Positions 1-63,490 of a stretch of 63,490 nucleotides of DNA are shown here, one piece after another (position 1 is the first letter of the stretch; the number at the start of each line of letters is the position of its first letter). This DNA comes from Phycisphaerales bacterium (GTDB lineage Bacteria > Planctomycetota > Phycisphaerae > UBA1845 > Fen-1342): assembly GCA_003162245.1 (NCBI GenBank), contig PMMM01000263.1, positions 9,821-73,310 on the forward strand, written 5' to 3'. The notes beneath the pieces were generated by a model, which was not told the DNA's origin, ran no database searches, and worked only from the letters and a program-made list of their open reading frames with translations. The position numbers and the translations under genes were made by a program.

Positions 1-233
1 AGAGCGACCGCAGCGGCGAGGAATCGGGACTGCCAGAGAAAACGATTCGGAATGTGGTCGTGTGTTGCCATTCCGGACAGTGTATCCGCCGGCGCAGAAG
101 TGGCAATAATGTCCGCCGCTGGGCGTCAAGCCCGAGCGTTTCCGACTCCGGTGCCGCGTACGGGACGTTCCGACCCAGCCTCCCGCAATACGTCGAAAAA
201 CGTGTGCAAGTCCAGCGCCGGCCAGAAATATGC
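1..233. other. No supported gene at left edge
   Basis: The first 233 bases hold only short overlapping reading frames with no recognisable protein features and no clear ribosome binding site. I see no RNA gene. A neighbouring gene may lie to the left, but nothing here shows its end. The stretch ends in the promoter of the small lipoprotein gene. Confidence 0.4.
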
Positions 234-264
234 TTGACACTATGGGAGCGCTCACGGCTATAAT
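234..264 (+). promoter_or_regulatory. Sigma70-type promoter of the small lipoprotein
   Basis: A perfect -35 hexamer TTGACA (234-239) and a perfect -10 hexamer TATAAT (259-264) are separated by 19 bases, slightly longer than the usual 17. The predicted transcription start, about 7 bases after the -10, falls at about 271. That is immediately before an in-frame GTG at 272, so the transcript would be leaderless or nearly so. Confidence 0.6.
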
Positions 265-271
265 CGGTGCT

Positions 272-595
272 GTGAGACTCTTGCTTCTTTTGACGGCCGG
301 CTTCTCGTGTATCGCCGCCGGTTGCGCTAGTGCGCCGCGGGTGACGGTACTCCGCTGCGACAAAGCTGAAGCAGTGCCGCCCGCCAATCTGGCGCTGGGC
401 GAGAACGCCGCCGCGACGCGCCTGGCCGCGCTCTTCTGCGAGCGCTCGGACTGGCCGTCGGCTGACAGCGGATACCGTTTCGATGCTGTAAGCACGTACT
501 CGACAATTGGTTACGATTATCAGTTCGGTTTTAATCGATACGGAGGCCTGTACTACGGAGCCGAGGTGGTAGACACGGGAACATTGCTTCGTTGA
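272..595 (+). CDS. Small putative lipoprotein, 107 aa, probably leaderless
   Basis: The product begins with a hydrophobic segment followed by a lipobox-like stretch (IAAGC), so it is probably exported and lipid-anchored. The remaining ~85 residues contain two Cys and a Tyr/Gly-rich tail (YGGLYYGAE) and match no family I know. The reading frame is open upstream to an ATG at 230, but TTGACA/TATAAT hexamers overlap those codons and predict a transcript start at about 271. I therefore place the start at GTG 272 without a Shine-Dalgarno. An ATG start at 230 or 242 remains possible. It stands alone, with about 280 bases of non-coding sequence after it. Confidence 0.5.
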   Translation: MRLLLLLTAGFSCIAAGCASAPRVTVLRCDKAEAVPPANLALGENAAATRLAALFCERSDWPSADSGYRFDAVSTYSTIGYDYQFGFNRYGGLYYGAEVVDTGTLLR

Positions 596-878
596 ACGCG
601 GATGGTTGGCGCGACTGGCCGCGCGATGTCCCCCCCCGCCCGAACGCGGCGGCAGTATCGCGCGCATGGCTGTGTAGGCTAACCGAACGAAGTGTCGGAT
701 AATTGGGCGATCTGACGGTGGACAATCCACATAATCGGGTTTATAGTTTTGTTTGGTTTGGGTGTCGAGTCGTCTTGAAAGACGTGTTCTCTTGCTCGGT
801 GGCAGGATCGCTGTGTCCCAGCGGGGTTGCGCCAAGTACGGCTGTCTTAAGTGACGTAGTGTGAAGGAGATAGTGGTC
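596..878. other. Intergenic stretch, no gene seen
   Basis: No convincing gene is visible. A run of seven or more C residues lies near 629. The Shine-Dalgarno for the next gene (AAGGAGA, about 864-870) is at its right end. A promoter for the collagen-like lipoprotein probably lies here, but I could not pick hexamers with good spacing. Confidence 0.4.
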
Positions 879-1781
879 ATGAAGGCGAGAACGATCTTAT
901 TCGCGGGCGTTGCGGTCCTCGTGCTTGCTGCCGCAAGCAGCGGCTGCCAGTTCCTTGGGGCGGGCTTGCTCGACCTGGGGTGGATAAACTCGCTTCAAGG
1001 GGACCTGGGGACGGTCTCGACGGATGTGCAGAATCTGTCGGACACTGTCCAGGCTGGTTTGGCCGCGCCGGGCACGCCGGGAGCTGCCGGCGCGACAGGT
1101 CCGGCTGGTGCTACCGGTCCCGGGGGCACGAACGGTGCGACGGGTCCGGCGGGCGCGGTCGGCGCTTCGGGCGCAACGGGCCCCGCGGGAACCAACGGCA
1201 CAAACGGCACTAATGGTGCCCCTGGCACTGATGGTACCAACGGGCTCACCGGCGCGACAGGGGTCACCGGGCCACAAGGGAATACAGGACCGGCGGGTGA
1301 TAATGCGACTGAGAGGCTGATCGTGACTGCCGTCGTGCTGCACGGGGTCGGGGTCACGGGTACAGGCGGTCTGTCGTGCGGGGGCGACCAACTGAGTGCG
1401 ATTACGTCCTTCCTTGGTGGGACGACCGTTCCGTCGATCAACTGGGACAACACGGGCCCAGCTCCCGACTTCTGCGGTCACGTTGTGGGCAGCGGCGCCT
1501 ACGACTTGGACGTAACCGTCGGAATCCCGCAGGGTTTTTCGGCGAATGATCCGGCACCGTCGCAGGCCAAGTTCGATTACCCGGTGATCGTGACGATCAC
1601 CCAACTATCAACCGCAGCGAACGCTCCCTTCAGTGCGGTGGTTTGGCCGCGCGACCTCACCACCGACACACAGGACTCCACCCACTGGCACCTGAGGCTC
1701 TCGGTTTACGTTTACAACAGCCTCGGCGCCCTCGTTGATGGTTCGTTCAGCATCGCGGTCTATGAATTCTCCGGAGCGTAA
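879..1781 (+). CDS. Collagen-like repeat lipoprotein
   Basis: The protein (300 aa) starts with a signal peptide ending in SSGC (lipidated Cys about residue 23). A short helical stretch rich in heptad-like Leu/Val follows, then about 25 uninterrupted Gly-X-Y triplets (roughly residues 64-140, e.g. GATGPAGATGPGG). The C-terminal ~130-residue domain has two Cys. Bacterial collagen-like proteins form trimeric stalks that display a C-terminal head; here the lipid anchor would place it on a membrane surface. The start at ATG 879 has a good Shine-Dalgarno (AAGGAG) at a normal distance, and the frame-open GTG at 861 overlaps that site. A strong terminator follows the gene. The binding partner of the head is unknown. 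Confidence 0.8.
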   Translation: MKARTILFAGVAVLVLAAASSGCQFLGAGLLDLGWINSLQGDLGTVSTDVQNLSDTVQAGLAAPGTPGAAGATGPAGATGPGGTNGATGPAGAVGASGATGPAGTNGTNGTNGAPGTDGTNGLTGATGVTGPQGNTGPAGDNATERLIVTAVVLHGVGVTGTGGLSCGGDQLSAITSFLGGTTVPSINWDNTGPAPDFCGHVVGSGAYDLDVTVGIPQGFSANDPAPSQAKFDYPVIVTITQLSTAANAPFSAVVWPRDLTTDTQDSTHWHLRLSVYVYNSLGALVDGSFSIAVYEFSGA

Positions 1782-1815
1782 TCGCGACCACTACCCAGGA
1801 AGCTTGATCGTTTAC

Positions 1816-1860
1816 CCGGCGGCACGCGTGGCTCGGCCACGCGGTGCCGCCGGTTTTTTT
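1816..1860 (+). terminator. Rho-independent terminator of the collagen-like gene
   Basis: A GC-rich stem of about 16 bp (left arm 1816-1831, right arm 1837-1853 with one bulged base) with a 5-base loop is followed directly by seven T residues (1854-1860). It lies about 35 bases after the stop codon at 1781. Confidence 0.85.
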
Positions 1861-1872
1861 GTCGCGCGCGAT

Positions 1873-3630
1873 TCACCGCACGCGTTGGTAAATGATGACC
1901 GGCTTGTCGGCCCAGCAGATGGGGCTGCGCGGCGTGCTTTCCGGCGGGAAGCGCAGCTCGAGCCGGTAGTACTTCTGCCACCAGGCCCCCGCGTGCGTCG
2001 CCTCGCCATCGGCCGTGAAGACCAGCCACTGCGGGAGCTGCGTGGGGTCGAGGTCGCGCGGCGCGGCGGCCGGCAGCAGCACCAGACGACGGCGCGTGAA
2101 GTCCAGGGGCGGAACGGCGTAGGGGGCAGGCTCCTGAAGCAGCCCAATCGTGTCCGCCGCGGGAACCTGCTTGGCCAGGTATCGGCCGGCCGCGACGCGC
2201 GACTCGTTTGGCGCCCACGCATCGACGGCGAACGCGTGCAGGTACGCCGGCGTTCTCATCGTCAGCAGCACCGCGACGATGGCAACCAACCCCAGGGCGA
2301 CGTGTCTGCGGGCCAGGGCCGCCAGCAGCCATCCGCACGCCACGCAAAGCAGCAGCACCGGCAGAATCAGGAACCGCGCGAACTCCGCCGGCTTGCCGGC
2401 ACCCAGCAAAGCGCAGAGAGCTAACGTGGCGACGCCCGTGGCGGCCGCGATCGTCGTCTCGCGCCCATGCCGGCGCCACAGCAGGCACAGGCCCGCCACG
2501 CCGACGACCATGCCGCCCAGGCCCATGCTCTCAACGAGCAGCTCCCCGACCCGCACCGCCCCGGCGGGCGACTGACGCACCTGGTCCCGATACATCGCCG
2601 TGGAGTTGCTGATGTTGCTCACGAGCGCCGCCCGTCGCGCCAGCCAGTCGTACGGGATGTACGGATTCGTGACCAGGTAAACCGCAATCATCAGGCCCGC
2701 TGCGATCAGCAGTCCCCGGCGAGCCTGTGCGCGTGTTTCCTTCGCACGTCCCCACCAGGCGGCGGGCCACAACGCTGCGCTCGCGAGCCCCGTCAGCACC
2801 AGGCCGAAGGCGTAGCCGGCTTGCAGGCCCAGGCGGACTGCGTCACGCGTCCGTCCACGGGCGTGATAGTCCAGCACACTGAGAGTCGCCCACAGGATCA
2901 GGCACGCGGACGGCAGGTGCGGCTTGACCTCCAGCACCGCGGTGATGAACACCGGCGCGCAGGCGACGCACAGCATCGCCAGCCACCCGGCGAGGCGGCC
3001 GCCGGCCCGCCGCGCCAGCTTGTTGACCGCTGCCAGCGTCAGCGCGCCGCAGACGAGCGAGACCACCCGGGCGACGACGTAGAAGCGGGCGAACGCGTCC
3101 GGATGCTCCAGATAGAGCGCGGCGTCGCTCGTCACCCGAACAAGCCCGAGCCGGGCGGCGCCCGCGAGCGCGGCGCCGATCAGGTAGATGTATCCTCCGC
3201 CGTACTGATAGAGCTGCGGGTCGAAATCCAGGCGGCGCGGATTCATCCGCTGCAGCGCGCGAAAGACGATCATTTCGTCCGGCTGGCGCGAGAAGAAGCG
3301 ATAGCGGCGCAGGATCTCAGCGCGGGCGTTTTGATCTGCGGTAAGCTCGACGATTCGATCGCGCGCCGGCAGAGGATTGAGGTCGGTATCCGCACCCGCG
3401 GGACGCTCGCGCAGCTTCTCCAGGTCCGGCGCAAGATAGTACTGCTCGGCCTTCCACGGCGGGTCGCCACCGAAGAGCAGCGCGTCCTCGCGCGCGCTGG
3501 GCAGCCCCCACCACAGCAGCGGCGCCATCAGCGCCGTCCACAGGAGGAGGGCCCACGTGCTGGCCGACGGCCCGCGCCGCCGGCGACGAGGTGCGGTGCT
3601 CATGGTCGTGGCCACATGCCGGATACTCAC
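1873..3630 (-). CDS. GT39/ArnT-like polytopic membrane glycosyltransferase
   Basis: The 585-aa protein has an Arg-rich N-terminus, a first membrane helix, then a long extracytoplasmic loop (residues ~45-140). Many hydrophobic helices follow, and a soluble C-terminal domain lies after about residue 480. This layout matches the dolichyl-phosphate-mannose/ArnT-like (GT39/GT83) superfamily, which transfers sugars from polyprenyl-phosphate donors outside the cytoplasm. An acidic pair (RED) lies in the first loop, where these enzymes keep catalytic acids. The donor and acceptor cannot be told. The GTG start overlaps the ubiA stop by 4 bases (GTGA), so it is the last gene of a four-gene operon. It could alternatively be a non-enzymatic membrane protein of the same fold. 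Confidence 0.65.
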   Translation of the reverse strand: MSIRHVATTMSTAPRRRRRGPSASTWALLLWTALMAPLLWWGLPSAREDALLFGGDPPWKAEQYYLAPDLEKLRERPAGADTDLNPLPARDRIVELTADQNARAEILRRYRFFSRQPDEMIVFRALQRMNPRRLDFDPQLYQYGGGYIYLIGAALAGAARLGLVRVTSDAALYLEHPDAFARFYVVARVVSLVCGALTLAAVNKLARRAGGRLAGWLAMLCVACAPVFITAVLEVKPHLPSACLILWATLSVLDYHARGRTRDAVRLGLQAGYAFGLVLTGLASAALWPAAWWGRAKETRAQARRGLLIAAGLMIAVYLVTNPYIPYDWLARRAALVSNISNSTAMYRDQVRQSPAGAVRVGELLVESMGLGGMVVGVAGLCLLWRRHGRETTIAAATGVATLALCALLGAGKPAEFARFLILPVLLLCVACGWLLAALARRHVALGLVAIVAVLLTMRTPAYLHAFAVDAWAPNESRVAAGRYLAKQVPAADTIGLLQEPAPYAVPPLDFTRRRLVLLPAAAPRDLDPTQLPQWLVFTADGEATHAGAWWQKYYRLELRFPPESTPRSPICWADKPVIIYQRVR

Positions 3631-4511
3631 GACAAGACGATATCCAACACTCCCAGGATGCCCAGCAGCACCCCGACAAACCCGTTCACCGCGAAGAACG
3701 CGAGATTGGCACGCCGCAAATCACGCGGGCTCACCAGGGCGTTCTCGATCACCAGGAGCGCGGCGACACAAGCCACGCCAGCGTAGTACAACGTGCCAAG
3801 CCGCGCGCTGAGCCCGACGCCGACCAGCGCTGCCGTCGTAAGCAGATGAAAGCCCCGCGCGAGCCACAGGGCGGCGGTGACGCCCAGGCGGGCGGGAACG
3901 CTGTATAGGCCCTGCGCGCGGTCGAATTTCACATCCTGGCACGCGTAGATCAGGTCGAAGCCCGCGACCCAGAACGTGACCGCGATCAGCAGCAGCCAGG
4001 CCGGCGCCGACAGCGTCGTCGGGTTGATCGCGACCCATGCCGCCACCGGCGACAGGGCCAGCGCGACTCCCAACGCCACGTGCGACCAGAGTGTGAAGCG
4101 CTTCGTGAGGGAGTAAAAGCACAACCACGCCAGCACGGGCAGGGCCAGACGCAGGGGCCACGGGTTGTCGTACTGCCGGAGGAACGCCGCGCACCCCAGG
4201 AGAAACGCCAAGCAAGCCGCGGCAAAAAACACCCACGCCGCCGTCCTGGTGACGGCTCCGCGCGGCAGGGCTCGATTCGCGGTACGAGGATTCGCCGCGT
4301 CGAATTGCACGTCGACGATGCGGTTGAAGGTCATGGCGGCAGCGCGCGCGGCCACCATGCACAGCACGATCAGCCCGAGCTGCGTCCAGGTCGGCCGCTG
4401 GGGCCGGGCCGCCAGAAACGTAGCCAGCAGCGCGAACGGCAGGGCGAACACGGAGTGGGGGAACTTAATCACCTCGCCCCAGGTCCGAATGGATGCCACG
4501 AGGGGAAGCAC
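3627..4511 (-). CDS. ubiA: UbiA-family prenyltransferase
   Basis: UbiA enzymes attach a polyprenyl chain to an aromatic ring within the membrane during quinone biosynthesis. The 294-aa product is of usual length with about eight to nine membrane helices. It has both Asp-rich motifs that bind Mg-diphosphate: NRIVDVQFD around residue 63 and YACQDVKFD around residue 190. Gene ubiX ends 3 bases before its GTG start and the membrane glycosyltransferase overlaps its end, so all are translated as one operon. With UbiX next door, the pair fits ubiquinone-like or futalosine-route menaquinone synthesis. Planctomycetota normally use menaquinone, so an MqnP-like role is my preferred inference. The aromatic substrate cannot be read from sequence. 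Confidence 0.85.
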   Translation of the reverse strand: MLPLVASIRTWGEVIKFPHSVFALPFALLATFLAARPQRPTWTQLGLIVLCMVAARAAAMTFNRIVDVQFDAANPRTANRALPRGAVTRTAAWVFFAAACLAFLLGCAAFLRQYDNPWPLRLALPVLAWLCFYSLTKRFTLWSHVALGVALALSPVAAWVAINPTTLSAPAWLLLIAVTFWVAGFDLIYACQDVKFDRAQGLYSVPARLGVTAALWLARGFHLLTTAALVGVGLSARLGTLYYAGVACVAALLVIENALVSPRDLRRANLAFFAVNGFVGVLLGILGVLDIVLS

Positions 4512-4514
4512 GGC

Positions 4515-5123
4515 TCACTCCGCGACCGAGCCCGAGCTGTCCGCCGCACCAGGTGCCCAGCGCGTACGCAGGTCGTGCGGCACGCTCAGCAGGTCAAGCA
4601 CACGGCCGACCACGAAGTCGACCAGCTCGGCGACGGTTTGCGGCCGCAGGTAGAAGCCGGGGCACGCCGGGCAGATGACGCCCCCCGCCTGACTGATGCG
4701 GAGCATGTTCGCCAACTCGATCTGGCCGAGCGGCATTTCGCGCGGCACGAGCACGAGCCGCCGGGTTTCCTTGAGCGTGACCAGCGCCGCGCGTGTGATG
4801 AGGTTGTCGGCCGTGCCGGCCGCGATGGCGGCCAGCGTGTTGCTGCTGCACGGACAAATGGCCATCCCGTCCGTCAGAAACGACCCGCTCGCGATCAGCG
4901 CGCCGACGTCGCGGTGCCGATGCAACACCGCTTGGGGCGCCGGACCACCGACGAGCGCTTCCGGCGACAGGTTCGTCACGCCCAGCTCGTCCGCCAGGAT
5001 GCGCGCGCCGTGCGGCGAAACCACGAGGTGCAAGCACACGTCGCTGTCCAGCAAGCACTGCGCCAGCCGCCGCGCGTAGGCGGCCCCGCTGGCCCCGGTG
5101 ATGGCCATGACGATCTGTCTCAT
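4515..5123 (-). CDS. ubiX: Flavin prenyltransferase UbiX
   Basis: UbiX makes prenylated FMN, the cofactor of UbiD-type decarboxylases. The 202-aa protein has the nucleotide-binding start ITGASGAAYARRLA, the central CSSNTLAAIAAGTADNLI segment, a LVLVPREMPL segment and a C-terminal PACPGFY motif, all typical of the family. The start overlaps the stop of the upstream membrane protein by 4 bases (ATGA), showing translational coupling. The partner UbiD decarboxylase is not in this window. Length and motifs agree with active enzymes. Confidence 0.93.
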   Translation of the reverse strand: MRQIVMAITGASGAAYARRLAQCLLDSDVCLHLVVSPHGARILADELGVTNLSPEALVGGPAPQAVLHRHRDVGALIASGSFLTDGMAICPCSSNTLAAIAAGTADNLITRAALVTLKETRRLVLVPREMPLGQIELANMLRISQAGGVICPACPGFYLRPQTVAELVDFVVGRVLDLLSVPHDLRTRWAPGAADSSGSVAE

Positions 5124-7183
5124 GGCGGCACCGTGGGCTGTGTGGCCGCGACGAGCCGCGGCTCCAGCAGCTTCAGCCGTTCCGCGGCGCGTTTTCCCCA
5201 GTAGCTTCGCCCGAAGCGCGCGACGACCTCACGCAAGCGTGCCACGCCGCGGGCCCGCTGCGCCTCGTCGCCGGGGGCCAAGGTCTGCACTTCCAGGTCG
5301 GCCCGCTGAAACATAGCTTCGGCGCGGGCGTCGCCGTCTGGAAAGCGCTGGATGCACGCCAGCAGCCGGTCGGCGCGGTCCTTGCGGTCGGGATGGGCAC
5401 AGGCCCAGAGGACGACAATATCGTCATAGAGGAGGCTGTCCGCGTAGCGCTGGGCGAGCCGTGCGAGCTGGTCCCGGTAGCCGGGGCGGTGCGGGTCGAG
5501 CGCGGCCAGCGCGCGCAGCGCGGCGCCCCCATACTGCGGGTCAGCGCGATTCGCCAGAATCAGCTCGTGCAGCCGCTGGGCCTCCAGCAGGAACGGTTCG
5601 GCGTCGAAGCCGAGCGTGCTCTCCGGCGGGGGGGCCCGCAGCAGCGGGCGCGCGGCGGGCTGCGTGCCGGCCGCGTCTATCTCCGCGTGCGCCTCGCGCG
5701 GCACCTCCAGGGCCTTGAGTGCGCCGTCCACGTCCCCGCGCCGGAGCCGAAGCTGCGCCACGCGGACCCGAGCCACGATCGCCAGCGGCGAATCCGGGTA
5801 TTGCGTGAGCAGGTTGGTCCAGACCGCCTCCGACTGCACGTGCGGGAAGTCGGTGTACAGCTCCCGCTGCGCGCTCTCGCCGGTCAGCCGCAACTCGTCC
5901 AGCCGGGTGTCCAGCGCCCGCGCCTGAATGAACAGCACGCTGGGGACGAAGCGGCTCGTGGGATGGTCGGCAATGAAGTCTTTGCAGGCTTCGTTGGCTG
6001 ACCGCCGGTCGTGCAGCAGCTCCAGCAGCAGGCGCCGCGAGACCAGGTGCTTGATGGTGGCCTGCTCGTCGGCGTTCGCGCTCCACAGAGCCAGCAGCGT
6101 GGCGCGTTGCGGCTCCAGCGCCCGCTCGGGGTCGGTCCACTCGTGCACGTAGGCCCGGATACGCTCCGTGGCGTCCTGCACGGGCTCGAACCGCTTGGAG
6201 CGCGGCCCGTAGTCCTGCTCCAGGATGCGATAGGTCAACTCATCCCCGCCGATGTACGCGTGGAAGAGGATGGCCGGCGTCGCGAACATCACCGCCATCA
6301 CGGGGGCGACCGCGTCGGAGCGGTAATTGACGAGCCGCGCGATGAAGATGATCACCGCCAGCATCGTGCACGCCGCCAGGATCGCCAGCAGCCACGGGCT
6401 TGTCAGCAGCAGCTTCCGTTCGGGCGAAAAGCTCGCCCCGAGCGACTCCGCCGCCCCCCGCGTGGCCAGGTAGAGGTACAGCAGCACCGGCAGCAGGCCC
6501 ACGAGCGCCGACCCGTACCGGAACGCCATCCGGAACGGCTTCAGCGCTGCCAGGATGCAGCTCGCCACCAGCGTGACCCCCATCCAGGGCATGTGCGCGA
6601 ACACCAGCACCGCGGCACAGAAGGGCAGCGCGCTGGGGAACTTGTACAGGATCGCGACCGAGATCGGCACCGCGACGATCGCCGCCACCAGCAGCCCCAC
6701 GACCACGCCGTAGATCGGCGTCTGGTCCACGCTGATCGGATACAGCACGAAATCGTAGAGATTGTGGGTCTGCGGCCCCCAGAAACGCAGCGGCTCCAGG
6801 TAGGTCTTGAGCGTGAACTCGAACGGCTGGCCCACGTGCAGCCAGTTCGTGAAGATGCACAGCCCGCAGAACAGCCCGAAGTTCAGCAGCAGGAGCAACG
6901 TCGCGCGAATGCGATACTTGCGGGCCGTCCAGGACCAGACGTCCTTGATCTCCCCGCGTGGGGCAGCCGTCGCGCCCACCGCCGGCCCCGAGGCCCGGCC
7001 ACCCGGCGCAGGGGGCTCAGCGGATCGCGGTTCGGCCAGTACGTCGGGCATGTCGAACCATGCTACCCGACGTGCGCCGCTGACGGAATAGTGAACGAGG
7101 AGAGCCGTCCGGGCGGGGTTGGCGACAAGATCGGCGTGCACGCCGGGCCGGCCGCGAGCGACGACGCGAAGGTAGCGTGACAA
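5120..7183 (-). CDS. Polytopic membrane protein with C-terminal helical-repeat domain
   Basis: The 687-aa product has a soluble N-terminus (~90 residues), about eight hydrophobic helices between residues ~95 and 330, and then a ~350-residue soluble region. That region is rich in Ala/Leu/Arg helices resembling TPR-like solenoids, and it describes no enzyme I recognise. It heads the operon leading to ubiX and ubiA. The first codon is TTG (7181-7183); ATG at 7051 (residue 45) is a fallback, though the intervening residues look protein-like. TPR-bearing inner-membrane proteins of this size often scaffold complexes, but that is only a guess here. The C-terminus ends in TQPTVPP. Confidence 0.6.
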   Translation of the reverse strand: MSRYLRVVARGRPGVHADLVANPARTALLVHYSVSGARRVAWFDMPDVLAEPRSAEPPAPGGRASGPAVGATAAPRGEIKDVWSWTARKYRIRATLLLLLNFGLFCGLCIFTNWLHVGQPFEFTLKTYLEPLRFWGPQTHNLYDFVLYPISVDQTPIYGVVVGLLVAAIVAVPISVAILYKFPSALPFCAAVLVFAHMPWMGVTLVASCILAALKPFRMAFRYGSALVGLLPVLLYLYLATRGAAESLGASFSPERKLLLTSPWLLAILAACTMLAVIIFIARLVNYRSDAVAPVMAVMFATPAILFHAYIGGDELTYRILEQDYGPRSKRFEPVQDATERIRAYVHEWTDPERALEPQRATLLALWSANADEQATIKHLVSRRLLLELLHDRRSANEACKDFIADHPTSRFVPSVLFIQARALDTRLDELRLTGESAQRELYTDFPHVQSEAVWTNLLTQYPDSPLAIVARVRVAQLRLRRGDVDGALKALEVPREAHAEIDAAGTQPAARPLLRAPPPESTLGFDAEPFLLEAQRLHELILANRADPQYGGAALRALAALDPHRPGYRDQLARLAQRYADSLLYDDIVVLWACAHPDRKDRADRLLACIQRFPDGDARAEAMFQRADLEVQTLAPGDEAQRARGVARLREVVARFGRSYWGKRAAERLKLLEPRLVAATQPTVPP

Positions 7184-7336
7184 AACCGTTCGTCGACACT
7201 ACATAATGTGTTAGACTAATAGGTCGTGCCGGCCACCGTGGCCGGAAATGGCCCGGAATGTAGCTGGCCGTCCACGCAAGGCGCCCCCACGGAGCGGGAC
7301 GCCCTGCGTCGCCGGCCGGTGCGCAGGACGCTTTAC

Positions 7337-8047
7337 ATGCCCACTCTGGAAGCCTGCCAGCAGCGCATCGGGTACACGTTTCAGGACTCCAGCCTCCTCA
7401 AGGCCGCCCTCACCCACGCCTCCTCCGCCAGCCACCGCCAGGACAGCAACGAGCGCATGGAGTTCCTCGGCGACGCCGTGCTCGGCCTGATCGTGTGCCA
7501 GGTGCTGTACGAACGCCTCCCCAACGCGCTCGAAGGCGACATGACCAAGATCAAGTCCGCGGTCGTCTCCCGGCGGGTCTGCGCCCGCGTCGCCCAAGCG
7601 CTGCGGCTCACCGCCGGGTTGACGCTCGGCCAGGGCATGGAGAACGGCGAGCACCTGCCCACCTCGCTGGCCGCCGGCACGCTCGAGGCCGTCATCGCCG
7701 CCATCTACATCGACGGCGGGCTCGACGCGGCCCGCGCGTTCATCCTGCGCCACATGGACGGCGAGCTGGTGCAGGCCACCGACTCGCGGCACCACTACAA
7801 CTTCAAGTCCCAGCTCCAGCAATGGGCCCAACGCGTCATGCACGCCACGCCCCTCTACGAGCTGCTCGACGAGAAGGGCCCCGACCACGCCAAGTGCTTC
7901 GAGGTCGCCGTCTCGATCGGCGGGCGCCAATTCCCCAGCGCCTGGGGACCCACCAAGAAAGATGCCGAGCAGAAGGCCGCCCGGCTTGCACTGATCGCCG
8001 CGGAGGAGTTGGGCGAGACCGCCGCCGACGACACCGGCCTCGGCTAG
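7337..8047 (+). CDS. rnc: Ribonuclease III with altered active-site position
   Basis: RNase III cuts double-stranded RNA during rRNA and mRNA processing. The 236-aa product has the signature ERMEFLGDAVLG (E42, D46), the conserved acidic E66, and a C-terminal double-stranded-RNA-binding domain (residues ~155-225, ending KDAEQKAARLAL). The second metal-binding motif, usually D-x-x-E, reads AAGTLEAVIAA. E117 is kept, but the position of E. coli D114 is Gly. Start ATG 7337 gives the usual N-terminus; the frame is open to 7226, which would add 37 unlike residues. It is divergent from the membrane-protein operon at 5120-7183. Confidence 0.92.
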   Translation: MPTLEACQQRIGYTFQDSSLLKAALTHASSASHRQDSNERMEFLGDAVLGLIVCQVLYERLPNALEGDMTKIKSAVVSRRVCARVAQALRLTAGLTLGQGMENGEHLPTSLAAGTLEAVIAAIYIDGGLDAARAFILRHMDGELVQATDSRHHYNFKSQLQQWAQRVMHATPLYELLDEKGPDHAKCFEVAVSIGGRQFPSAWGPTKKDAEQKAARLALIAAEELGETAADDTGLG

Positions 8048-8066
8048 CGCGCCGCGCGGGCCCCCG

Positions 8067-9668
8067 CTACGTCTGGCGGTCGCCCGGGGCCACGTTGCTG
8101 CCGTGCGGAAAAGCCTCGCTTCCCGCCGTTTCCCCGGGGGACAGACTAAGCACCACCTCGGTCGCCCGCGTGTCGCGCACCAGCGGCTGGTCGCCCGCCG
8201 AGCCCGCCACCGGGAACGTCACCGTGAAGCTCGTGCCCGCCCCGGGCCGCGACATCACCCAGATGTGACCTCCGGCACGCTCGACCACCTCCCGCACGAT
8301 CGACAACCCCAGCCCCGAGCCGGGAATGCTTGCGGCGATCACGTTCGAACCGCGGCGGAACGCCTCGAAGATCGGCACGTCCCCCAGCACCTTCCCGCCC
8401 GAACGCATCAGCGCCGGGTCGAGCCCCATCCCCGTGTCGCTGACGTGCACGCTGACCGTGCTCACCTGGTTGGGCGACGTCTTCTTCGTCGCGGCAATCC
8501 GCACCCGCCCCGGCCCCGGCGTGTACTTGAGCGCGTTGTCCAGCAGGTTCCCGATGCAGTCCTGAAAATCCTGGGGATCCACGCTGATCTGCACTTCGCC
8601 GTCCGACGGCGTCCACAGCGTCAGCTCGATGCCCTTCTGCTCCGCCAGCGGGCGGAAGCGCCGGCATAGCTCCGCGATGGCACCGTAGACCTCAACCGGC
8701 CCGCGCCGGCGAACCGCGTCCGCGTCCTGCACGCGCGCCAGCGTGAGCAGCTCACCCACCTGCGCGATCCCGTCCTGCGCCCGCCGCGCGATCTTCTCGC
8801 ACGTCGACAGAATGCCGCACTCATCCGTAACCACCCGGTCCCGGATCAGGTTCGCCAGCGTCTGCACGATTGCCAGCGGGCTCTTGAGCTGATGCGCTGC
8901 CATCTGCATGAAACGCGCCCGGCGACGCTGCAAGTCCTCGATTGCCCGCTGCGACTGTTCCAGCGCCGCGTTTGCCTGCTTGAGCCGCGCCTCATGGTCG
9001 TCCAGCAGCTTCGTGATCCGGATCGTGAAGTACAACGTCCCCAGCACCGCAAGCACGTCCACCCCGATCATCAGGAACACCCATTCGGTCCGCTGGTGCA
9101 GGCCCAGGGGCCCGAGGTGCGGCAGCAGCGGAAAGTGTAGCAACCACCCGCGCCACTCCCCGATCGTCAAGCAGGCGTAGAGCAGCACCGCCCAGCAGCT
9201 CTGCAGCCCCGCCTGCCACGTCTCCAGCAGCAGCGCGCTGATCGCCACGTGAAAAAGGTAGAACACCGACATCGGGTTCTCGGCCCCGCCCGTGTAATGC
9301 AGGATCAGCGTCAGCAGCAGCAGGTCCACCGCCACCTGCGCGTTCGCCAGCACCTCCGCATCACGGATCGGCACCGGCTCGGCGTCGCCTGCAGCACTGA
9401 ACCGCCGCAGCAGCAGGCGCGAGATCACCGTCCAGACCACGTTGACGGCCGCGACCCCGAGCACGCTCAGCAGCAGCGGGGCCGGACGGTGCGCGGCGGG
9501 AAGCACGAAACGCTCGACCGCCAGTTCGCCGAGCGCTAAAGCCACGAACAGCCAGCGCAGGCGGATGAACCAGTGCAACCGCAGCAGCACGACCAGTGTG
9601 CCCGCCCGGTACGACTCCTGCCGCGCACCCGCCTGCGGTGCCAGCACGCTAAATGCTTCCTCGGCCAT
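8067..9668 (-). CDS. Membrane sensor histidine kinase
   Basis: The protein (about 533 aa from ATG 9668) has six hydrophobic helices in its first ~200 residues and a short coiled coil. The HisKA H-box is AAHQLKSPLAIVQ. The ATPase domain has an N-box (NLLDNALKYTPG), G1 (VSDTGMGLDP) and G2 (IPGSGLGLSIVREV). All residues needed for autophosphorylation are present. No extracytoplasmic sensor domain is obvious, so the signal may be sensed in the membrane. It lies just downstream of the Crp/Fnr gene on the same strand, which suggests co-transcription. No cognate response regulator is adjacent. TTG at 9713 is an alternative start lacking a Shine-Dalgarno. Confidence 0.9.
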   Translation of the reverse strand: MAEEAFSVLAPQAGARQESYRAGTLVVLLRLHWFIRLRWLFVALALGELAVERFVLPAAHRPAPLLLSVLGVAAVNVVWTVISRLLLRRFSAAGDAEPVPIRDAEVLANAQVAVDLLLLTLILHYTGGAENPMSVFYLFHVAISALLLETWQAGLQSCWAVLLYACLTIGEWRGWLLHFPLLPHLGPLGLHQRTEWVFLMIGVDVLAVLGTLYFTIRITKLLDDHEARLKQANAALEQSQRAIEDLQRRRARFMQMAAHQLKSPLAIVQTLANLIRDRVVTDECGILSTCEKIARRAQDGIAQVGELLTLARVQDADAVRRRGPVEVYGAIAELCRRFRPLAEQKGIELTLWTPSDGEVQISVDPQDFQDCIGNLLDNALKYTPGPGRVRIAATKKTSPNQVSTVSVHVSDTGMGLDPALMRSGGKVLGDVPIFEAFRRGSNVIAASIPGSGLGLSIVREVVERAGGHIWVMSRPGAGTSFTVTFPVAGSAGDQPLVRDTRATEVVLSLSPGETAGSEAFPHGSNVAPGDRQT

Positions 9669-9740
9669 CGCGACCTGCTCAGGGCCCACCCACCCCACCG
9701 TGGGACCCGACAACCGATAGTGTACGCCAACGGCGCCGGC

Positions 9741-10481
9741 CTATTCAAACTCGGCCGGCGGCAGCCCGTCCGCCACGTCGCCCAACGTCGCCGCATCCAC
9801 AATGCGAATCTGCTGCGCCGCACCCAGCTCGATCAGCCCGGCGTCGGCCAGCCGCCGCAGCGTCCGCGACAGCGTCTCGCTCGTCAAATTGAGGTGGCTG
9901 GCGAGGTCCTTCTTCAGCATCGGCAACAGGAACGGCTCCCGCCCAGCGCTCGGGTCGGCCGCCAGCAGGTGCCGCGCCACGCGCCCCGTCGCATCCCGCA
10001 GAACCACGTCTTCCAGCAACCCGACGAGTTGCCGCACCCACTGCGACATGCCCGTCAGCAGTTGCAGACACAGCTCGTGGTGTTGCCGCAGCAGTTGCCG
10101 CGCGCGCTCCGCGGGCAGCAGCACGCAGGTCGTGTCCTCGATCGCTTCGGCGTGTGCAGGGCACGGCAGGCTGCCCATCACGGCCACCTCGGCGAACGTC
10201 GCCCCGGGCTCGGCGAAGTGCAGCACCAGGTCTTTGCCGCTCGATGCCACCTTGTACACGCGGACCAGACCGCTGCCGACGCAGTACATGCCCGGGCACT
10301 CGTCGCCCTGGCGGAAGACCGTCTGGCCCTTGCGGAAGTGCCGTAGCACGGCCTCGCGCGCCAGGACGTCAACCCATTCGTCCGATAAACCATTCAGCAG
10401 ACGGCACTTACGGAGCGTGTCGCGTGCGGCGGACTCGGGGGAGCCGCGACGTTCATGTCGCGCGGTAGGTGGCTGCGCCAA
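9741..10481 (-). CDS. Crp/Fnr-family transcriptional regulator
   Basis: The 246-aa protein has an N-terminal cyclic-nucleotide-binding-like beta-barrel (residues ~25-140, with FRQGDECPGMYCVGSG), a dimer helix, and a C-terminal winged helix (DLASHLNLTSETLSRTLRRL) typical of the Crp/Fnr family. The N-terminal cluster of Cys that ligates 4Fe-4S in FNR is absent. It may therefore sense NO or redox through another route, like DNR-type members. The TTG start at 10481 has GGAG at a good spacing. A perfect TTGAT-N4-ATCAA box sits 16 bases upstream, between this gene and the ferredoxin/hcp genes, so it probably controls both itself and them. Confidence 0.92.
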   Translation of the reverse strand: MAQPPTARHERRGSPESAARDTLRKCRLLNGLSDEWVDVLAREAVLRHFRKGQTVFRQGDECPGMYCVGSGLVRVYKVASSGKDLVLHFAEPGATFAEVAVMGSLPCPAHAEAIEDTTCVLLPAERARQLLRQHHELCLQLLTGMSQWVRQLVGLLEDVVLRDATGRVARHLLAADPSAGREPFLLPMLKKDLASHLNLTSETLSRTLRRLADAGLIELGAAQQIRIVDAATLGDVADGLPPAEFE

Positions 10482-10496
10482 GAAAAACTCCGTCCG

Positions 10497-10510
10497 TTGA
10501 TCCAGATCAA
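10497..10510. promoter_or_regulatory. FNR/DNR-type operator TTGAT-N4-ATCAA
   Basis: The 14 bases TTGATCCAGATCAA form a perfect inverted repeat equal to the FNR/DNR/Crp-superfamily consensus. The site lies between the divergent Crp/Fnr gene (start 10481) and the ferredoxin-hcp pair (start 10602). Activation from a site at -41.5 would put the rightward transcript start near 10545. Its closeness to the regulator's own start suggests autoregulation as well. Confidence 0.8.
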
Positions 10511-10601
10511 GGTCTTTCGCGGGGCATTGTCAGAGACTCATGGGTGTGACGCAAGGCGGCGGGGCCGGAGTTCGCCCTGCGCCACACCGACGGAGCAGAC
10601 C

Positions 10602-11348
10602 ATGATCCGCGAGATCGTGACGATCGACGAAGCGCTGTGCGACGGCTGTGGCGTGTGCATCCCCGCGTGCCATGAGGGCGCGCTGCGAATTGTGGACGGC
10701 AAAGCTCGCCTCGTCGCCGACAAACTCTGCGACGGCTTGGGGGCGTGCCTCGGACATTGTCCGCGTGGTGCGATCAAGATCGCGCACCGCGAGGCCGACG
10801 CGTTCGACGATGTCCCGCCCCAGCCGGCGCCGCCGCCCGCGCCATCTGCGCCGGTCAGCAGCGGTTGCCCCGGCAGCCGATTCACCCAGTTCGCACCGGC
10901 GGCGGCGACACGCGCGACTCGTGTCGGCGAGAACACCACGCCCGGACAATCGTCCGAACTCACCCACTGGCCGGTGCAGTTGCGCCTGCTTCCGCCGCAA
11001 GCCGCGGTCCTGCGCGGCGCCAGCCTGCTGGTCGCGGCCGATTGCGTCCCCGTGGCGTACGCCGACTTTCATGCCCGCCTCTTGCGCGGCCGGGCCGTCG
11101 TGATCGGTTGCCCGAAATTCGACGACCTGCCAGGCTACGTCGACAAGTTAACGGAGATGATCCGCGCCAGCGGGCTGCGCGAGATCGTCGTCGCCCGCAT
11201 GGAGGTCCCCTGCTGCGCCGGCATCGTCGCCGCCGTCGTCGAGGCCCGCCGCCGGGCCGGCACCAATACCCCGATCACGGAAATCGTTGTCAGTACCCGC
11301 GGCGAGGTGCTCGCCGAGCGCAATTTGCCGGCCCAACTCGCCGGGTAA
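10602..11348 (+). CDS. Ferredoxin-like 4Fe-4S protein partnered with Hcp
   Basis: The 248-aa protein opens with a ferredoxin domain. Its first cluster motif, CDGCGVCIPAC, is complete. The second, CDGLGACLGHC, has Leu in place of the second Cys, so it may carry a different or 3Fe-type cluster. A Pro/Ala linker and a ~150-residue C-terminal domain with more Cys follow (SGCPGS, VAADC, GCPKFDD, VPCCAG). This family is commonly found next to hybrid-cluster proteins and is thought to supply electrons, though that is inference. ATG 10602 is used; the frame is open to 10455, but the FNR box lies in that extension. It is 44 bases upstream of hcp and shares its promoter. Confidence 0.8.
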   Translation: MIREIVTIDEALCDGCGVCIPACHEGALRIVDGKARLVADKLCDGLGACLGHCPRGAIKIAHREADAFDDVPPQPAPPPAPSAPVSSGCPGSRFTQFAPAAATRATRVGENTTPGQSSELTHWPVQLRLLPPQAAVLRGASLLVAADCVPVAYADFHARLLRGRAVVIGCPKFDDLPGYVDKLTEMIRASGLREIVVARMEVPCCAGIVAAVVEARRRAGTNTPITEIVVSTRGEVLAERNLPAQLAG

Positions 11349-11392
11349 TCCCGTTTCTTCTTCATCGCTGTCATGAAAGGGAGTTCTGAATC

Positions 11393-12703
11393 ATGTTCTG
11401 CAACCAGTGTGAGCAAGCACGTGGCGGACGAGGTTGTTCCGATGTCGGCACCTGCGGGAAGGACGCCGACGTGCAGTCGCTGCAAGAAACGCTGCTGTAT
11501 GGCGTCAAGGGGATGGCGGCCTACGCCCACCACGCCCGCCGGCTCGGAATGGTCGACGAGGCCGTGGACGCGTTCGTCGAGGAGGCGCTCTTCGCCACCG
11601 TCACAAACGTGAATTTCGACGTGCCGAGCCTGCTGGAACTCGTGCTGGAGTGCGGCAAGCAGAACCTCCGCGTAATGCAGATGCTCGACGAGGGCCACAC
11701 GCGCCGCTTCGGCCAGCCGTCGCCCACGACCGTGCGCGAGGGCACGCAGGCCGGCCCTGGCATCCTCGTCACCGGCCACGACCTGCTCGACCTGTACGAC
11801 CTCCTCGTCCAAACACAGGGCACCGGCGTGAACGTGTACACGCACGGCGAAATGCTGCCCGCCCACATGTATCCCAAGCTGCGCGAGTTCAAGCACCTCG
11901 CGGGCCACTTCGGCGGCGCGTGGCAGAAGCAACGCCAGGAGTTCGCGGACTTCAGCGGCCCCGTGCTCGCCACGACGAACTGCGTGCTCATCCCGCCGGC
12001 CTCGTATGCCGGCCGCCTGTTCACCACCCGCGCCACGGCCGTCCCCGGCGGCAAACGCCTCGCCACGAACGACTTCTCCGAAGTCATCGCCTGCGCGAAA
12101 CGCTGCGCGCCCCTGCCCGAGTGCCCGGTCCGCGAATCGACCATCGGCTTTCATCACACCGTGCTGCTCGGCCTCGCCGACAAGATCGTCGCCGCCGTCA
12201 AGGCCGGCAAGCTGCGACATTTCTTCCTGATCGGCGGCTGCGATGGCGCCGAGCCCGGCCGCAACTACTACGCCGAGTTCGCCCGCCACACGCCCAAGGA
12301 CACCGTCGTGCTCACGCTGGGCTGCGGCAAGTATCGCATTCGCGACGAAGAGTTTGGGACAATCGAGCTCGACGGCGCCGGCCCGATCCCACGGCTGCTC
12401 GACATGGGACAGTGCAATGATGCGTACGGCGCGATCCAGGTCGCCGTCGGGCTGGCCAAGGCGTTCAACTGCTCGGTCAACGACCTGCCGCTGACGATCG
12501 TCCTGTCGTGGTTCGAGCAGAAGGCCGTCGCCGTCCTGCTGACGCTGCTCTATCTGGGCGTCAGAGGCATTCGCGTCGGCCCGGCCGCCCCCGCGTTCCT
12601 CTCGCCCGGCGTGTTTGAGGTGCTGAAAGACCGCTACGACCTCAAGCTGACCGGCAGCAGCCCGACCGCCGATCTGAAGGCGGCACTGCAGGGCGCCCGC
12701 TGA
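11393..12703 (+). CDS. hcp: Hybrid-cluster protein (class III-type), NO/hydroxylamine reductase
   Basis: Hcp carries a 4Fe-4S cluster plus a 4Fe-2S-2O hybrid cluster and reduces NO or hydroxylamine under anoxic nitrosative stress. The 436-aa product has four N-terminal Cys (C3, C6, C15, C21) and the conserved hybrid-cluster segments GHDLLDLYDLL, NVYTHGEMLPAH, LIGGCDGAEPGRNYY, LTLGCGKYRI and the Glu in SWFEQKA. It is about 110 residues shorter than the ~545-residue class I enzymes, right after the N-terminal Cys motif. That matches the class III form described mainly from archaea and some bacteria. It follows the ferredoxin-like gene by 44 bases and should answer to the FNR-type box at 10497-10510. 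Confidence 0.95.
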   Translation: MFCNQCEQARGGRGCSDVGTCGKDADVQSLQETLLYGVKGMAAYAHHARRLGMVDEAVDAFVEEALFATVTNVNFDVPSLLELVLECGKQNLRVMQMLDEGHTRRFGQPSPTTVREGTQAGPGILVTGHDLLDLYDLLVQTQGTGVNVYTHGEMLPAHMYPKLREFKHLAGHFGGAWQKQRQEFADFSGPVLATTNCVLIPPASYAGRLFTTRATAVPGGKRLATNDFSEVIACAKRCAPLPECPVRESTIGFHHTVLLGLADKIVAAVKAGKLRHFFLIGGCDGAEPGRNYYAEFARHTPKDTVVLTLGCGKYRIRDEEFGTIELDGAGPIPRLLDMGQCNDAYGAIQVAVGLAKAFNCSVNDLPLTIVLSWFEQKAVAVLLTLLYLGVRGIRVGPAAPAFLSPGVFEVLKDRYDLKLTGSSPTADLKAALQGAR

Positions 12704-12760
12704 CCGGCTGCGTCGCAGCCACGACGGGTCCATCGAGCGTAACGCCATGCACCGCCGCGG

Positions 12761-15316
12761 CTACCCCCACACGACGAGCCCCTGATCGTACCGGTCGGCC
12801 AGGTCTTCGTGGCACGGCACGACGCGGATCGCGAAGCCGCTGCGGCCACTGATCTGGCAGGGCACCGCGCCTTCGAACCAGTGCTCGCCGTTCGACTCGC
12901 CCCGCGAGAATTGCAGCCGCACGGCCTGGCCTTCGGCGATCTCGCCGGTCGCGCTGAGCGGGCCGTAGTAGGCCTCGACGGCGACATCCTCCGGCGGGAT
13001 CGGCCCCAGGTGCACGCGGGCGCGGAGCGGCAGCGCGTCGCCGACCTTCAGCACGTTACGGGCCTCGGCCTGCACGTCCGCGACCCGCACCTCGTGCCAG
13101 TTCCGGCGGAGCCGGTCCTTCCACGCGGCGAGCGCGCGGGCCAGGGCGAAGTTGTCGGCGCCGACTTTCTCGGCCCGCCGCATCGCGGGCACGTACATCT
13201 TCCGCACGTAATCGCGCAACATGCGGTTGGTGTTGAAGACGGGGACGATGGTGCGCATGGACTCCTTGATGCGGGCGACCCAGCGGCGCGGGATGTCGTC
13301 GGCACCGCGTTCGTAAAAGAGCGGAATGATCTCGCGTTCGAGAAGGTTGTAGAGGGACTCGCACTCGACGTGGTCCTGGTAGGCAAGGTCGTCGTAGACG
13401 CGGCCGTCGCCGATCGCCCAGCCGTTCTCGCCGTTGTAGGCTTCGGGCCACCAGCCGTCGAGGCAGGAGAGGTTGAGGCCGCCGTTGGCGGGGACCTTCA
13501 TGCCGCTGGTGCCGCTGGCCTCGTGCAGGCGGAGGGGGTTGTTGAGCCAGACGTCGACGCCCTGCACGAGCACGCGGGCCAGCGAGATGTCGTAGTTTTC
13601 AAGAAACACGCACCGCCGCTTGAAGTCCGGCTGCGCGCAAACGGCGGCGATCTGCTTGATGAGCTCCTTGCCGGCGCCGTCGTTGGGATGAGCCTTGCCC
13701 GCGAAGATGAACTGCACGGGGCGCTGCTTGTTCGCGATCATCGCGCGGCACCGCTCGAGGTTGCGGAACACCAGCGTCGCCCGCTTGTACGGGGCAAACC
13801 GGCGGGCGAACCCGATCGTCAGCGCTTCCGGATCGAGCGCCTCCTCGGCCGCCTTGATCTCCGCCGGCGGCGCGCCGCGCCCGCGGAGTTGGTCGCGCAG
13901 GCGCCGGCGCACGGCCGCGATCATCCACTCGCGCCGCCGCACGTGCACGCGCCACAACTCCGCGTCCGGAATCTCCTCGATCCGGTCCCAGAGCCGGTCG
14001 TCCTCGGCGGCTTCCGGCCAGCCGGGGGCCAGGTACTGGTCGAAGAGGTCCGCCATCGTCGGGCTCATCCACGTCCGCGTGTGCACGCCGTTGGTGATGT
14101 GCGTGATCGGCACCTCTTCGCGTGGAATACCGCGCCAATAGCCCTGCCACATGTCGCGCGCGACCTGCCCGTGCAGCTTGCTCACGCCGTTGCTGCGGTA
14201 GGCCAGGCGCAGCGCCAGCAACGGCATGGTGAACGCCTCGTCGAGCCGGTCCGAATGCTCGCGGCCGAGCGCCAGCAGTTCCTGCACCCCCACCCCCATT
14301 TCGTTCGCCACCCAACCCAGGTGCTGCTCGACCAGGCGCGGGTCGAAGCGGTCAATCCCTGCCGGCACGGGCGTGTGCGTCGTGAAGATGTTCCCGCCGC
14401 ACACCGCCTCGCGCGCCTCGCGATAGCTGAGGCCGTTCTCGCGCATCGCCAAGCGGATGCGCTCGAGCGCCAGGAACGCGGCGTGGCCTTCATTCATGTG
14501 GCAGACGGTGGGGGTGATCCCGACGGCCCGCAGCGCCCGCAGACCGCCGATCCCGAGCAGGATCTCCTGGCGAATCCGCATGGTGGCGTCGCCGCCGTAC
14601 AACCGGGCCGTCACCGCCCGCAGCTCCGGGGGGTTTTCGGACAGATCGGCATCCAGCAGGTACAGGCGCACGCGGCCGACCTGCGCGAGCAAGATGGCCG
14701 CCGTGAGTGTCATGGTTCCCAGCGGCACCTCGACCTTCAGCGGGTTGCCATGCTCGTCCAGAACGGCGGCGGCGCACCACTGGTGCACGTCGTGGACTGG
14801 GTAGCTCTCCAGTTGCCACCCGTCCTCCGTGAGTTGCTGGATGAAGTAGCCCTGCCGGTACGCCAGCCCGACGCCGATGAGCGGGATACCGAGGTCGGAC
14901 GCCGATTTCAGGTGGTCGCCCGCCAGCACCCCCAGGCCGCCCGAGTAGATCGGCATGCTCTCGTGCAGCCCGAACTCGGCCGAGAAGTAGGCGATGATCT
15001 TGCTCTTGTCGGCCCCGCAGTGCTCGTCGAACCACGTCCGGCTGTTCAGATACACGTAGAAGCTGTCCATCACGCGGCACAGTTGCGCGATATACGCGTC
15101 GTCGCGCGCCGCCTGCTCCAGCCGCTGCTGGCCGACCGACCAAAGCAGCGCCACCGGGTTGTGCCCCATGCGACGCCACAGATCTACATCCAGCCGGCGG
15201 AACAGGTCAGTCGCGGCCGGGTTCCAACCCCACCAGAGGTTGTAGGCGAGTTGCCGCAGCGGCTCGAGCACTTCCGGCAGAGAGGGAACGATCGTGAACG
15301 CACGCACATGATTCAT
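12761..15316 (-). CDS. glgP: Alpha-glucan (glycogen/maltodextrin) phosphorylase
   Basis: This enzyme splits alpha-1,4-glucan with phosphate to release glucose-1-phosphate. The 851-aa protein belongs to the TIGR02094-like short branch. It begins with a conserved N-terminal domain (LRQLAYNLWWGWNPAATDLF). The phosphorylase body includes the PLP-lysine segment GTSGMKVPANGGLNLS near residue 605 and FARRFAPYKRATLVF. The last ~110 residues form a beta-rich accessory domain. The ATG start is clear. The phosphohexomutase 144 bases upstream on the same strand could convert its product. Nothing appears missing. Confidence 0.95.
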   Translation of the reverse strand: MNHVRAFTIVPSLPEVLEPLRQLAYNLWWGWNPAATDLFRRLDVDLWRRMGHNPVALLWSVGQQRLEQAARDDAYIAQLCRVMDSFYVYLNSRTWFDEHCGADKSKIIAYFSAEFGLHESMPIYSGGLGVLAGDHLKSASDLGIPLIGVGLAYRQGYFIQQLTEDGWQLESYPVHDVHQWCAAAVLDEHGNPLKVEVPLGTMTLTAAILLAQVGRVRLYLLDADLSENPPELRAVTARLYGGDATMRIRQEILLGIGGLRALRAVGITPTVCHMNEGHAAFLALERIRLAMRENGLSYREAREAVCGGNIFTTHTPVPAGIDRFDPRLVEQHLGWVANEMGVGVQELLALGREHSDRLDEAFTMPLLALRLAYRSNGVSKLHGQVARDMWQGYWRGIPREEVPITHITNGVHTRTWMSPTMADLFDQYLAPGWPEAAEDDRLWDRIEEIPDAELWRVHVRRREWMIAAVRRRLRDQLRGRGAPPAEIKAAEEALDPEALTIGFARRFAPYKRATLVFRNLERCRAMIANKQRPVQFIFAGKAHPNDGAGKELIKQIAAVCAQPDFKRRCVFLENYDISLARVLVQGVDVWLNNPLRLHEASGTSGMKVPANGGLNLSCLDGWWPEAYNGENGWAIGDGRVYDDLAYQDHVECESLYNLLEREIIPLFYERGADDIPRRWVARIKESMRTIVPVFNTNRMLRDYVRKMYVPAMRRAEKVGADNFALARALAAWKDRLRRNWHEVRVADVQAEARNVLKVGDALPLRARVHLGPIPPEDVAVEAYYGPLSATGEIAEGQAVRLQFSRGESNGEHWFEGAVPCQISGRSGFAIRVVPCHEDLADRYDQGLVVWG

Positions 15317-15459
15317 CTATTCACCGGGCGCCGAGCCTGCGGAGCACGGCGGTTCTTGCGCGACCGGACGTGCCTGACGGCACAATCCATCTTAATAGTA
15401 TCGACGCGACGCCGCGTCCGGGGAAACTACGATCCGACCCTGACACGACGCGATCCGGT

Positions 15460-16797
15460 CTACACGCGGGCCACCTCGCGCACTTCGCCGATGAGCCGGC
15501 GGCCGATGTCCTCGGTGGCCGCCTCCGCGATCACCCGCACGATCGGCTCGGTGTTCGACGCCCGCAAGTGCACCCACCCCTGCTCGAAGTCGACCCGGAC
15601 GCCGTCGGCGGTGTTTGGCCGTCGAGCCACGAAGGCCCTCGTCACCGCTTCCACGGCCGCGGCGATGCGGTCGCGCGAGACCTCGTACTTCTCCTTGATT
15701 GACACATAGCGCGGAATGGCGGCCACAAGCTGGCTGATGGATTTGCCGGTCTGGGCCATGAGCTGAAGCACGAGGCTGCTCGCCGACAGGCTGTCGCGGA
15801 TGAGACAGATTCGCGGGTCGATGACGCCGCCGTTGCCCTCGCCGCCGATTACGCAATTGTTGGCCATTATGGCGCGGGCAACGTGGGTTTCGCCGACGGG
15901 AGTGCGCACGACCGGCACGTGGTAGCGCGCCGCGATGTCATCCACCATCCGCGACGTGCTGAGATTGGCCGCAACCGGTCCCGGTCGCCGGGACAGCACG
16001 GATTCCACCGCCAGGGCGAGCGTGTACTCCTCGCCGATGTACTCGCCGCGTTCGTCCACAATCGCCAATCGATCTGCGTCTGGATCCTGGGCGAAACCGA
16101 TCACGGCCCCGTGCTCGCGCACGGCCGTGCACAGCGTGGTCAGGTTTTCGCGGATCGGCTCGGGGCGGTGAGCAAACTCCCCCGTCGGCTCGCCGTTCAC
16201 CACGACCACGTCGCAGCCGAGCGTTCGCAAGAAGTCCGGCGTATGCAGGCATCCCGCGCCGTTGATGCAGTCGAGCACGACGCGCAATCCCCGCAGCGGC
16301 CGCAGATCGACCTCGCACGCACGGATCACGGCCGCGGCATGGCGCGGGCCGGCCTCCAGGTCGTCGGCGGGCGGGGCGAAGCCGGCTTTGACCAACCGGT
16401 AGCGACCTTCGGCGCGGATCGCCGCGATCTCTCGCGCGCGGGGCGGGTCGGGCGCCAGGCCGAGGTTGTCGAGGAACTTCAGTCCGTTCCACTCGCCGGG
16501 GTTGTGGCTGGCAGTGATCGACATGCCGCCGTCGTACCGGCCAGCGCGAATGGCGTGGCCGATCGTGGGCGTCATCACCACGCCGAGGCGTGTGACGCGG
16601 CAGCCGGTCGCGACGAGCCCGGCGGCGGCGACGGCCTCGAACATCGCGCCGCTGGGCCGCGAGTCGCGGGCGAGGACCACGCGCCCGCCGCCGAGCAGCG
16701 TGCCGTAGGCCTGTGCGAATTCGAGGGCGACCGCGGGGGTCAGCGTTTCGCCGACGATGCCGCGCACTCCCGATACTCCGACCATGAGTGTCGCCAT
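15460..16797 (-). CDS. Phosphohexomutase (GlmM/phosphoglucomutase type)
   Basis: Alpha-D-phosphohexomutases move phosphate between C1 and C6 of hexoses. The ~445-aa protein has the four family signatures: active-site TASHNPGEWNGLKF (phospho-Ser about residue 96), metal loop DPDADRLAI, sugar loop GEGNGGV, and a C-terminal phosphate loop around RASNTEPIVRV. GlmM (glucosamine) and PGM/PMM activity are hard to separate by eye. The GlgP gene next door, and a GH94 phosphorylase elsewhere in the window, both produce glucose-1-phosphate, favouring a phosphoglucomutase role. I used ATG 16797, which has a GAGG upstream; TTG 16821 and ATG 16785 are alternatives. Confidence 0.88.
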   Translation of the reverse strand: MATLMVGVSGVRGIVGETLTPAVALEFAQAYGTLLGGGRVVLARDSRPSGAMFEAVAAAGLVATGCRVTRLGVVMTPTIGHAIRAGRYDGGMSITASHNPGEWNGLKFLDNLGLAPDPPRAREIAAIRAEGRYRLVKAGFAPPADDLEAGPRHAAAVIRACEVDLRPLRGLRVVLDCINGAGCLHTPDFLRTLGCDVVVVNGEPTGEFAHRPEPIRENLTTLCTAVREHGAVIGFAQDPDADRLAIVDERGEYIGEEYTLALAVESVLSRRPGPVAANLSTSRMVDDIAARYHVPVVRTPVGETHVARAIMANNCVIGGEGNGGVIDPRICLIRDSLSASSLVLQLMAQTGKSISQLVAAIPRYVSIKEKYEVSRDRIAAAVEAVTRAFVARRPNTADGVRVDFEQGWVHLRASNTEPIVRVIAEAATEDIGRRLIGEVREVARV

Positions 16798-16835
16798 CTG
16801 AACAAACCTCGTCCGGGCCAAGGCGGTCTACTGCG

Positions 16836-16864
16836 TTGTCGGTGCCCATTGCGTGGGCTATATT
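16836..16864 (+). promoter_or_regulatory. Promoter of lipoprotein gene at 16948
   Basis: TTGTCG (16836-16841) and TATATT (16859-16864) are separated by exactly 17 bases, in the gap between the divergent mutase and lipoprotein genes. The predicted transcript start is near 16872, about 75 bases before the ATG. Confidence 0.55.
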
Positions 16865-16947
16865 GCGGCCCAACGCTGGGCTGGCCGGCACGGAGGTCAA
16901 ACAGTATGCCACTGGACGCGGCCACCGCAACTCGGGAAGGAGGCTTC

Positions 16948-17430
16948 ATGAAGCTGTATAACGTCGCGCTCATTCTACCGCTGGCGCTGGTTGCGCTGCT
17001 CGGCGCGGGCTGCTCGGGCGTCACGCTCAACCTCCCCAACGGTTCGAGCGTCGTCCTCCCGGGTGTCGACACGGTGACCGTCGAGTTGTTCAACGACACG
17101 GATTTCGAGGTCGAGCCGCGGATTCGCTTCGACAGCAGCAGCAACTGGCTTGCAAGCCTCTTCCCGAGCGAAGAGCTCGCCACCGGGACGCTGGCGCCGG
17201 GCCAGTTACTGCGACTCGACGTGGATTGCGACAAGCTCGGCGTCGTCTTCAGCGACGCCGCCGGGCAGTTCGCGTCGGGCGAGGACGTGCCCATCGGTCA
17301 GGCCGACAGCACGCGCGTGCTGCAGCGCGAGAGCGACTACGACTGCGGCGACACGGTGCAATTCCATTTCATCGGGGCGGAGAGCAGCTTCGGCGTCATC
17401 GTGTCGGTGAACGACGTCGTCGTCGATTAG
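16948..17430 (+). CDS. Small lipoprotein of unknown function
   Basis: The 160-aa product has a signal peptide ending in LGAGC (lipidated Cys about residue 23), a short hydrophobic repeat (LNLPNGSSVVLPG) and a beta-rich domain with two further Cys (DVDC, DYDC) that could form a disulphide. I do not recognise the domain; similar single-domain lipoproteins are common in Planctomycetota. The start is set by a strong Shine-Dalgarno (GGAAGGAGG, about 16934-16942) before ATG 16948. It sits alone, with a good promoter upstream. Confidence 0.75.
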   Translation: MKLYNVALILPLALVALLGAGCSGVTLNLPNGSSVVLPGVDTVTVELFNDTDFEVEPRIRFDSSSNWLASLFPSEELATGTLAPGQLLRLDVDCDKLGVVFSDAAGQFASGEDVPIGQADSTRVLQRESDYDCGDTVQFHFIGAESSFGVIVSVNDVVVD

Positions 17431-17564
17431 CGGGCGCGGCGGTTTTCCGCGCCGGGCCGCGCAAAAACTGCCACATAATAAGTGCGTGCGGCATCGGCAC
17501 GGGGGCCCGGCGCGCAAATAACCGTATTATCAGACTTTACGTCACAATCGGCGCGGGAATTTCC

Positions 17565-17594
17565 TTGCCAAGCCGGGGCGCCCGCGCGTAGAAT
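17565..17594 (+). promoter_or_regulatory. Promoter of the isochorismatase-like gene
   Basis: TTGCCA (17565-17570) and TAGAAT (17589-17594) are spaced by 18 bases. Transcription would start near 17602, leaving about 140 bases before the GTG start at 17742. An AT-rich stretch around 17521-17545 lies just upstream. Confidence 0.45.
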
Positions 17595-17741
17595 CCGCAC
17601 ATTGGAGGCATGGCGGAACGGCTGTTCTGTCGTCCGCCAGCAACTCGGGAACGAAGTTCTACGCATCGGCCGCGTGAGAAGCAGGACGCGGATTGTCCCC
17701 CGCCGGATGATCGCCGCGGCATGTCCTGGAGGATAAAGGCC

Positions 17742-18410
17742 GTGCGAAATGTGCGCGCGACGGACATTTTCGTCGACATGTGTACGCAGCGAGACTATCT
17801 CGCGTCCGACGGGGCCCAACCAGCACTTAACGCCGAGGCCGTTCGATCCAACCTGAAGCGGCTCATGGCCCTCGCCCGCTGGGCGAAGATCCCGATCCTG
17901 TCCTGCGTGGACGCCCGCCGCCCCCAGGACGTGTGCGGGTTGCCGAACAGCGCGTGCGTGCTCGGGACCCCCGGGCAGCGCAAGCTCTCCTTCAGCCTGC
18001 TGCCTAATCGCGTCCAGATCGAGGGCGACAACTGCCTGTGCGTGTCGCTCAACCTCCTCAACGAGTACCAGCAGGCCATCCTCGCCAAGGAACACCGCGA
18101 TCCTTTCACGAACCCCAAGTTCGACCGCCTGCTCACCGAGCTGCCCAGCCGGCGCTTCATCGTCTTCGGCATGTCCCTCGAAACGTCCGTGCGCCTGCTC
18201 ACGCTCGGCCTGATGCTCCGCGATCGTCCGGTCGTACTCGTCCACGACGCCTGCGGCTGGTGGGACGCGGAAGAGGGCGAGATGACGCTCCGGCAACTGG
18301 CGGCCAAGGGTTGCCAGCTTCTGTCCACCCGGCAGGTGATCGAATCCGCCCTGTCGCTGGACCAGTCCCCGCGGGTGCACCTCCTGCGCCGGCGACGTTC
18401 GGTGGCGTGA
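17742..18410 (+). CDS. Isochorismatase-fold protein lacking the catalytic Cys
   Basis: The 222-aa product has the isochorismatase-like hydrolase fold: a first strand with FVDMCTQRDYL (D12), a Lys-bearing segment AKEHRDPF (K116), and the final core motif FGMSLETSVRLLTLG, then VVLVHDACG. Active cysteine hydrolases of this superfamily (nicotinamidase, biuret hydrolase) have Cys where this protein has Ser149. Cys-less members such as PhzD-type isochorismatases hydrolyse vinyl ethers, so activity without Cys is possible. The start at GTG 17742 has TGGAGG at good spacing; the frame is open to 17610 but the upstream residues are low-complexity. No pathway neighbour reveals the substrate. Confidence 0.75.
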   Translation: MRNVRATDIFVDMCTQRDYLASDGAQPALNAEAVRSNLKRLMALARWAKIPILSCVDARRPQDVCGLPNSACVLGTPGQRKLSFSLLPNRVQIEGDNCLCVSLNLLNEYQQAILAKEHRDPFTNPKFDRLLTELPSRRFIVFGMSLETSVRLLTLGLMLRDRPVVLVHDACGWWDAEEGEMTLRQLAAKGCQLLSTRQVIESALSLDQSPRVHLLRRRRSVA

Positions 18411-18494
18411 TTGCCGAGCGGCGCGGAGCGGCTCGTCGCCATACCGGGTGGGCGCCACACGACCCCCATTGCCTGGACGCGGCCTGAACATAGA

Positions 18495-18523
18495 TGGACG
18501 CGCTGGCCGCCATCACCTATATT
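18495..18523 (+). promoter_or_regulatory. Probable tRNA-Ser promoter
   Basis: TGGACG (18495-18500) and TATATT (18518-18523) are 17 bases apart. They predict a transcript start near 18530, about 95 bases upstream of the tRNA gene. Confidence 0.45.
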
Positions 18524-18624
18524 GCGTGTGGCGGTTGGCTGAAGCCACGCTGCGTTCGGCCGCGCGTGCTCTCGCCGGCCTATGGAGGCCGTACGAACGC
18601 GCGCAGGCGCGAGCGACACACTCT

Positions 18625-18715
<91 letters not shown>

Positions 18716-18909
18716 TTAGATTCCTGTCTGGTATCGCAACCAGTTGCCGTTGGGGCACTTCTGTCAAGGGAAGTCGGCTCGACGGAGTTGCTGTCCCCGA
18801 ACTGTCTCAACTACGCCATTCGGCTTTCTCCGTCAACTCGCCCCGCTGGCCGCGCGTCTCGTCATGACCTCCGCGAGCGGCGCCGCCATCGCCCTTCCGG
18901 TGAAATCCG

Positions 18910-21768
18910 TCACGGCGCGCTGCTTGGCGCTTCCTCCGGCTTCACGACCACGACGATCGTGCGAGCGGGGCTGTAATACTTGGCGAACGCGGCGCGCACC
19001 GCGTCGGCGGTGAGCGCCTGGTACGCCGCCGGAGCATTCAGCACATCGTCGAGGTTCGTGCCCCGGAATGTCAGGCGCGCCATGCGGCCGAGCCAGAAGC
19101 CGGGCTCGCGCATCTGCTCGTCGAGCGTGTTGGCGATCTGCTTCTTGGCCACGTCGAGCTCATCCTCCGTCACGCCATCCTTGGCGAGGGCGGCGTACAT
19201 GGCGGCGACTTTCTCCACTAGGGCCGGGACCTTCGCGGGGTCGGTCGGCGAAGCGGCCGAAACGAGGCCGAAGCCGGGGTACGTCGTGCCGGGGCGTGAG
19301 CCGGCCGCGATGCTATAGACGAGCTGGGCATCCTCGCGGATTTCCTTGACCATTCGCGTGGAGAGGATACGCGTGGCAAGCGTGAGCGCTCGCACGTCGG
19401 CGACATCGGTCTCGTCCGCGCCGTAGAAACCTGACATAACGAACGCCTGCTTCGTCTCGGTGTGGATGGTGCGGCTGATCTCGCGGGGACCCGCGGGCCG
19501 CTTCAGCTTGCGGACGTCGGCGTGCAGCGTAGGGCTGACCCGCTCGCGCGCCGGCAGCGCCCCGATGTAATGCACCACGAACTCCACCGCTTGCTCGCGC
19601 GGCATGTCCCCGACGATCACCACCTCGATCGGGGAGGTTTTGATCAGCTTGTCGAGCCAGGCTTGCGCCGCGTCCTCGCTGAGCCGGTCGAGCTGCTCCA
19701 GCGTCAGCGGCTGCGTGCGTGCGGCGTCCGGCGGATAGAGCGCTCCGGAGGCCAGCCGCGCTCCGAACATCATGGGATTGCGCTCCGATTCTTCAATCGC
19801 TTCTTTCGCACGCGTCTTGAACTGCGTAAACGCGGCCGACTCGACCTTCGGCTCCGTCAGCAGCAGGTACGCCAGTTGCAGGCCGGTTTCGAGGTCGCCT
19901 GGGCTTCCGGCCACGTTCAGCGTGATCGCTTCGGAGCTGTCGCCACCGCCGCCCCCGCGACCGCGCCGCCCGCCGCCGCCCATGCCCCCGCCGCGCACGC
20001 CGATCTTCTTGTCGGTCATCAGGTCGCGGATGTCGGAGGAGGTGAGGTGTTGCGTCGCGGGCCGGCTCCAGGCCAGCTCGGCGGCCTGCGTTACGCCGCG
20101 ATTGTCGGCGGTTTCCAGCAGTTCGCCGCCCAGCAGCGCGATGCTGACAGTCACCTCGTTCTTCTGCGTGTCCATGAAGCGGTGGTGGACGCGCACGTTG
20201 TTCGAAAGCCATGCGGACCAGACACCACTGGCGGCGTGCTCGGCGCTCTCGGCGACCTTGCCGGCCGCGGGGAGCTCCGCCAGCAACTGCGTCGGCCGTG
20301 CGGCCTCCTCGCCCTGCTCGGGTTTGGCGGCGAGCGCCTTGGTGCCGGCCTCCAGCAGATCGGCCTCGGTGGGCACGTCGGGACCGGCGGGCAGGACGGC
20401 GATAAACGCGACGGCGGCGGGATCGAACTCCTTCGCAAAACGCTGGTGCACCTCATCGTCCGTAATGTTGGGAAGGTACTTGTTGACCAGGTCAAGCTCC
20501 TGCTGGGCCGAGAGGATGGGTTCGCCGGCGGTCACGGCGGAGTTGATGCGGGAGATGAACGCGCTGGCCAGACGTGTCGGCTCGGTCTCCACGGCGCGCT
20601 GGGCGCGCGTGACCATCAACTTGCGTGCATCGTCGATCTCGCGCGCCGTGAAGCCGAATGCACGCCCGCGCTGCAACTCCAGAGCCAACTCGTCCAGTGC
20701 CGCCCGCCACTTTCCTGGCGCCGGCTGTCCGGAAAGCTCCGCCGTATAGAGCGTATTCGCCTCGTTGCCCAGGCCGACGCTGCCGCGCAGGTAGCTGGTG
20801 CCGCCGGCGGCGACCTTGGCGTCGAGGCGGCGGTTGAACGCCGTTGGGGCGAGCTGCGCAACGAGGTCGTCGCGGAATTGCGGGGCCGTCGTCGTGGGCG
20901 GACGCGCGGGCTCCAGCCGGCAGATGCGGAGCTGCTCGGACTGCACCTCGGGGTCGCTGGCGACGATGGCGAAGCTCTTTTCATACGCCTTGATCCGCGG
21001 GTCCTGCGGCGTCGGGCGGGGCTTCTGCGGAGCGCCGCCGAATTCCTCCTTGAGCGCGGCGATGACGTCCGCCGGGTCGGCGTCGGCGACGGCGATCAGC
21101 GTCGCGTTCGAGGCCGCGTACCACTTGCCGTAGTAGTCGCGGAAATCCGGCTCCTGCACCGCGTCGATCGTCGCTTCAGTCCCGATCGTGATGCGCTGCC
21201 CGTACAGCGAGCCGGGCGCGATGTGCTCCAGGACGTAGAACGACGTGCGCTGCCGTCCCGACAACCCGCGGCGGCGCTCTTCCTGAATGATCTGACGCTC
21301 AGCGTCGATTTCGTGCGGCGAGAGCGACAGCCGATGGAGCACGTCGGCAAAGTACTTGAAGCCCTTGTGCAGCGTCTCGGCCTTGGCGTCCGGCAGCGCG
21401 AGCTGGTAAGTGGTCTGCTCGAAGTTGGTGAACGCGTTCTGGTCGCGGCCGAAGGTCATGCCCAGGGATTGGAAGAACGGCACGAGCGAGCCGGGCGGGA
21501 AGTTCTCCGAGCCGTTGAACGCCATGTGCTCCATGTAGTGTGCCAAGCCGCGCTGCCGGTCGGTCTCGTTCAGCGACCCGGTGTGCATGTGGAGCCAGAT
21601 CGCGGCGCGGCCCGGCGGGTTGTCGTGCCGGCGGACGATGTAGCGCAGTCCGTTCTCGAGCTGCCCGGTCGTCAGGGCCGGGTCGTTCGGCAACGTCTGG
21701 GCCGAGGCGATGAGCGTCGCAAAGGCAGCGAGGAAAGCACTCGACAGGGCACGGCGCGTCGCTGGCAT
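18910..21768 (-). CDS. M16-family zinc metallopeptidase (pitrilysin-like)
   Basis: The 952-aa product has a signal peptide (cleavage about residue 23). The inverted zinc motif HYMEH (residues 77-81) has a downstream Glu ligand (about E157, in DAERQIIQEE). Two homologous M16 halves follow, with the inactive one running roughly from residue 520 to the end. The length fits the pitrilysin/PqqL-like group, which degrades peptides and is exported here. A Gly/Arg-rich insert (GMGGGGRRGRGGGGG) near residue 585 is unusual and probably a flexible loop. ATG 21768 has GGAG at good spacing. It is a single gene. Confidence 0.92.
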   Translation of the reverse strand: MPATRRALSSAFLAAFATLIASAQTLPNDPALTTGQLENGLRYIVRRHDNPPGRAAIWLHMHTGSLNETDRQRGLAHYMEHMAFNGSENFPPGSLVPFFQSLGMTFGRDQNAFTNFEQTTYQLALPDAKAETLHKGFKYFADVLHRLSLSPHEIDAERQIIQEERRRGLSGRQRTSFYVLEHIAPGSLYGQRITIGTEATIDAVQEPDFRDYYGKWYAASNATLIAVADADPADVIAALKEEFGGAPQKPRPTPQDPRIKAYEKSFAIVASDPEVQSEQLRICRLEPARPPTTTAPQFRDDLVAQLAPTAFNRRLDAKVAAGGTSYLRGSVGLGNEANTLYTAELSGQPAPGKWRAALDELALELQRGRAFGFTAREIDDARKLMVTRAQRAVETEPTRLASAFISRINSAVTAGEPILSAQQELDLVNKYLPNITDDEVHQRFAKEFDPAAVAFIAVLPAGPDVPTEADLLEAGTKALAAKPEQGEEAARPTQLLAELPAAGKVAESAEHAASGVWSAWLSNNVRVHHRFMDTQKNEVTVSIALLGGELLETADNRGVTQAAELAWSRPATQHLTSSDIRDLMTDKKIGVRGGGMGGGGRRGRGGGGGDSSEAITLNVAGSPGDLETGLQLAYLLLTEPKVESAAFTQFKTRAKEAIEESERNPMMFGARLASGALYPPDAARTQPLTLEQLDRLSEDAAQAWLDKLIKTSPIEVVIVGDMPREQAVEFVVHYIGALPARERVSPTLHADVRKLKRPAGPREISRTIHTETKQAFVMSGFYGADETDVADVRALTLATRILSTRMVKEIREDAQLVYSIAAGSRPGTTYPGFGLVSAASPTDPAKVPALVEKVAAMYAALAKDGVTEDELDVAKKQIANTLDEQMREPGFWLGRMARLTFRGTNLDDVLNAPAAYQALTADAVRAAFAKYYSPARTIVVVVKPEEAPSSAP

Positions 21769-21963
21769 GGTAGAGCTCCGAGCAGGCAGCCGTCACCACG
21801 GCCGCAGAACGCGGTCACCGGCGCGGCGCACAAATGCCGCGCTCCGGTAATCCGCGACGAGAGTCTAACATGCAGCCACGGTTTCGGATGCACCCGACGG
21901 AACGGTGCGGCACATATGCATCGCCGGCAATGCGGGAAAAGCCTGCCGCGGAGCTTCGCCCGG

Positions 21964-21972
21964 TGCTATAAT
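21964..21972 (+). promoter_or_regulatory. Extended -10 promoter of the GH144-like gene
   Basis: TGC immediately before a perfect TATAAT (21967-21972) forms an extended -10 element, which often works without a good -35. The best upstream match is only CTGCCG at 21943. Transcription would start near 21979, giving a 5' leader of about 154 bases before ATG 22133. Confidence 0.5.
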
Positions 21973-21984
21973 GGACACTGCGTC

Positions 21985-22057
21985 GAGATGCGGCCCCATT
22001 GGAGCAGCACCGCCTTCATCGTACGGCGGTTGCGGGCTCGAACCCCCTCGGTCTCCA
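21985..22057 (+). other. tRNA-like element in the 5' leader of the GH144-like gene
   Basis: The leader contains three features reminiscent of a tRNA. There is an anticodon-arm-like hairpin (ACCGCC at 22009-22014, GGCGGT at 22025-22030) with CAT in its loop. A T-arm-like GGG-CTCGAAC-CCC lies at 22034-22046. The end is CTCCA (22053-22057), which can pair with GGAG at 22001. The loop is 10 rather than 7 bases, and the D-arm and acceptor pair poorly, so it is not a normal tRNA. It may be a decayed tRNA, a structured leader, or chance. Confidence 0.3.
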
Positions 22058-22132
22058 GTCCCGGACAACCGGGCCCACCGCGAAACGGTTTGCGGGCCGC
22101 CCAAACTCCGCTTGTGCGAGAGGACGAAGCGA

Positions 22133-24430
22133 ATGCGTCTGACTGCGCCGTGTGTACCGGGCTGCCGCGCGGCGTGCCGACCGTCTACGCTGGTCGTCGT
22201 CCTGGTCGGCCTGGTCGCGGCGGCTTCCGCGGCCGCCGACGTGATCACACCCCTCGCGAGCTACGAGCCCTCGGAGACCGACCTCACCGTGACGGCCAAC
22301 CCCGGCGACGCGGGGCTGGCAGTGGCGATCGTGCCCGGCGGCGTTAGCGGCGCTCCGCCGGCGACGGACGGGGCATACGTCCTCCGCATCACGATTACCA
22401 ACGAAACGGATCGCAAGGTCGAGTTCCGGCACTTCTGGTCCGCACACACCTATGACCTGGCAGGCGAGCAGCAGTTGCTGGCGGACGTCTACATCGCCAC
22501 TTCCGGCGCCAAGCCGGGGCTGATCGGCATTTGGGACTCGAACTGGAATCCACCCGACGCATGGCAGCCGGCGGCGGGCATCCCGACGTCGACGGGTGTG
22601 TGGACCACGATCTCGTTCGACGTGTCAACCCGTTCGCAAGTCGGGTTGAACCAGATCTGGGCCTTCGTGCTCGAAAACCTGGCCGGCACCAGCGGCGTCG
22701 CGTATGTGGACAACCTGCGTTTCCGTCGCAGCGGAGTGACGCCGAGCTTGCAGGGCGTGGCCGCCAACGCGTATGCCGACCACGTGGCGCTGGTTTGGCG
22801 ACCGCTAGCGCTCGCCGGTTTGACGGGGTACAACGTCTACCGGGCGGCAGCGCAGGCTGGGCCGTACACGAAGATCAACGCGGCGCTGGTCGCGCAGGCG
22901 GGTTACCGCGATGAGGTGAGCGGCGGCGGTCCGCGCGATTACTATTGCGTGACCGCGGTCGTGAACGGGGTGGAGACGTCGCCGTCGGCGGTCGTCTCCG
23001 CGCTGTACGACGGCCTGACGGACGATGCGTTGCTCGACGTCATCCAGCAGGCGACGTTGCGCTACTTCTGGGACGATGCGCACCCCCATTGCGGCATGGC
23101 GCGCGAAGGCATGAACATGGGGCATTCGCTCGACACCGTGACCACGGGCGGAACGGGCATGGGGCTCATGACGATCGTGGTCGGCGCGGAGCGCGGCTTC
23201 GTGACGCGGGCCCAGGCCGCGGCGCGCATCCGCACAATCCTGGCGTTCATGCAAGACGTTACGCCGCGTTACCACGGCGTCTGGTCGCATCACTACAACG
23301 GCGTCACGGGCGCGACGATTCCTTTTGCCGGCAACGAGGACGACGGCGGCGACCTGGTTGAGACCGCGTTTCTCATCGAGGGCATCCTCACCGCGCGGCA
23401 GTATTTCGACAACCTAGCCGACCCGGTCGAGACGGAGATTCGCACGCGGGCCACGCAGATGTGGGAATCTGTCGAGTGGAGCTGGTACCGCCGCTATGCG
23501 GGCGGCGACGTGCTGTACTGGCATTGGTCGCCGAACTACGGCTGGGCACTGAACCATCCAATTGGCGGTTTCGACGAGGCGATGATCGTGTATCTGCTCG
23601 CGGTCGCGTCGCCGACCCACCCGATGCCGCCGTCAAGCTACCACAACGGCTGGGCCGGTTCCGGCTACACGAACGGGCAGAGCTACTACGGGCACACGAT
23701 CTGGGTCGGGCCGGCCTATGGCGGCCCGCTGTTCTTCACGCACTACTCGAACCTGGGCTTCGACCCGCGGTACAAGCGGGACGCCTACGCGGACTACTTC
23801 GACAACGCGCGGAACATCTCGCTGGTGCACCACGACTACTGCGCCGACAATCCGCAGTCGTTCGCGGGGTACAGCGCCTACGTCTGGGGCCTGACGGCCA
23901 GCTTCAACCCGTGGGGCTATTCCGCCCAGTCGCCGACGAATGATAACGGCACCATCACGCCGACCGCGGCGGCCAGCGCGATGCCATACACGCCGACCGA
24001 GTCGCTGGCCGCTGTGCGGCAATACTACGACGTGTACGGCGCGAATCTCTGGGGCGTGTCCGGTTTCGTCGACGCGTTCAATCCTCAGAACAACTGGTTT
24101 GCACCAGGCTACATCGCTATCGACGAAGGGACGATCGTCCCGATGATCGAGAATTACCGGACCGGGCTGTGCTGGGACTTGTTCATGGCCAACCCGGAGA
24201 TCCGGCCGATGATGCAGGCGCTCGGCATGTTCTATGAGGTCGACTTCGACACGGACGGCGCTATCGCCGCGGACGACTTCGCCGTGTTCGTGAATTGCCT
24301 GGGCGGCCCCGGAAACGCCTGTCCGGGCGGTTGCACCGGCAGCCGCTTCACGGATTCAGACCTCGACCGCGACGGGGACGCGGATCTCGCCGACGCGGCC
24401 ATCTTCCAACGCATCTTCACCGGCCCCTGA
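22133..24430 (+). CDS. Secreted GH144-like glucanase with dockerin-like tail
   Basis: The 765-aa protein has an unusually long N-terminus with a signal peptide (cleavage about residue 35). A beta-sandwich binding domain follows (to ~residue 205), with a fibronectin-III-like stretch (YNVYRAA). The ~420-residue glucoamylase-like (PF10091) domain includes LRYFWDDAHPHCGMARE, GTGMGLMTIVVG and PGYIAIDEGTIVPMIENYRTG. Two Ca-binding repeats (DFDTDGAIAADDF, DLDRDGDADLADAAIF) end it, as in dockerins. PF10091 is the signature of GH144; the founding enzyme is an endo-beta-1,2-glucanase. The start has AGAGGA upstream. A shorter GH144-like lipoprotein lies at 41.4 kb. Substrate specificity is inferred, not shown. 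Confidence 0.85.
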   Translation: MRLTAPCVPGCRAACRPSTLVVVLVGLVAAASAAADVITPLASYEPSETDLTVTANPGDAGLAVAIVPGGVSGAPPATDGAYVLRITITNETDRKVEFRHFWSAHTYDLAGEQQLLADVYIATSGAKPGLIGIWDSNWNPPDAWQPAAGIPTSTGVWTTISFDVSTRSQVGLNQIWAFVLENLAGTSGVAYVDNLRFRRSGVTPSLQGVAANAYADHVALVWRPLALAGLTGYNVYRAAAQAGPYTKINAALVAQAGYRDEVSGGGPRDYYCVTAVVNGVETSPSAVVSALYDGLTDDALLDVIQQATLRYFWDDAHPHCGMAREGMNMGHSLDTVTTGGTGMGLMTIVVGAERGFVTRAQAAARIRTILAFMQDVTPRYHGVWSHHYNGVTGATIPFAGNEDDGGDLVETAFLIEGILTARQYFDNLADPVETEIRTRATQMWESVEWSWYRRYAGGDVLYWHWSPNYGWALNHPIGGFDEAMIVYLLAVASPTHPMPPSSYHNGWAGSGYTNGQSYYGHTIWVGPAYGGPLFFTHYSNLGFDPRYKRDAYADYFDNARNISLVHHDYCADNPQSFAGYSAYVWGLTASFNPWGYSAQSPTNDNGTITPTAAASAMPYTPTESLAAVRQYYDVYGANLWGVSGFVDAFNPQNNWFAPGYIAIDEGTIVPMIENYRTGLCWDLFMANPEIRPMMQALGMFYEVDFDTDGAIAADDFAVFVNCLGGPGNACPGGCTGSRFTDSDLDRDGDADLADAAIFQRIFTGP

Positions 24431-24450
24431 TGCCTCCGGGCTCTCCTCGC

Positions 24451-24471
24451 CGGTCGCGAGCCGAGCGACCG
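24451..24471. terminator. Possible shared terminator hairpin
   Basis: A perfect 7-bp stem, CGGTCGC (24451-24457) with GCGACCG (24465-24471), and a 7-base loop lie between the convergent GH144-like and GH-like genes. No T-run follows on either strand, so if it terminates, it would do so weakly. Confidence 0.35.
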
Positions 24472-24483
24472 CCTTGTGGACGC

Positions 24484-27400
24484 TTACGGACCGCGCGTAA
24501 TCACGACCTGCACGGCAGCGACTTTCAATACGACCTCTCGTTCGGTGAACGTCTCAATCCTGTGGCCATCGACCGCGACGGAGCGAATCGGCTCCGGGTA
24601 CGGGTTGCGGAAGACCAGCCCGCCGGGCGGCAACTCACCGTCGAAGTGGAGCGTCAGAACCGTCTCTTTGTCGCGGGACGACAGGTCGTAGGAGAGCCGG
24701 CCGTATTCGGTCGGCCAGTTCGCGATCGACACGCCGCCCGGGGCGTCCAGCCACTCCGGCCGCACGCCGGCCGCCAGCACCAGCGCCGCATCGCGTTCGC
24801 GTTCGTACACGAACAGGCTGCGCAGGGCGCAGACGAACTCGGCGCCGACCCACGTGTGCGGCATGTCGCCGATGTACTTCGGCGTGAGCGGATCGCGCCA
24901 GACGACTTCGGCCCACTGGTTCCACGCCTGGGGACGCTGGTCCGCCAGAAAGAAGTCCAACAGCTCGTGCGCCCGCTGCGGCTGGCCCAGGTACACAAAC
25001 GTGCTGACCAGCCGGATCTCGTACGGCGTGTAGTTGTCCCACGCGAGCTGGCCGTCCCGCCGCTGACGGAAGAAGTCGTAGTACCGGTCGAAAGTGTGCG
25101 TCCGGGCGGCCTCGGGGAGCGCGTCGGCCTCGCCGCACGGGTAAACGGCCGTCGCGGTGGACGTGGCGTCGAAATCCCCCAACTCGACGCAGCCGGGGAT
25201 GTAGTCAATCTGCTTGGTCTGCATGGCCAGGCGCAATGAGGCGTACAACGTCGTGCGAAACTCGTCCCGCAACGTGCGGAACCGCGCCTCCAGTTCCGGC
25301 TTTCCGAGGAGCTGCGCGATGGTGGTCGCATCCTTGAGCCCGCGCAGCACCCAGAAGTCGTCCCAGTAGGAATGCATCGGCTTGGCCGAGTACCCCTCGT
25401 GACTGATGGACTCCGGCACAAGCCCATAACACGCCCGCTGCTCGGGCGAACCGGCGCGGTACGTGTCGGTCAGACGCTGGTTCCGCAACTCCTCGATGTA
25501 GTCCACGCCCTTGATGACCTGCGGCAGGTGCTCCTCCAGGAATCCGCGGTCCCGCGTGAACTGGTAGTACTTGAGGAGCGCGTAGATGAGCTCGCCCGTG
25601 CTGTCGTGTTCGGGCACCGGGTCGGCGCCACGGCGATCGACCACACACGGGACCTTGCCGCTCGGGTACTGATACTGGCCATACCAGTCCAGGAACGCTC
25701 GCACCCGCTCGGGGTGCCCGGTGTAGAGCAGGGCCGTGGAAGTCAGCGCGCCGTCGCGAATCCAGCTTCGCTCGTACGTCCGCGACCCAGGCTGGATCGC
25801 CGGCCCGTCCGCATTGATCAGCATGTACGCCTGCGTCGCCTGGAACGTGTCCGCCAGCTTGGCCGCCTGCGGCGGGAGCAGCAAACGCACACGGCTCACT
25901 TCTTCTTCCCACGCCCGGCACGCCTGCTGCAGGCGCTGCTCAAAACGTGTCGCCGGTGCCTCGGCCGAATCGTCGAGGGGGCTTGCTGTGCCCTTTCCGT
26001 GGAACGGCACGGTGACGATAGCCGCCTGGCTGGCTCCGGCCGCCAGGTCGAAGTCGTAACGCAGGGCGGCGGAAGCAAGCCCCGTCGGGTCGTTTACGGA
26101 TTCGCTCGTGGGTAGTTGGCCGCTGGCGAGGTACTTGCAGATATCGCCCTGCATGAAGGGCGCCGCGCCAAAGGCGGCCGGGGTGGTCCACGGCCGGACG
26201 GTCTTTTGCCCGTTCACGAGCACGCACCGCCGGTCCCACTGGATGGTCTCGATCCTGGACACGCCGCCGGTGATGTTGACCTCCTGCCAAGGCGGCAGCA
26301 CCTGGAACGGTCGCAAGGCGAGCACCAGCGCGGCACGCCGGGGCGCGGCGCCCGTGTTGCGCACGACGTAGCGCGCGCTCACGGCCGATTCGGCGGCGGG
26401 GCCGTCGGCGAGGGCGGTGATCTCCAGTTCCAGGTCGCCGCCCTGCCACGTGACGGACGGGATCGGCAGGTGATCTTTGGCGAGGGACTGGCGCGTCGTC
26501 ACGTCGGCCCAGGTGATCAGACGGCCGTCGACGAGCAGAAATGGCTCGATGCGAAAGCCGAGCTTATCGACCTCGAGCACGCCGGCCGCGTCGAGCAGGG
26601 CTTCCTTGTCGTCAACCGGCACGCCGACCACGGTCCACGGTTGCTGCTCGCCGAGGAAGTAGCGCGGGAACCAGCCGCGGGGCGCGTCGCGCGCGATCTG
26701 CGCGTACAGGCTGTTCGGTGACTCGGCGACGTCCGGCCCCAAGGCACGCACCGCCCGCACCTGCACGCCCCGCCTCCGGCTGGTGCCACGAACGTCAACA
26801 CGCAGGTAGCGGGTATCCGCGTCGCGCAGGAGTACGTAGTCGCGCCCGCCGGTGCCGCCTGCGACGGTGCTCGCCGGGCTCCACGCACGCCCGTCCTCCG
26901 ACCGGGATACCGTGTAGGCCGTCGCGTAGTCCGCGGCGCCCCATTCGATCGCGACGCCGCCCAGCTCGCGTTCCGCGCGCCAGTCGATTTGGAGCCACGG
27001 CTGCGCGTCATGCGCGGCGCTCGTCCAGTTCACGACGCCCGACTCGCTCGGCGTGACTTGCTGCGGCGCCCCCGGCTCGGCGGTGCTCGAAAAGCCCACG
27101 CTCGGCGGCGGCAAGATGGCAGGCAAGTCCGGCAGCGCCTCGAACGTCAACCGGTCGAAAAGGAGATAGCCCTTGCCGCCGCTCGACGCCGCGACGGCCA
27201 GCTCCAGCGCGCCGACCGCGTCCAGCGGCTTTCCGCCCGACGGCCCCCAGGCGAAGCGGAACTGCCGCGCCTTGTAGCTCAGCGTCCGCCAGTCGGTCGG
27301 GAACTCGAACGCCCGGCGATTGACCCACCAGACGTTGTCGCCGGACGGGTCGAGGAGCTTGAACTCCAGATTGTTCGGCGGGGCCGCGCCGCGCAGGGCC

Positions 27401-27744
27401 AGTGTGAAGCGATAGTTCTGCGGCAGGCGGAGCGGAAGGTCCCGATGGATGACGCAGAAGCCGGCGCCACGCTCGAAGTCGAAATCGAGCCGCAGCGCCC
27501 GGCCGTGAATCCCCTCGGCAGTGCTGATCCGCGCCTGCACGCCATCGGACGCGCTGACGCGCCAGCCTTCGAGCGTTTCGAAGTTGTCGAGTACCAGGGG
27601 CTCCGCGTTACCCGTTTCCCGCATCGGCTGCGCGCCGGCCGAACCCGGCGCGGAGAGGCCCGGGCGGGTGCAGCCGCCCAGTACGCTTGCGACCGCCAGC
27701 GACAGCGCCACTACCCCCGCCCACACGATTCCCGCGTGCCTCAT
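24484..27744 (-). CDS. Large lipoprotein with discoidin-like and (alpha/alpha)6 glycosidase-like domains
   Basis: The 1086-aa product has a lipoprotein signal (VLGGC, Cys about 25). A CBM11/CIA30-like sandwich comes first (residues ~45-205, LVLDNFETLEGW), then an F5/8-type discoidin domain (~215-340, WLQIDWRAERELGGVAIEWG). A beta-rich spacer follows, and from ~residue 630 an (alpha/alpha)6 domain with SWIRDGALTSTALLYTG, PSGKVPCVVDRRGADPVPEHDSTGE and YWDDFWVLRGL. The last pattern resembles the GH15/GH37/GH63 superfamily, where acidic residues in such motifs are catalytic. I cannot assign a GH family. It lies convergent to the GH144-like gene and probably acts on the same polysaccharide or its side chains. 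Confidence 0.65.
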   Translation of the reverse strand: MRHAGIVWAGVVALSLAVASVLGGCTRPGLSAPGSAGAQPMRETGNAEPLVLDNFETLEGWRVSASDGVQARISTAEGIHGRALRLDFDFERGAGFCVIHRDLPLRLPQNYRFTLALRGAAPPNNLEFKLLDPSGDNVWWVNRRAFEFPTDWRTLSYKARQFRFAWGPSGGKPLDAVGALELAVAASSGGKGYLLFDRLTFEALPDLPAILPPPSVGFSSTAEPGAPQQVTPSESGVVNWTSAAHDAQPWLQIDWRAERELGGVAIEWGAADYATAYTVSRSEDGRAWSPASTVAGGTGGRDYVLLRDADTRYLRVDVRGTSRRRGVQVRAVRALGPDVAESPNSLYAQIARDAPRGWFPRYFLGEQQPWTVVGVPVDDKEALLDAAGVLEVDKLGFRIEPFLLVDGRLITWADVTTRQSLAKDHLPIPSVTWQGGDLELEITALADGPAAESAVSARYVVRNTGAAPRRAALVLALRPFQVLPPWQEVNITGGVSRIETIQWDRRCVLVNGQKTVRPWTTPAAFGAAPFMQGDICKYLASGQLPTSESVNDPTGLASAALRYDFDLAAGASQAAIVTVPFHGKGTASPLDDSAEAPATRFEQRLQQACRAWEEEVSRVRLLLPPQAAKLADTFQATQAYMLINADGPAIQPGSRTYERSWIRDGALTSTALLYTGHPERVRAFLDWYGQYQYPSGKVPCVVDRRGADPVPEHDSTGELIYALLKYYQFTRDRGFLEEHLPQVIKGVDYIEELRNQRLTDTYRAGSPEQRACYGLVPESISHEGYSAKPMHSYWDDFWVLRGLKDATTIAQLLGKPELEARFRTLRDEFRTTLYASLRLAMQTKQIDYIPGCVELGDFDATSTATAVYPCGEADALPEAARTHTFDRYYDFFRQRRDGQLAWDNYTPYEIRLVSTFVYLGQPQRAHELLDFFLADQRPQAWNQWAEVVWRDPLTPKYIGDMPHTWVGAEFVCALRSLFVYERERDAALVLAAGVRPEWLDAPGGVSIANWPTEYGRLSYDLSSRDKETVLTLHFDGELPPGGLVFRNPYPEPIRSVAVDGHRIETFTEREVVLKVAAVQVVITRGP

Positions 27745-27813
27745 CGCTCGCTCACTCCGTCATGTCGCTCTCAACCGCGCCCGAGCCGGCGCAACCGGCC
27801 GGCCGCACAAGAA

Positions 27814-27846
27814 CATGCCCCGCCGGGTACTTCCCGACGGGGCATG
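27814..27846 (-). terminator. Hairpin downstream of the repeat/dockerin protein
   Basis: A near-perfect inverted repeat of 14 bp (CATGCCCCGCCGGG against CCCGACGGGGCATG, one mismatch) with a short loop lies about 55 bases after the stop codon at 27901. Read on the minus strand it is followed by TTCTTGTG, a weak U-tract, so a terminator role is plausible but not certain. Confidence 0.5.
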
Positions 27847-27900
27847 AATGTTGCATATCGCGATCCGGCGGCCTTCGCAGGCCACGCCGCGTCGGACGGG

Positions 27901-29706
27901 TTAGTGCGGCCCGGTCATCCGCGGCGCGAAGTGCGCGAAGTCCGCGCTGTTGATCAAGCCGTCGTCATTGTAGTCGAACACCGTACCATTCCACGGCAGG
28001 GGACCGATGGCGCCCGTGAAGTGGAGCTGGAACTGCGCTGCGTCGATCAGGTCCTCGTCGTCATCATTGTCGTAGTCGGACCCATTGAAGTAGTCGGACC
28101 CATCGAGGTGGTTTAGCACGACCGCCTCGCACGAGTCAAAGTACGCGTGGCCGCTCGTCGCCGCGGATTTGTCGATGAGGCACGTGAACCGCGTCATGGC
28201 GTTCGAGCCGGTCGGCATGGTGTAGTCGATGCTCACGGGCAGCCAAGTGTTCGTCGCCGCGCCCGCCAAGACCGTGTTGCTCGAGCCGCCGATGTCCACC
28301 GGCGGGGGCACGGTGCCGAGGATCCACTCGATCTTGACGCCCGCTTTGCTGTTGATACCGCCAAGCTTGTTGTCGGATCGCGTGTACAGGTAGGCCCAGA
28401 ACGTGACGGTCTCGCCGGCCGTCACGGGGAATTCCTGGTAGATTCCCGTGTAGGTCGTCCCGGCGGATCGGGCTGTGCAATCGCCGTCGATCGTCGGGAC
28501 GGCAAAGCAACTCAATCGTGTGGTGGCCACGTCCGTACCGAATTCGGTCCAGTCATCGATACCGTTGGGGCCGCCGAAGCCGCTTTCGAAGCTGGCGTTC
28601 AGGAGCTGATTGGAGCCCGGCGCGCTGCTCCGCTCCGCATAGGCCGCATCGAAATACACTGCGCCGGTGGTTAGCGCGTCGGCGGCCAGAATGCAATCCA
28701 CGCGAGCGATGGTGACGTCGGGAGGCACCGTAAGAGCGGCAAGCTGGACCAGCATCCACGCGTTCGCCGGGGCGTTGGCGTCGAAGGCCAGGTTCTCGAC
28801 GGCCGGCGGAATCGTCTGCGGGAACTCCAGCTTGAGCCCGACGCGCGAGGTGTCGGTGAGCGGGTCGGCGGACGGGTTCCACACAAAACCCTTCATAAGG
28901 AGGTGGTCGCCGTCCTGCAATGTCCCCATGTCCTGGTAGAGCCCGGAATACGCCTCGCGAACCCCCAGCTTCAGGCTCGCCAGACCGTCTTTCGCCACGG
29001 TTGAAGACTTCTCCTGGTCGTTGAAGCCATTCCAATCATCGATGCCCACGGCGCTTTGCCCCGTGCTGTGGCCCACCGTCTCGAAGTTGCCGTTGGCAAC
29101 CTTGTTGTTCGGGTCGCTGCCCACCGTCAGCCGCGCGCTGTCCCAATACGCGGCGCCGCTGACGTCCCCCGGACTCCAGTTGAGCTTGCACAACACGCGC
29201 ACCTTCACCGTGGTGGCGGGGGCCGCGAGCGGGCCGATCGTCGCCGGAATCCACGTGTTGGCCGACGAGCTGGCGTTGAGCGGGTACACCTCGTAAATCG
29301 GCGAGATTATCCCGCCGTACTGGTTGAGGAACTCCAGGACCAGGCCAGCCTGCCCGCTGCCGCCCAGCTTGTCAAAGCCCGGCGTATAGAGGGAAACCGA
29401 GGCCGTGACATTCTGAGTGGCTGTGACATTCAGCACGTCCTGCTGCGCCCCGGCCGTGCTGGAGGCGGAATCGCCAAACGCTTTCAGCGCGTGCCCGGCC
29501 CCGTTCGGATCGAGATTGACCGTGTCCGACCGCTCCACGTTCTTGCCGAAGAACGTCCATTGGTCGGCATACTTCGGATCGAGCGCAGATGCGCCCTGCC
29601 CAGACTCCATGCTGCCGTTCAGCAGGATGTTCTGGCGGGCGAGTAGGACGACCGGGACGGCGAGAGCCAGGACGATTGCGAGAAAAGCTGCTTTCGAGGG
29701 CCTCAT
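27901..29706 (-). CDS. Secreted protein with three carbohydrate-binding-like repeats and dockerin-like tail
   Basis: The 601-aa product has a signal peptide and three ~160-residue beta-sandwich repeats. Each starts with a similar Asn-rich strand: ILLNGSMESG, KVANGNFETVG and QLLNASFESGF. The repeats resemble carbohydrate-binding modules (CBM4/9/16-like). The C-terminus carries two Ca-binding loops (DYDNDDDEDLIDAAQF, DYNDDGLINSADF) typical of dockerins. No catalytic domain is visible, so it is probably a glycan-binding or scaffold-associated protein. ATG 29706 has a strong Shine-Dalgarno (GAAGGAAGGAAG); the upstream frame extension to 29976 overlaps the prepilin-like gene. It follows that gene by 79 bases on the same strand. 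Confidence 0.75.
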   Translation of the reverse strand: MRPSKAAFLAIVLALAVPVVLLARQNILLNGSMESGQGASALDPKYADQWTFFGKNVERSDTVNLDPNGAGHALKAFGDSASSTAGAQQDVLNVTATQNVTASVSLYTPGFDKLGGSGQAGLVLEFLNQYGGIISPIYEVYPLNASSSANTWIPATIGPLAAPATTVKVRVLCKLNWSPGDVSGAAYWDSARLTVGSDPNNKVANGNFETVGHSTGQSAVGIDDWNGFNDQEKSSTVAKDGLASLKLGVREAYSGLYQDMGTLQDGDHLLMKGFVWNPSADPLTDTSRVGLKLEFPQTIPPAVENLAFDANAPANAWMLVQLAALTVPPDVTIARVDCILAADALTTGAVYFDAAYAERSSAPGSNQLLNASFESGFGGPNGIDDWTEFGTDVATTRLSCFAVPTIDGDCTARSAGTTYTGIYQEFPVTAGETVTFWAYLYTRSDNKLGGINSKAGVKIEWILGTVPPPVDIGGSSNTVLAGAATNTWLPVSIDYTMPTGSNAMTRFTCLIDKSAATSGHAYFDSCEAVVLNHLDGSDYFNGSDYDNDDDEDLIDAAQFQLHFTGAIGPLPWNGTVFDYNDDGLINSADFAHFAPRMTGPH

Positions 29707-29785
29707 GAGACTTCCTTCCTTCTCGTTCGGGGGCGGGCGCATCACAAGGCAACGCGCGCCAACGTCCGCGTTGGGGCGCGTGTAC

Positions 29786-30661
29786 CTATGGAATCTTGTC
29801 CCCATCGACAACGTATGGGCCGGCCGACAAACCCCAGGAATAAAACGGCCGGTTGCCGTACTGATCGTGGTCCCTGCGCTTCTTGTGGTCAGAATCGGCG
29901 TTGTAGTGGTCGTAGTATTCAACGCGCGGGAACTTTCGCACATGCGCATCCAAAAAAGCAAGGTTGTTGGCGCCAAAGTGCCGCGGGGTCAGCGTCTCCC
30001 AAACCGCATCGCAAATCGTCACCACCAGGTTCGATCTCGGCAGTTGGCTCAGCGGACCGCCGCTAATCTGCGGGATCCGACTGTCGTCCTCGAGCTTGGC
30101 ATAGTGGACCGCGTCATCGCCCGCCCCCCAGTCATTGAACCAGTACTCGGTGTACAGACCCTTGATCCAGCCGTCGGCGTCGGCATCCGGCATGCTGTAG
30201 CCGGGCCAGAAGCCGGCTTGCACCGGCCCACGAAAGTCGTTGCCAAACGCGTTCAGCACGTAGTTGCTGAAGTGCGTATCCATCGCCGTACCGGGTATGA
30301 GCGGGTACGACTTCACCGAGTTGGCCTCGCGCGCGGCCGGGCACTGGAACGTCTTGATCCCGGGCACGTACTTCCACAATCGCAGCAATTGGTAATACTG
30401 CTTGTACGGTGCCCCGCCCCCGCCTCCCGCCAGGGGCGTGGCCGGAATCAGGGGCAGGCAATCCCCGTTTTCTTGCGCGTAGTACGTGGTGGCCAGCGCC
30501 AACTGGTGCAAATCCGAGCTGCACACCGTCCCCTTCACTTGCTCGCGCGCACGCCCCAGAGCCGGCAAGAGGATCGAGACAAGTAAGGCAATGATGGCGA
30601 CAACGACCAGCAGCTCGATCAGCGTGAATGCCCGTCTCGTACTGCGTGCTTCTGGCGGCAT
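29786..30661 (-). CDS. Prepilin-like protein with type II/IV pilin N-terminus
   Basis: The 291-aa product starts with a short leader and the class III signal [19 protein letters not shown]. Prepilin peptidase cuts just before the Phe, and the Glu at +5 of the mature protein is present. The ~240-residue C-terminal domain has [10 protein letters not shown] and a late [32 protein letters not shown] segment typical of the large Planctomycetota family of prepilin-like proteins (DUF1559-like). The role of this family is unclear; a surface or secretion pseudopilus is usual. ATG 30661 with GGAG is preferred over GTG 30673. Its place between two glucan-locus surface proteins suggests a role in polysaccharide handling. 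Confidence 0.8.
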
Positions 30662-30724
30662 GTTCGTCTCCACGGAGGACCGTTTCCAGTGCGCTCCAGC
30701 CTCTCCTCCGCGGACAAACTACAA

Positions 30725-30765
30725 GCGGGACCGGCCACCCGGCCTCACCGGGAAGCCGGCCCCGC
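30725..30765 (-). terminator. Long GC-rich hairpin between PEP-CTERM and prepilin-like genes
   Basis: The outer stem pairs GCGGGACCGGC (30725-30735) with GCCGGCCCCGC (30755-30765), with one mismatch or wobble depending on the strand. An inner CCCGG/CCGGG stem lies in the loop. On the minus strand it follows the PEP-CTERM stop at 30834 by about 70 bases and is trailed by TTGTAGTTTG. It probably ends or thins that transcript before the prepilin-like gene. Confidence 0.5.
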
Positions 30766-30833
30766 ATCCGTGTCAAGTTCAATCACAGTCCATCGGCAGC
30801 ACTCGCCGCCGAGTCACGCACTATGTGTGAGTC

Positions 30834-31628
30834 TCAGCGACCGCGGCGGAGGAAGGCCGCCGCCAGACCGACCAGCAGCAGCCCGGCCGGCTCGGGCATG
30901 TAGTTGAAGTTCGAGAAATTGATCGCGCCCCAGCGCGGCGGATCACCTTCGCCTGCGACCTTGGGCATGAAGTAGCCGCCGACGCGGGCATCGTCCAACA
31001 TGCCCCACGACCCGTGCCCCTCGGCGGGGTTGCCCTCGTCGAACGTCAGCCACGGGCTGGTATACGTGCCCGTACCATCGATGTACGAGAACCTGACAGC
31101 CGCGGGGTCGGCGGCATTCAAGCCTCGCGGATCATAGGCGATCCCCTCACGAACCGTCTGGCCCTTGGTGTAGTGCAGGCCATAGGCGCTCGTGAAGCTG
31201 TAGAACGGCACCCGACCGCCAAAGCAGGCGACCTCGCCGGTCTGGGCGTTAAGCATGAAAACGCCATCTGCGTAATCATGCGACCACCAGGGGGACACCT
31301 TCAGGCCACCCTCGACGTTCGACGTGCCGGTGATCGTGACGTTGGCGGACACCGCAAAGCCGTCGTTGTTCATGAAGACCGCTTCGTTTGCTCCGCCATC
31401 GTCCGACAGGCCGAAGGTGTGGAGGTTGGTCCCTCCAGTGGCGCCGGCGTCGTGCACGTCCTGCATCGCGACAGTTGTCGGATACAGGTTCGTGGACGTG
31501 AACGTGGACGCCGGGTCGTCGTTCCACATTCGCGGATTGATGACCGCCCCATTAATGGTTGGCGACGCCATCACACCGGCCACCGCTAGAAGCACGCACG
31601 CCACTGCGACAATTTTGGTTTGCCTCAT
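30834..31628 (-). CDS. PEP-CTERM exported protein
   Basis: The 264-aa product has a signal peptide (cleavage about residue 20). The mature beta-rich domain has no recognised family. The C-terminal PEP-CTERM sorting signal reads MPEPAGLLLVGLAAAFLRRGR: the PEP motif, a hydrophobic helix and a basic tail, recognised by exosortases in organisms that make an extracellular matrix. ATG 31628 has AGGAGG upstream; the open frame to 31724 has no such site. It is divergent from the GH1 gene, and a LacI-type operator lies in the shared 330-base gap. Exosortase genes are not in this window. Confidence 0.8.
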   Translation of the reverse strand: MRQTKIVAVACVLLAVAGVMASPTINGAVINPRMWNDDPASTFTSTNLYPTTVAMQDVHDAGATGGTNLHTFGLSDDGGANEAVFMNNDGFAVSANVTITGTSNVEGGLKVSPWWSHDYADGVFMLNAQTGEVACFGGRVPFYSFTSAYGLHYTKGQTVREGIAYDPRGLNAADPAAVRFSYIDGTGTYTSPWLTFDEGNPAEGHGSWGMLDDARVGGYFMPKVAGEGDPPRWGAINFSNFNYMPEPAGLLLVGLAAAFLRRGR

Positions 31629-31762
31629 TCGATCTCTCCTCCTACGACGAGCCAAGGATGTTGCGGCCTGCTCCGACACGGATTCAGGCCCACGCAACGC
31701 CGCGATACCGCAGCGCTGGACCACAATGTCTGTCTAGCAGTATAACAGCGCCAAGGTTCCAT

Positions 31763-31776
31763 TGCAAGCGCTTCCA
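31763..31776. promoter_or_regulatory. LacI/GalR-family operator upstream of GH1
   Basis: TGCAAGCGCTTCCA matches the LacI/GalR operator consensus TGnAAnCGnTTnCA at every fixed position. It lies between the divergent PEP-CTERM (31628) and GH1 (31959) genes. A LacI-family regulator is encoded at 42982, and a second operator lies at 41394-41407. Confidence 0.8.
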
Positions 31777-31958
31777 TAAGGCGTTATCATGCAATCTTGT
31801 GGCGCCAGGCCTTCTTCGTCACGTGCTGATTGCGAAGGAAGCCCGCTTGCGTAAGAGTATTTGTGGTAAATAGTTGCGTGCAGAGCCGGCGGCGGCGTGC
31901 CACGCCCGCCGCTACGCACGATCCGCGGTAGGCGCAGTTTTTACGATCGGACCCCCCT
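31777..31958. other. Leader region of the GH1 operon, otherwise empty
   Basis: Together with 31629-31762 this makes a 330-base gap between divergent genes. Beyond the LacI-type operator I see AT-rich patches near 31840-31875 where a promoter may lie, but no well-spaced hexamers and no open reading frame worth calling. Confidence 0.4.
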
Positions 31959-33356
31959 GTGAGCACAAATGGTGACGTTTTCCCGCCCGCCTTCCTCTGG
32001 GGAGCCGCGACAGCCGCCTTTCAGGTCGAAGGCGCTACGGCCGATGGCGGCCGAGGCCCCAGCATTTGGGATGTTTTCTGTGCGACACCCGGCAAGACGG
32101 CCCGGGGCGAGACGGGCGAGATCGCCTGCGATCACTACCACCGTTTCCGCGACGACGTAGAGCTCATGCGCCGGCTCAACCTGCGCGCCTACCGCTTCAG
32201 TGTCAGTTGGCCACGCGTCCTGCCGCAAGGGCGCGGCGATATCAACAAGCAGGGCCTGTCGTTTTATGACCGCCTGGTCGACTGCCTGCTCGCAGCCGGG
32301 ATCGAGCCGATGGTCACCTTGTACCACTGGGATTTGCCGGCGGCGCTCCAGATGGAGTTGGGGGGGTGGGCCCATCCGGACCTGCCGCTCATTTTTGCCG
32401 ATTACGCCGACGTGCTGTTCAACACGCTCGGCGACCGCGTGCACCACTGGGTGACGCTGAACGAGCCGTGGGTCGTCGTGAACGCCGGGTACATCCACGG
32501 AACACACGCGCCGGGCGTCAAGGACGCGGGGCTGGCCTATCGCGTGGCGCACAACCTGCTGCGGGCTCACGCCCACGCCGTCGCACGCTACCGCGCGTCG
32601 CCGCACAACCGCGGGGCGATCGGTCCGGCCTTGAACGTGCTCCAGGCTTTCCCCGCCTCTGAGTCGCCCGCAGATGTGGCGGCCGCGGAACGCGCGACCC
32701 TGGAGTTCTGCGGCTGGTTCGGCGATCCGCTGTATTACGGCGACTATGCGGACGTGCTGCGCGAGCGCTTCGGAGCGGCGTTGCCGGAGTTCACGGCGGA
32801 AGATGCGCGCCTGCTGACGCGCTCCATGGACTTCTTCGGGTTGAACTACTACTTCAGCCACGTTATCCGTCACGCGCCGGGAGCGGGACCGCTGGAAATC
32901 GAGGTTGTCCCGCAGCCGCAGATTCCGCATACGACGATGAGTTGGCCGGTCACGCCCGGCGGCCTGTGCCCGCTTCTCCACTGGCTGAGCCGCCGGTATG
33001 CGGGGCTGCCGATCTACATCACGGAGAACGGGGCGGCGTTCCCGGATCAGGCCGACGCCAGCGGCTTTGTGAACGATCAGCCGCGGATTGCGTACCTGCG
33101 CGACCACGTTCGCGCGGTGGGGCAGGCGTTGGCCGAGGGCGTCGACGTGCGCGGTTACTTCGTCTGGTCGCTGATGGACAATCTGGAGTGGACCCTCGGC
33201 TTTTCGCAGCGCTTTGGGCTGGTGCGCTGCGATTCTGAAACATCGCAGCGTACGATTAAGGCGAGCGGACACTGGTATTCCGAGCTGATCTCGACCGGCC
33301 GGCTGGACGACGTTCCTAATGCCGACGGCGCTGAGAGGATGGGAGTGTCGCTATGA
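31959..33356 (+). CDS. GH1 beta-glucosidase
   Basis: GH1 enzymes release glucose from the ends of short beta-linked glucosides. The 465-aa product is typical in length. It has WGAATAAFQVEGA at the N-terminus, the acid/base Glu169 in TLNEPW, and the nucleophile Glu356 in ITENGAAF. No signal peptide is present, so it acts in the cytoplasm on imported oligosaccharides. The GTG start has a weak Shine-Dalgarno. The stop overlaps the next gene's ATG (ATGA), beginning a run of genes that leads to the sugar importer. A LacI-type operator lies about 190 bases upstream. Confidence 0.96.
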   Translation: MSTNGDVFPPAFLWGAATAAFQVEGATADGGRGPSIWDVFCATPGKTARGETGEIACDHYHRFRDDVELMRRLNLRAYRFSVSWPRVLPQGRGDINKQGLSFYDRLVDCLLAAGIEPMVTLYHWDLPAALQMELGGWAHPDLPLIFADYADVLFNTLGDRVHHWVTLNEPWVVVNAGYIHGTHAPGVKDAGLAYRVAHNLLRAHAHAVARYRASPHNRGAIGPALNVLQAFPASESPADVAAAERATLEFCGWFGDPLYYGDYADVLRERFGAALPEFTAEDARLLTRSMDFFGLNYYFSHVIRHAPGAGPLEIEVVPQPQIPHTTMSWPVTPGGLCPLLHWLSRRYAGLPIYITENGAAFPDQADASGFVNDQPRIAYLRDHVRAVGQALAEGVDVRGYFVWSLMDNLEWTLGFSQRFGLVRCDSETSQRTIKASGHWYSELISTGRLDDVPNADGAERMGVSL

Positions 33357-35353
33357 GTGCACGTGCGTCCCACAAACCGATGGCGGTGCTCGCGGGGCTT
33401 GGCTTCGCGCTTTGCAGCAGCGTCCTGGCGGTCGCGGGTCCGCCGGCCACGATCTTCCAGGTCACGAGCTTCGCGAGCCCGCCGTCCTCAATCCAGTACT
33501 TCGGCGGGTTCAGCGGCACGGTCGGCGTCACGACGACCTGGCCGGCGGACATGGGGTGGGAAGGCGGCCAGATTGACATCGCCTTCAGCCTTCCCGCGGG
33601 CGTGCCGACCGCGGCCCAGAACTACCGGTTTCGGATCGTCATCACGCAGCACTTCACGCAATCGTTCGACCTGGCCGTCCTCGCCGGCCCGTCGCAGACC
33701 GACCTCCTCGAGGTGCACCGCGAGTACGTTGACAGCCCCCGCGCCTACGTCGCGACCATCCCACTCGAGCGGTTCACACCGGGGCAGACCAACTGGATTC
33801 GCATCCAGGGCATCGGCGTTCAGATCGGCAACGGGCAGCCGTCCGGCATTCAGTGGACCAAGTGGCTCCTGACGCGCACCGACTGGGCCGGCGGGCTTGA
33901 CGCAGCGCGGACCGATCAGTTGCAGCGCACCGTCACTTACATCCTCGACGCGACGCAAGCCAACGGGCTCGTGCGCGACTCGTTGACGCTCTCGGGCACG
34001 CCGTACCATCCGGCGACGCCCGACGCGGCCGGGTTTGCGCTCTTGGGAATCTGTGCGGCCGACGAGCTTGGCCTGGTGTACAACGCGCACGTGCTGGCTG
34101 AGCGCATCCTGACGGTATACGCGGGGCATCGGCCGGGCGTGGTCCCGGACCGCAACGTCGCGGGCTTCTGGTGGCACTGGAACGACGTCACCACCGGGGG
34201 ACACGCGGCGGGCTGGGGCGACGGGTATACGACCATCGGATCGGCGCTGCTGGTGAGCGGGGCCTTGTTCGCGAAGGACCATTTCCGCGACGATCCCAAC
34301 ATCGTCGCACTCGCCGACGAACTGTACGCCACTACCAACTTCGATGCGGCGATCGACCCGAGCCTGGACGGTCGCGTATACGGAGCGATGAATGCGTCGG
34401 GCGGCGACTTGAACGGCTGGGTACGGCCGTGGAACGAGTACATGCTCATTGTCAGCCTCGCGCTGCGCCAGCCGAGTCACCCGCGCGCCACGGCGGTGGC
34501 GGCGCTGTGGCTCGATCCGAACACCGCGCCCAAGATCTCGTACTCGGGCATTCCGACGCTGACGGACAGCGTGTCGTCGTACGCGCCGGCCTTCTGGGTG
34601 CAGCAGGGACACTTCTTCAACGCGGATTTTGCGACCAACCCGAACTTCGAGACGTACGACCGCAATCAGCAGCGGGCGGATGCGTTGTACTGCGCGAACG
34701 TCCTCGGCCAGGCCTACCGCTATGGGCTGACCGCCGGTGTCGATCCGACCGGGTACTTCGCGGATCGCATCCTCAATCACCACAGCGTGTGCTCGCCGGA
34801 AGCCGTCACAGGTTGGGGCGATGTGCAGACGATGCTGGAGTTCGTGGAGGAGCAGCCGCCCAGCAGCGACACGCGGTTCCGCTATGGCCTCGCGCGCGTG
34901 TCGATCAGCAGTTCGACCTGGGTGCCGTCGGACGCCGCACTGGTCGATCACCTGTTTCTGATGTTCGGGCTGGTGGAGAGCATCGAACCGCTCTTCTTCA
35001 AGCAGCGGATGCCGTTCCAGACCGACGCGGACGTAGACGGAATCGCCGACGCGTACGACAATTGTCCGGGTCGCTGGAACCCGCGGCAGGAAGATAGCGA
35101 CAGCGACGGGATCGGCGACGCTTGCGACTGCGGCGCGGTCTTCGCGGACGCCGACCACGACGGCGATGTGGACCTGGCGGACTTCGCGGCCTGGCAGGTG
35201 TGCGTGTCGAACAACACCGCCGGACCAGAGGCATGTCTGTGCTTCGACCACAACAACGATCACGTCGTCAACGGCGGCGACCTGGCGGCGTACGCGAGTT
35301 GTTTGAACGGCAGCGGACCCGACGTGCCCGCGAATCCGGCATGTGGCAATTGA
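33353..35353 (+). CDS. Secreted dockerin-like protein with putative (alpha/alpha)-type catalytic domain
   Basis: The 666-aa product has a signal peptide and a beta-sandwich domain (to ~residue 180) resembling the accessory domain of lyases. An all-helical domain rich in Trp/Asp follows (~185-560, e.g. GFWWHWNDVTTGGHAAGWGD, YGAMNASGGDLNGWVRPW). A thrombospondin type-3-like Ca-binding stretch comes next (DADVDGIADAYDNCP, DSDSDGIGDACD), and dockerin-like loops (DHDGDVDLADFAAW) end it. The helical domain looks like an (alpha/alpha)6/7 barrel found in several glycan hydrolases and lyases, but I cannot name a family. It is translationally coupled to GH1 (ATGA), so it should work on the same glycan, outside the cell. 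Confidence 0.65.
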   Translation: MSARASHKPMAVLAGLGFALCSSVLAVAGPPATIFQVTSFASPPSSIQYFGGFSGTVGVTTTWPADMGWEGGQIDIAFSLPAGVPTAAQNYRFRIVITQHFTQSFDLAVLAGPSQTDLLEVHREYVDSPRAYVATIPLERFTPGQTNWIRIQGIGVQIGNGQPSGIQWTKWLLTRTDWAGGLDAARTDQLQRTVTYILDATQANGLVRDSLTLSGTPYHPATPDAAGFALLGICAADELGLVYNAHVLAERILTVYAGHRPGVVPDRNVAGFWWHWNDVTTGGHAAGWGDGYTTIGSALLVSGALFAKDHFRDDPNIVALADELYATTNFDAAIDPSLDGRVYGAMNASGGDLNGWVRPWNEYMLIVSLALRQPSHPRATAVAALWLDPNTAPKISYSGIPTLTDSVSSYAPAFWVQQGHFFNADFATNPNFETYDRNQQRADALYCANVLGQAYRYGLTAGVDPTGYFADRILNHHSVCSPEAVTGWGDVQTMLEFVEEQPPSSDTRFRYGLARVSISSSTWVPSDAALVDHLFLMFGLVESIEPLFFKQRMPFQTDADVDGIADAYDNCPGRWNPRQEDSDSDGIGDACDCGAVFADADHDGDVDLADFAAWQVCVSNNTAGPEACLCFDHNNDHVVNGGDLAAYASCLNGSGPDVPANPACGN

Positions 35354-35368
35354 CCCTCTCGGGCGGAA

Positions 35369-35547
35369 ACCGCCGAGGCGCAGAGAGCGCGGAGGACGCA
35401 GAGAAAACTCCGGGTACTCTTCATCGCACGCTTGACCGGCGAGCAACGACAGGACGCCCGGCGTGAGCCAAGAAAAACAGGACGTCCGGCGTGAATCAAG
35501 CAAGGAATGAACCTCTGCGTTCTCCGCGCTCTCTGCGCCTCCGCGGT
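35369..35547. repeat. Inverted repeat pair of about 37 bp
   Basis: The arm at 35369-35405 and the arm at 35511-35547 are reverse complements with only a few mismatches, both built on GAGGCGCAGAG/CTCTGCGCCTC. They flank about 105 bases of non-coding DNA. This GGCGCAGAG-type sequence is a dispersed intergenic repeat familiar from many environmental bacterial genomes. The inverted pair could be a small non-autonomous mobile element. It lies in the 205-base gap between the dockerin protein and the binding protein of the importer. Confidence 0.65.
35450..35500 (+). repeat. Tandem direct repeat of 23 bp
   Basis: Two copies of a 23-base unit (35450-35472 and 35478-35500) differ at two positions and are separated by AAAAA. 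The pair lies between the arms of the larger inverted repeat. Confidence 0.7.
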
Positions 35548-35558
35548 AATCGAAGGCC

Positions 35559-36920
35559 ATGAGTATCCGCTCGCTCATTTTGGTCGTCGCGCTCGGCCTG
35601 CCGGCGGTCGGACTGCTCGCATTCGGCCCGCGCGGCCGCTACGGCGTGCCGAGCGACCGTACGGTCGTGCGCTACTGGGAGAAGTGGACCGGCGTCGAAG
35701 GGCAGGCCATGCAGCGCGTCGTGGACCGCTTCAACGCCACCGTCGGCGCCGCCCAGAACGTCTGGGTCGAATACAACGCGGTCAGCAACATCGAGCAGCG
35801 GACGCTGATTGCGACCGCGGGCGGCGATCCGCCCGACGTGGCCGGGCTCTACGACTTCATCGTCCCGCAATACGCCGACCAGGGAGCGTTGCGGCCTTTG
35901 GACGAGCTGGCGCGACAGGCCGGCGTACCCATAGACGCATGGAAACCGATCTGGCTCGACATTTGCCGCTACCAGGGGCAGCTCTACGCCCTCCCGAGCA
36001 CGCCCTACACGATCGCGCTGTACTACAACCGCGAGCTGTTCCGGCAGGCCGGGCTCGATCCCAACCACCCGCCGGAGACGATCGCCGAGTTTGATGAGGA
36101 CGTGCGGCGGCTGACGCGGTCGGAGCCGGTGACGTTGCCGGACGGTACGCAGGGACAGCGGATCATCCAGGCGGGCTTCACGCCCTCGGTCGCGATGCTC
36201 GGCTGGTGGCCGTGGGTGTGGCCGTGCTTCTTCGACGGTCATCTGTGGGACGGGCACGAATGCACGCTGGACACGCCGGCCGGGCGGGCGGCGATGCACT
36301 GGCTGGCCAGAGTGCGCGAAGCGCAGGGCATCGAGCCCATGCTCGCCTTCGAGGCCACGGCCGGTGCGATCGAGAGTGCGCAAAACCCCTTCCTCTCCGG
36401 ACGAATCGCGATGGTCTTCCAGGGACCGTGGCTGTCGAACTGGATCGCGAAATACGCCCCCACGCTCGACTACGGCGTCGCGCCGTTCCCGTCCGTCACG
36501 CCCGAGCGGCGGAACGCGTTCGCGAGCACGGACGTGTTCGTCATGCCGGCCGGCGGCCGGCACCCGCGCGAAGCGCTGCTGTTCCTGGCCTACGTTTCGC
36601 GGCAGGACGTGATGGAGGAACTCTGCCGCGAGCACAATAAGCTCTCGCCGTTCCGCGTGCCGGGGGCGGATTTCCTCGCCCGGCACCCCAACCCGTACAT
36701 CCGGGTGTTCGAAGAGCTGGCCGCGTCGCCGTGCGCTTTCGGTTATCCGTCGATGCCGATGTGGCTGCGGGTGATCGACGAGCTGAAGGTGCTGCTCAAC
36801 ACGGTGCTGGCGCATCCAGAGCAGGCGGACACGGCGTTGAATGCGGCGCAGCAGAAGGTGAATGAGGTCGTGGCGGAATACGAGCAAATGGCGGCCAAGC
36901 GCCGGGGAGGCGCACCGTGA
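35559..36920 (+). CDS. ABC sugar importer: extracytoplasmic solute-binding protein
   Basis: The 453-aa product belongs to the family 1 solute-binding proteins that capture oligosaccharides for ABC import. It starts with a hydrophobic segment (LILVVALGLPAVGLLAF) but lacks a lipobox Cys, so it is probably held by an uncleaved anchor. It continues with RYWEKWTG, GGDPPDVAGLYDF and LYALPSTPYTIALYYNRELF, which are typical of the family. The stop overlaps the first permease gene by 4 bases. In beta-1,2-glucan systems such a protein binds sophoro-oligosaccharides, but the ligand is not readable here. Confidence 0.9.
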   Translation: MSIRSLILVVALGLPAVGLLAFGPRGRYGVPSDRTVVRYWEKWTGVEGQAMQRVVDRFNATVGAAQNVWVEYNAVSNIEQRTLIATAGGDPPDVAGLYDFIVPQYADQGALRPLDELARQAGVPIDAWKPIWLDICRYQGQLYALPSTPYTIALYYNRELFRQAGLDPNHPPETIAEFDEDVRRLTRSEPVTLPDGTQGQRIIQAGFTPSVAMLGWWPWVWPCFFDGHLWDGHECTLDTPAGRAAMHWLARVREAQGIEPMLAFEATAGAIESAQNPFLSGRIAMVFQGPWLSNWIAKYAPTLDYGVAPFPSVTPERRNAFASTDVFVMPAGGRHPREALLFLAYVSRQDVMEELCREHNKLSPFRVPGADFLARHPNPYIRVFEELAASPCAFGYPSMPMWLRVIDELKVLLNTVLAHPEQADTALNAAQQKVNEVVAEYEQMAAKRRGGAP

Positions 36921-37891
36921 AACAGGCCCACTTCGGCACGACCGGCGGGCGGGCGCTGTTTTCCGGCCTGCTCTGGACCGCCCCGTGGTGGCTGGGATTC
37001 CTGCTGTTCCTGGCGCTGCCGATGGGCATCTCGCTGTACATCAGCTTCTGCGACTACCCGCTGCTGCAGCCGCCGGTCTACGTGGGGACGGCCAACTACC
37101 AGGCCCTGACGCACGATCCGGTCTTCCACAAGGTCCTGCTGAACACGCTGGTGTACGCGGCGCTCGCCATCCCGCTCGGGACCATTGTGGCCGTGCTGCT
37201 GGCCGCGCTGCTGAACCAGCGCGTGCGTGGACAGGGTTTGTTCCGCACGTGCATTTTTGTGCCGACGGTCGTGCCCCTGGTCGGCATCGCGCTCGTTTGG
37301 CTCTGGATGCTGAATCCGGAGTACGGGCTCATCAATGGCGCCGTGCGGCTGGTCGGTCCCGTGCTCGACGGCGCCAACAACGCCATCGCGCTGCTCACCG
37401 GCCACCGGCTGACCTGGCTCGGCGAGTTGGCCGCGGGGCCGAAGTGGCTGGCGCTCCCGGGCTGGGCCATGACCGCCCTCGTGCTCATCAGCCTGTGGGG
37501 CGTCGGCTCGCCGGTCGTCATCTACCTCGCCGGCCTCCAGGAGATCCCGGAGGAGCTGTACGAGGCGGCGATGCTCGACGGGGCGTCCGCCCCCCGCCGC
37601 TTCTGGCACGTGACGCTGCCGGGCCTCAGCCCGGTCATCCTGTTCAACGTCATCGTCGGACTGATCGGCACCTGGCAGATCTTCGCGCTGCCCTACGTGC
37701 TCATGCGCGGCGAGCAGGGGCCGCAACGCAGCACGTACTTCTACACGATGTACTTGTACGACAACGCGTTCCGGTACCTGAAGATGGGCTACGCCAGCGC
37801 GATGGCCTGGGTTCAACTGTTCATCATCCTGGCCCTGACGGCGGCGGTCTTCCTCGCCAGCCGGCGGGCCGTCTACTACAGGGGCACGTGA
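36917..37891 (+). CDS. ABC sugar importer permease (MalF-type)
   Basis: The 324-aa membrane protein has six predicted helices and the EAA loop EAAMLDGASAPRRFWHVTLPGLSP that contacts the ATPase. It overlaps the binding protein gene by 4 bases and is followed by the second permease 4 bases later. No ATPase gene is adjacent. Such CUT1-type sugar importers often share a general ATPase (MsmX/MsmK type) encoded elsewhere. Confidence 0.93.
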   Translation: MKQAHFGTTGGRALFSGLLWTAPWWLGFLLFLALPMGISLYISFCDYPLLQPPVYVGTANYQALTHDPVFHKVLLNTLVYAALAIPLGTIVAVLLAALLNQRVRGQGLFRTCIFVPTVVPLVGIALVWLWMLNPEYGLINGAVRLVGPVLDGANNAIALLTGHRLTWLGELAAGPKWLALPGWAMTALVLISLWGVGSPVVIYLAGLQEIPEELYEAAMLDGASAPRRFWHVTLPGLSPVILFNVIVGLIGTWQIFALPYVLMRGEQGPQRSTYFYTMYLYDNAFRYLKMGYASAMAWVQLFIILALTAAVFLASRRAVYYRGT

Positions 37892-37895
37892 CAAC

Positions 37896-38750
37896 GTGAG
37901 CACGTCGCAACGTGGACCGATGCGCATCCGCAGCCTCAATCTGGCACTGACCTATGCCCTGCTGATCGCCGTCGCGCTGCTCTTCGTGCTGCCGCTCTTG
38001 TGGATGGTCTGCGTCTCGCTGAAACCGCCGGCGGAAGTGCTGCAACCCAATTTCCTGCCGACGGCGCCCACCTTGACCGGCTACCGCGAAATCGCGCGGT
38101 CCGCGCAGTTCGACTTTCTGCTCTACGCCCGCAACACGCTCATCATCCTCGTACTGAGCCTCGTCGGCGTGCTGCTCTCCAGCTCGATCGCCGCCTACGG
38201 GTTCGCCCGCGTGCCGTTCCCCGGCCGCGGGCTCATGTTCGCGGTCTGCCTGGCGACGATGATGATCCCCTTCCCGGTCATCATGGTCCCCACCTACATG
38301 CTCTTCAAGTACCTCGGCTGGATCGGCACGCTGCGGCCGCTGTGGGTGCCGGCGTGGTTCGGCAGCGCGTTCAACATCTTCCTGCTCCGGCAGTTCTTCC
38401 TGGGCATCCCCAAGGAGCTGGAGGAGTCCGCCATGCTCGACGGCTGCACCCGCTGGGGCTGCTTCTGGCGGATCATGCTGCCGCTGTCCCGCCCGGCGTT
38501 GGCGGTCGTCGCGTTGTTCCACTGCCTGGCGGTGTGGAACGACCTGATCGGCCCGCTGATCTACCTGACCCACCAGGACCAGTTCACGCTGGCGCTCGGG
38601 CTCCAGTTCCTGCAAAGCAAATCCGGCGACACGCCGTGGAATCAACTGATGGCGGCCTCGACGCTGGTCGTGGCCCCGGTGCTGTTGCTGTTCTTCATGG
38701 CCCAGCGGACGTTTATCCAGGGAATCGCAACGACGGGGTTGAAGGGGTAG
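37896..38750 (+). CDS. ABC sugar importer permease (MalG-type)
   Basis: The 284-aa membrane protein has six predicted helices and the EAA motif ESAMLDGCTRWGCFWRIMLPLSRP, pairing with the MalF-type subunit to form the channel. The start is GTG 37896, 4 bases after the previous stop; ATG 37920 is an alternative giving a shorter N-terminus. It is the last gene of the rightward GH1-importer run and faces the GH94 gene tail to tail. Confidence 0.93.
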   Translation: MSTSQRGPMRIRSLNLALTYALLIAVALLFVLPLLWMVCVSLKPPAEVLQPNFLPTAPTLTGYREIARSAQFDFLLYARNTLIILVLSLVGVLLSSSIAAYGFARVPFPGRGLMFAVCLATMMIPFPVIMVPTYMLFKYLGWIGTLRPLWVPAWFGSAFNIFLLRQFFLGIPKELEESAMLDGCTRWGCFWRIMLPLSRPALAVVALFHCLAVWNDLIGPLIYLTHQDQFTLALGLQFLQSKSGDTPWNQLMAASTLVVAPVLLLFFMAQRTFIQGIATTGLKG

Positions 38751-38770
38751 GCGCAGCGCGGTGCCGGCCG

Positions 38771-41332
38771 CTACCGGCAGCGCACGCGGACGTCGTGCCG
38801 CCGGCCGAGTTCGGTCGGCGCGGGGATCACGTTGCCCGGCAGTCGCTTGCCGTCCAGGCTGATTTCCGCGTGCAGCCCGCCGGCCCAGGTCTGCGTCTGT
38901 TCGACCGAGGCGCGGTCGATGTGAATGTCGTACATGCACCCGCGATACGGCCGCGTCATCGCGGCGCGGGTCCACCCCGGCGGCAGACACGGCTCAATCC
39001 GCAAGCCGTCCCACTCCGGCCGCACGCCCAGCACCCATTCGCTCACGACGCGGTGGAGCCATTGCGCCGCACCCGTGTACCACGTCCACCCCGCTCGGCC
39101 GTGATGCGGCGAATCGGGGCCATCGACGTTCCCGGGCAGCACGTACGGCTCGGCCCAGTAGTGATCGGGGTCCTTCAACGCCGGGTTCATCGCAGTCAGC
39201 AGGCGGCCGACGAGTTCGTGGTCCTTCATCTTGCAGGCCGCGGCAATCGCCCACGTGGCCGCGTGTGTGTACACGCCGCCGTTCTCGCGCAGCCCGGGCG
39301 CGTAGCGCGTGATGTAGCCGATCTCCTGAACCGGCTTGTCGAAAGCGGGGGCGAGCAGCAGCGCACCGGCTTCGGTGACCAGATGCGCGCGCACGGCCGC
39401 CAGGCACTCCGCCGCCCGCTCCGGCGTAGCGACGTCATTCAAGATCGCCCACGTTTGCGCGTTAAGGAAGATCTTCGCCACGCGATTCTCGCGGCTGCCC
39501 AGCTTCGAGCCGTCGTCAAGCGTGCCGCGCAGATACCACCCGCCATCCCACGCGTGCTGGTTGATGGCCGCGATGAGCGCCGCGCGGCGACGGTCGAATT
39601 CAGCCGCGAGCCCGCCCCAGTCGCGCGTTGTCGCGGCCGACGCGGTCCCGTCCCGGCCCGTGCCGCGCTCCCCATCAGCATCCTCGCTGACGAAATGCCC
39701 GGGCGCGACCCGCTTTGGGCCCCCGGTCAAATGTCGCGCCCAGCGCCGCCAAATCTCCGCCCAATCGGCCAGCAGCCCGACCAGAAACTGCGCGAGCCAG
39801 ACCGATTCGCCGCGCTCCTGCAATCCCACCGCGTTGAGGCCGTCGTTCCAGTCGCCGGCGCCGATGTACGGCAGGCCGCGCGGGCTCGTGCGGCGAAACA
39901 CACGCTCGAAAGCCCGCTGAACATGCTCGGCGAGCGGCTTGGCCTGCTTGTCGTCCACGAACGGCACTTCGTCCTTGAGCAGCTCGAGGTCACCCGTCTC
40001 GCGTATGTAATTGGCCGCGACAAACGCCAGCCAGAGCATGTCATCCGTCATGCGTGTGACGTGCCCCTGCTCCGTGAGCGGATGCCACCAGTGATAAACC
40101 GAGCCGTCCGCAAACTGATGGGCGGCGTGCAGGTCAATCTGCGCGCGGCAGCGTGCCGGATCGATCGTCAGCCAAACCTGCGCGTCCTGCAATTGATCGC
40201 GAAACCCGTACGCGCCGCTCTGCTGGTAGTAGCCGCAACGGCCCCAAATCCGCCCGGACACCGCCTGATAGCGCACCCAGTCGTTCGTGATGTAATTGAG
40301 CGACGGCTCCGGCGTTTGCACGCGGTGTGCCCCCAGCCGCGCTTGCCAGGACGTCCGGACATCCGCCAGCGCCCGGTCCATGACGTCGACGTGAACCATC
40401 TGCTTCAGGGCGCGGTTCGCCGTCGCGCGCGACTCGCCGACGATCAGCGCGAAGCCGAGGTCACGATGCTCGCCCGCGCGCAGCTCGACGGCGCAGCGCA
40501 ACGCCGCGATGGCGTCGCCATGTCGGCCAAACTCCGGTTCCCACAGGTCCTGGGTCAGTGCCGCGGGCGCCCGCAGGTCCCGGTACTGCCCGACGAACGC
40601 GGCCTTGTCGCCCTGCGCCGAGGACACCGGCTCGGTGCAGGCCAGCGCACTGAGATACGGAAAGTCCGCGTTCCAGTGGCCGTGCCCCTCGGACGGAACC
40701 TCCCACATGCGGTTCCGCGCGAAGATCGCCCGTCGCGCGGCGTCGAACTCGGTCTCCAGGAACAGCTTGTGGAACTCGCGGCGCGGCGACGGCGCCACCC
40801 CGCAACACCATTCCAGGTATGCACAGAGTTCCAGACGCCGCACACGGTCGGTCTGGTTGTGCAGTTCCACGAGCCAGAACTCGACGGTCTCGCTCACGTG
40901 GCAGAACAGCGTCCAGACTGCCCGGATGCCAGCGAATTCGGTCTCGAAGGTCGTATAACCAAGCCCGTGCCGGCAGGTGTAAGAGTCGTATGCGGGCCAA
41001 ACGGGCGCGGGCGACAGCGACCACAGCTCGCCCGAGTCGGCATCCCGCACGTAAAGGAACTTCCCCGAGCGGTCCTCGGTCAAATCCTGCTGCCAGCGCG
41101 TGATCACTGCCAACTGCGAGTTGTCGATCCACGTGAAGCCGCCGCCTGTCTGGCTGACCGCCAGCCCCAAACGCGGGTTGGCGATGATGTTCACCCACGG
41201 GCGCGGCGTCCTCGGATCGGTGATCCGATACTCCAGACCGTCGGGCGAGAAGTGCCCGTACCGGTTGCAAACCGACGCTGCGGGCTGCCCCAGGTCACCG
41301 AGGTTCGCGGCTGGTGTCACAACCATAGTCAT
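38771..41332 (-). CDS. GH94 beta-glucoside phosphorylase
   Basis: GH94 enzymes split beta-glucosides with phosphate to give glucose-1-phosphate, saving ATP. The ~853-aa product has the family N-terminus (YGHFSPDGLEYRITDPRTPRPW and a TGGGFTWIDNSQ loop), an (alpha/alpha)6 barrel with GFRDQLQDAQ, and the catalytic Asp in GAGDWNDGLNAVG (about residue 494). No signal peptide is present, so it is cytoplasmic. Known GH94 substrates include cellobiose, laminaribiose and beta-1,2-linked sophoro-oligosaccharides. The NSQ and RD-SGELWS features and the two GH144-like neighbours favour beta-1,2, but specificity is inference. ATG 41332 is chosen; TTG 41356 is possible. A LacI-type operator lies 62 bases upstream. 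Confidence 0.9.
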   Translation of the reverse strand: MTMVVTPAANLGDLGQPAASVCNRYGHFSPDGLEYRITDPRTPRPWVNIIANPRLGLAVSQTGGGFTWIDNSQLAVITRWQQDLTEDRSGKFLYVRDADSGELWSLSPAPVWPAYDSYTCRHGLGYTTFETEFAGIRAVWTLFCHVSETVEFWLVELHNQTDRVRRLELCAYLEWCCGVAPSPRREFHKLFLETEFDAARRAIFARNRMWEVPSEGHGHWNADFPYLSALACTEPVSSAQGDKAAFVGQYRDLRAPAALTQDLWEPEFGRHGDAIAALRCAVELRAGEHRDLGFALIVGESRATANRALKQMVHVDVMDRALADVRTSWQARLGAHRVQTPEPSLNYITNDWVRYQAVSGRIWGRCGYYQQSGAYGFRDQLQDAQVWLTIDPARCRAQIDLHAAHQFADGSVYHWWHPLTEQGHVTRMTDDMLWLAFVAANYIRETGDLELLKDEVPFVDDKQAKPLAEHVQRAFERVFRRTSPRGLPYIGAGDWNDGLNAVGLQERGESVWLAQFLVGLLADWAEIWRRWARHLTGGPKRVAPGHFVSEDADGERGTGRDGTASAATTRDWGGLAAEFDRRRAALIAAINQHAWDGGWYLRGTLDDGSKLGSRENRVAKIFLNAQTWAILNDVATPERAAECLAAVRAHLVTEAGALLLAPAFDKPVQEIGYITRYAPGLRENGGVYTHAATWAIAAACKMKDHELVGRLLTAMNPALKDPDHYWAEPYVLPGNVDGPDSPHHGRAGWTWYTGAAQWLHRVVSEWVLGVRPEWDGLRIEPCLPPGWTRAAMTRPYRGCMYDIHIDRASVEQTQTWAGGLHAEISLDGKRLPGNVIPAPTELGRRHDVRVRCR

Positions 41333-41393
41333 ACGGCGGGTTTCCACAGGTGGCAAACGCGGACAGCCCCCGGAGCGGTCAGCCGCGGGGCGC

Positions 41394-41407
41394 CGAAAGC
41401 GCTTTCA
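41394..41407. promoter_or_regulatory. LacI/GalR-family operator upstream of GH94
   Basis: CGAAAGCGCTTTCA differs from the TGnAAnCGnTTnCA consensus only at the first base; the central GAAAGCGCTTTC is a perfect palindrome. It lies in the 102-base gap between the GH144-like lipoprotein gene and GH94, where it could repress a promoter for GH94. Confidence 0.78.
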
Positions 41408-41434
41408 ATAGAATACCCGAACCCCGCCCGGATG

Positions 41435-42907
41435 TCAATCTTGTACTTGCCCGTGCGGCGCGACGGGGCGTGCGGAAGGGTGCCCCACAATCACCTCGCA
41501 GGACAGATGCAGACGCTCGACCGCGCGCCGTGCCAACTCATGTTGCATGAAGAGCTTCCAGATCAGACCCGTGCGCGCGTTCTCGATGGCCAGGAGCATC
41601 GGCCCTTGGTCGATCCCGACGTAATCTTCGCACGCGAAACCCTGATCCAGATTGAAGGAATCGACGAATCCGTAGCCGCCCGCCTGCGGATCCCGCCAAA
41701 CCAGCGCCCTGCCCTCGCCATCTTTCAGGGCACGATACGCGCGCATGGCGGCCAGGCTCTCCTGCGGGGCGAACATGATGGCTGAGGCCGCCGCGTACGG
41801 GGGCACCGTGCCGGCACACCAGTCCTCGTTGCCGCTCGCGTTAGGCCGAATGTCGGGCACGATGTAGCCTTCACGGGACGAGCAGGCACTCAAGCCCCAG
41901 CGATCCGGCCCCAACGTCTTGAAACGCGACGCTTGCTCGATACAGCGTTGCCGGTGCGTGAGCACCGCACGCCGGGAGTTCTCGAACCAGTCCACGCGCG
42001 GGGCATCGACGCCGAACTGCGCCGGATCGTCTGGACCGAGCGACCGATAATCAATGTAGCAGTGGCTGAAGAGGTACGTGAACAGGGCGCCCGGCCACGA
42101 GACGACGTACGCCGGCCTGCCATCGTACGACTTCACGACGCGCTTCAGCCGGTAGTACGTCTCTGGCGGCAACGCGTAGTTCGGCTCCGGAGATCCGACG
42201 GCGAGGAAATAGATCAGACGCTCCTCGTCGCTGGCCCAATCCCAACGCAACTCCACGAACCGCCCGGCTCCCGCCAGATCGCCGGCGTCGTCGGGCGCCC
42301 AGCCCATCGACAGGAAACCACCCGGGGCGACCGCGTAGGCTCTCCAGTTCGTCCCGGCGATCAGACGCCCCACGAGCGGCGCCACCGCGTCCCCAAAGTA
42401 CTCGCCGGCCACCATCGCACCGGCCATCAGCAGCGCATGATCCACGGTGCTGGCAAGGATTTCGAAGCCTTGCCCTGAAAGGCCGCCGGTGTTCATGTCC
42501 GGGTAGTGCAGGTAGACGCCGAACTTCTTGTTGTCGTCGCGCTCCAGCAGCGATTGAAGGACCGTCTGCGCGCGCTGCGCGCCTTCTGACCGGCTGATCC
42601 ACCGGTGCTCCACACCGATCGGGAGCGACGCGAGCTGGAACCCGGCGGCGGCAATGCTCGCGACGGGCGCGTTTTTTCGATCCCTGACGAGTTTGGCGGG
42701 CGTCCCGACTTCGTTCCAGAAGTACAGGAAGCAGGCGTGCTCGACATCCTCGAGCAGGGCTTGGTCCGCCGCACGAAAGCGGTATTGCAACGCCACCCGC
42801 GTTTCCGGCGTGCGTTGGACGGCCACCGGGGGCTTCACCGTGCAACCGGCGCTGCACGCGACGACCGCACACGCAAGCGCTTGGGAACCATAAAGTTGAC
42901 AGCGCAT
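41435..42907 (-). CDS. GH144-like lipoprotein glucanase
   Basis: The 490-aa product has a lipoprotein signal (CSAGC, lipidated Cys about 21) and one PF10091/GH144-like domain: EHACFLYFWNEVG, GVYLHYPDMNTGG, ACSSREGYIVPDI and YVGIDQGPMLLAIENARTGLIWK. Unlike the GH144-like enzyme at 22133 it lacks binding and dockerin-like domains, so it is anchored to the cell and probably cuts long glucan into importable oligosaccharides. ATG 42907 is used (TTG 42910 also in frame). It is divergent from the LacI gene and precedes GH94 on the same strand. Confidence 0.85.
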   Translation of the reverse strand: MRCQLYGSQALACAVVACSAGCTVKPPVAVQRTPETRVALQYRFRAADQALLEDVEHACFLYFWNEVGTPAKLVRDRKNAPVASIAAAGFQLASLPIGVEHRWISRSEGAQRAQTVLQSLLERDDNKKFGVYLHYPDMNTGGLSGQGFEILASTVDHALLMAGAMVAGEYFGDAVAPLVGRLIAGTNWRAYAVAPGGFLSMGWAPDDAGDLAGAGRFVELRWDWASDEERLIYFLAVGSPEPNYALPPETYYRLKRVVKSYDGRPAYVVSWPGALFTYLFSHCYIDYRSLGPDDPAQFGVDAPRVDWFENSRRAVLTHRQRCIEQASRFKTLGPDRWGLSACSSREGYIVPDIRPNASGNEDWCAGTVPPYAAASAIMFAPQESLAAMRAYRALKDGEGRALVWRDPQAGGYGFVDSFNLDQGFACEDYVGIDQGPMLLAIENARTGLIWKLFMQHELARRAVERLHLSCEVIVGHPSARPVAPHGQVQD

Positions 42908-42981
42908 CAAGGTCGACGATATGCTGGATTGAAAGCGATGTCAAAGAACTGGACGGAGGGGTGCTAGGGCGGTGTGGTCAC

Positions 42982-44022
42982 ATGCCCACGTCGATCGTCG
43001 ATGTAGCCAAACTCGCCAAAGTCTCGATCAGCACCGTCTCGCGCGTCATCAACCGCAGCGACCTGGTCAACCAGCGCACCCGCGCCCGCGTCGAGTCGGC
43101 CATCAAGCAACTGAACTATCAGCCCAATGCCTTCGCCCGCGGCCTCATGCTCCGCCGCAGCGACATCGTCGGGCTCGTCCTGCCCGACCTGCACGGCGAA
43201 TTCTACTCCGAGATCATTCGCGGCGCGAACCTGAAGGCGCGCCACTTGGGCTACAACCTGGTGGTCTCGTCCGCCCGCGACGGCGATGACAGCCATTCGC
43301 TCCTCCGGGCGATCCAACAGCGCGCCCTCCTGGACGGCGTCGCGGTCATGGTCTCCGAGCTGACGGACCGGATCGCCGAGGTTCTGGCCGCTTTCCCGCT
43401 GCCCTACGTCGTCCTCGACGGGGAGATCGACGGGACGCCGCACGACAGCATCGTGATCGACCAGCGGCACGGCGCGGTCGCGCTAATGCGCCATCTGGTC
43501 GGTCCGGCCGGCGCGAAACGGATCATCTTCGTCGGCGGCCTCGCCACCAACGTGGACACGATCGCGCGGCTCGAGGCCTACCGGCAGGTGCTCGCGGAGT
43601 CCGGCCTCCCGCAGGAGGCATCCGACGTGTATCACCTCGACTACGAGTACGAGACCGCCTATCGCCTGGCGAGAGAGCACGTCCGCGCCTGGGCCAGCGC
43701 CGGGTGTTGCGTCTTCGCGGCGAACGACGAGATGGCGGCCGGCATCGTCGCGGCCGCCAGCGAGGCCGGGCTGAACGTCCCGCGGGATCTGGCGGTCGCC
43801 GGCTTCGACGACACCCGCGTCGCCCGCATGACGCGCCCCCCGCTGACCACTGTGCGCGTGCCCATGGCCAAGATGGGGGCGCAGGCTATGGAGCTGCTCT
43901 GCCAGCGGATCGCGGACCCGCAGCGGCCGCGGATGCAGATCTCGTTGCAGCCCGAGCTGGTCGTGCGTGAGTCGTGCGGCACAGCGCTGCGGCGCGCCGC
44001 CGACCAACCCGCGCCCGCGTAG
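42982..44022 (+). CDS. LacI-family transcriptional regulator of the glucan locus
   Basis: The 346-aa protein has the N-terminal LacI helix-turn-helix and hinge (IVDVAKLAKVSISTVSRVIN, then YQPNAFARGLMLRRS), followed by a periplasmic-binding-protein-like sugar domain with GFDDTRVARMTRPPLTTV near the C-terminus. It lies divergent from the GH144-like lipoprotein gene. Two LacI-consensus operators (31763-31776 and 41394-41407) are in the locus, and it is the only LacI-family gene in the window. It should repress the GH1 and GH94 promoters until a glucan breakdown sugar binds. ATG 42982 gives the standard N-terminus. Confidence 0.95.
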   Translation: MPTSIVDVAKLAKVSISTVSRVINRSDLVNQRTRARVESAIKQLNYQPNAFARGLMLRRSDIVGLVLPDLHGEFYSEIIRGANLKARHLGYNLVVSSARDGDDSHSLLRAIQQRALLDGVAVMVSELTDRIAEVLAAFPLPYVVLDGEIDGTPHDSIVIDQRHGAVALMRHLVGPAGAKRIIFVGGLATNVDTIARLEAYRQVLAESGLPQEASDVYHLDYEYETAYRLAREHVRAWASAGCCVFAANDEMAAGIVAAASEAGLNVPRDLAVAGFDDTRVARMTRPPLTTVRVPMAKMGAQAMELLCQRIADPQRPRMQISLQPELVVRESCGTALRRAADQPAPA

Positions 44023-44208
44023 CGCTGACGCGTACGGCACCATGTCGGTGTCGCGACCAGGCTTGCTCACCCCGCACCGATCACCAGCGCGAAGGTCCAT
44101 CCGCACCGACTGGCGCGCAGCGCATAAGCGCCGCCACTCCAACCCAAAACTGCCGACGCCAACACCGCTTGTGACATCGCAACCGCCTTGGTCACACGCT
44201 CGGTCGGT

Positions 44209-44238
44209 TGCGGAAGACGTGGGCGCTGACGTAGAATA
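44209..44238 (+). promoter_or_regulatory. Promoter of the HExxH protein gene at 44296
   Basis: TTGCGG (44209-44214) and TAGAAT (44233-44238) are 18 bases apart, predicting a transcript start near 44245 and a leader of about 50 bases. It occupies the gap after the LacI gene. Confidence 0.45.
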
Positions 44239-44295
44239 GCGTGGTAGGAACACGATAAGCCGGGGGCAGGACGGCTGCATAAGGAATTGCGTGTC

Positions 44296-45765
44296 ATGAA
44301 GCGCGCACTGAGCATCCTGGCGTTGGGGGCGATAGCCATGCTGGCGGCGGGAGCACTTTCGGGCGCGGAGCCGCCGAAGACGCCCGCAGCGCAGGACAAG
44401 GCGGAGGCCAAGGCGGAGAACAAGGGCCGCTGCCGGGTTTACTACTTCCGCAAGGGCAGCGTCGAGTCCACGGAGGGAGAAGTAACGCAATTCCCCGACG
44501 GCTCCTGCGTAGTCGATAAGGGCAAAGGAATAACAATCAGATTCACCAAGGGCGAGATTAAGACGATCACGCCGTTGAATGACAACAAGCCGGCGGCGAC
44601 GCCGGCGTCGCCCGGCGAGTCGCCGGGCCCCGAATCGACGTTGCGCCGGCCGATCTCAGACGCGGAGATTGAGGAGCTTCTCAAGGACATTGTCGCCAAG
44701 GTGGACGAATCGGTCGTCGGCGTGAAGCTGGAGGATCTGGAAGCGCCGCTCACGCTGGACGTGGAGTCCGTCAAGGACATGTTCGCGAAAGCCGGGCTGA
44801 CCTGGAAGGAAGGGGTCCCGCCCGACAAACAGGAAAACCTGCTGATCAAGCCGCACTTCGTGATGGTCTACACGTCGCCGGCGAAGGCGGCCCGGCAGCT
44901 CGGCGCCCGGCTCGAATCCGTGTGGACGTGGAATGTGCGCTTTCTGCGCATGCTGCGTATTCCGGCCCGCCGGCCGCCGTCCAAGCTCGAGATCTTCTAC
45001 TTTGGGACGCACAGCGAGTTTCAGTCTTACTCGATGAGGACGGGGGGCCCGGTCGAGATGGGCGTGCTGGGGTACTACCGGTCCGACATCAACCGATCAC
45101 ACTTCTTCGAGATGGAGACGTGGCCGCCTGCCGCCCAGAGACTCGAGGCCGCCAAACACGCGCCGGCCGACCAGGCGGCGCAGGAGCGGAACAAAGTGGC
45201 GCGCTGGGTGGAGTTTCAGAATCTGGAGGTGATCCAGCACGAAACCGGCCACCACATTCACTTCAACGTCGGCCTCTTCCCACGGAACGCCCACGAGCGC
45301 GAGAGCAGCGTGCCGACCTGGTTGATCGAAGGCACGACCATGATGTTCGAGTTCCCGCCGACCCAGGCGGGGGCCAGCCTCGGCGTCCTGAACCACGGAC
45401 GCCTCGACCAGGTACGCAAGTTCTGGGGACCGCATCCGTTGTCGACGGCCGAGTGGAAGCTGTTTCTGATCGACAACAACGTGTGGTACTCGGGCGTGGG
45501 AAGGGGCAACCCGGGCGCCAGTTACCCGCTGGGTTGGGCGATGGTGTACTACCTGTGGAAGGAGCACCGCGACGGGTATGGGAAGTACCTGCAAACGGTC
45601 TTCGGCCGTGAAGAGGACTTCCGCATGACCAACACGGAACGCGAGAAGGAGTTCGAGGACATCTTCGGCGTGGTCAACGACGAGTGGGTCAACAAGTTCT
45701 ACAAATTCCTCGATTCGCTCCAGCTCAAGCCCTCCCTCGTGCCGGAGGACATCTTCGGTCGCTGA
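44296..45765 (+). CDS. Secreted HExxH putative metalloprotease (DUF1570-like), first of a pair
   Basis: The 489-aa product has a signal peptide (cleavage about residue 23). A small N-terminal domain (residues ~45-95) has Cys and charged strands. The C-terminal domain has the zinc motif HETGHH (in VIQHETGHHIHFN) and a downstream WLIEGTTMMFE segment that may provide the third ligand. This arrangement matches the DUF1570-like family common in Planctomycetota, thought to be metallopeptidases. ATG 44296 with AAGGAA upstream is used; TTG 44287 is also open. The next gene is a shorter paralogue beginning 9 bases after the stop. Confidence 0.75.
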   Translation: MKRALSILALGAIAMLAAGALSGAEPPKTPAAQDKAEAKAENKGRCRVYYFRKGSVESTEGEVTQFPDGSCVVDKGKGITIRFTKGEIKTITPLNDNKPAATPASPGESPGPESTLRRPISDAEIEELLKDIVAKVDESVVGVKLEDLEAPLTLDVESVKDMFAKAGLTWKEGVPPDKQENLLIKPHFVMVYTSPAKAARQLGARLESVWTWNVRFLRMLRIPARRPPSKLEIFYFGTHSEFQSYSMRTGGPVEMGVLGYYRSDINRSHFFEMETWPPAAQRLEAAKHAPADQAAQERNKVARWVEFQNLEVIQHETGHHIHFNVGLFPRNAHERESSVPTWLIEGTTMMFEFPPTQAGASLGVLNHGRLDQVRKFWGPHPLSTAEWKLFLIDNNVWYSGVGRGNPGASYPLGWAMVYYLWKEHRDGYGKYLQTVFGREEDFRMTNTEREKEFEDIFGVVNDEWVNKFYKFLDSLQLKPSLVPEDIFGR

Positions 45766-45773
45766 CGGCCCCT

Positions 45774-46841
45774 GTGGTAACCGCTCGTGCACGGTGGATT
45801 GGCCGCCTCGGGGCTTGTCTGCTGGCATGGACTGGCGTCGCCGGCGCGCCGCCGCGCAGCGCGACGCAGCCCGCGACCGCGACCACGGTGCCGACTCAGG
45901 CTGACCGTCGCGACCTCCTGCCGCCGCTCCCGTCCAATCAAGACACCGCCCGGGACATGCTCCAGCTCGCCGGGCCGTCGGCGCAGCTCTTCGAAAACGC
46001 ACACTTCGCGATCGCGTACACCGGACCCACCGACGGCGCCGCGGCCCTGGGCCGGCGTCTCGAAGCACTTTACCAGGCGCACGTCCGGCTCGTCCGCGAG
46101 TGGAATCTGCCCGCGCACCGCCCGCCGTCGAAACTCGAAGTGTGCTTTTTCGCCCGCTACGACGAGTTCAAGTCGCACCTCGACCGCCTTCTGCCCGACA
46201 CGCCGGAAGCGCTGGGATTCTACGATCCAAACTCGAACCGGACGTACCTCTTCGACCTCGCGACGGCGCCGTCGGTCGTGGCCATCCGCGCGGACGTCGC
46301 CCAGACCCGGCCCGCGGCGCGCGACCGGGTCGCGCGGCGCGTGGCCTGGCTGGAGCGCAGCATCATCCAGCACGAAGCCGCGCACCAGGTCGAGTTCAAC
46401 ATCGGGTTGTTCCGCTCCGCCGCTTCGGCCCCGCGCTGGCTCACCGAAGGGCTCGCCACGCTCTTCGAGCTGCCGCTCGATCCCTCCGGCCGGCCGCTCG
46501 AGCCCCTGAACGGTTACCGGCTGTACGAGTTCCGCAAACTCTACGGCGGTGGCGTGGAAACGCTCGGCGACGTGCGACGTTTCCTCGCGGACGACGAAGC
46601 GTGGTCCGGCGGGCGCTCCTATCCGTTGGCGTGGGCGCTGACGCACTATTTGCGGGAAGAGCATCGCGCCTTCCTGGGCGCCCTGCTGCGCGCTGTCGGC
46701 GCCGGTCGCTTTCCCACGTCGGCCGCCGAGCGGGAGCCGATCCTGAGCGAGTGGTTCGGGCCGTTCGACGCACCGTGGGTCGCTCGGTTCTACGAAGCGA
46801 CGATGCGGCTGCCACTGGATGCGTCCACTTTCCCAGGCTGA
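45774..46841 (+). CDS. Secreted HExxH putative metalloprotease (DUF1570-like), second of a pair
   Basis: The 355-aa product is a shorter paralogue of the preceding gene. It shares the body segments FAIAYT, RPPSKLEVCFFARYDEF and SYPLAWALTHYL, the zinc motif HEAAH (IIQHEAAHQVEFN) and WLTEGLATLFE. GTG 45774 gives a clean signal peptide (WIGRLGACLLAWTGVAGA), so it is exported like its neighbour. The N-terminal domain of the first copy is absent. Tandem duplication and probable co-transcription suggest related substrates. The peptidase role is inferred from the motif only. Confidence 0.75.
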   Translation: MVTARARWIGRLGACLLAWTGVAGAPPRSATQPATATTVPTQADRRDLLPPLPSNQDTARDMLQLAGPSAQLFENAHFAIAYTGPTDGAAALGRRLEALYQAHVRLVREWNLPAHRPPSKLEVCFFARYDEFKSHLDRLLPDTPEALGFYDPNSNRTYLFDLATAPSVVAIRADVAQTRPAARDRVARRVAWLERSIIQHEAAHQVEFNIGLFRSAASAPRWLTEGLATLFELPLDPSGRPLEPLNGYRLYEFRKLYGGGVETLGDVRRFLADDEAWSGGRSYPLAWALTHYLREEHRAFLGALLRAVGAGRFPTSAAEREPILSEWFGPFDAPWVARFYEATMRLPLDASTFPG

Positions 46842-47391
46842 CGCCGCAACCAAATGTAGCGGCCGACCCCCGTGTCGGCCGTAGAGCACCAGGAAGTCCG
46901 CGCCGTGCGCAAAGATCGCGGACGTTAGTAGTACAGAGTGGCGCCGCCCAAACGGAGGGGCGTAATGAGACTGGGTGGCACCGGCAATTATCGACGAACA
47001 AACGGCGCGCCCCGAAAACTGGCGGGTTTCCAGTTGCCCTACGCGCCGCGTGTCCCTCGCGATCCAGGTCCGTCGCCCCGGCGCCGGCCGCAGCCCGCCC
47101 CGCCCCCACTTCCGACTTTTCCGCCAAACCCCGCCAAACTCCACAACCCCCGTGTTTTCCGCCCCTTCCTGATGAGTACTTGACTCGTCCGCGCAGGGGA
47201 CGTTCTCTGCCCGCATGCGTGCCCGACGGCCCAAACAGAGCCCCAAGCGCGAGCGCGGGGTTGTCGGAGAGCGTTGCGTTTCCGGTTGGCGCGCGTTGGC
47301 CGGGAACCGTCGCTGGCGCTCTGGGCTCTGAGCCCCACCGCCCACTATCATCCGCCGGTACACTCAGACAGAGCAGCGCTCCACATCAGCC
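46842..47391. other. Gene-free stretch before the his operon
   Basis: No open frame here has coding character on either strand. It contains a GC-rich hairpin at 46860-46881 and pyrimidine-rich sequence from about 47090 to 47170. Otherwise I see nothing to annotate. Confidence 0.5.
46860..46881. repeat. GC hairpin CGGCCGAC...GTCGGCCG
   Basis: An 8-bp perfect stem (46860-46867 with 46874-46881) and a 6-base loop lie 18 bases after the stop of the HExxH gene. No T-run follows. The flanking TGTAG and GTAG make it look like one copy of a dispersed intergenic repeat, and it may also slow transcription. Confidence 0.45.
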
Positions 47392-47419
47392 TTGACATTT
47401 CCGCTCCAAGAGCTAGACT
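47392..47419 (+). promoter_or_regulatory. Promoter of the his operon
   Basis: A perfect -35 TTGACA (47392-47397) and a -10 TAGACT (47414-47419) are 16 bases apart. The predicted transcript start, near 47426, almost coincides with the leader-peptide ATG at 47428, so the leader peptide may be translated from a leaderless message. Confidence 0.6.
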
Positions 47420-47427
47420 GGATAGCA

Positions 47428-47487
47428 ATGAAGATCACACGAGCCAGCTTGCATCATCATCACCACGGAGAACGCGTGGCCGGGTGA
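47428..47487 (+). CDS. hisL: his operon leader peptide with five consecutive His codons
   Basis: A 19-codon frame encodes MKITRASLHHHHHGERVAG with five adjacent His codons (47452-47466), followed by a TGA. It lies about 115 bases upstream of hisG, between a strong promoter and a rho-independent terminator. This arrangement is the hallmark of ribosome-mediated attenuation as in enteric hisL (seven His codons). There is no clear Shine-Dalgarno; the promoter position suggests a leaderless start. The His run and context make chance very unlikely. Confidence 0.85.
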   Translation: MKITRASLHHHHHGERVAG

Positions 47488-47550
47488 TGGTGTAGCTGCC
47501 TCGAACCGTAGACAACCATCGACGCCGGCCTTGGCCGGCGTCGCTTTTTT
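47463..47550 (+). terminator. his attenuator: pause hairpin, antiterminator and terminator
   Basis: The terminator stem is 11 bp, perfect (47520-47530 with 47533-47543), and is followed by six T (47545-47550). The alternative antiterminator pairs 47478-47483 (GGCCGG) with 47525-47530 and 47486-47490 (GATGG) with 47516-47520. A pause hairpin pairs 47463-47467 (CCACG) with 47475-47479 (CGTGG). A ribosome stalled on the His codons would free 47478-47490 to form the antiterminator. One finishing at the TGA (47485-47487) would cover that strand and allow termination. Confidence 0.85.
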
Positions 47551-47601
47551 ATGCCTGGACGCCGCCGGCCGGGGCCCGCCGAAGAACTGAAGGAGCCCCG
47601 G

Positions 47602-48477
47602 ATGTTGACGCGTGCGGCGCTCGCCCCCCTCCGCCTCGCCCTGCCGAAGGGGCGCATGCAGGAAGCGGTCTTTTCTCTGCTGGCCGACGCCGGCATTCAC
47701 CTCCGTTTTGGCCCGCGCGATTATCGGCCCGCGGTCTCGCTGCCCGGGCTGGAGGCGAAGGTCCTCAAGCCGCAGAACATCCTCGAGATGTTGCACATCG
47801 GCTCGCGCGACGTGGGCTTCGCGGGCGCGGACTGGGTCGCGGAGCTCGCCGTCAACGTTGTCGAGCTGCTGGACACCGGCCTCGATCCCGTCACGCTGGT
47901 CGCCGCCGCCCCGGCGGAGATTCTGGTCGACGGCCGGCTGCCGCAGCGTCCGCTCGTCATCGCCTCGGAGTACGAGCGGCTCACGACGGCCTGGATCCGC
48001 ACGGCCGGGCTCGAAGCCCGCTTCGTACGCTCCTACGGCGCCACCGAGGTCTTCCCGCCCGAGGACGCCGACTGCATCGTCGACAACGCCGCCACCGGCT
48101 CCACCCTGCGGGCCAACGGACTGGAGATCGCGGCGGAGCTGATGTCGTCCTCGACGCGCCTGTACGCCAACCCAACGGTGCTGGACGACCCGGCGCGCCG
48201 CGACGCCGTCGCCCAGCTCGTGACCCTGTTGCGGTCCGTCCTCGACGCCCGGCAGCGGGTGATGCTCGAAGTGAACGTGCCGGCGGACCGCCTCGAAGCC
48301 GTCGTCGCCATCCTGCCGTGCATGCGCGAGCCGACGATCGCACCGCTGCACGGCAGCGCGGGATACGCCGTCAAGGCCGCCGTCCCGCGCGACCGCCTGC
48401 CGAGCGTGATCACCGAGCTGAAGGCCCACGGCGGGACCGACGTGGTCGTGACGGCGCCGTCGCAGATCGTGCCGTGA
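47602..48477 (+). CDS. hisG: ATP phosphoribosyltransferase, long form
   Basis: HisG joins ATP and PRPP in the first step of histidine synthesis and is the usual target of feedback inhibition. The 291-aa product is the long type, with a catalytic body (LALPKGRMQEAVFSLL, the PRPP-binding-loop-like VDNAATGSTLRANGL) and a C-terminal ACT-like regulatory domain (residues ~215-291). No HisZ is needed. ATG 47602 has AAGGAG at good spacing, and the open frame to 47551 overlaps the attenuator. It is the first structural gene of the his operon. Confidence 0.96.
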   Translation: MLTRAALAPLRLALPKGRMQEAVFSLLADAGIHLRFGPRDYRPAVSLPGLEAKVLKPQNILEMLHIGSRDVGFAGADWVAELAVNVVELLDTGLDPVTLVAAAPAEILVDGRLPQRPLVIASEYERLTTAWIRTAGLEARFVRSYGATEVFPPEDADCIVDNAATGSTLRANGLEIAAELMSSSTRLYANPTVLDDPARRDAVAQLVTLLRSVLDARQRVMLEVNVPADRLEAVVAILPCMREPTIAPLHGSAGYAVKAAVPRDRLPSVITELKAHGGTDVVVTAPSQIVP

Positions 48478-48497
48478 CGGATGCGGAGATGTGGAGC

Positions 48498-49616
48498 ATG
48501 AAAGAGACGCAGACAATCGCGATCTGGCCGGCACCGGGGGTGGCGGGTGTCGAGGCGTACCGCGTGGCGAAGCCGGATGGCCGCATCGACCTGCACCTGG
48601 ACGGCAACGAGGGCGCCGCCCCGCCGGCGGTGCTCCTCGAACTCATCGCCGAGCTCGGTCCGGAAACGTTACGCCGCTACCCGCGCACGGAGCCGCTGGA
48701 GGCGCTGCTGGCGGCGCGTTTCGGCGTCAGCCCGGGGCAGGTCGTGGTCACGGCCGGCGCAGACGACGCGCTGGACCGCGCCTGTCGCGCGGCGCTGGGG
48801 CCGGGACGCGAGCTCATCTTGCCGGTGCCCACGTTTGAGATGCTGGAGCGCTACCCGCCGCTGGTTGGGGCGGCGTGCGTGCGAATTCCGTGGCCGGCGG
48901 GACCATACCCGACCGCGCAGGTACTCGCATTTGTGTGGTCACGCACCGGCGCCATCGCCGTCGTCTCGCCGAACAACCCGACCGGCGCCGTGGCGACCGC
49001 GCGCGACCTGGAGAAACTGGCCGCGGCGGCCCCGCAGGTGCTGCTGATCGTCGACCTGGCCTATGCCGAGTTCGCCGACGAGGATTTGATGACGCCGACG
49101 CTTCGGCTGCCCAACGCGGTCGCGGTGCGGAGCTGCTCGAAGGCGTGGGGGCTGGCGGGCCTGCGGATCGGCTATGCGATCGGCCCCGAACCGATCATCG
49201 ACTGGCTGCGGGCGGCGGGCAGCCCGTATCCGACTTCCGGCCTGTCACTCGCGCTGGCCGCCCGGCGGTTGGAAACCGGCGTGGCACAGATGGACGCCCT
49301 TGTGCAACGCGTGCGGCAGGAGCGACAGCAGTTGTTCGACGTATTGCAGCGCTGCGGCGCCCGGCCGCTGCCGTCGCAGGCGAATTTCGTGCTCGCCCGC
49401 TTCGCCGACGCCGGGCGCGTCCGCGACGGACTGGCCACGGCGGGCATCGCGGTCCGGCGGTTCCCGCAGCGTCCGGGGCTGGACGACGCGTTGCGCATCA
49501 CCTGCCCGGGCGACGAGCGCGCGTTCGCGCGACTTACCGCGGCAATCGAGCGCGCATACCAGGTCGATCCGAGTGCATTTCGGCCGGATGCCAGTGTTCG
49601 AGAGGAGCGCACATGA
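48498..49616 (+). CDS. hisC: Histidinol-phosphate aminotransferase
   Basis: HisC is a PLP-dependent enzyme converting imidazole-acetol phosphate to histidinol phosphate (step 7). The 372-aa product has the class I aminotransferase motifs VSPNNPTGAV, IVDLAYAEFA and SCSKAWGLAGLRIGYA, which contains the PLP-binding Lys. ATG 48498 has GGAG 9 bases upstream; ATG 48489 is an alternative. Its TGA overlaps the hisB ATG (ATGA), showing coupled translation. Confidence 0.95.
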   Translation: MKETQTIAIWPAPGVAGVEAYRVAKPDGRIDLHLDGNEGAAPPAVLLELIAELGPETLRRYPRTEPLEALLAARFGVSPGQVVVTAGADDALDRACRAALGPGRELILPVPTFEMLERYPPLVGAACVRIPWPAGPYPTAQVLAFVWSRTGAIAVVSPNNPTGAVATARDLEKLAAAAPQVLLIVDLAYAEFADEDLMTPTLRLPNAVAVRSCSKAWGLAGLRIGYAIGPEPIIDWLRAAGSPYPTSGLSLALAARRLETGVAQMDALVQRVRQERQQLFDVLQRCGARPLPSQANFVLARFADAGRVRDGLATAGIAVRRFPQRPGLDDALRITCPGDERAFARLTAAIERAYQVDPSAFRPDASVREERT

Positions 49617-50200
49617 ACGAAGGTGAGGCAGAAATCAAGCGTCAAACGTCCGAGACCGACATCGTGCTGTCGCTGCGGCTCCATGGCGAGGGCCGCGCTG
49701 CGGTGCAGACCGGCCTCGGCTTTCTCGATCACCTGCTGACCGCGCTGACCCGCCACGCCCGCATCGACCTGGAGCTGACCTGCCGCGGCGACCTGCACGT
49801 CGACGATCACCACACCGCCGAGGACTGTGCGTTGGCGCTGGGGACGGCGTTGGACCAGGCGCTGGGCGAGCGGTGCGGAATCGCCCGTTTCGGGTACGCC
49901 TATGCCCCGCTGGACGAGGCCCTGGCCCGCGCGGTCGTGGATCTGTCCGGCCGCCCGTTCGCGGCCATCGAGCTAGGGCTGCGCCGCGAGCGGCTCGGCG
50001 ACCTCGCCTGCGAGAACGTCGGCCACGTGCTATCGTCGCTCGCGACCGCGGCCCGCTGCGCTCTGCACGTGGATGTGCTGCGCGGCGACAACGACCACCA
50101 TCGCGCTGAGGCGGGGTTCAAGGCGGTCGCGCTCGCGCTCCGCATGGCCATCGCCCGCGACGGCTCCGACCAGATTCCGAGCACGAAAGGCGTGCTGTGA
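49613..50200 (+). CDS. hisB: Imidazoleglycerol-phosphate dehydratase
   Basis: HisB dehydrates imidazoleglycerol phosphate (step 6). The 195-aa protein is monofunctional: it has the metal-binding histidine motifs GFLDHLLTALTRHA, DDHHTAEDCALALG and ENVGHVLSSLATAA, and NDHHRAEAGFKAVA near the C-terminus. It lacks the phosphatase domain of the enteric HisB fusion, so histidinol-phosphate phosphatase must come from elsewhere. ATG 49613 overlaps the end of hisC. The TGA overlaps the first base of the hisH ATG. Confidence 0.97.
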   Translation: MNEGEAEIKRQTSETDIVLSLRLHGEGRAAVQTGLGFLDHLLTALTRHARIDLELTCRGDLHVDDHHTAEDCALALGTALDQALGERCGIARFGYAYAPLDEALARAVVDLSGRPFAAIELGLRRERLGDLACENVGHVLSSLATAARCALHVDVLRGDNDHHRAEAGFKAVALALRMAIARDGSDQIPSTKGVL

Positions 50201-50835
50201 TGTCCGCCGATGAGGTCCTGATCGTGCGCACCGGGACGGCCAACCTGGCGTCCGTTTGTGCCGGCCTGCGCCGCGCGGGCGCTGCGCCGCGCCTCACCGA
50301 GAGCCCGAACGATGTGGCCGCCGCGGAGCGCGTCGTACTGCCCGGCGTCGGAGCCTTCGGGGCTGCGATGGCGCGGTTGACGGACAAGGGTCTCGATCGC
50401 GTGCTGACGGAGCGCATCGCCGCCGGCCGGCCGACGCTCGCCGTCTGCCTGGGCCTGCAACTCCTGTGTGACGAAAGCGAGGAGACGCCGGGCGTTCGCG
50501 GACTTGGGCTGGTCGCCGGTCGCATTACGCGCTTCTCGACGGCGGTGCGCGTTCCCCAGTTAGGCTGGAATCTCGTTGCGGCCGGCGACGGCGCGCCTCT
50601 GCTGCACGACCCCGGCCACGCGTATTTCGCGAACTCGTACAAGCTGGACGCAGCCCCCACGGGATGGACCGCGGCGTACGCGGACCACGGCGGGCGCTTC
50701 GTCGCGGCGCTGGAGCGCGGCAACGTGCTCGTGTGCCAGTTCCACCCCGAGTTGTCGGGAGCGTGGGGGCTGGAATTGCTGCGGCGTTGGCTGGGCGCGA
50801 CCCAGCCGCGGCGCACGGGAGGTGCCGCGTGCTAA
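50200..50835 (+). CDS. hisH: Imidazole glycerol phosphate synthase glutaminase subunit
   Basis: HisH supplies ammonia from glutamine to HisF (step 5). The ~211-aa class I glutaminase has the nucleophile in [11 protein letters not shown], the oxyanion-side PGVGAFG motif, and the catalytic His/Glu in QFHPELSG. The start at ATG 50200 is one base into the hisB stop; GTG 50197 is equivalent by one residue. It overlaps the start of hisF by 7 bases, fitting a coupled HisH-HisF pair. Confidence 0.95.
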
Positions 50836-51584
50836 CGGTCCGCATCATTCCATGCCTCGACGTGCGCGACGGACGCGTGGTGAAGGGCGTGCGTTTCTCC
50901 GGGCTGCGCGACGCCGGCTCGCCGCCCGAGCGGGCCGCTGCCTACGGAGCGCAGGGGGCCGACGAGCTCGTCCTGCTGGACGTATCCGCGACACCGGAGG
51001 GGCGAGCGCACCAGACCGAGACCACCCGCCGCGTGCGGGAGCAGCTTTCGATTCCGCTCACGGTCGGCGGCGGCGTGCGAACGCTCGATGACGCCCGCGC
51101 CTTGCTCGAAGCAGGTGCCGACAAGGTGGCCGTGAACACCGCGGCGGTGCGCACTCCCGATTTGATCGACCGGCTCGCGACGGAGTTCGGCTGCCAATGC
51201 ACAATCTTGGCGCTGGACGCGGCCCGCACGCCCGCGGGCAATTGGGAGGTCGTCGTACTCTCCGGGCGCGAGCGGACCGGGCGCGACGCGATCGCGTGGG
51301 CCGGCGAGGCGACGCGCCGCGGGGCCGGCGAAATCCTGCTCACGAGTTGGGACCGCGACGGCACCCGCGCCGGGTACGACGTGGACCTGATCGCCGCCGT
51401 CGCGGGCGCCGTCCGTGTGCCGGTGATCGCGTCGGGCGGGGCCGCGGGGCCGGAGCATCTGCTGGCTGCGCTCCGGGCCGGTGCAGACGCCGTTCTGGCC
51501 GCCTCGATCTTCCACGACCGCGACATGACCGTGGGGGCCGTGAAGGACTACCTCGCCGAACGCGGCATCCAGGTGCGCCGATGA
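50829..51584 (+). CDS. hisF: Imidazole glycerol phosphate synthase cyclase subunit
   Basis: HisF closes the imidazole ring and releases AICAR, using ammonia from HisH. The 251-aa (beta/alpha)8 barrel has the catalytic Asp in [13 protein letters not shown], the GGGVRTL and GADKVAVNT phosphate-binding segments, and the second catalytic Asp in [14 protein letters not shown]. The start is GTG 50829, inside the end of hisH. The stop overlaps the ATG of the fused hisA-I-E gene. Confidence 0.97.
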
Positions 51585-52855
51585 TTGTGCCTTCGATTGA
51601 TCTGATGCAGGGCCAGGCCGTCCAGCTCGTCGGCGGTCGCGAGAAAGTCCTCGACGCCGGCGATCCGCGGCCCATCGCCGAGCAGTTCCGGCTGGCGGGC
51701 GAAATCGCGGTCGTGGACCTGGACGCCGCCCTCGGCCGCGGCTCGAACGCCGGGCTGATTCGCGAACTGCTGCGGATCGCGCCCTGTCGCGTGGGCGGCG
51801 GGATTCGCGCCGCGGAAGCGGCCCGGGCCTGGCTCGACGCGGGCGCCACGCAGGTCGTGCTGGGCACGGCGGCGGTACGCGAGGTGCTCGCCGCGCTGCC
51901 GCGCGAGCGTGTGGTCGCCGCGCTGGACGCGGTCGAGGGCGAGGTCGTCGTCGACGGCTGGCGGACGCGCACCGGCCGCGACGTCTTCGACGCCATGCAG
52001 GACCTCCGCGACCTCGTCGACGGCTTCCTCGTCACGTTCGTCGAGCGCGAGGGCCGGCTGCAAGGCAGCGACCTCGCGCGTGCCGAGAAGCTGCGCGCCG
52101 CCGCCGGTGACGTGCGGCTCACCGTCGCGGGCGGCATCGCGACCGTCGACGAAGTGGCCGCGCTCGACCGCCTGGGCATCGACGCGCAGGTCGGCATGGC
52201 GTTGTACACCGGCCGGCTGGACCTCGCGGACGCCATCGCCGCCCCGCTCACCTCGGACCGCCCCGACGGACTGTGGCCGACGGTCGTCGCCGACGAACGC
52301 GGCGCCGCGCTCGGACTGGCATGGTCGAACCGCGAAAGCCTGCGCGCCGCCGTACGCGAGCGCGCGGGCGTTTACCACTCGCGCACCCGCGGCCTGTGGC
52401 ACAAAGGCGCCACGTCCGGTGCAACGCAGGAGCTTCTCCGAATCGATCTGGATTGCGACCGCGACGCGCTGCGCTTCACCGTCCGCCAGCACGGCTCGGG
52501 CTTCTGCCACCGCGGTACGCGTACCTGTTGGGGCGACATGGGCGGGCTCGGAACGCTCGCCCGGCGGCTGGAGGAGCGGCGGCGTGCCGCCCCGGACGGC
52601 TCCTACACGCGCCGTCTGCTCGACGATCCCGTCCTGCTCCGCAGCAAGCTGGTTGAGGAAGCCCGCGAGCTGGCGCTGGCCGGCACACACGACGAGGTGG
52701 TCGGCGAAGCCGCCGACGTGCTGTACTTCACCTTGGCCGCGCTCACGAAAGCCGGCGTGCCGCTCGAGGAGGTCGAGGCCGAACTCGACCGGCGCAGTCT
52801 GCGCGTGACACGCCGCCGCGGCGACGCGAAGCCCGCTGAGGAGTCCTCGTCATGA
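51581..52855 (+). CDS. hisA-hisIE: HisA-HisI-HisE trifunctional fusion
   Basis: One 424-aa protein carries three histidine enzymes. Residues 1-~225 are HisA (ProFAR isomerase; catalytic D7 in PSIDLMQG and D125 in VVVDGW). Residues ~230-325 are HisI (PR-AMP cyclohydrolase; D291/D293/D295 in DCDRDA and Cys292/309/316 for zinc). Residues ~325-405 are HisE (PR-ATP pyrophosphatase; EEARE and GEAADVLYF acidic motifs). Together they would perform steps 2, 3 and 4. HisI-HisE fusions are common; HisA joined to both is one I do not recall as standard. All three sets of key residues are intact. The HisA-HisI junction is short (residues ~222-231). Both gene ends overlap neighbours by 4 bases. Confidence 0.93.
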
Positions 52856-54120
52856 CGTCACTTCGCCTGCGCCGGCTTCGTTCCGACGACGTACGCCCGC
52901 TGGGCTCGCGCGCGAGCGACGAGACCACGCTGGCACAAGCGGCCGAAATCGTCCGCGACGTGCAACAGGGGGGAGAACCCGCGCTGCGCGCTCACGCCGA
53001 GCGGCTCGGAGACCTGCGATCCGGAGAGCGGCTGACGTACACGGCCGGCGACCTGGCGGCCGCGCTCGACGCCGTGCCCGGTGCCACCCGCGCGCTGCTC
53101 GAACGCACGGCCGATCGCATTCGCACGTTCGCCGAGGCCCAGCGGCGCTGCTTGTCCGACCTCACGGTGCCGGTTCCGGGCGGCCTGGCCGGTCACACGG
53201 TGGCGCCGGTCGAAACCGCCGGCTGCTACGCCCCGGGCGGGCGCTATCCGCTGCCATCGTCCGTGCTGATGACGGCCGTGACCGCCCGTGTCGCCGGTGT
53301 GCCGCAGGTCATCGTCGCTTCGCCGCGACCGGCGCCCGTGACGCTCGCGGCGGCGGCCGTGGCGCGCGCGGACCTGCTGCTGGCGGCCGGCGGGGCGCAG
53401 GCGATCGCGGCGCTGGCATACGGAGCAGGTCCGGTCCCCGCGTGCGACATCGTGGTCGGCCCCGGCAACCGCTGGGTTACCGCCGCCAAGCAGATCGTGG
53501 CTCGGACGGTGGGGACTGACATGCTGGCCGGCCCGTCGGAACTGCTCGTGCTGGCCGACGCTTCGGCCGATCCGGCGTTGGTCGCGGCCGATCTGCTGGC
53601 ACAGGCCGAGCACGATCCGGACGCCCTGCCGGTACTCGTTACGACCGCGGACGTGCTCATCCCGGCCATCGAGGACGAGCTGGCGCGGCAACTAGCCGAT
53701 CTACCGACCGCCGACATTGCGCGGGCGGCGCTGGCGCACGGTTTCGTCGTACTCGCGGCCGATAGGGAGGAAGCGGTCGCGGTGTGCAACCGTCTGGCGC
53801 CCGAGCACCTGGCCCTGCACGTCAAAAACCCCGCGACGTGGAAGCCCGCGTTGCGGCACTACGGGGCGCTGTTCGAGGGCGCCCGCAGCGCCGAGGTGCT
53901 CGGCGACTACGGCATCGGCCCAAACCACGTGCTGCCGACCGGCGGCACGGCCCGCTTCCGCGGCGGGCTCTCGGTACTCACGTTCCTGCGCGTCCGCACG
54001 TGGTTGCGGATCGGGGACGGGCCGGACGTGGAAGCCGTCGCGCGCGACGCCGCTGACCTGGCCCGCCTGGAAGGACTGGAAGCCCACGCCCGCTCGGCCG
54101 AGCGACGGTGTACTTCTTGA
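52852..54120 (+). CDS. hisD: Histidinol dehydrogenase
   Basis: HisD performs the last two oxidations to histidine with NAD and zinc. The 422-aa product has the family segments PVETAGCYAPGGRYPLPS, VVGPGNRWVTAAK, AGPSE, AQAEHDPDA, RLAPEHLALH and GPNHVLPTGGTARFRGG. ATG 52852 overlaps the fusion gene stop and has GAGGAG upstream. It ends the operon, 18 bases from the convergent AsmA-like gene. With hisG-C-B-H-F and the A-I-E fusion, every step except histidinol-phosphatase is encoded here. Confidence 0.97.
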   Translation: MTSLRLRRLRSDDVRPLGSRASDETTLAQAAEIVRDVQQGGEPALRAHAERLGDLRSGERLTYTAGDLAAALDAVPGATRALLERTADRIRTFAEAQRRCLSDLTVPVPGGLAGHTVAPVETAGCYAPGGRYPLPSSVLMTAVTARVAGVPQVIVASPRPAPVTLAAAAVARADLLLAAGGAQAIAALAYGAGPVPACDIVVGPGNRWVTAAKQIVARTVGTDMLAGPSELLVLADASADPALVAADLLAQAEHDPDALPVLVTTADVLIPAIEDELARQLADLPTADIARAALAHGFVVLAADREEAVAVCNRLAPEHLALHVKNPATWKPALRHYGALFEGARSAEVLGDYGIGPNHVLPTGGTARFRGGLSVLTFLRVRTWLRIGDGPDVEAVARDAADLARLEGLEAHARSAERRCTS

Positions 54121-54138
54121 CCCCCGACGACACACGAC

Positions 54139-57100
54139 CTACGGCTCGCCGCCCTTCAGCAGCTTCCGCAGCGCGTCGTTGAGCTTGTGCAGCGGCTCGG
54201 CGGTCACGGTCGGCGCGGCCAGCGTGCCCCGCACGCGGTACTGGATCAGCTCTTTGCCCGCCAGCTCCAGCAGGTCGGTGAACATTGCCAGCCGCGGCCA
54301 ATTTTGCGGGCTGGCGCCAAGCAGCGTCATCTGCAGCGCGTCGCTGTGCATGTCCCAGGTCCCCTCGCCGACCAGGCGCAGGTCCGGGCTCTGAATGTCC
54401 ACGCGCACGAGCTCGATCTGCGAGCCTTCCCACACAAACCGGACGTCCGCCTGCTCCACCGTGTCGTTGATCGCCGGGTGCTCCCGCGGCCCCGCCCGCA
54501 AGAGGGACGCCAACAGCGGCGTCCGCAGGAACGAGGCCCCGCGGATGCGAACTTCGCCGCCGCCGCGCCGCATGGTCGCCTCGCTGCCGCGGCCCCGCAG
54601 GTACACCGTCCCGCCCAGCCACCCGGGACGTTCGGGCTGCGTCGGATCGCGCGGCGGGAAGAGCTGGTGCAGCGATACGTCGCGCAGCGTAAGCGACAAC
54701 TCATATTCGGAGGTCTGCGGGTCGATCTGCACGACGCCCAGCGCATCGCCGTCGCAGAGGCGCCCGCTCAGCTCATCGAGCGTCACCCAGCGCGTGTCGC
54801 GGTGCCGCCGGAGCCGGCCCTGCCACCCGGCGATCGGCCGCCCGTCGAGCTGACCCTGCTGCACGGCGAGTTGCGCTTCGATCTCCACGTCGTCGTCCGG
54901 GCCGCCAGCGCACGCGCCGGTCAGCTCGCCTTGCAGGCCGGTGACGTGCAGGCCGAGCTGAATTTCCGCGTCGCGGAGCGGCACGCGGCCCTCGATCCGC
55001 CAGGTGCGCGGCGTACCGCCGTGCCACACGACGTGCGGCAGCAGCGCGTCGAACTCGCCGCGCAGGCCCAGGGTCGTGAGCAGCTCGCGGGCCGGCACCG
55101 GCAGCGCCGCGCTCAATTCCGGGCAGAATTGCAGGTTGCGGGCCGCGAGGTTGAAATCGAAATCCACCGCGTCGCCCTGCCAGCTTCCCCGCCCGGAGGC
55201 TTCGAGCGTGCCCGCCGCCCCCCAGCGTCCGGCGGCCGCAGGCACGTCGAAGCGCCCGGGCTGGAGGACCACGTGGGCCGTCACGTCCGTCAGGTCCAGC
55301 GGCAGCGACCGGGCCCGCATCCGGCTCGCGCTCACTTGAATCTCGGCCATTTGCTGCGCCGCCGCGCCGGCGGCCGGGCCCGGCGTGAGCGCCAAGCGCA
55401 CGTCGCCCGGACCGCTCAGCCCCACCGCCTGCACAATGTCCCGCCACGAGCCGGGCGCGAACTGCGGCAGCACCTCGTCCAGCGCCCCGCGAGCCCGCAG
55501 GTCCAGCGACAGCGGCTGCGCGGCGGCGGCGCCAACCGGCACGACGCCCGACGCATCGAGGCGCGCGTCGCCCTGCCACGCCGTGAATTGCAGGAGCTTC
55601 TGCCGCCCGTCCTCGGCGATGGCCCAGCCCGCGCAGCGCGTCCAGGTGCGCGCCGGGTCCAACGCCCGCAACTCGCCGTCCTTGATGCGTGCCGCGAACT
55701 GCTCGCGTGTTTCGGACGACGATCCTGTGCCAGAGACCCGCCCCCACGCGTCGGCCCGGCCGCGAAACCGCACCTCCTGTGCCGCGCTGTCGTCGGCCGA
55801 ACCCAGCGTCGCCCGCTGCTCCAGCGGCAGATCGGCGACCTCCACCCGCAAATCGCTCTGCGGCGTGTCGCCGTCAGCCCAGACGCGGCCGCTGAGGCGC
55901 ACGGACGCGTCGTCCTGGTAGCCGTGCAGGTCCTGCACATCCACCACGCCGCCGTGCACCGCCAGCCGCCCGTCGGCACCGTCGAGCCGGCCGCGCGGAC
56001 CCAGCGACAGGCTCCCGCCGAGCAGCCGGGCGTCCACCTGCACATCGGGCTGCAGCGCCCCGGTCTCCCGGTTGCCCTCCGCGCGTCGCATGGTCGTGAC
56101 GACGTCGCACAATCCGGTGGGCGCTGCGCTGCGCCACAGCGTGCGCTGCTCCGGCGGCAACGCCGCGTACAGGTCGCCGTCGAGCGGCACGTTCTCGCCG
56201 CGGAAGGTCAACTCAAAGCCGGTCCACTCCTGGCTGTCGTACACGACGCCGTCGCCACAGACGCGCGCGCTGCCGTGCCAGGCACACAGCCCGTCCAGCA
56301 GTATGCGACCGCCCGCGACGCGCACGCGGCCCCACGCATCGTGGAACGCGTACGGAAAGCGAGAATACGTGCACGCGGCCCCCAGCGGCTCGATCTCCGC
56401 CTCCACGCGCGCCGTCGCGTCCTCGCCGGCGGTGTCAGGCGGCCGGAGGCGCAGGCGCAGGTTCACGCGCCCTTGCGGCTGGTAGTCGGCAAACGCCTGC
56501 CGCACGGCATGGGGCAGGCGCGTGGCGTGCAGGAACGCCGCGTCGGTCGCAAGGGTCGGCAGCTCAATACCGTCGAGGCGCAGTTCCGCCGTACGCACGT
56601 CGTCGAAGCGTGGGCTCGGGATGTCGGCGTTCACGCGCTCGTCGCCGGGCTGCAAGCCGAGGATCGCGGCCGGGGTCGCTTGGGCCTCGAGCGTGCCGGC
56701 CAGCGGCGCACCGTTCAATCGCCCGTCGATTCGGAGCGCGAGCTGCCCCGGGGCATTCGGATCATCGCTGCGATACCCGGCGGTCGCCGCCGCGTCCGTC
56801 ACCTGGAGGAAGGCCCGCGTCGGCGCCGCCCCGGCCGCGCGCGGTCCTGCCAGCCCGTCTTCCAACGGGATAGCAAAGCTCACGTCGGCCAGGCGCAGCT
56901 CAAGCGCGGCCAGTGTTGCCGGCGGCTCCAACGCCGGTGCCGGCGGGCCACCCTCGACGGCCGCGGCCCGCATTCGAAACACGCAGCGCTCGGCGCGGAC
57001 GCGCCCGCTGAAATCGAGCTGCCCGAGAGCGTCCCGCAAACGCGGCGGAAGCAGCGGCCGGATCGTCTCGAGCTTCGTCCAATCCAGCATGATCTCGATG

Positions 57101-57762
57101 TCCCCCGTTCGCTCCACGCAGCGGACTTCCGCCATGACGTCGGTCAGAGACGGCAGACGCTCCAGCCGCACCGAATAGCCGGCGTCGGTCGGTCGCCCCT
57201 CGACGCGCAGGAGCCGCCGCTCCAGCAGCCGGGGACGGTCGCGTTCGACCGCCATGAGCTGCACGTCCGCCTGGCTGACGTTGATGATCGGCAGGTGCCC
57301 CAGCCCGCCGCGCAGCCGCTGCCACAGTCGCCGGCTGCCGGCGTCCAGCGGCGACGCCGGCTCCGTACGCGCACCCGTTCCCACGTCGCACGAAATGGTC
57401 AACGTCACTTGCGATACGTCGATGCGCGTCGGTTCGAGCCGTCCACCCAGCAGCCCTACCAGACCGCACTGTATGCGGGCCTGGGCGATGTGCAGCGGCG
57501 GCGAGGCCGTCGCGTATCCCCGCGGTGCCGCCCGGCCTGCGGCCGGGATGACGAGGTCGGTGATCTGAAGTCCGCTCCAGACCGAAAACGTGATGTCGCC
57601 GATCTCGAGCGTGTCGCCGGCGATGCTTTGCAGCGTCGCCAGCGCTTTCGCGCGCAGCCGCACCGGATCGGCAACGTGGCGGTAGATGAAAACCAGCGCG
57701 ACGGTCAGCCCGACGGCGGACCAGATGAGCCAGCGTAGCCGACGCTTGCCGCGCGCTTGCAT
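54139..57762 (-). CDS. AsmA/TamB-like large membrane-anchored protein
   Basis: The 1207-aa protein (from ATG 57762) has one N-terminal transmembrane helix (residues ~10-28) and then a very long beta-rich body. It contains AsmA-type segments such as LEIGDITFSVWSGLQITDL near the start and QYRVRGTLAAPTV near the end. AsmA-like proteins span the periplasm of diderms as lipid-transfer or assembly bridges, and this length fits the YhdP/TamB size class. The open frame extends to 57813, but those residues lack a Shine-Dalgarno. It is a single gene. A neighbouring outer-membrane assembly gene is not seen. Confidence 0.75.
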   Translation of the reverse strand: MQARGKRRLRWLIWSAVGLTVALVFIYRHVADPVRLRAKALATLQSIAGDTLEIGDITFSVWSGLQITDLVIPAAGRAAPRGYATASPPLHIAQARIQCGLVGLLGGRLEPTRIDVSQVTLTISCDVGTGARTEPASPLDAGSRRLWQRLRGGLGHLPIINVSQADVQLMAVERDRPRLLERRLLRVEGRPTDAGYSVRLERLPSLTDVMAEVRCVERTGDIEIMLDWTKLETIRPLLPPRLRDALGQLDFSGRVRAERCVFRMRAAAVEGGPPAPALEPPATLAALELRLADVSFAIPLEDGLAGPRAAGAAPTRAFLQVTDAAATAGYRSDDPNAPGQLALRIDGRLNGAPLAGTLEAQATPAAILGLQPGDERVNADIPSPRFDDVRTAELRLDGIELPTLATDAAFLHATRLPHAVRQAFADYQPQGRVNLRLRLRPPDTAGEDATARVEAEIEPLGAACTYSRFPYAFHDAWGRVRVAGGRILLDGLCAWHGSARVCGDGVVYDSQEWTGFELTFRGENVPLDGDLYAALPPEQRTLWRSAAPTGLCDVVTTMRRAEGNRETGALQPDVQVDARLLGGSLSLGPRGRLDGADGRLAVHGGVVDVQDLHGYQDDASVRLSGRVWADGDTPQSDLRVEVADLPLEQRATLGSADDSAAQEVRFRGRADAWGRVSGTGSSSETREQFAARIKDGELRALDPARTWTRCAGWAIAEDGRQKLLQFTAWQGDARLDASGVVPVGAAAAQPLSLDLRARGALDEVLPQFAPGSWRDIVQAVGLSGPGDVRLALTPGPAAGAAAQQMAEIQVSASRMRARSLPLDLTDVTAHVVLQPGRFDVPAAAGRWGAAGTLEASGRGSWQGDAVDFDFNLAARNLQFCPELSAALPVPARELLTTLGLRGEFDALLPHVVWHGGTPRTWRIEGRVPLRDAEIQLGLHVTGLQGELTGACAGGPDDDVEIEAQLAVQQGQLDGRPIAGWQGRLRRHRDTRWVTLDELSGRLCDGDALGVVQIDPQTSEYELSLTLRDVSLHQLFPPRDPTQPERPGWLGGTVYLRGRGSEATMRRGGGEVRIRGASFLRTPLLASLLRAGPREHPAINDTVEQADVRFVWEGSQIELVRVDIQSPDLRLVGEGTWDMHSDALQMTLLGASPQNWPRLAMFTDLLELAGKELIQYRVRGTLAAPTVTAEPLHKLNDALRKLLKGGEP

Positions 57763-57839
57763 GACGGCATTCTGTCCGCCGGCGCGGGTTTGCGAAAGCG
57801 ACAAAGGCCGCACCGGCCCTCCCGGCGCGCCGCTACGTG

Positions 57840-59537
57840 CTACGGAGAACCGCCGGTGAACATCGACTGGAACGCCGCGAAGTCCGCCAAATCGACATCG
57901 GCATCACTGTCGAGGTCGCGGCCGCGGCAGTAATGACCGGAAACGTAGGTGTGCCCCGGCCCCTGAAGACAGAGGGTGAGCGATTGAAAGTCCGCCCCAT
58001 CGACGTCGTTGTCGTGGTCGAAATCGCCCGGCAGCGTGGTCGCATAGACCTCCAGCTCGGCGATGCGCGCGTAGTTGTCGATGCCCGGGTCGGTGACGTA
58101 CAGGCGGACGTGCCGCAGCACCTGCGGCTGGTAGTACGTCCGCGCGGTGCTGTCGGCCGAGGCCGCGTTGAACACCATCGTGTCGACGCGCCATGGGCCC
58201 GACGTGCTCGGCGCCGTCTCGAAGTGGAACGTGCGCGTGTTGAAGTAGCTAGGCTCGCCGCCCGCGCCGGCGTGGCGGACGACGAACCCCGTGACATTCC
58301 GCAGCCCTCCGAGGTCAAGCTGGAGCCAATGCGGCGGGACGGTGCCTTCGCTCGTCCACTTACTGCCGGCCGAGATCACGCCGTCGATCGCGAGGTTCCC
58401 GGTGCCGGAATCCGTCCAGACACCGGTCGCGTTGCGGGCGGCGTTGGCGCCGGCCGGCGTCGCGTTGTACATCAGTGTTGCACCGCCGGTCGGGCCGGCC
58501 GTCGGCAGGTTCAGCGTGCAGGCATACTGGAATGCGTCCCACAGGTCGTTGTTGGCGCCGCCGGGGCCGACGCCATGGAGGTACTCGATCGAGTAGTTCG
58601 CCCACGTCCCGCTGTCGTAGGCGTAGATGAACCAGCACGCGCTGCTGATCGGATGCGCCCCGGCCCGCTGATTCCACGCATCCAGGTCCGCGAACGCCCC
58701 GCTCAGGAACTGGGCGCTCTGTGCCTCGTTGTAATCGCTGAGCGGGTCCACCCGCCGGTTCCACTCCGTGAGATGCACGACCTTGCCGCCAAACCCCTTG
58801 CTGTCGATGACCGCAAGCTGGCTGAGATACCCGGCCAGCAGTTCGTTTCGCGACGTGCCTGCGTCGTTCCACGGGGCGGCGTAGGCGTGGATCGCGAAGC
58901 CGTCGAGGTCGCTCGCCGTGAGCAGATCGCACATCTGCCCGAGGTAATCGTTGCCCTCGGTGTGGCGGACGCCGGAGATCACGTCCCCGGGCGACACCGG
59001 CCCCAGCAGCACGATTTGCTCGCCCAGTGCGCTCGGCACCGCTTTGATCGTCGCCCGGATCTGCTTGTACATATCCACGTAATCAGCCGGCGTGAGCGCG
59101 TTTCCACCCCATTCGCTATAGAGATTCATCTCGTTGCCGATCTGCCAGACGTGACACACGCCGGCCAGCGCCTGCGCCGCCGCCTGCACGTCCACGAGAT
59201 ACTGCGCCAGGTGCCCGGCATACGGGACCGTCTCGCCCCAATTCCGCTCGATCCGCACGATCAACGTGTGCCCGCGCGCGACCATCGTCGCGAACCGGTA
59301 ATCGCGCTGCCACCCGGCGCTCCACCACACGTCGCTGTTGGTCTCGACCGTCTCCAGCGACCAGATCCCCTTACCCCCGGTCATGCTCTCGACGACGCCG
59401 TTGGGGTCCCCGTACCAGTGGATGCCGTACACCCACGGCGAATCCGCCGCGCGCGCAGTCCGCGCGAGCCCGACGAGCAAGAACACAATGGTCGCCGCCC
59501 GCCGGACGGACGGGCATAGACCGTTCGCAGCGCGCAT
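57840..59537 (-). CDS. Secreted clan GH-A-like hydrolase with discoidin and dockerin-like domains
   Basis: The 565-aa product has a signal peptide. Its (beta/alpha)8-like domain has the candidate acid/base Glu in WQIGNEMN (about residue 135) and the nucleophile Glu in LTEWNRR (about residue 257), the arrangement of clan GH-A. A discoidin-type F5/8 domain follows (~350-495, HWLQLDLGGLRNVTGFVVRH). Two Ca-binding loops (DFDHDNDVDGADF, DLDSDADVDLADFAAF) close it. The GH family cannot be named by eye. ATG 59537 has GAGGGA at good spacing. It is far from the glucan locus but shares the same dockerin-like tail. Confidence 0.75.
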   Translation of the reverse strand: MRAANGLCPSVRRAATIVFLLVGLARTARAADSPWVYGIHWYGDPNGVVESMTGGKGIWSLETVETNSDVWWSAGWQRDYRFATMVARGHTLIVRIERNWGETVPYAGHLAQYLVDVQAAAQALAGVCHVWQIGNEMNLYSEWGGNALTPADYVDMYKQIRATIKAVPSALGEQIVLLGPVSPGDVISGVRHTEGNDYLGQMCDLLTASDLDGFAIHAYAAPWNDAGTSRNELLAGYLSQLAVIDSKGFGGKVVHLTEWNRRVDPLSDYNEAQSAQFLSGAFADLDAWNQRAGAHPISSACWFIYAYDSGTWANYSIEYLHGVGPGGANNDLWDAFQYACTLNLPTAGPTGGATLMYNATPAGANAARNATGVWTDSGTGNLAIDGVISAGSKWTSEGTVPPHWLQLDLGGLRNVTGFVVRHAGAGGEPSYFNTRTFHFETAPSTSGPWRVDTMVFNAASADSTARTYYQPQVLRHVRLYVTDPGIDNYARIAELEVYATTLPGDFDHDNDVDGADFQSLTLCLQGPGHTYVSGHYCRGRDLDSDADVDLADFAAFQSMFTGGSP

Positions 59538-59635
59538 CTCAATCCCTCGCGGGCACCGCTTCAATTCTACCAAACCGCAGGGGATACCCGGTCATTGGAT
59601 TTGCGGGGGGGCAGCACATCCCGGCGTACGGCTGC

Positions 59636-61054
59636 TCACACCTCGAAGCCGTCCGGATCATCGCGGTACAGCTCGACGCCGATCTCAAACCAGCTATCGC
59701 GATACGCGCGGCAGCGTGCGACCAGCCCGTGGACGAACCGGCCGGCCCAGGTTCCCGCCTGGAGATACACGCGGACCGGGCGGCTCACCTCCAGCGCCCG
59801 GGGGCTGAGGAACCCGAGCCCGAAGGACGACAGGCTGTGGATCGTCACCTGGATGCCGGGTTTCTCGTGCAGACCGCCGTCCGCGGTGCGTACGAGCGGG
59901 TTCACGCGCGCCGGGCAATCACACTTGTACCGCTTGTTCCGGCGGCGTTCCGCGCCCTCGGGCTTTGGGGCGGGGACGGCCCGGGCGCCGGCCGTTGCCG
60001 GCCGGAAATCCGCGTCGTGCACGCCGCGCAGCAACTGCACCCACGCATCGACAATCTCCGCGTCGTACCAGTGGGGCACGCCCGCCCGCAGCTCCAGCAC
60101 CGCGTCCGCGACCGCCAGCGACCGTTGCTTGAACGGCCGCAGCGCCGTCATGGCGTCGAACGAGTCCACGACGGCGCAGATGCGGCTCACGTGCGCGATC
60201 GCGTCGCCCGCCAGCCCGTCCGGGTAGCCGCTCCCGTCGAGCCGCTCGTGGTGCTGCCGGCAGACATCGTGCACGAGCGTGGGGATCCCGGCGAACGACT
60301 TCAGGTGCGTCCACCCGCGAATCGGGTGCTGCTTGATGAGCTGCCACTGCTCGTCCGACAGCCGGCCCTTGAGATTGAGGACCTCTTCGGCCACAAACAC
60401 CTTTCCGATGTCGTGCAGCAGCCCCGCTTGGCAGATTTGCAGGAGTTGGTCCATCGCACGGTAACCCAGAGCGTGCGCCAGCGGCACGATCCACGTCGCG
60501 ACGTTCACCATGTGCGTCGCCGTGTAGAAATCGTGGTGCGAGGCCGCAAACAGGTGCGAAAATGCCTGCGGATCGTTCAGCACCAGCGTTGAGATCGAGC
60601 GCGACAACCCCTCCACACGCCCCGAATACGCTACGAGGTCGGGCTCCGTCAGCAACTCGTTCACCAGCTCGACGCTGGTCTCATATACGATGGCCGATTT
60701 CTCGGCCACCGCGAGCCGCGGGTCTTCCACCGCGTCCGCCACCGCCCGTTCCGTCTGAGCCCGATACCGGACCTGATCCGCAATACGGACGTAGATGAAA
60801 TGCCGCCCGCTGGCCAGCAGCCGCTCGCGGTCCTCCGCCGTAAACGGCACGTCGGCGTCGCGATAGAGCGTGAAGCCGGCACTCTCGGACGCCGTCCCCG
60901 CCTCGGCCCGGTTCCGTAAGTAGATCGCGATTTCCTTCAGCGCCGTGTGCGGCACGCAGCGCAACGGCACCGGCAAGTAGCCGCTGCGGGCGGAGTGGAC
61001 GGACGTGCCCGGGCCCCCGGAGAGAACGAAATCCTGTTCCGGTGTGTGTCCCAT
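59636..61054 (-). CDS. HD-GYP phosphodiesterase fused to PilZ
   Basis: The 472-aa protein has an N-terminal ~150-residue region without a recognised domain. A HD-GYP domain follows with LLHDIGKVF, RQHHERLDGSGYPDG (HD and GYP motifs intact) and YDAEIVDAW. The C-terminal PilZ-like domain has the Arg-rich start RRRNKRYKC and SLSSFGLGF. HD-GYP enzymes degrade cyclic di-GMP and PilZ binds it, so one protein could both sense and break down the signal. The (D/N)xSxxG motif of PilZ starts with Ser instead of Asp/Asn. No signal peptide or membrane helix is present. Confidence 0.88.
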   Translation of the reverse strand: MGHTPEQDFVLSGGPGTSVHSARSGYLPVPLRCVPHTALKEIAIYLRNRAEAGTASESAGFTLYRDADVPFTAEDRERLLASGRHFIYVRIADQVRYRAQTERAVADAVEDPRLAVAEKSAIVYETSVELVNELLTEPDLVAYSGRVEGLSRSISTLVLNDPQAFSHLFAASHHDFYTATHMVNVATWIVPLAHALGYRAMDQLLQICQAGLLHDIGKVFVAEEVLNLKGRLSDEQWQLIKQHPIRGWTHLKSFAGIPTLVHDVCRQHHERLDGSGYPDGLAGDAIAHVSRICAVVDSFDAMTALRPFKQRSLAVADAVLELRAGVPHWYDAEIVDAWVQLLRGVHDADFRPATAGARAVPAPKPEGAERRRNKRYKCDCPARVNPLVRTADGGLHEKPGIQVTIHSLSSFGLGFLSPRALEVSRPVRVYLQAGTWAGRFVHGLVARCRAYRDSWFEIGVELYRDDPDGFEV

Positions 61055-61172
61055 CGCTGGCGTCCGATCACCCAGTGTCGCGCTGCGGCATCGCGGGGAA
61101 TCACCGGAGGCGGCCCCGGCCGATGCCCCACCAACGGTCCAGCGGATTCATCGAGTTGATTGCTGTCGTCCT

Positions 61173-62696
61173 TCAGTGAATCCCGGCCCGGGAGAGGGTC
61201 GCCGCGCCCGCGCGGTCCGCTGCGGCGCCCGCCGGATTATCAGCACTGCTGTCGTTGCGCTTCTGCGGCGCCGACGCCGACCGGCCGCTGCGTGCCAGAT
61301 TCGCCGCTGTCCGGCGGAGGTCGTGCAGCGGATCGGCCCCCAGCGGCGGAAGCGACTCGTCCAGGTGCGAGAACATCTCGTAGGTGACGACGACGCTGGC
61401 CGCGGCCGCGTCCCGCCATACCTCGATCAGCCGGCCCTCCTGCGGCCAGTCCAGCGTCGAACACGTCTCGATCTCCAGGTAGCCGCCCTGGTCCGTGACG
61501 CGGTTGCGGTGCGTATGGCCCACGACGTGCAGCACGACATTCGGGTGCTGCCGCAGGAGCCCCCGCAGCTCATCCGGGAACACCGCGGTGCCCGCCACCA
61601 GCGACAGGTCCCCGCTCGGATGATGCGTCGCCACGATCACCAGCTCGCCGCGAGCCTGTGCCGCGTCCAGTTCCGCCCGGAGGAATTCGTGCTGCTCCCA
61701 CGACAGCGCCCCCTCGTTGTAGATCCCGCCCTCGGTGTGCATCGCGGCGGCCGTCGTGTCCAGCCCGATCAGCCGCACGCCCGCGGCCGGCACCATGCTG
61801 TACCATGTCGCCCCGGGCGGTGCGTCCGCGAACCCGTGCCCCGCCGGCCCGGTGACCGTCGTAAACACCTTCTCCACGTACTCGACCTTATTGAAGTACC
61901 GCCGCTCCGCGTTCGGCACCACGTAGCGCGGCAGTTCGAACAGCGGCGGTGGCCCCGGTGCGGCCGGCGTCACGTTCCCGTACGCATACGACGCCTCCGG
62001 GTCCATTCGCACCGGCAGCACGAGCCCCGGCCGTTCGTCCAGCGGCAGCGGTGCGGTGCGCCGGCCGTCGGACGACTCGAACACCGGGAACGCGCCCAAC
62101 GCGTATGCGTCGTGATTACCCAGCACGCTGTACCACGGCACCGATGGCAGGTCGCCATGCACGCCCCGGCGGTACAGGCCCTGTGGCAGGAATGTAGCGT
62201 ACGGGTCGTGCGCAGCGTCGGGCCGCGCGTCGGCGGGGCGGTCGTCGGGGCCGGAGAGCGGATTGACCGTCTCGCCGTCCAGGACGCCGACGACCCAGCC
62301 CAGCTCGTTGGACTGGTTGTTGTCGCACGCGTCGCCGGTGTGCAGCACGAAGTCGATCGTGCGGCCTGAAGCGTGGATGCGGTTGATGGTTCGCACCATG
62401 CCGTCGAGAAGTTGCGTCGCGTAGGCTTCCTGCGGCCGCCAGACGCTGCCCACCAGCACGCTGGCCCCTGGAAAACGCGCCGGCGACAGCGTGTCTACCA
62501 CGTGCGTGTCGCTGATCTGCGCCAGCCGGACGACCAGGGTGAGATTCCCCGCCTGTGCCGACCCGCTTGCCTCCGCCGGCAGCAGCGTCCCCACGTCGGT
62601 GTTGCAGCCGAAACCGACGAGCCCCGCGCCGAGCGCCGCGAACCAGAGGAGCCCGCCCCCGACCGCCGCGCGCCACCAACATCTGCCCGTCCGCAT
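61173..62696 (-). CDS. Lipoprotein metallophosphoesterase
   Basis: The 507-aa product has a lipoprotein signal (LVGFGC, lipidated Cys about 31). The calcineurin-like phosphoesterase motifs occur in order: ISDTHVVD, LHTGDACDNN, VLGNHDAY, VATHHPSG and VVGHTHRN. The metal-binding site is complete. A ~50-residue Ser/Ala-rich tail follows the enzyme domain. The lipid anchor places it outside the cytoplasm, so nucleotides or phosphoesters from outside are likely substrates. It lies 120 bases upstream of the HD-GYP gene on the same strand. Confidence 0.88.
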   Translation of the reverse strand: MRTGRCWWRAAVGGGLLWFAALGAGLVGFGCNTDVGTLLPAEASGSAQAGNLTLVVRLAQISDTHVVDTLSPARFPGASVLVGSVWRPQEAYATQLLDGMVRTINRIHASGRTIDFVLHTGDACDNNQSNELGWVVGVLDGETVNPLSGPDDRPADARPDAAHDPYATFLPQGLYRRGVHGDLPSVPWYSVLGNHDAYALGAFPVFESSDGRRTAPLPLDERPGLVLPVRMDPEASYAYGNVTPAAPGPPPLFELPRYVVPNAERRYFNKVEYVEKVFTTVTGPAGHGFADAPPGATWYSMVPAAGVRLIGLDTTAAAMHTEGGIYNEGALSWEQHEFLRAELDAAQARGELVIVATHHPSGDLSLVAGTAVFPDELRGLLRQHPNVVLHVVGHTHRNRVTDQGGYLEIETCSTLDWPQEGRLIEVWRDAAAASVVVTYEMFSHLDESLPPLGADPLHDLRRTAANLARSGRSASAPQKRNDSSADNPAGAAADRAGAATLSRAGIH

Positions 62697-62836
62697 CGCA
62701 TCTCCCGAACACGCTCACGTCAGTATAGCGTCGTACCAGAGACGGCACCCCCTCCCCGTGGCCGACGTCGCGCGGCGATGTGACATGGCCGCCGCCCGAG
62801 CGCGCCAGACGTACGGTGTACCCGCAATGCGTCGCC

Positions 62837-63385
62837 CTAACTCGGCGGCGCCGGCTGCTCGCGCTGCAAACGTTGCCGCAGCAGCGCGAGCAACTGATCC
62901 ACGTCGAACGGCTTCTCCAGCACCGCCAGCGCACCGCGGCGCATCGCCTCCGCTTCGACCTCCGGGTTACCGTACGCCGTGATCAGTATGACCGGCAGCC
63001 GCGGGTCGTGGCTGTGCAAACCCGAGAGGATCCGCAGCCCGTCGGCCCCTGCCATGTGAATGTCCGAGATCACCAGGTCCAGGTTCAGCCCTCCCCCGAC
63101 GATCGCGCACATCCCGATGTAGTCGATCACGCCATAGCCGTCCCGCGCTTCCACCACCTCCCACCCGTCCTTTCGCAGGATCGCCGCCAAAAGCCGCCGC
63201 ACGCCCGGATCGTCCTCCGCCAACAAGACCCGCGGCGAACGTGGCTTCTGCGGCGCCACGCCGGCCTCGCCCACCTGTTCCGCGGCGGCCGAAAGCTGCT
63301 TCTGCGCCAGCACGGCGGCCTCGGCCTGTTGCGCCGGATCGCGGGCGTTCCCGCTCCCCGGCTGCTCCGGCTGTTCGGGCATCAT
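62837..63385 (-). CDS. Response regulator, receiver domain only
   Basis: The ~182-aa product has a Gln/Ala-rich N-terminal stretch (~50 residues), then one receiver domain with acidic pair EDD, phospho-acceptor Asp in LVISDIHMAGADGL, Thr in LITAYG and Lys in VLEKPFDVD. There is no output domain, so it acts through protein contacts. The start at ATG 63385 has GGAG at good spacing; the frame is open to 63445. It is the last gene in the window, and its partner kinase is not visible. Confidence 0.9.
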   Translation of the reverse strand: MMPEQPEQPGSGNARDPAQQAEAAVLAQKQLSAAAEQVGEAGVAPQKPRSPRVLLAEDDPGVRRLLAAILRKDGWEVVEARDGYGVIDYIGMCAIVGGGLNLDLVISDIHMAGADGLRILSGLHSHDPRLPVILITAYGNPEVEAEAMRRGALAVLEKPFDVDQLLALLRQRLQREQPAPPS

Positions 63386-63490
63386 GGCCGTCTCCGCACC
63401 TTCGCTGCCCAGGGTCTCGGCACGGCACAAATGGATCATAGCCACGAACCGCGCCGCCGCCCGTCGCCGGGTCGCGAGACGTAGGCGGCG

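Follow-up and report, generated by a model that had tools for sequence, protein, structure and literature searches.

Positions 47392-47601 of the DNA stretch analysed here very probably constitute a ribosome-mediated transcription attenuator, which would sense charged tRNA-His through an apparently leaderless leader peptide and so control the hisGCBHF-(A-IE)-D operon in its entirety. The stretch (the window) comprises 63,490 nt of the forward strand of contig PMMM01000263.1, from a Phycisphaerae MAG (Planctomycetota; GCA_003162245.1). The region unites the classical parts of an attenuator: leader codons for the operon's own amino acid before hisG, an intrinsic terminator and, in predicted folds, a mutually exclusive antiterminator in the right phase. 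The mechanism is classical; what appears new is the range of lineages, an RNA family without an Rfam match, and the conserved, apparently leaderless leader.

The leader region of the his operon

The window contains a complete his operon. Its genes run in one direction, nearly touch each other and, as judged by Pfam domain matches, cover the histidine pathway from hisG to hisD. The features of the leader region and the operon are as follows:

47392-47419, + strand: sigma-70-like promoter by sequence match (-35 TTGACA, 47392-47397; 16-nt spacer; -10 TAGACT, 47414-47419)
47428-47487, + strand: leader ORF MKITRASLHHHHHGERVAG, 19 codons, apparently leaderless (ATG 47428-47430, TGA 47485-47487); layout shared in 44 loci
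47452-47466, + strand: five consecutive His codons by direct reading, the presumed regulatory codons and, in predicted folds, segment 1 of the 1:2 hairpin
47478-47490, + strand: segment 2, GGCCGGGTGATGG, which contains the TGA and pairs with the His codons (1:2) or with segment 3 in predicted folds and the relatives' alignment
47516-47530, + strand: segment 3, CCATCGACGCCGGCC, antiterminator partner and 5' arm of the terminator (91.9% of cells paired, 19 relatives)
47520-47550, + strand: intrinsic terminator (10-bp stem with 4-nt loop, 47520-47543, then C and T6 at 47545-47550)
47571-47601, + strand: GC-rich hairpin that encloses the hisG Shine-Dalgarno sequence (CCGGGGC pairing with GCCCCGG), from complementarity compared with shuffles
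47590-47595, + strand: hisG Shine-Dalgarno sequence AAGGAG, ahead of the ATG at 47602
47602-48477, + strand: hisG, ATP phosphoribosyltransferase (PF01634, HisG; PF08029, HisG_C), ATG start at 47602
48492-49616, + strand: hisC-like aminotransferase (PF00155)
49613-50200, + strand: hisB, imidazoleglycerol-phosphate dehydratase (PF00475)
50197-50835, + strand: hisH, glutamine amidotransferase (PF00117)
50832-51584, + strand: hisF (PF00977)
51581-52855, + strand: hisA-hisIE fusion in a single frame, HisA + PRA-CH + PRA-PH (PF00977, PF01502, PF01503)
52852-54120, + strand: hisD (PF00815)

An earlier sequence-only reading had placed a 19-codon frame with five His codons between a TTGACA/TAGACT promoter and a terminator just 5' of hisG, and the coordinates of the frame and the promoter were confirmed. 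No other promoter-like site was found on either strand within 1.2 kb, where 0.0 are expected; its -10 hexamer has only 4/6 matches. The 4.76-Mb genome has just three runs of five His codons, and the other two lie inside longer frames that do not share this layout. The terminator had been described as an 11-bp stem followed by six T residues. Its site and the T6 stand, but the stem was shortened to 10 bp, as 11 bp leaves a loop of only 2 nt.

The leader stop overlaps the ATG of a two-codon frame (47485-47495, TGATGGTGTAG), an arrangement that recurs in several relatives. The overlapping ATG probably arises as a side effect of the pairing between this segment and the His codons; a ribosome reinitiating there, if present, would keep segment 2 covered. 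Directly upstream of the operon are two adjacent DUF1570 (PF07607) frames with slightly overlapping coordinates (44287-45765 and 45684-46841). About 30 related loci in several phyla also carry the hisA-hisIE fusion, full length and in a single frame.

Alternative folds and the position of the ribosome

The folding of RNA 47420-47560, a check proposed in the sequence-only reading, revealed the exclusive structures that it had predicted, at a stability far above that of shuffled sequences (-60.1 compared with -43.7 kcal/mol, z -4.3). The antiterminator between 47478-47490 and 47516-47530 formed in the folds, with 11 pairs in the segments as originally written and 14 in the minimum-energy structure, and the leader TGA lies inside the antiterminator strand, as had been claimed. 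When the antiterminator duplex was compared with shuffled segment 2, p was ≤0.05 in only 24/44 loci; with so high a GC content, base composition by itself is enough for strong pairing.

We modelled the switch by leaving free the RNA available at each ribosome position, assuming that the ribosome covers 12 nt past the first A-site base. With the ribosome at any codon from His2 to His5, the predicted antiterminator has an energy of -27.6 kcal/mol and forms before the 3' arm of the terminator exists (with the ribosome at His1, the value is -28.6 kcal/mol in all). One codon past the His run the predicted energy falls to -20.1 kcal/mol, and once the stop codon occupies the A site the antiterminator is gone (-4.3 kcal/mol) and the terminator alone is predicted to form. 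In the fold without a ribosome, the His codons and segment 2 are taken up in a long hairpin (-36.4 kcal/mol), and the terminator forms. At equilibrium the full-length RNA favours the terminator even with a stalled ribosome (-31.9 compared with -27.6 kcal/mol), and we therefore infer that the switch must act through the order of folding. Such a dependence is usual for attenuators.

The proposed mechanism follows textbook attenuator logic, in which stalling leads to the antiterminator and arrival at the stop codon to the terminator. RNA polymerase would start at the leader ATG or no more than about 2 nt away (about 47425-47428), and the message that encodes the leader would be leaderless. Under histidine shortage, the ribosome would stall at one of the five His codons and cover segment 1, leaving segment 2 free to pair with segment 3 before the 3' arm of the terminator is made, so that the operon would be transcribed. 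When histidine is plentiful, the ribosome would reach the UGA and cover segment 2; segments 3 and 4 would then form the terminator, and transcription would end near 47550. If there is no translation, the His codons would pair with segment 2 and the terminator would form as well. An attenuator of this kind implies transcription-translation coupling in these bacteria.

A more elaborate scheme would have the read-through RNA also hide and free the hisG Shine-Dalgarno sequence in step with the switch (1:2/3:4/5:6 versus 2:3/4:5). Complementarity between the post-terminator region and the Shine-Dalgarno sequence does exceed that of shuffles across 38 attenuator loci (Stouffer z -4.7), whereas 35 control hisG loci without an attenuator show no excess (0.6), and pairing with the 3' arm of the terminator is also above shuffles (mean z -1.33), a statistic that repeated GGCC motifs could inflate. 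In the window, however, the Shine-Dalgarno hairpin is predicted to form equally in the on and off states, as the two pairings use different bases, and we regard such a two-level switch as quite improbable. The six-segment relay was not supported in the window, and the hairpin, present in the predicted folds whichever way the switch is set, was therefore left out of the proposed mechanism. The stem sequences of this hairpin differ among relatives (L003, L004, L126, L133).

Conservation among relatives and HisG phylogeny

The sequence-only reading had suggested a search for the same leader upstream of hisG in related genomes, and had stated that relatives with an intact his operon but no leader would speak against it. 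HisG is present in 7/27 genomes of the window's family, and all seven carry a short His-run ORF and a terminator before hisG, an outcome that favours the reading within this family. The wider search, which drew on the family genomes, named relatives in a public collection and 20 further loci from the class Phycisphaerae, yielded 44 distinct loci from Planctomycetota, Myxococcota, Spirochaetota, Acidobacteriota, Armatimonadota and Pseudomonadota. No such leader was found in 30 members of the class that have another, higher-scoring HisG type, which is common there. Amino-acid biosynthesis appears patchy here: a HisG match is absent from the other 20 family genomes, and a prephenate dehydratase match is absent from the window's genome despite 97% completeness.

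The competing helices are conserved as well. In 19 aligned loci, the terminator pairs are formed in 96.3% of cells (slid control, at most 66%), with two-sided changes at three pairs; the corresponding values are 92% for the antiterminator (at most 56%) and 79% for the 1:2 hairpin (at most 61%). Because the sequence of the arms is itself conserved, they covary only modestly: the score of the antiterminator was reached by 31/500 shuffles and that of the 1:2 hairpin by 106/500. In one locus (L003), all three competing strands are altered together (GGTCGG/CCGACC/GGTCGG). In four Spirochaetota loci (L093, L100, L103, L104) the tail of the leader peptide is conserved (HLHHHGHAYAVAMIVIP) well beyond the His codons, presumably owing to the part that its bases play in the competing helices.

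The family genomes were searched with a covariance model of the leader, whose top seven matches were the seven hisG leaders. In 294 genomes of the window's phylum the model R1 gave 12 matches at E ≤ 1e-4, of which 11 precede hisG and come with a His-rich leader (six outside the previously collected loci); the twelfth (L243) resembles an ordinary gene-end terminator. These results bear on whether the arrangement could be a chance assembly, in which the terminator of an upstream unit happens to lie beside an unrelated short ORF with a His run. About 0.7 terminator-like sites per 1.2 kb are expected by chance in this GC-rich genome. Against this stand the recurrence of the same arrangement in the same position at 44 loci, among them those of all the family genomes that have hisG, the conserved alternative pairings, the position of 11 of the 12 phylum-wide matches before hisG, and the finding that even distant relatives keep the entire arrangement ahead of hisG. 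A chance origin is thus extremely improbable, and ribosome-mediated his attenuation, the central claim of the sequence-only reading, is supported both by the phasing of the elements and by their conservation before hisG.

A 127-row HisG tree places every attenuator locus inside one 93-row clade (SH-aLRT 99), in which Planctomycetota, Myxococcota, Spirochaetota, Acidobacteriota, Armatimonadota and Pseudomonadota are intermingled; other Phycisphaerae have a distant HisG type without the attenuator. The notion of an attenuator peculiar to Planctomycetota was corrected accordingly: the element accompanies a single HisG clade in at least six phyla. By the criteria used, about half of the clade has no such leader; it must therefore have been gained or lost often, or been missed. 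The presence of the attenuator requires 19 changes on the tree, only three of which are forced by well-supported branches. The his operon of this group looks to have spread horizontally, the attenuator often going with it. Many deep branches are weakly supported, and a single origin of the attenuator is therefore neither shown nor excluded.

Leaderless initiation, precedents and aromatic-pathway leaders

The leader ATG in the window follows the -10 box by 8 nt, which puts the predicted transcription start 0-3 nt before the ATG, and no Shine-Dalgarno sequence precedes it. An in-frame ATG or GTG lies 5-10 nt after the -10 box in 38/44 loci from six phyla. A strong Shine-Dalgarno sequence (-6 kcal/mol or better) was found at 3/44 leaders and was absent from the other 41, compared with 39/44 hisG starts of the same loci, a figure somewhat favoured by choosing the best start there. 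The promoter geometry and the scarcity of Shine-Dalgarno sequences give comparative support to the leaderless start that the sequence-only reading had raised as a possibility, and suggest that the leader peptides are translated without a Shine-Dalgarno sequence, from the first base of the message. Alternatively, the attenuator could be real but its leader translated from a longer transcript begun upstream. The promoter calls are sequence matches, and the leaders of a few relatives (L057, L130) lie 40-50 nt or more from the predicted -10 box, that of L057 with AGGA before its start. This explanation has to contend with the spacing and the Shine-Dalgarno counts given above, and with the lack of any other promoter-like site within 1.2 kb; we consider it unlikely. 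Fairly high frequencies of leaderless genes have been predicted for delta-Proteobacteria and Acidobacteria (PMC3160421). Leaderless translation, if true, would load the ribosome as the nascent RNA emerges, a natural means of staying close behind the polymerase.

An Rfam search of the window gave no match to His_leader (RF00514) even at E 10, nor was there one in 14 relatives, and no T-box or other known riboswitch was matched in the window. The enterobacterial hisL leader (RF00514) shares the run of His codons in a short leader, the alternative hairpins and the terminator before hisG, but the window's leader lacks a Shine-Dalgarno sequence, differs in sequence and occurs in other phyla. His-rich leaders with a terminator and an antiterminator are also described outside Proteobacteria, in Firmicutes (PMC9413887; bacilli hisS/hisZ, PMC2965389), but the excerpts of these papers mention neither the leaderless geometry nor a GGCCGG/CCGGCC core. 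Leader ORFs that lie at or near the RNA 5' end or are devoid of a ribosome-binding site also take part in ribosome-mediated attenuation at Sinorhizobium meliloti trpL (PMC7298713) and Corynebacterium glutamicum ilvBNC (Morbach et al. 2000, cited in PMC4046766). Precedents for the leaderless-leader principle itself therefore exist; the two cases concern another amino acid and operon, whereas the layout in the window is conserved upstream of hisG over many phyla.

In the open-licence literature searched, accounts of leader-peptide attenuators cover Proteobacteria, Actinobacteria and some Firmicutes; for His leaders the list comprises Proteobacteria and some Firmicutes (PMC9413887, PMC2965389, PMC1262725). 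A search of that literature found nothing that ties Planctomycetes to leader-peptide attenuation, and no description of a conserved leaderless start of a his attenuator across phyla. Some subscription papers predict attenuators in further phyla, and the claim to a first description, which comes from the open-licence search, is held loosely. The present analysis adds Planctomycetota, along with several other phyla, to the lineages with a complete attenuator, and supplies a covariance model that finds it.

A broader and more speculative reading, which we put forward tentatively and rate below an even chance, is that one leaderless-attenuator RNA family spread together with a single HisG/his-operon lineage across at least six phyla, and that in Phycisphaerae it was also re-tuned, by a change of regulatory codons, to Phe and Tyr/Trp genes (pheA, DAHP synthase), leaderless initiation being part of the sensing design. 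The his covariance model also matched three aromatic-pathway leaders in the window's family:

L145 (G016:C48): MRNVSTYTRHYRFYSWYYAWSVAG, before DAHP synthase
L148 (G001:C127), from the window's own genus: MNMLLRAFCYYFNRFTNAVGPAAV, before pheA; the start again closely follows the -10 box
L146 (G014:C3): MWNLLAADRRYFFSSFRAPRGRPVRA, before pheA

The names pheA and DAHP synthase rest on Pfam matches at the same places. All three leader peptides are rich in Tyr, Trp or Phe and are followed by a similar terminator; going by these sequences, they are putative codon-switched his attenuators or close analogues. Scans before pheA, DAHP synthase and trpE in the 27 family genomes returned these three aromatic leaders only, none of them before trpE, and attenuation of these genes therefore looks sporadic.
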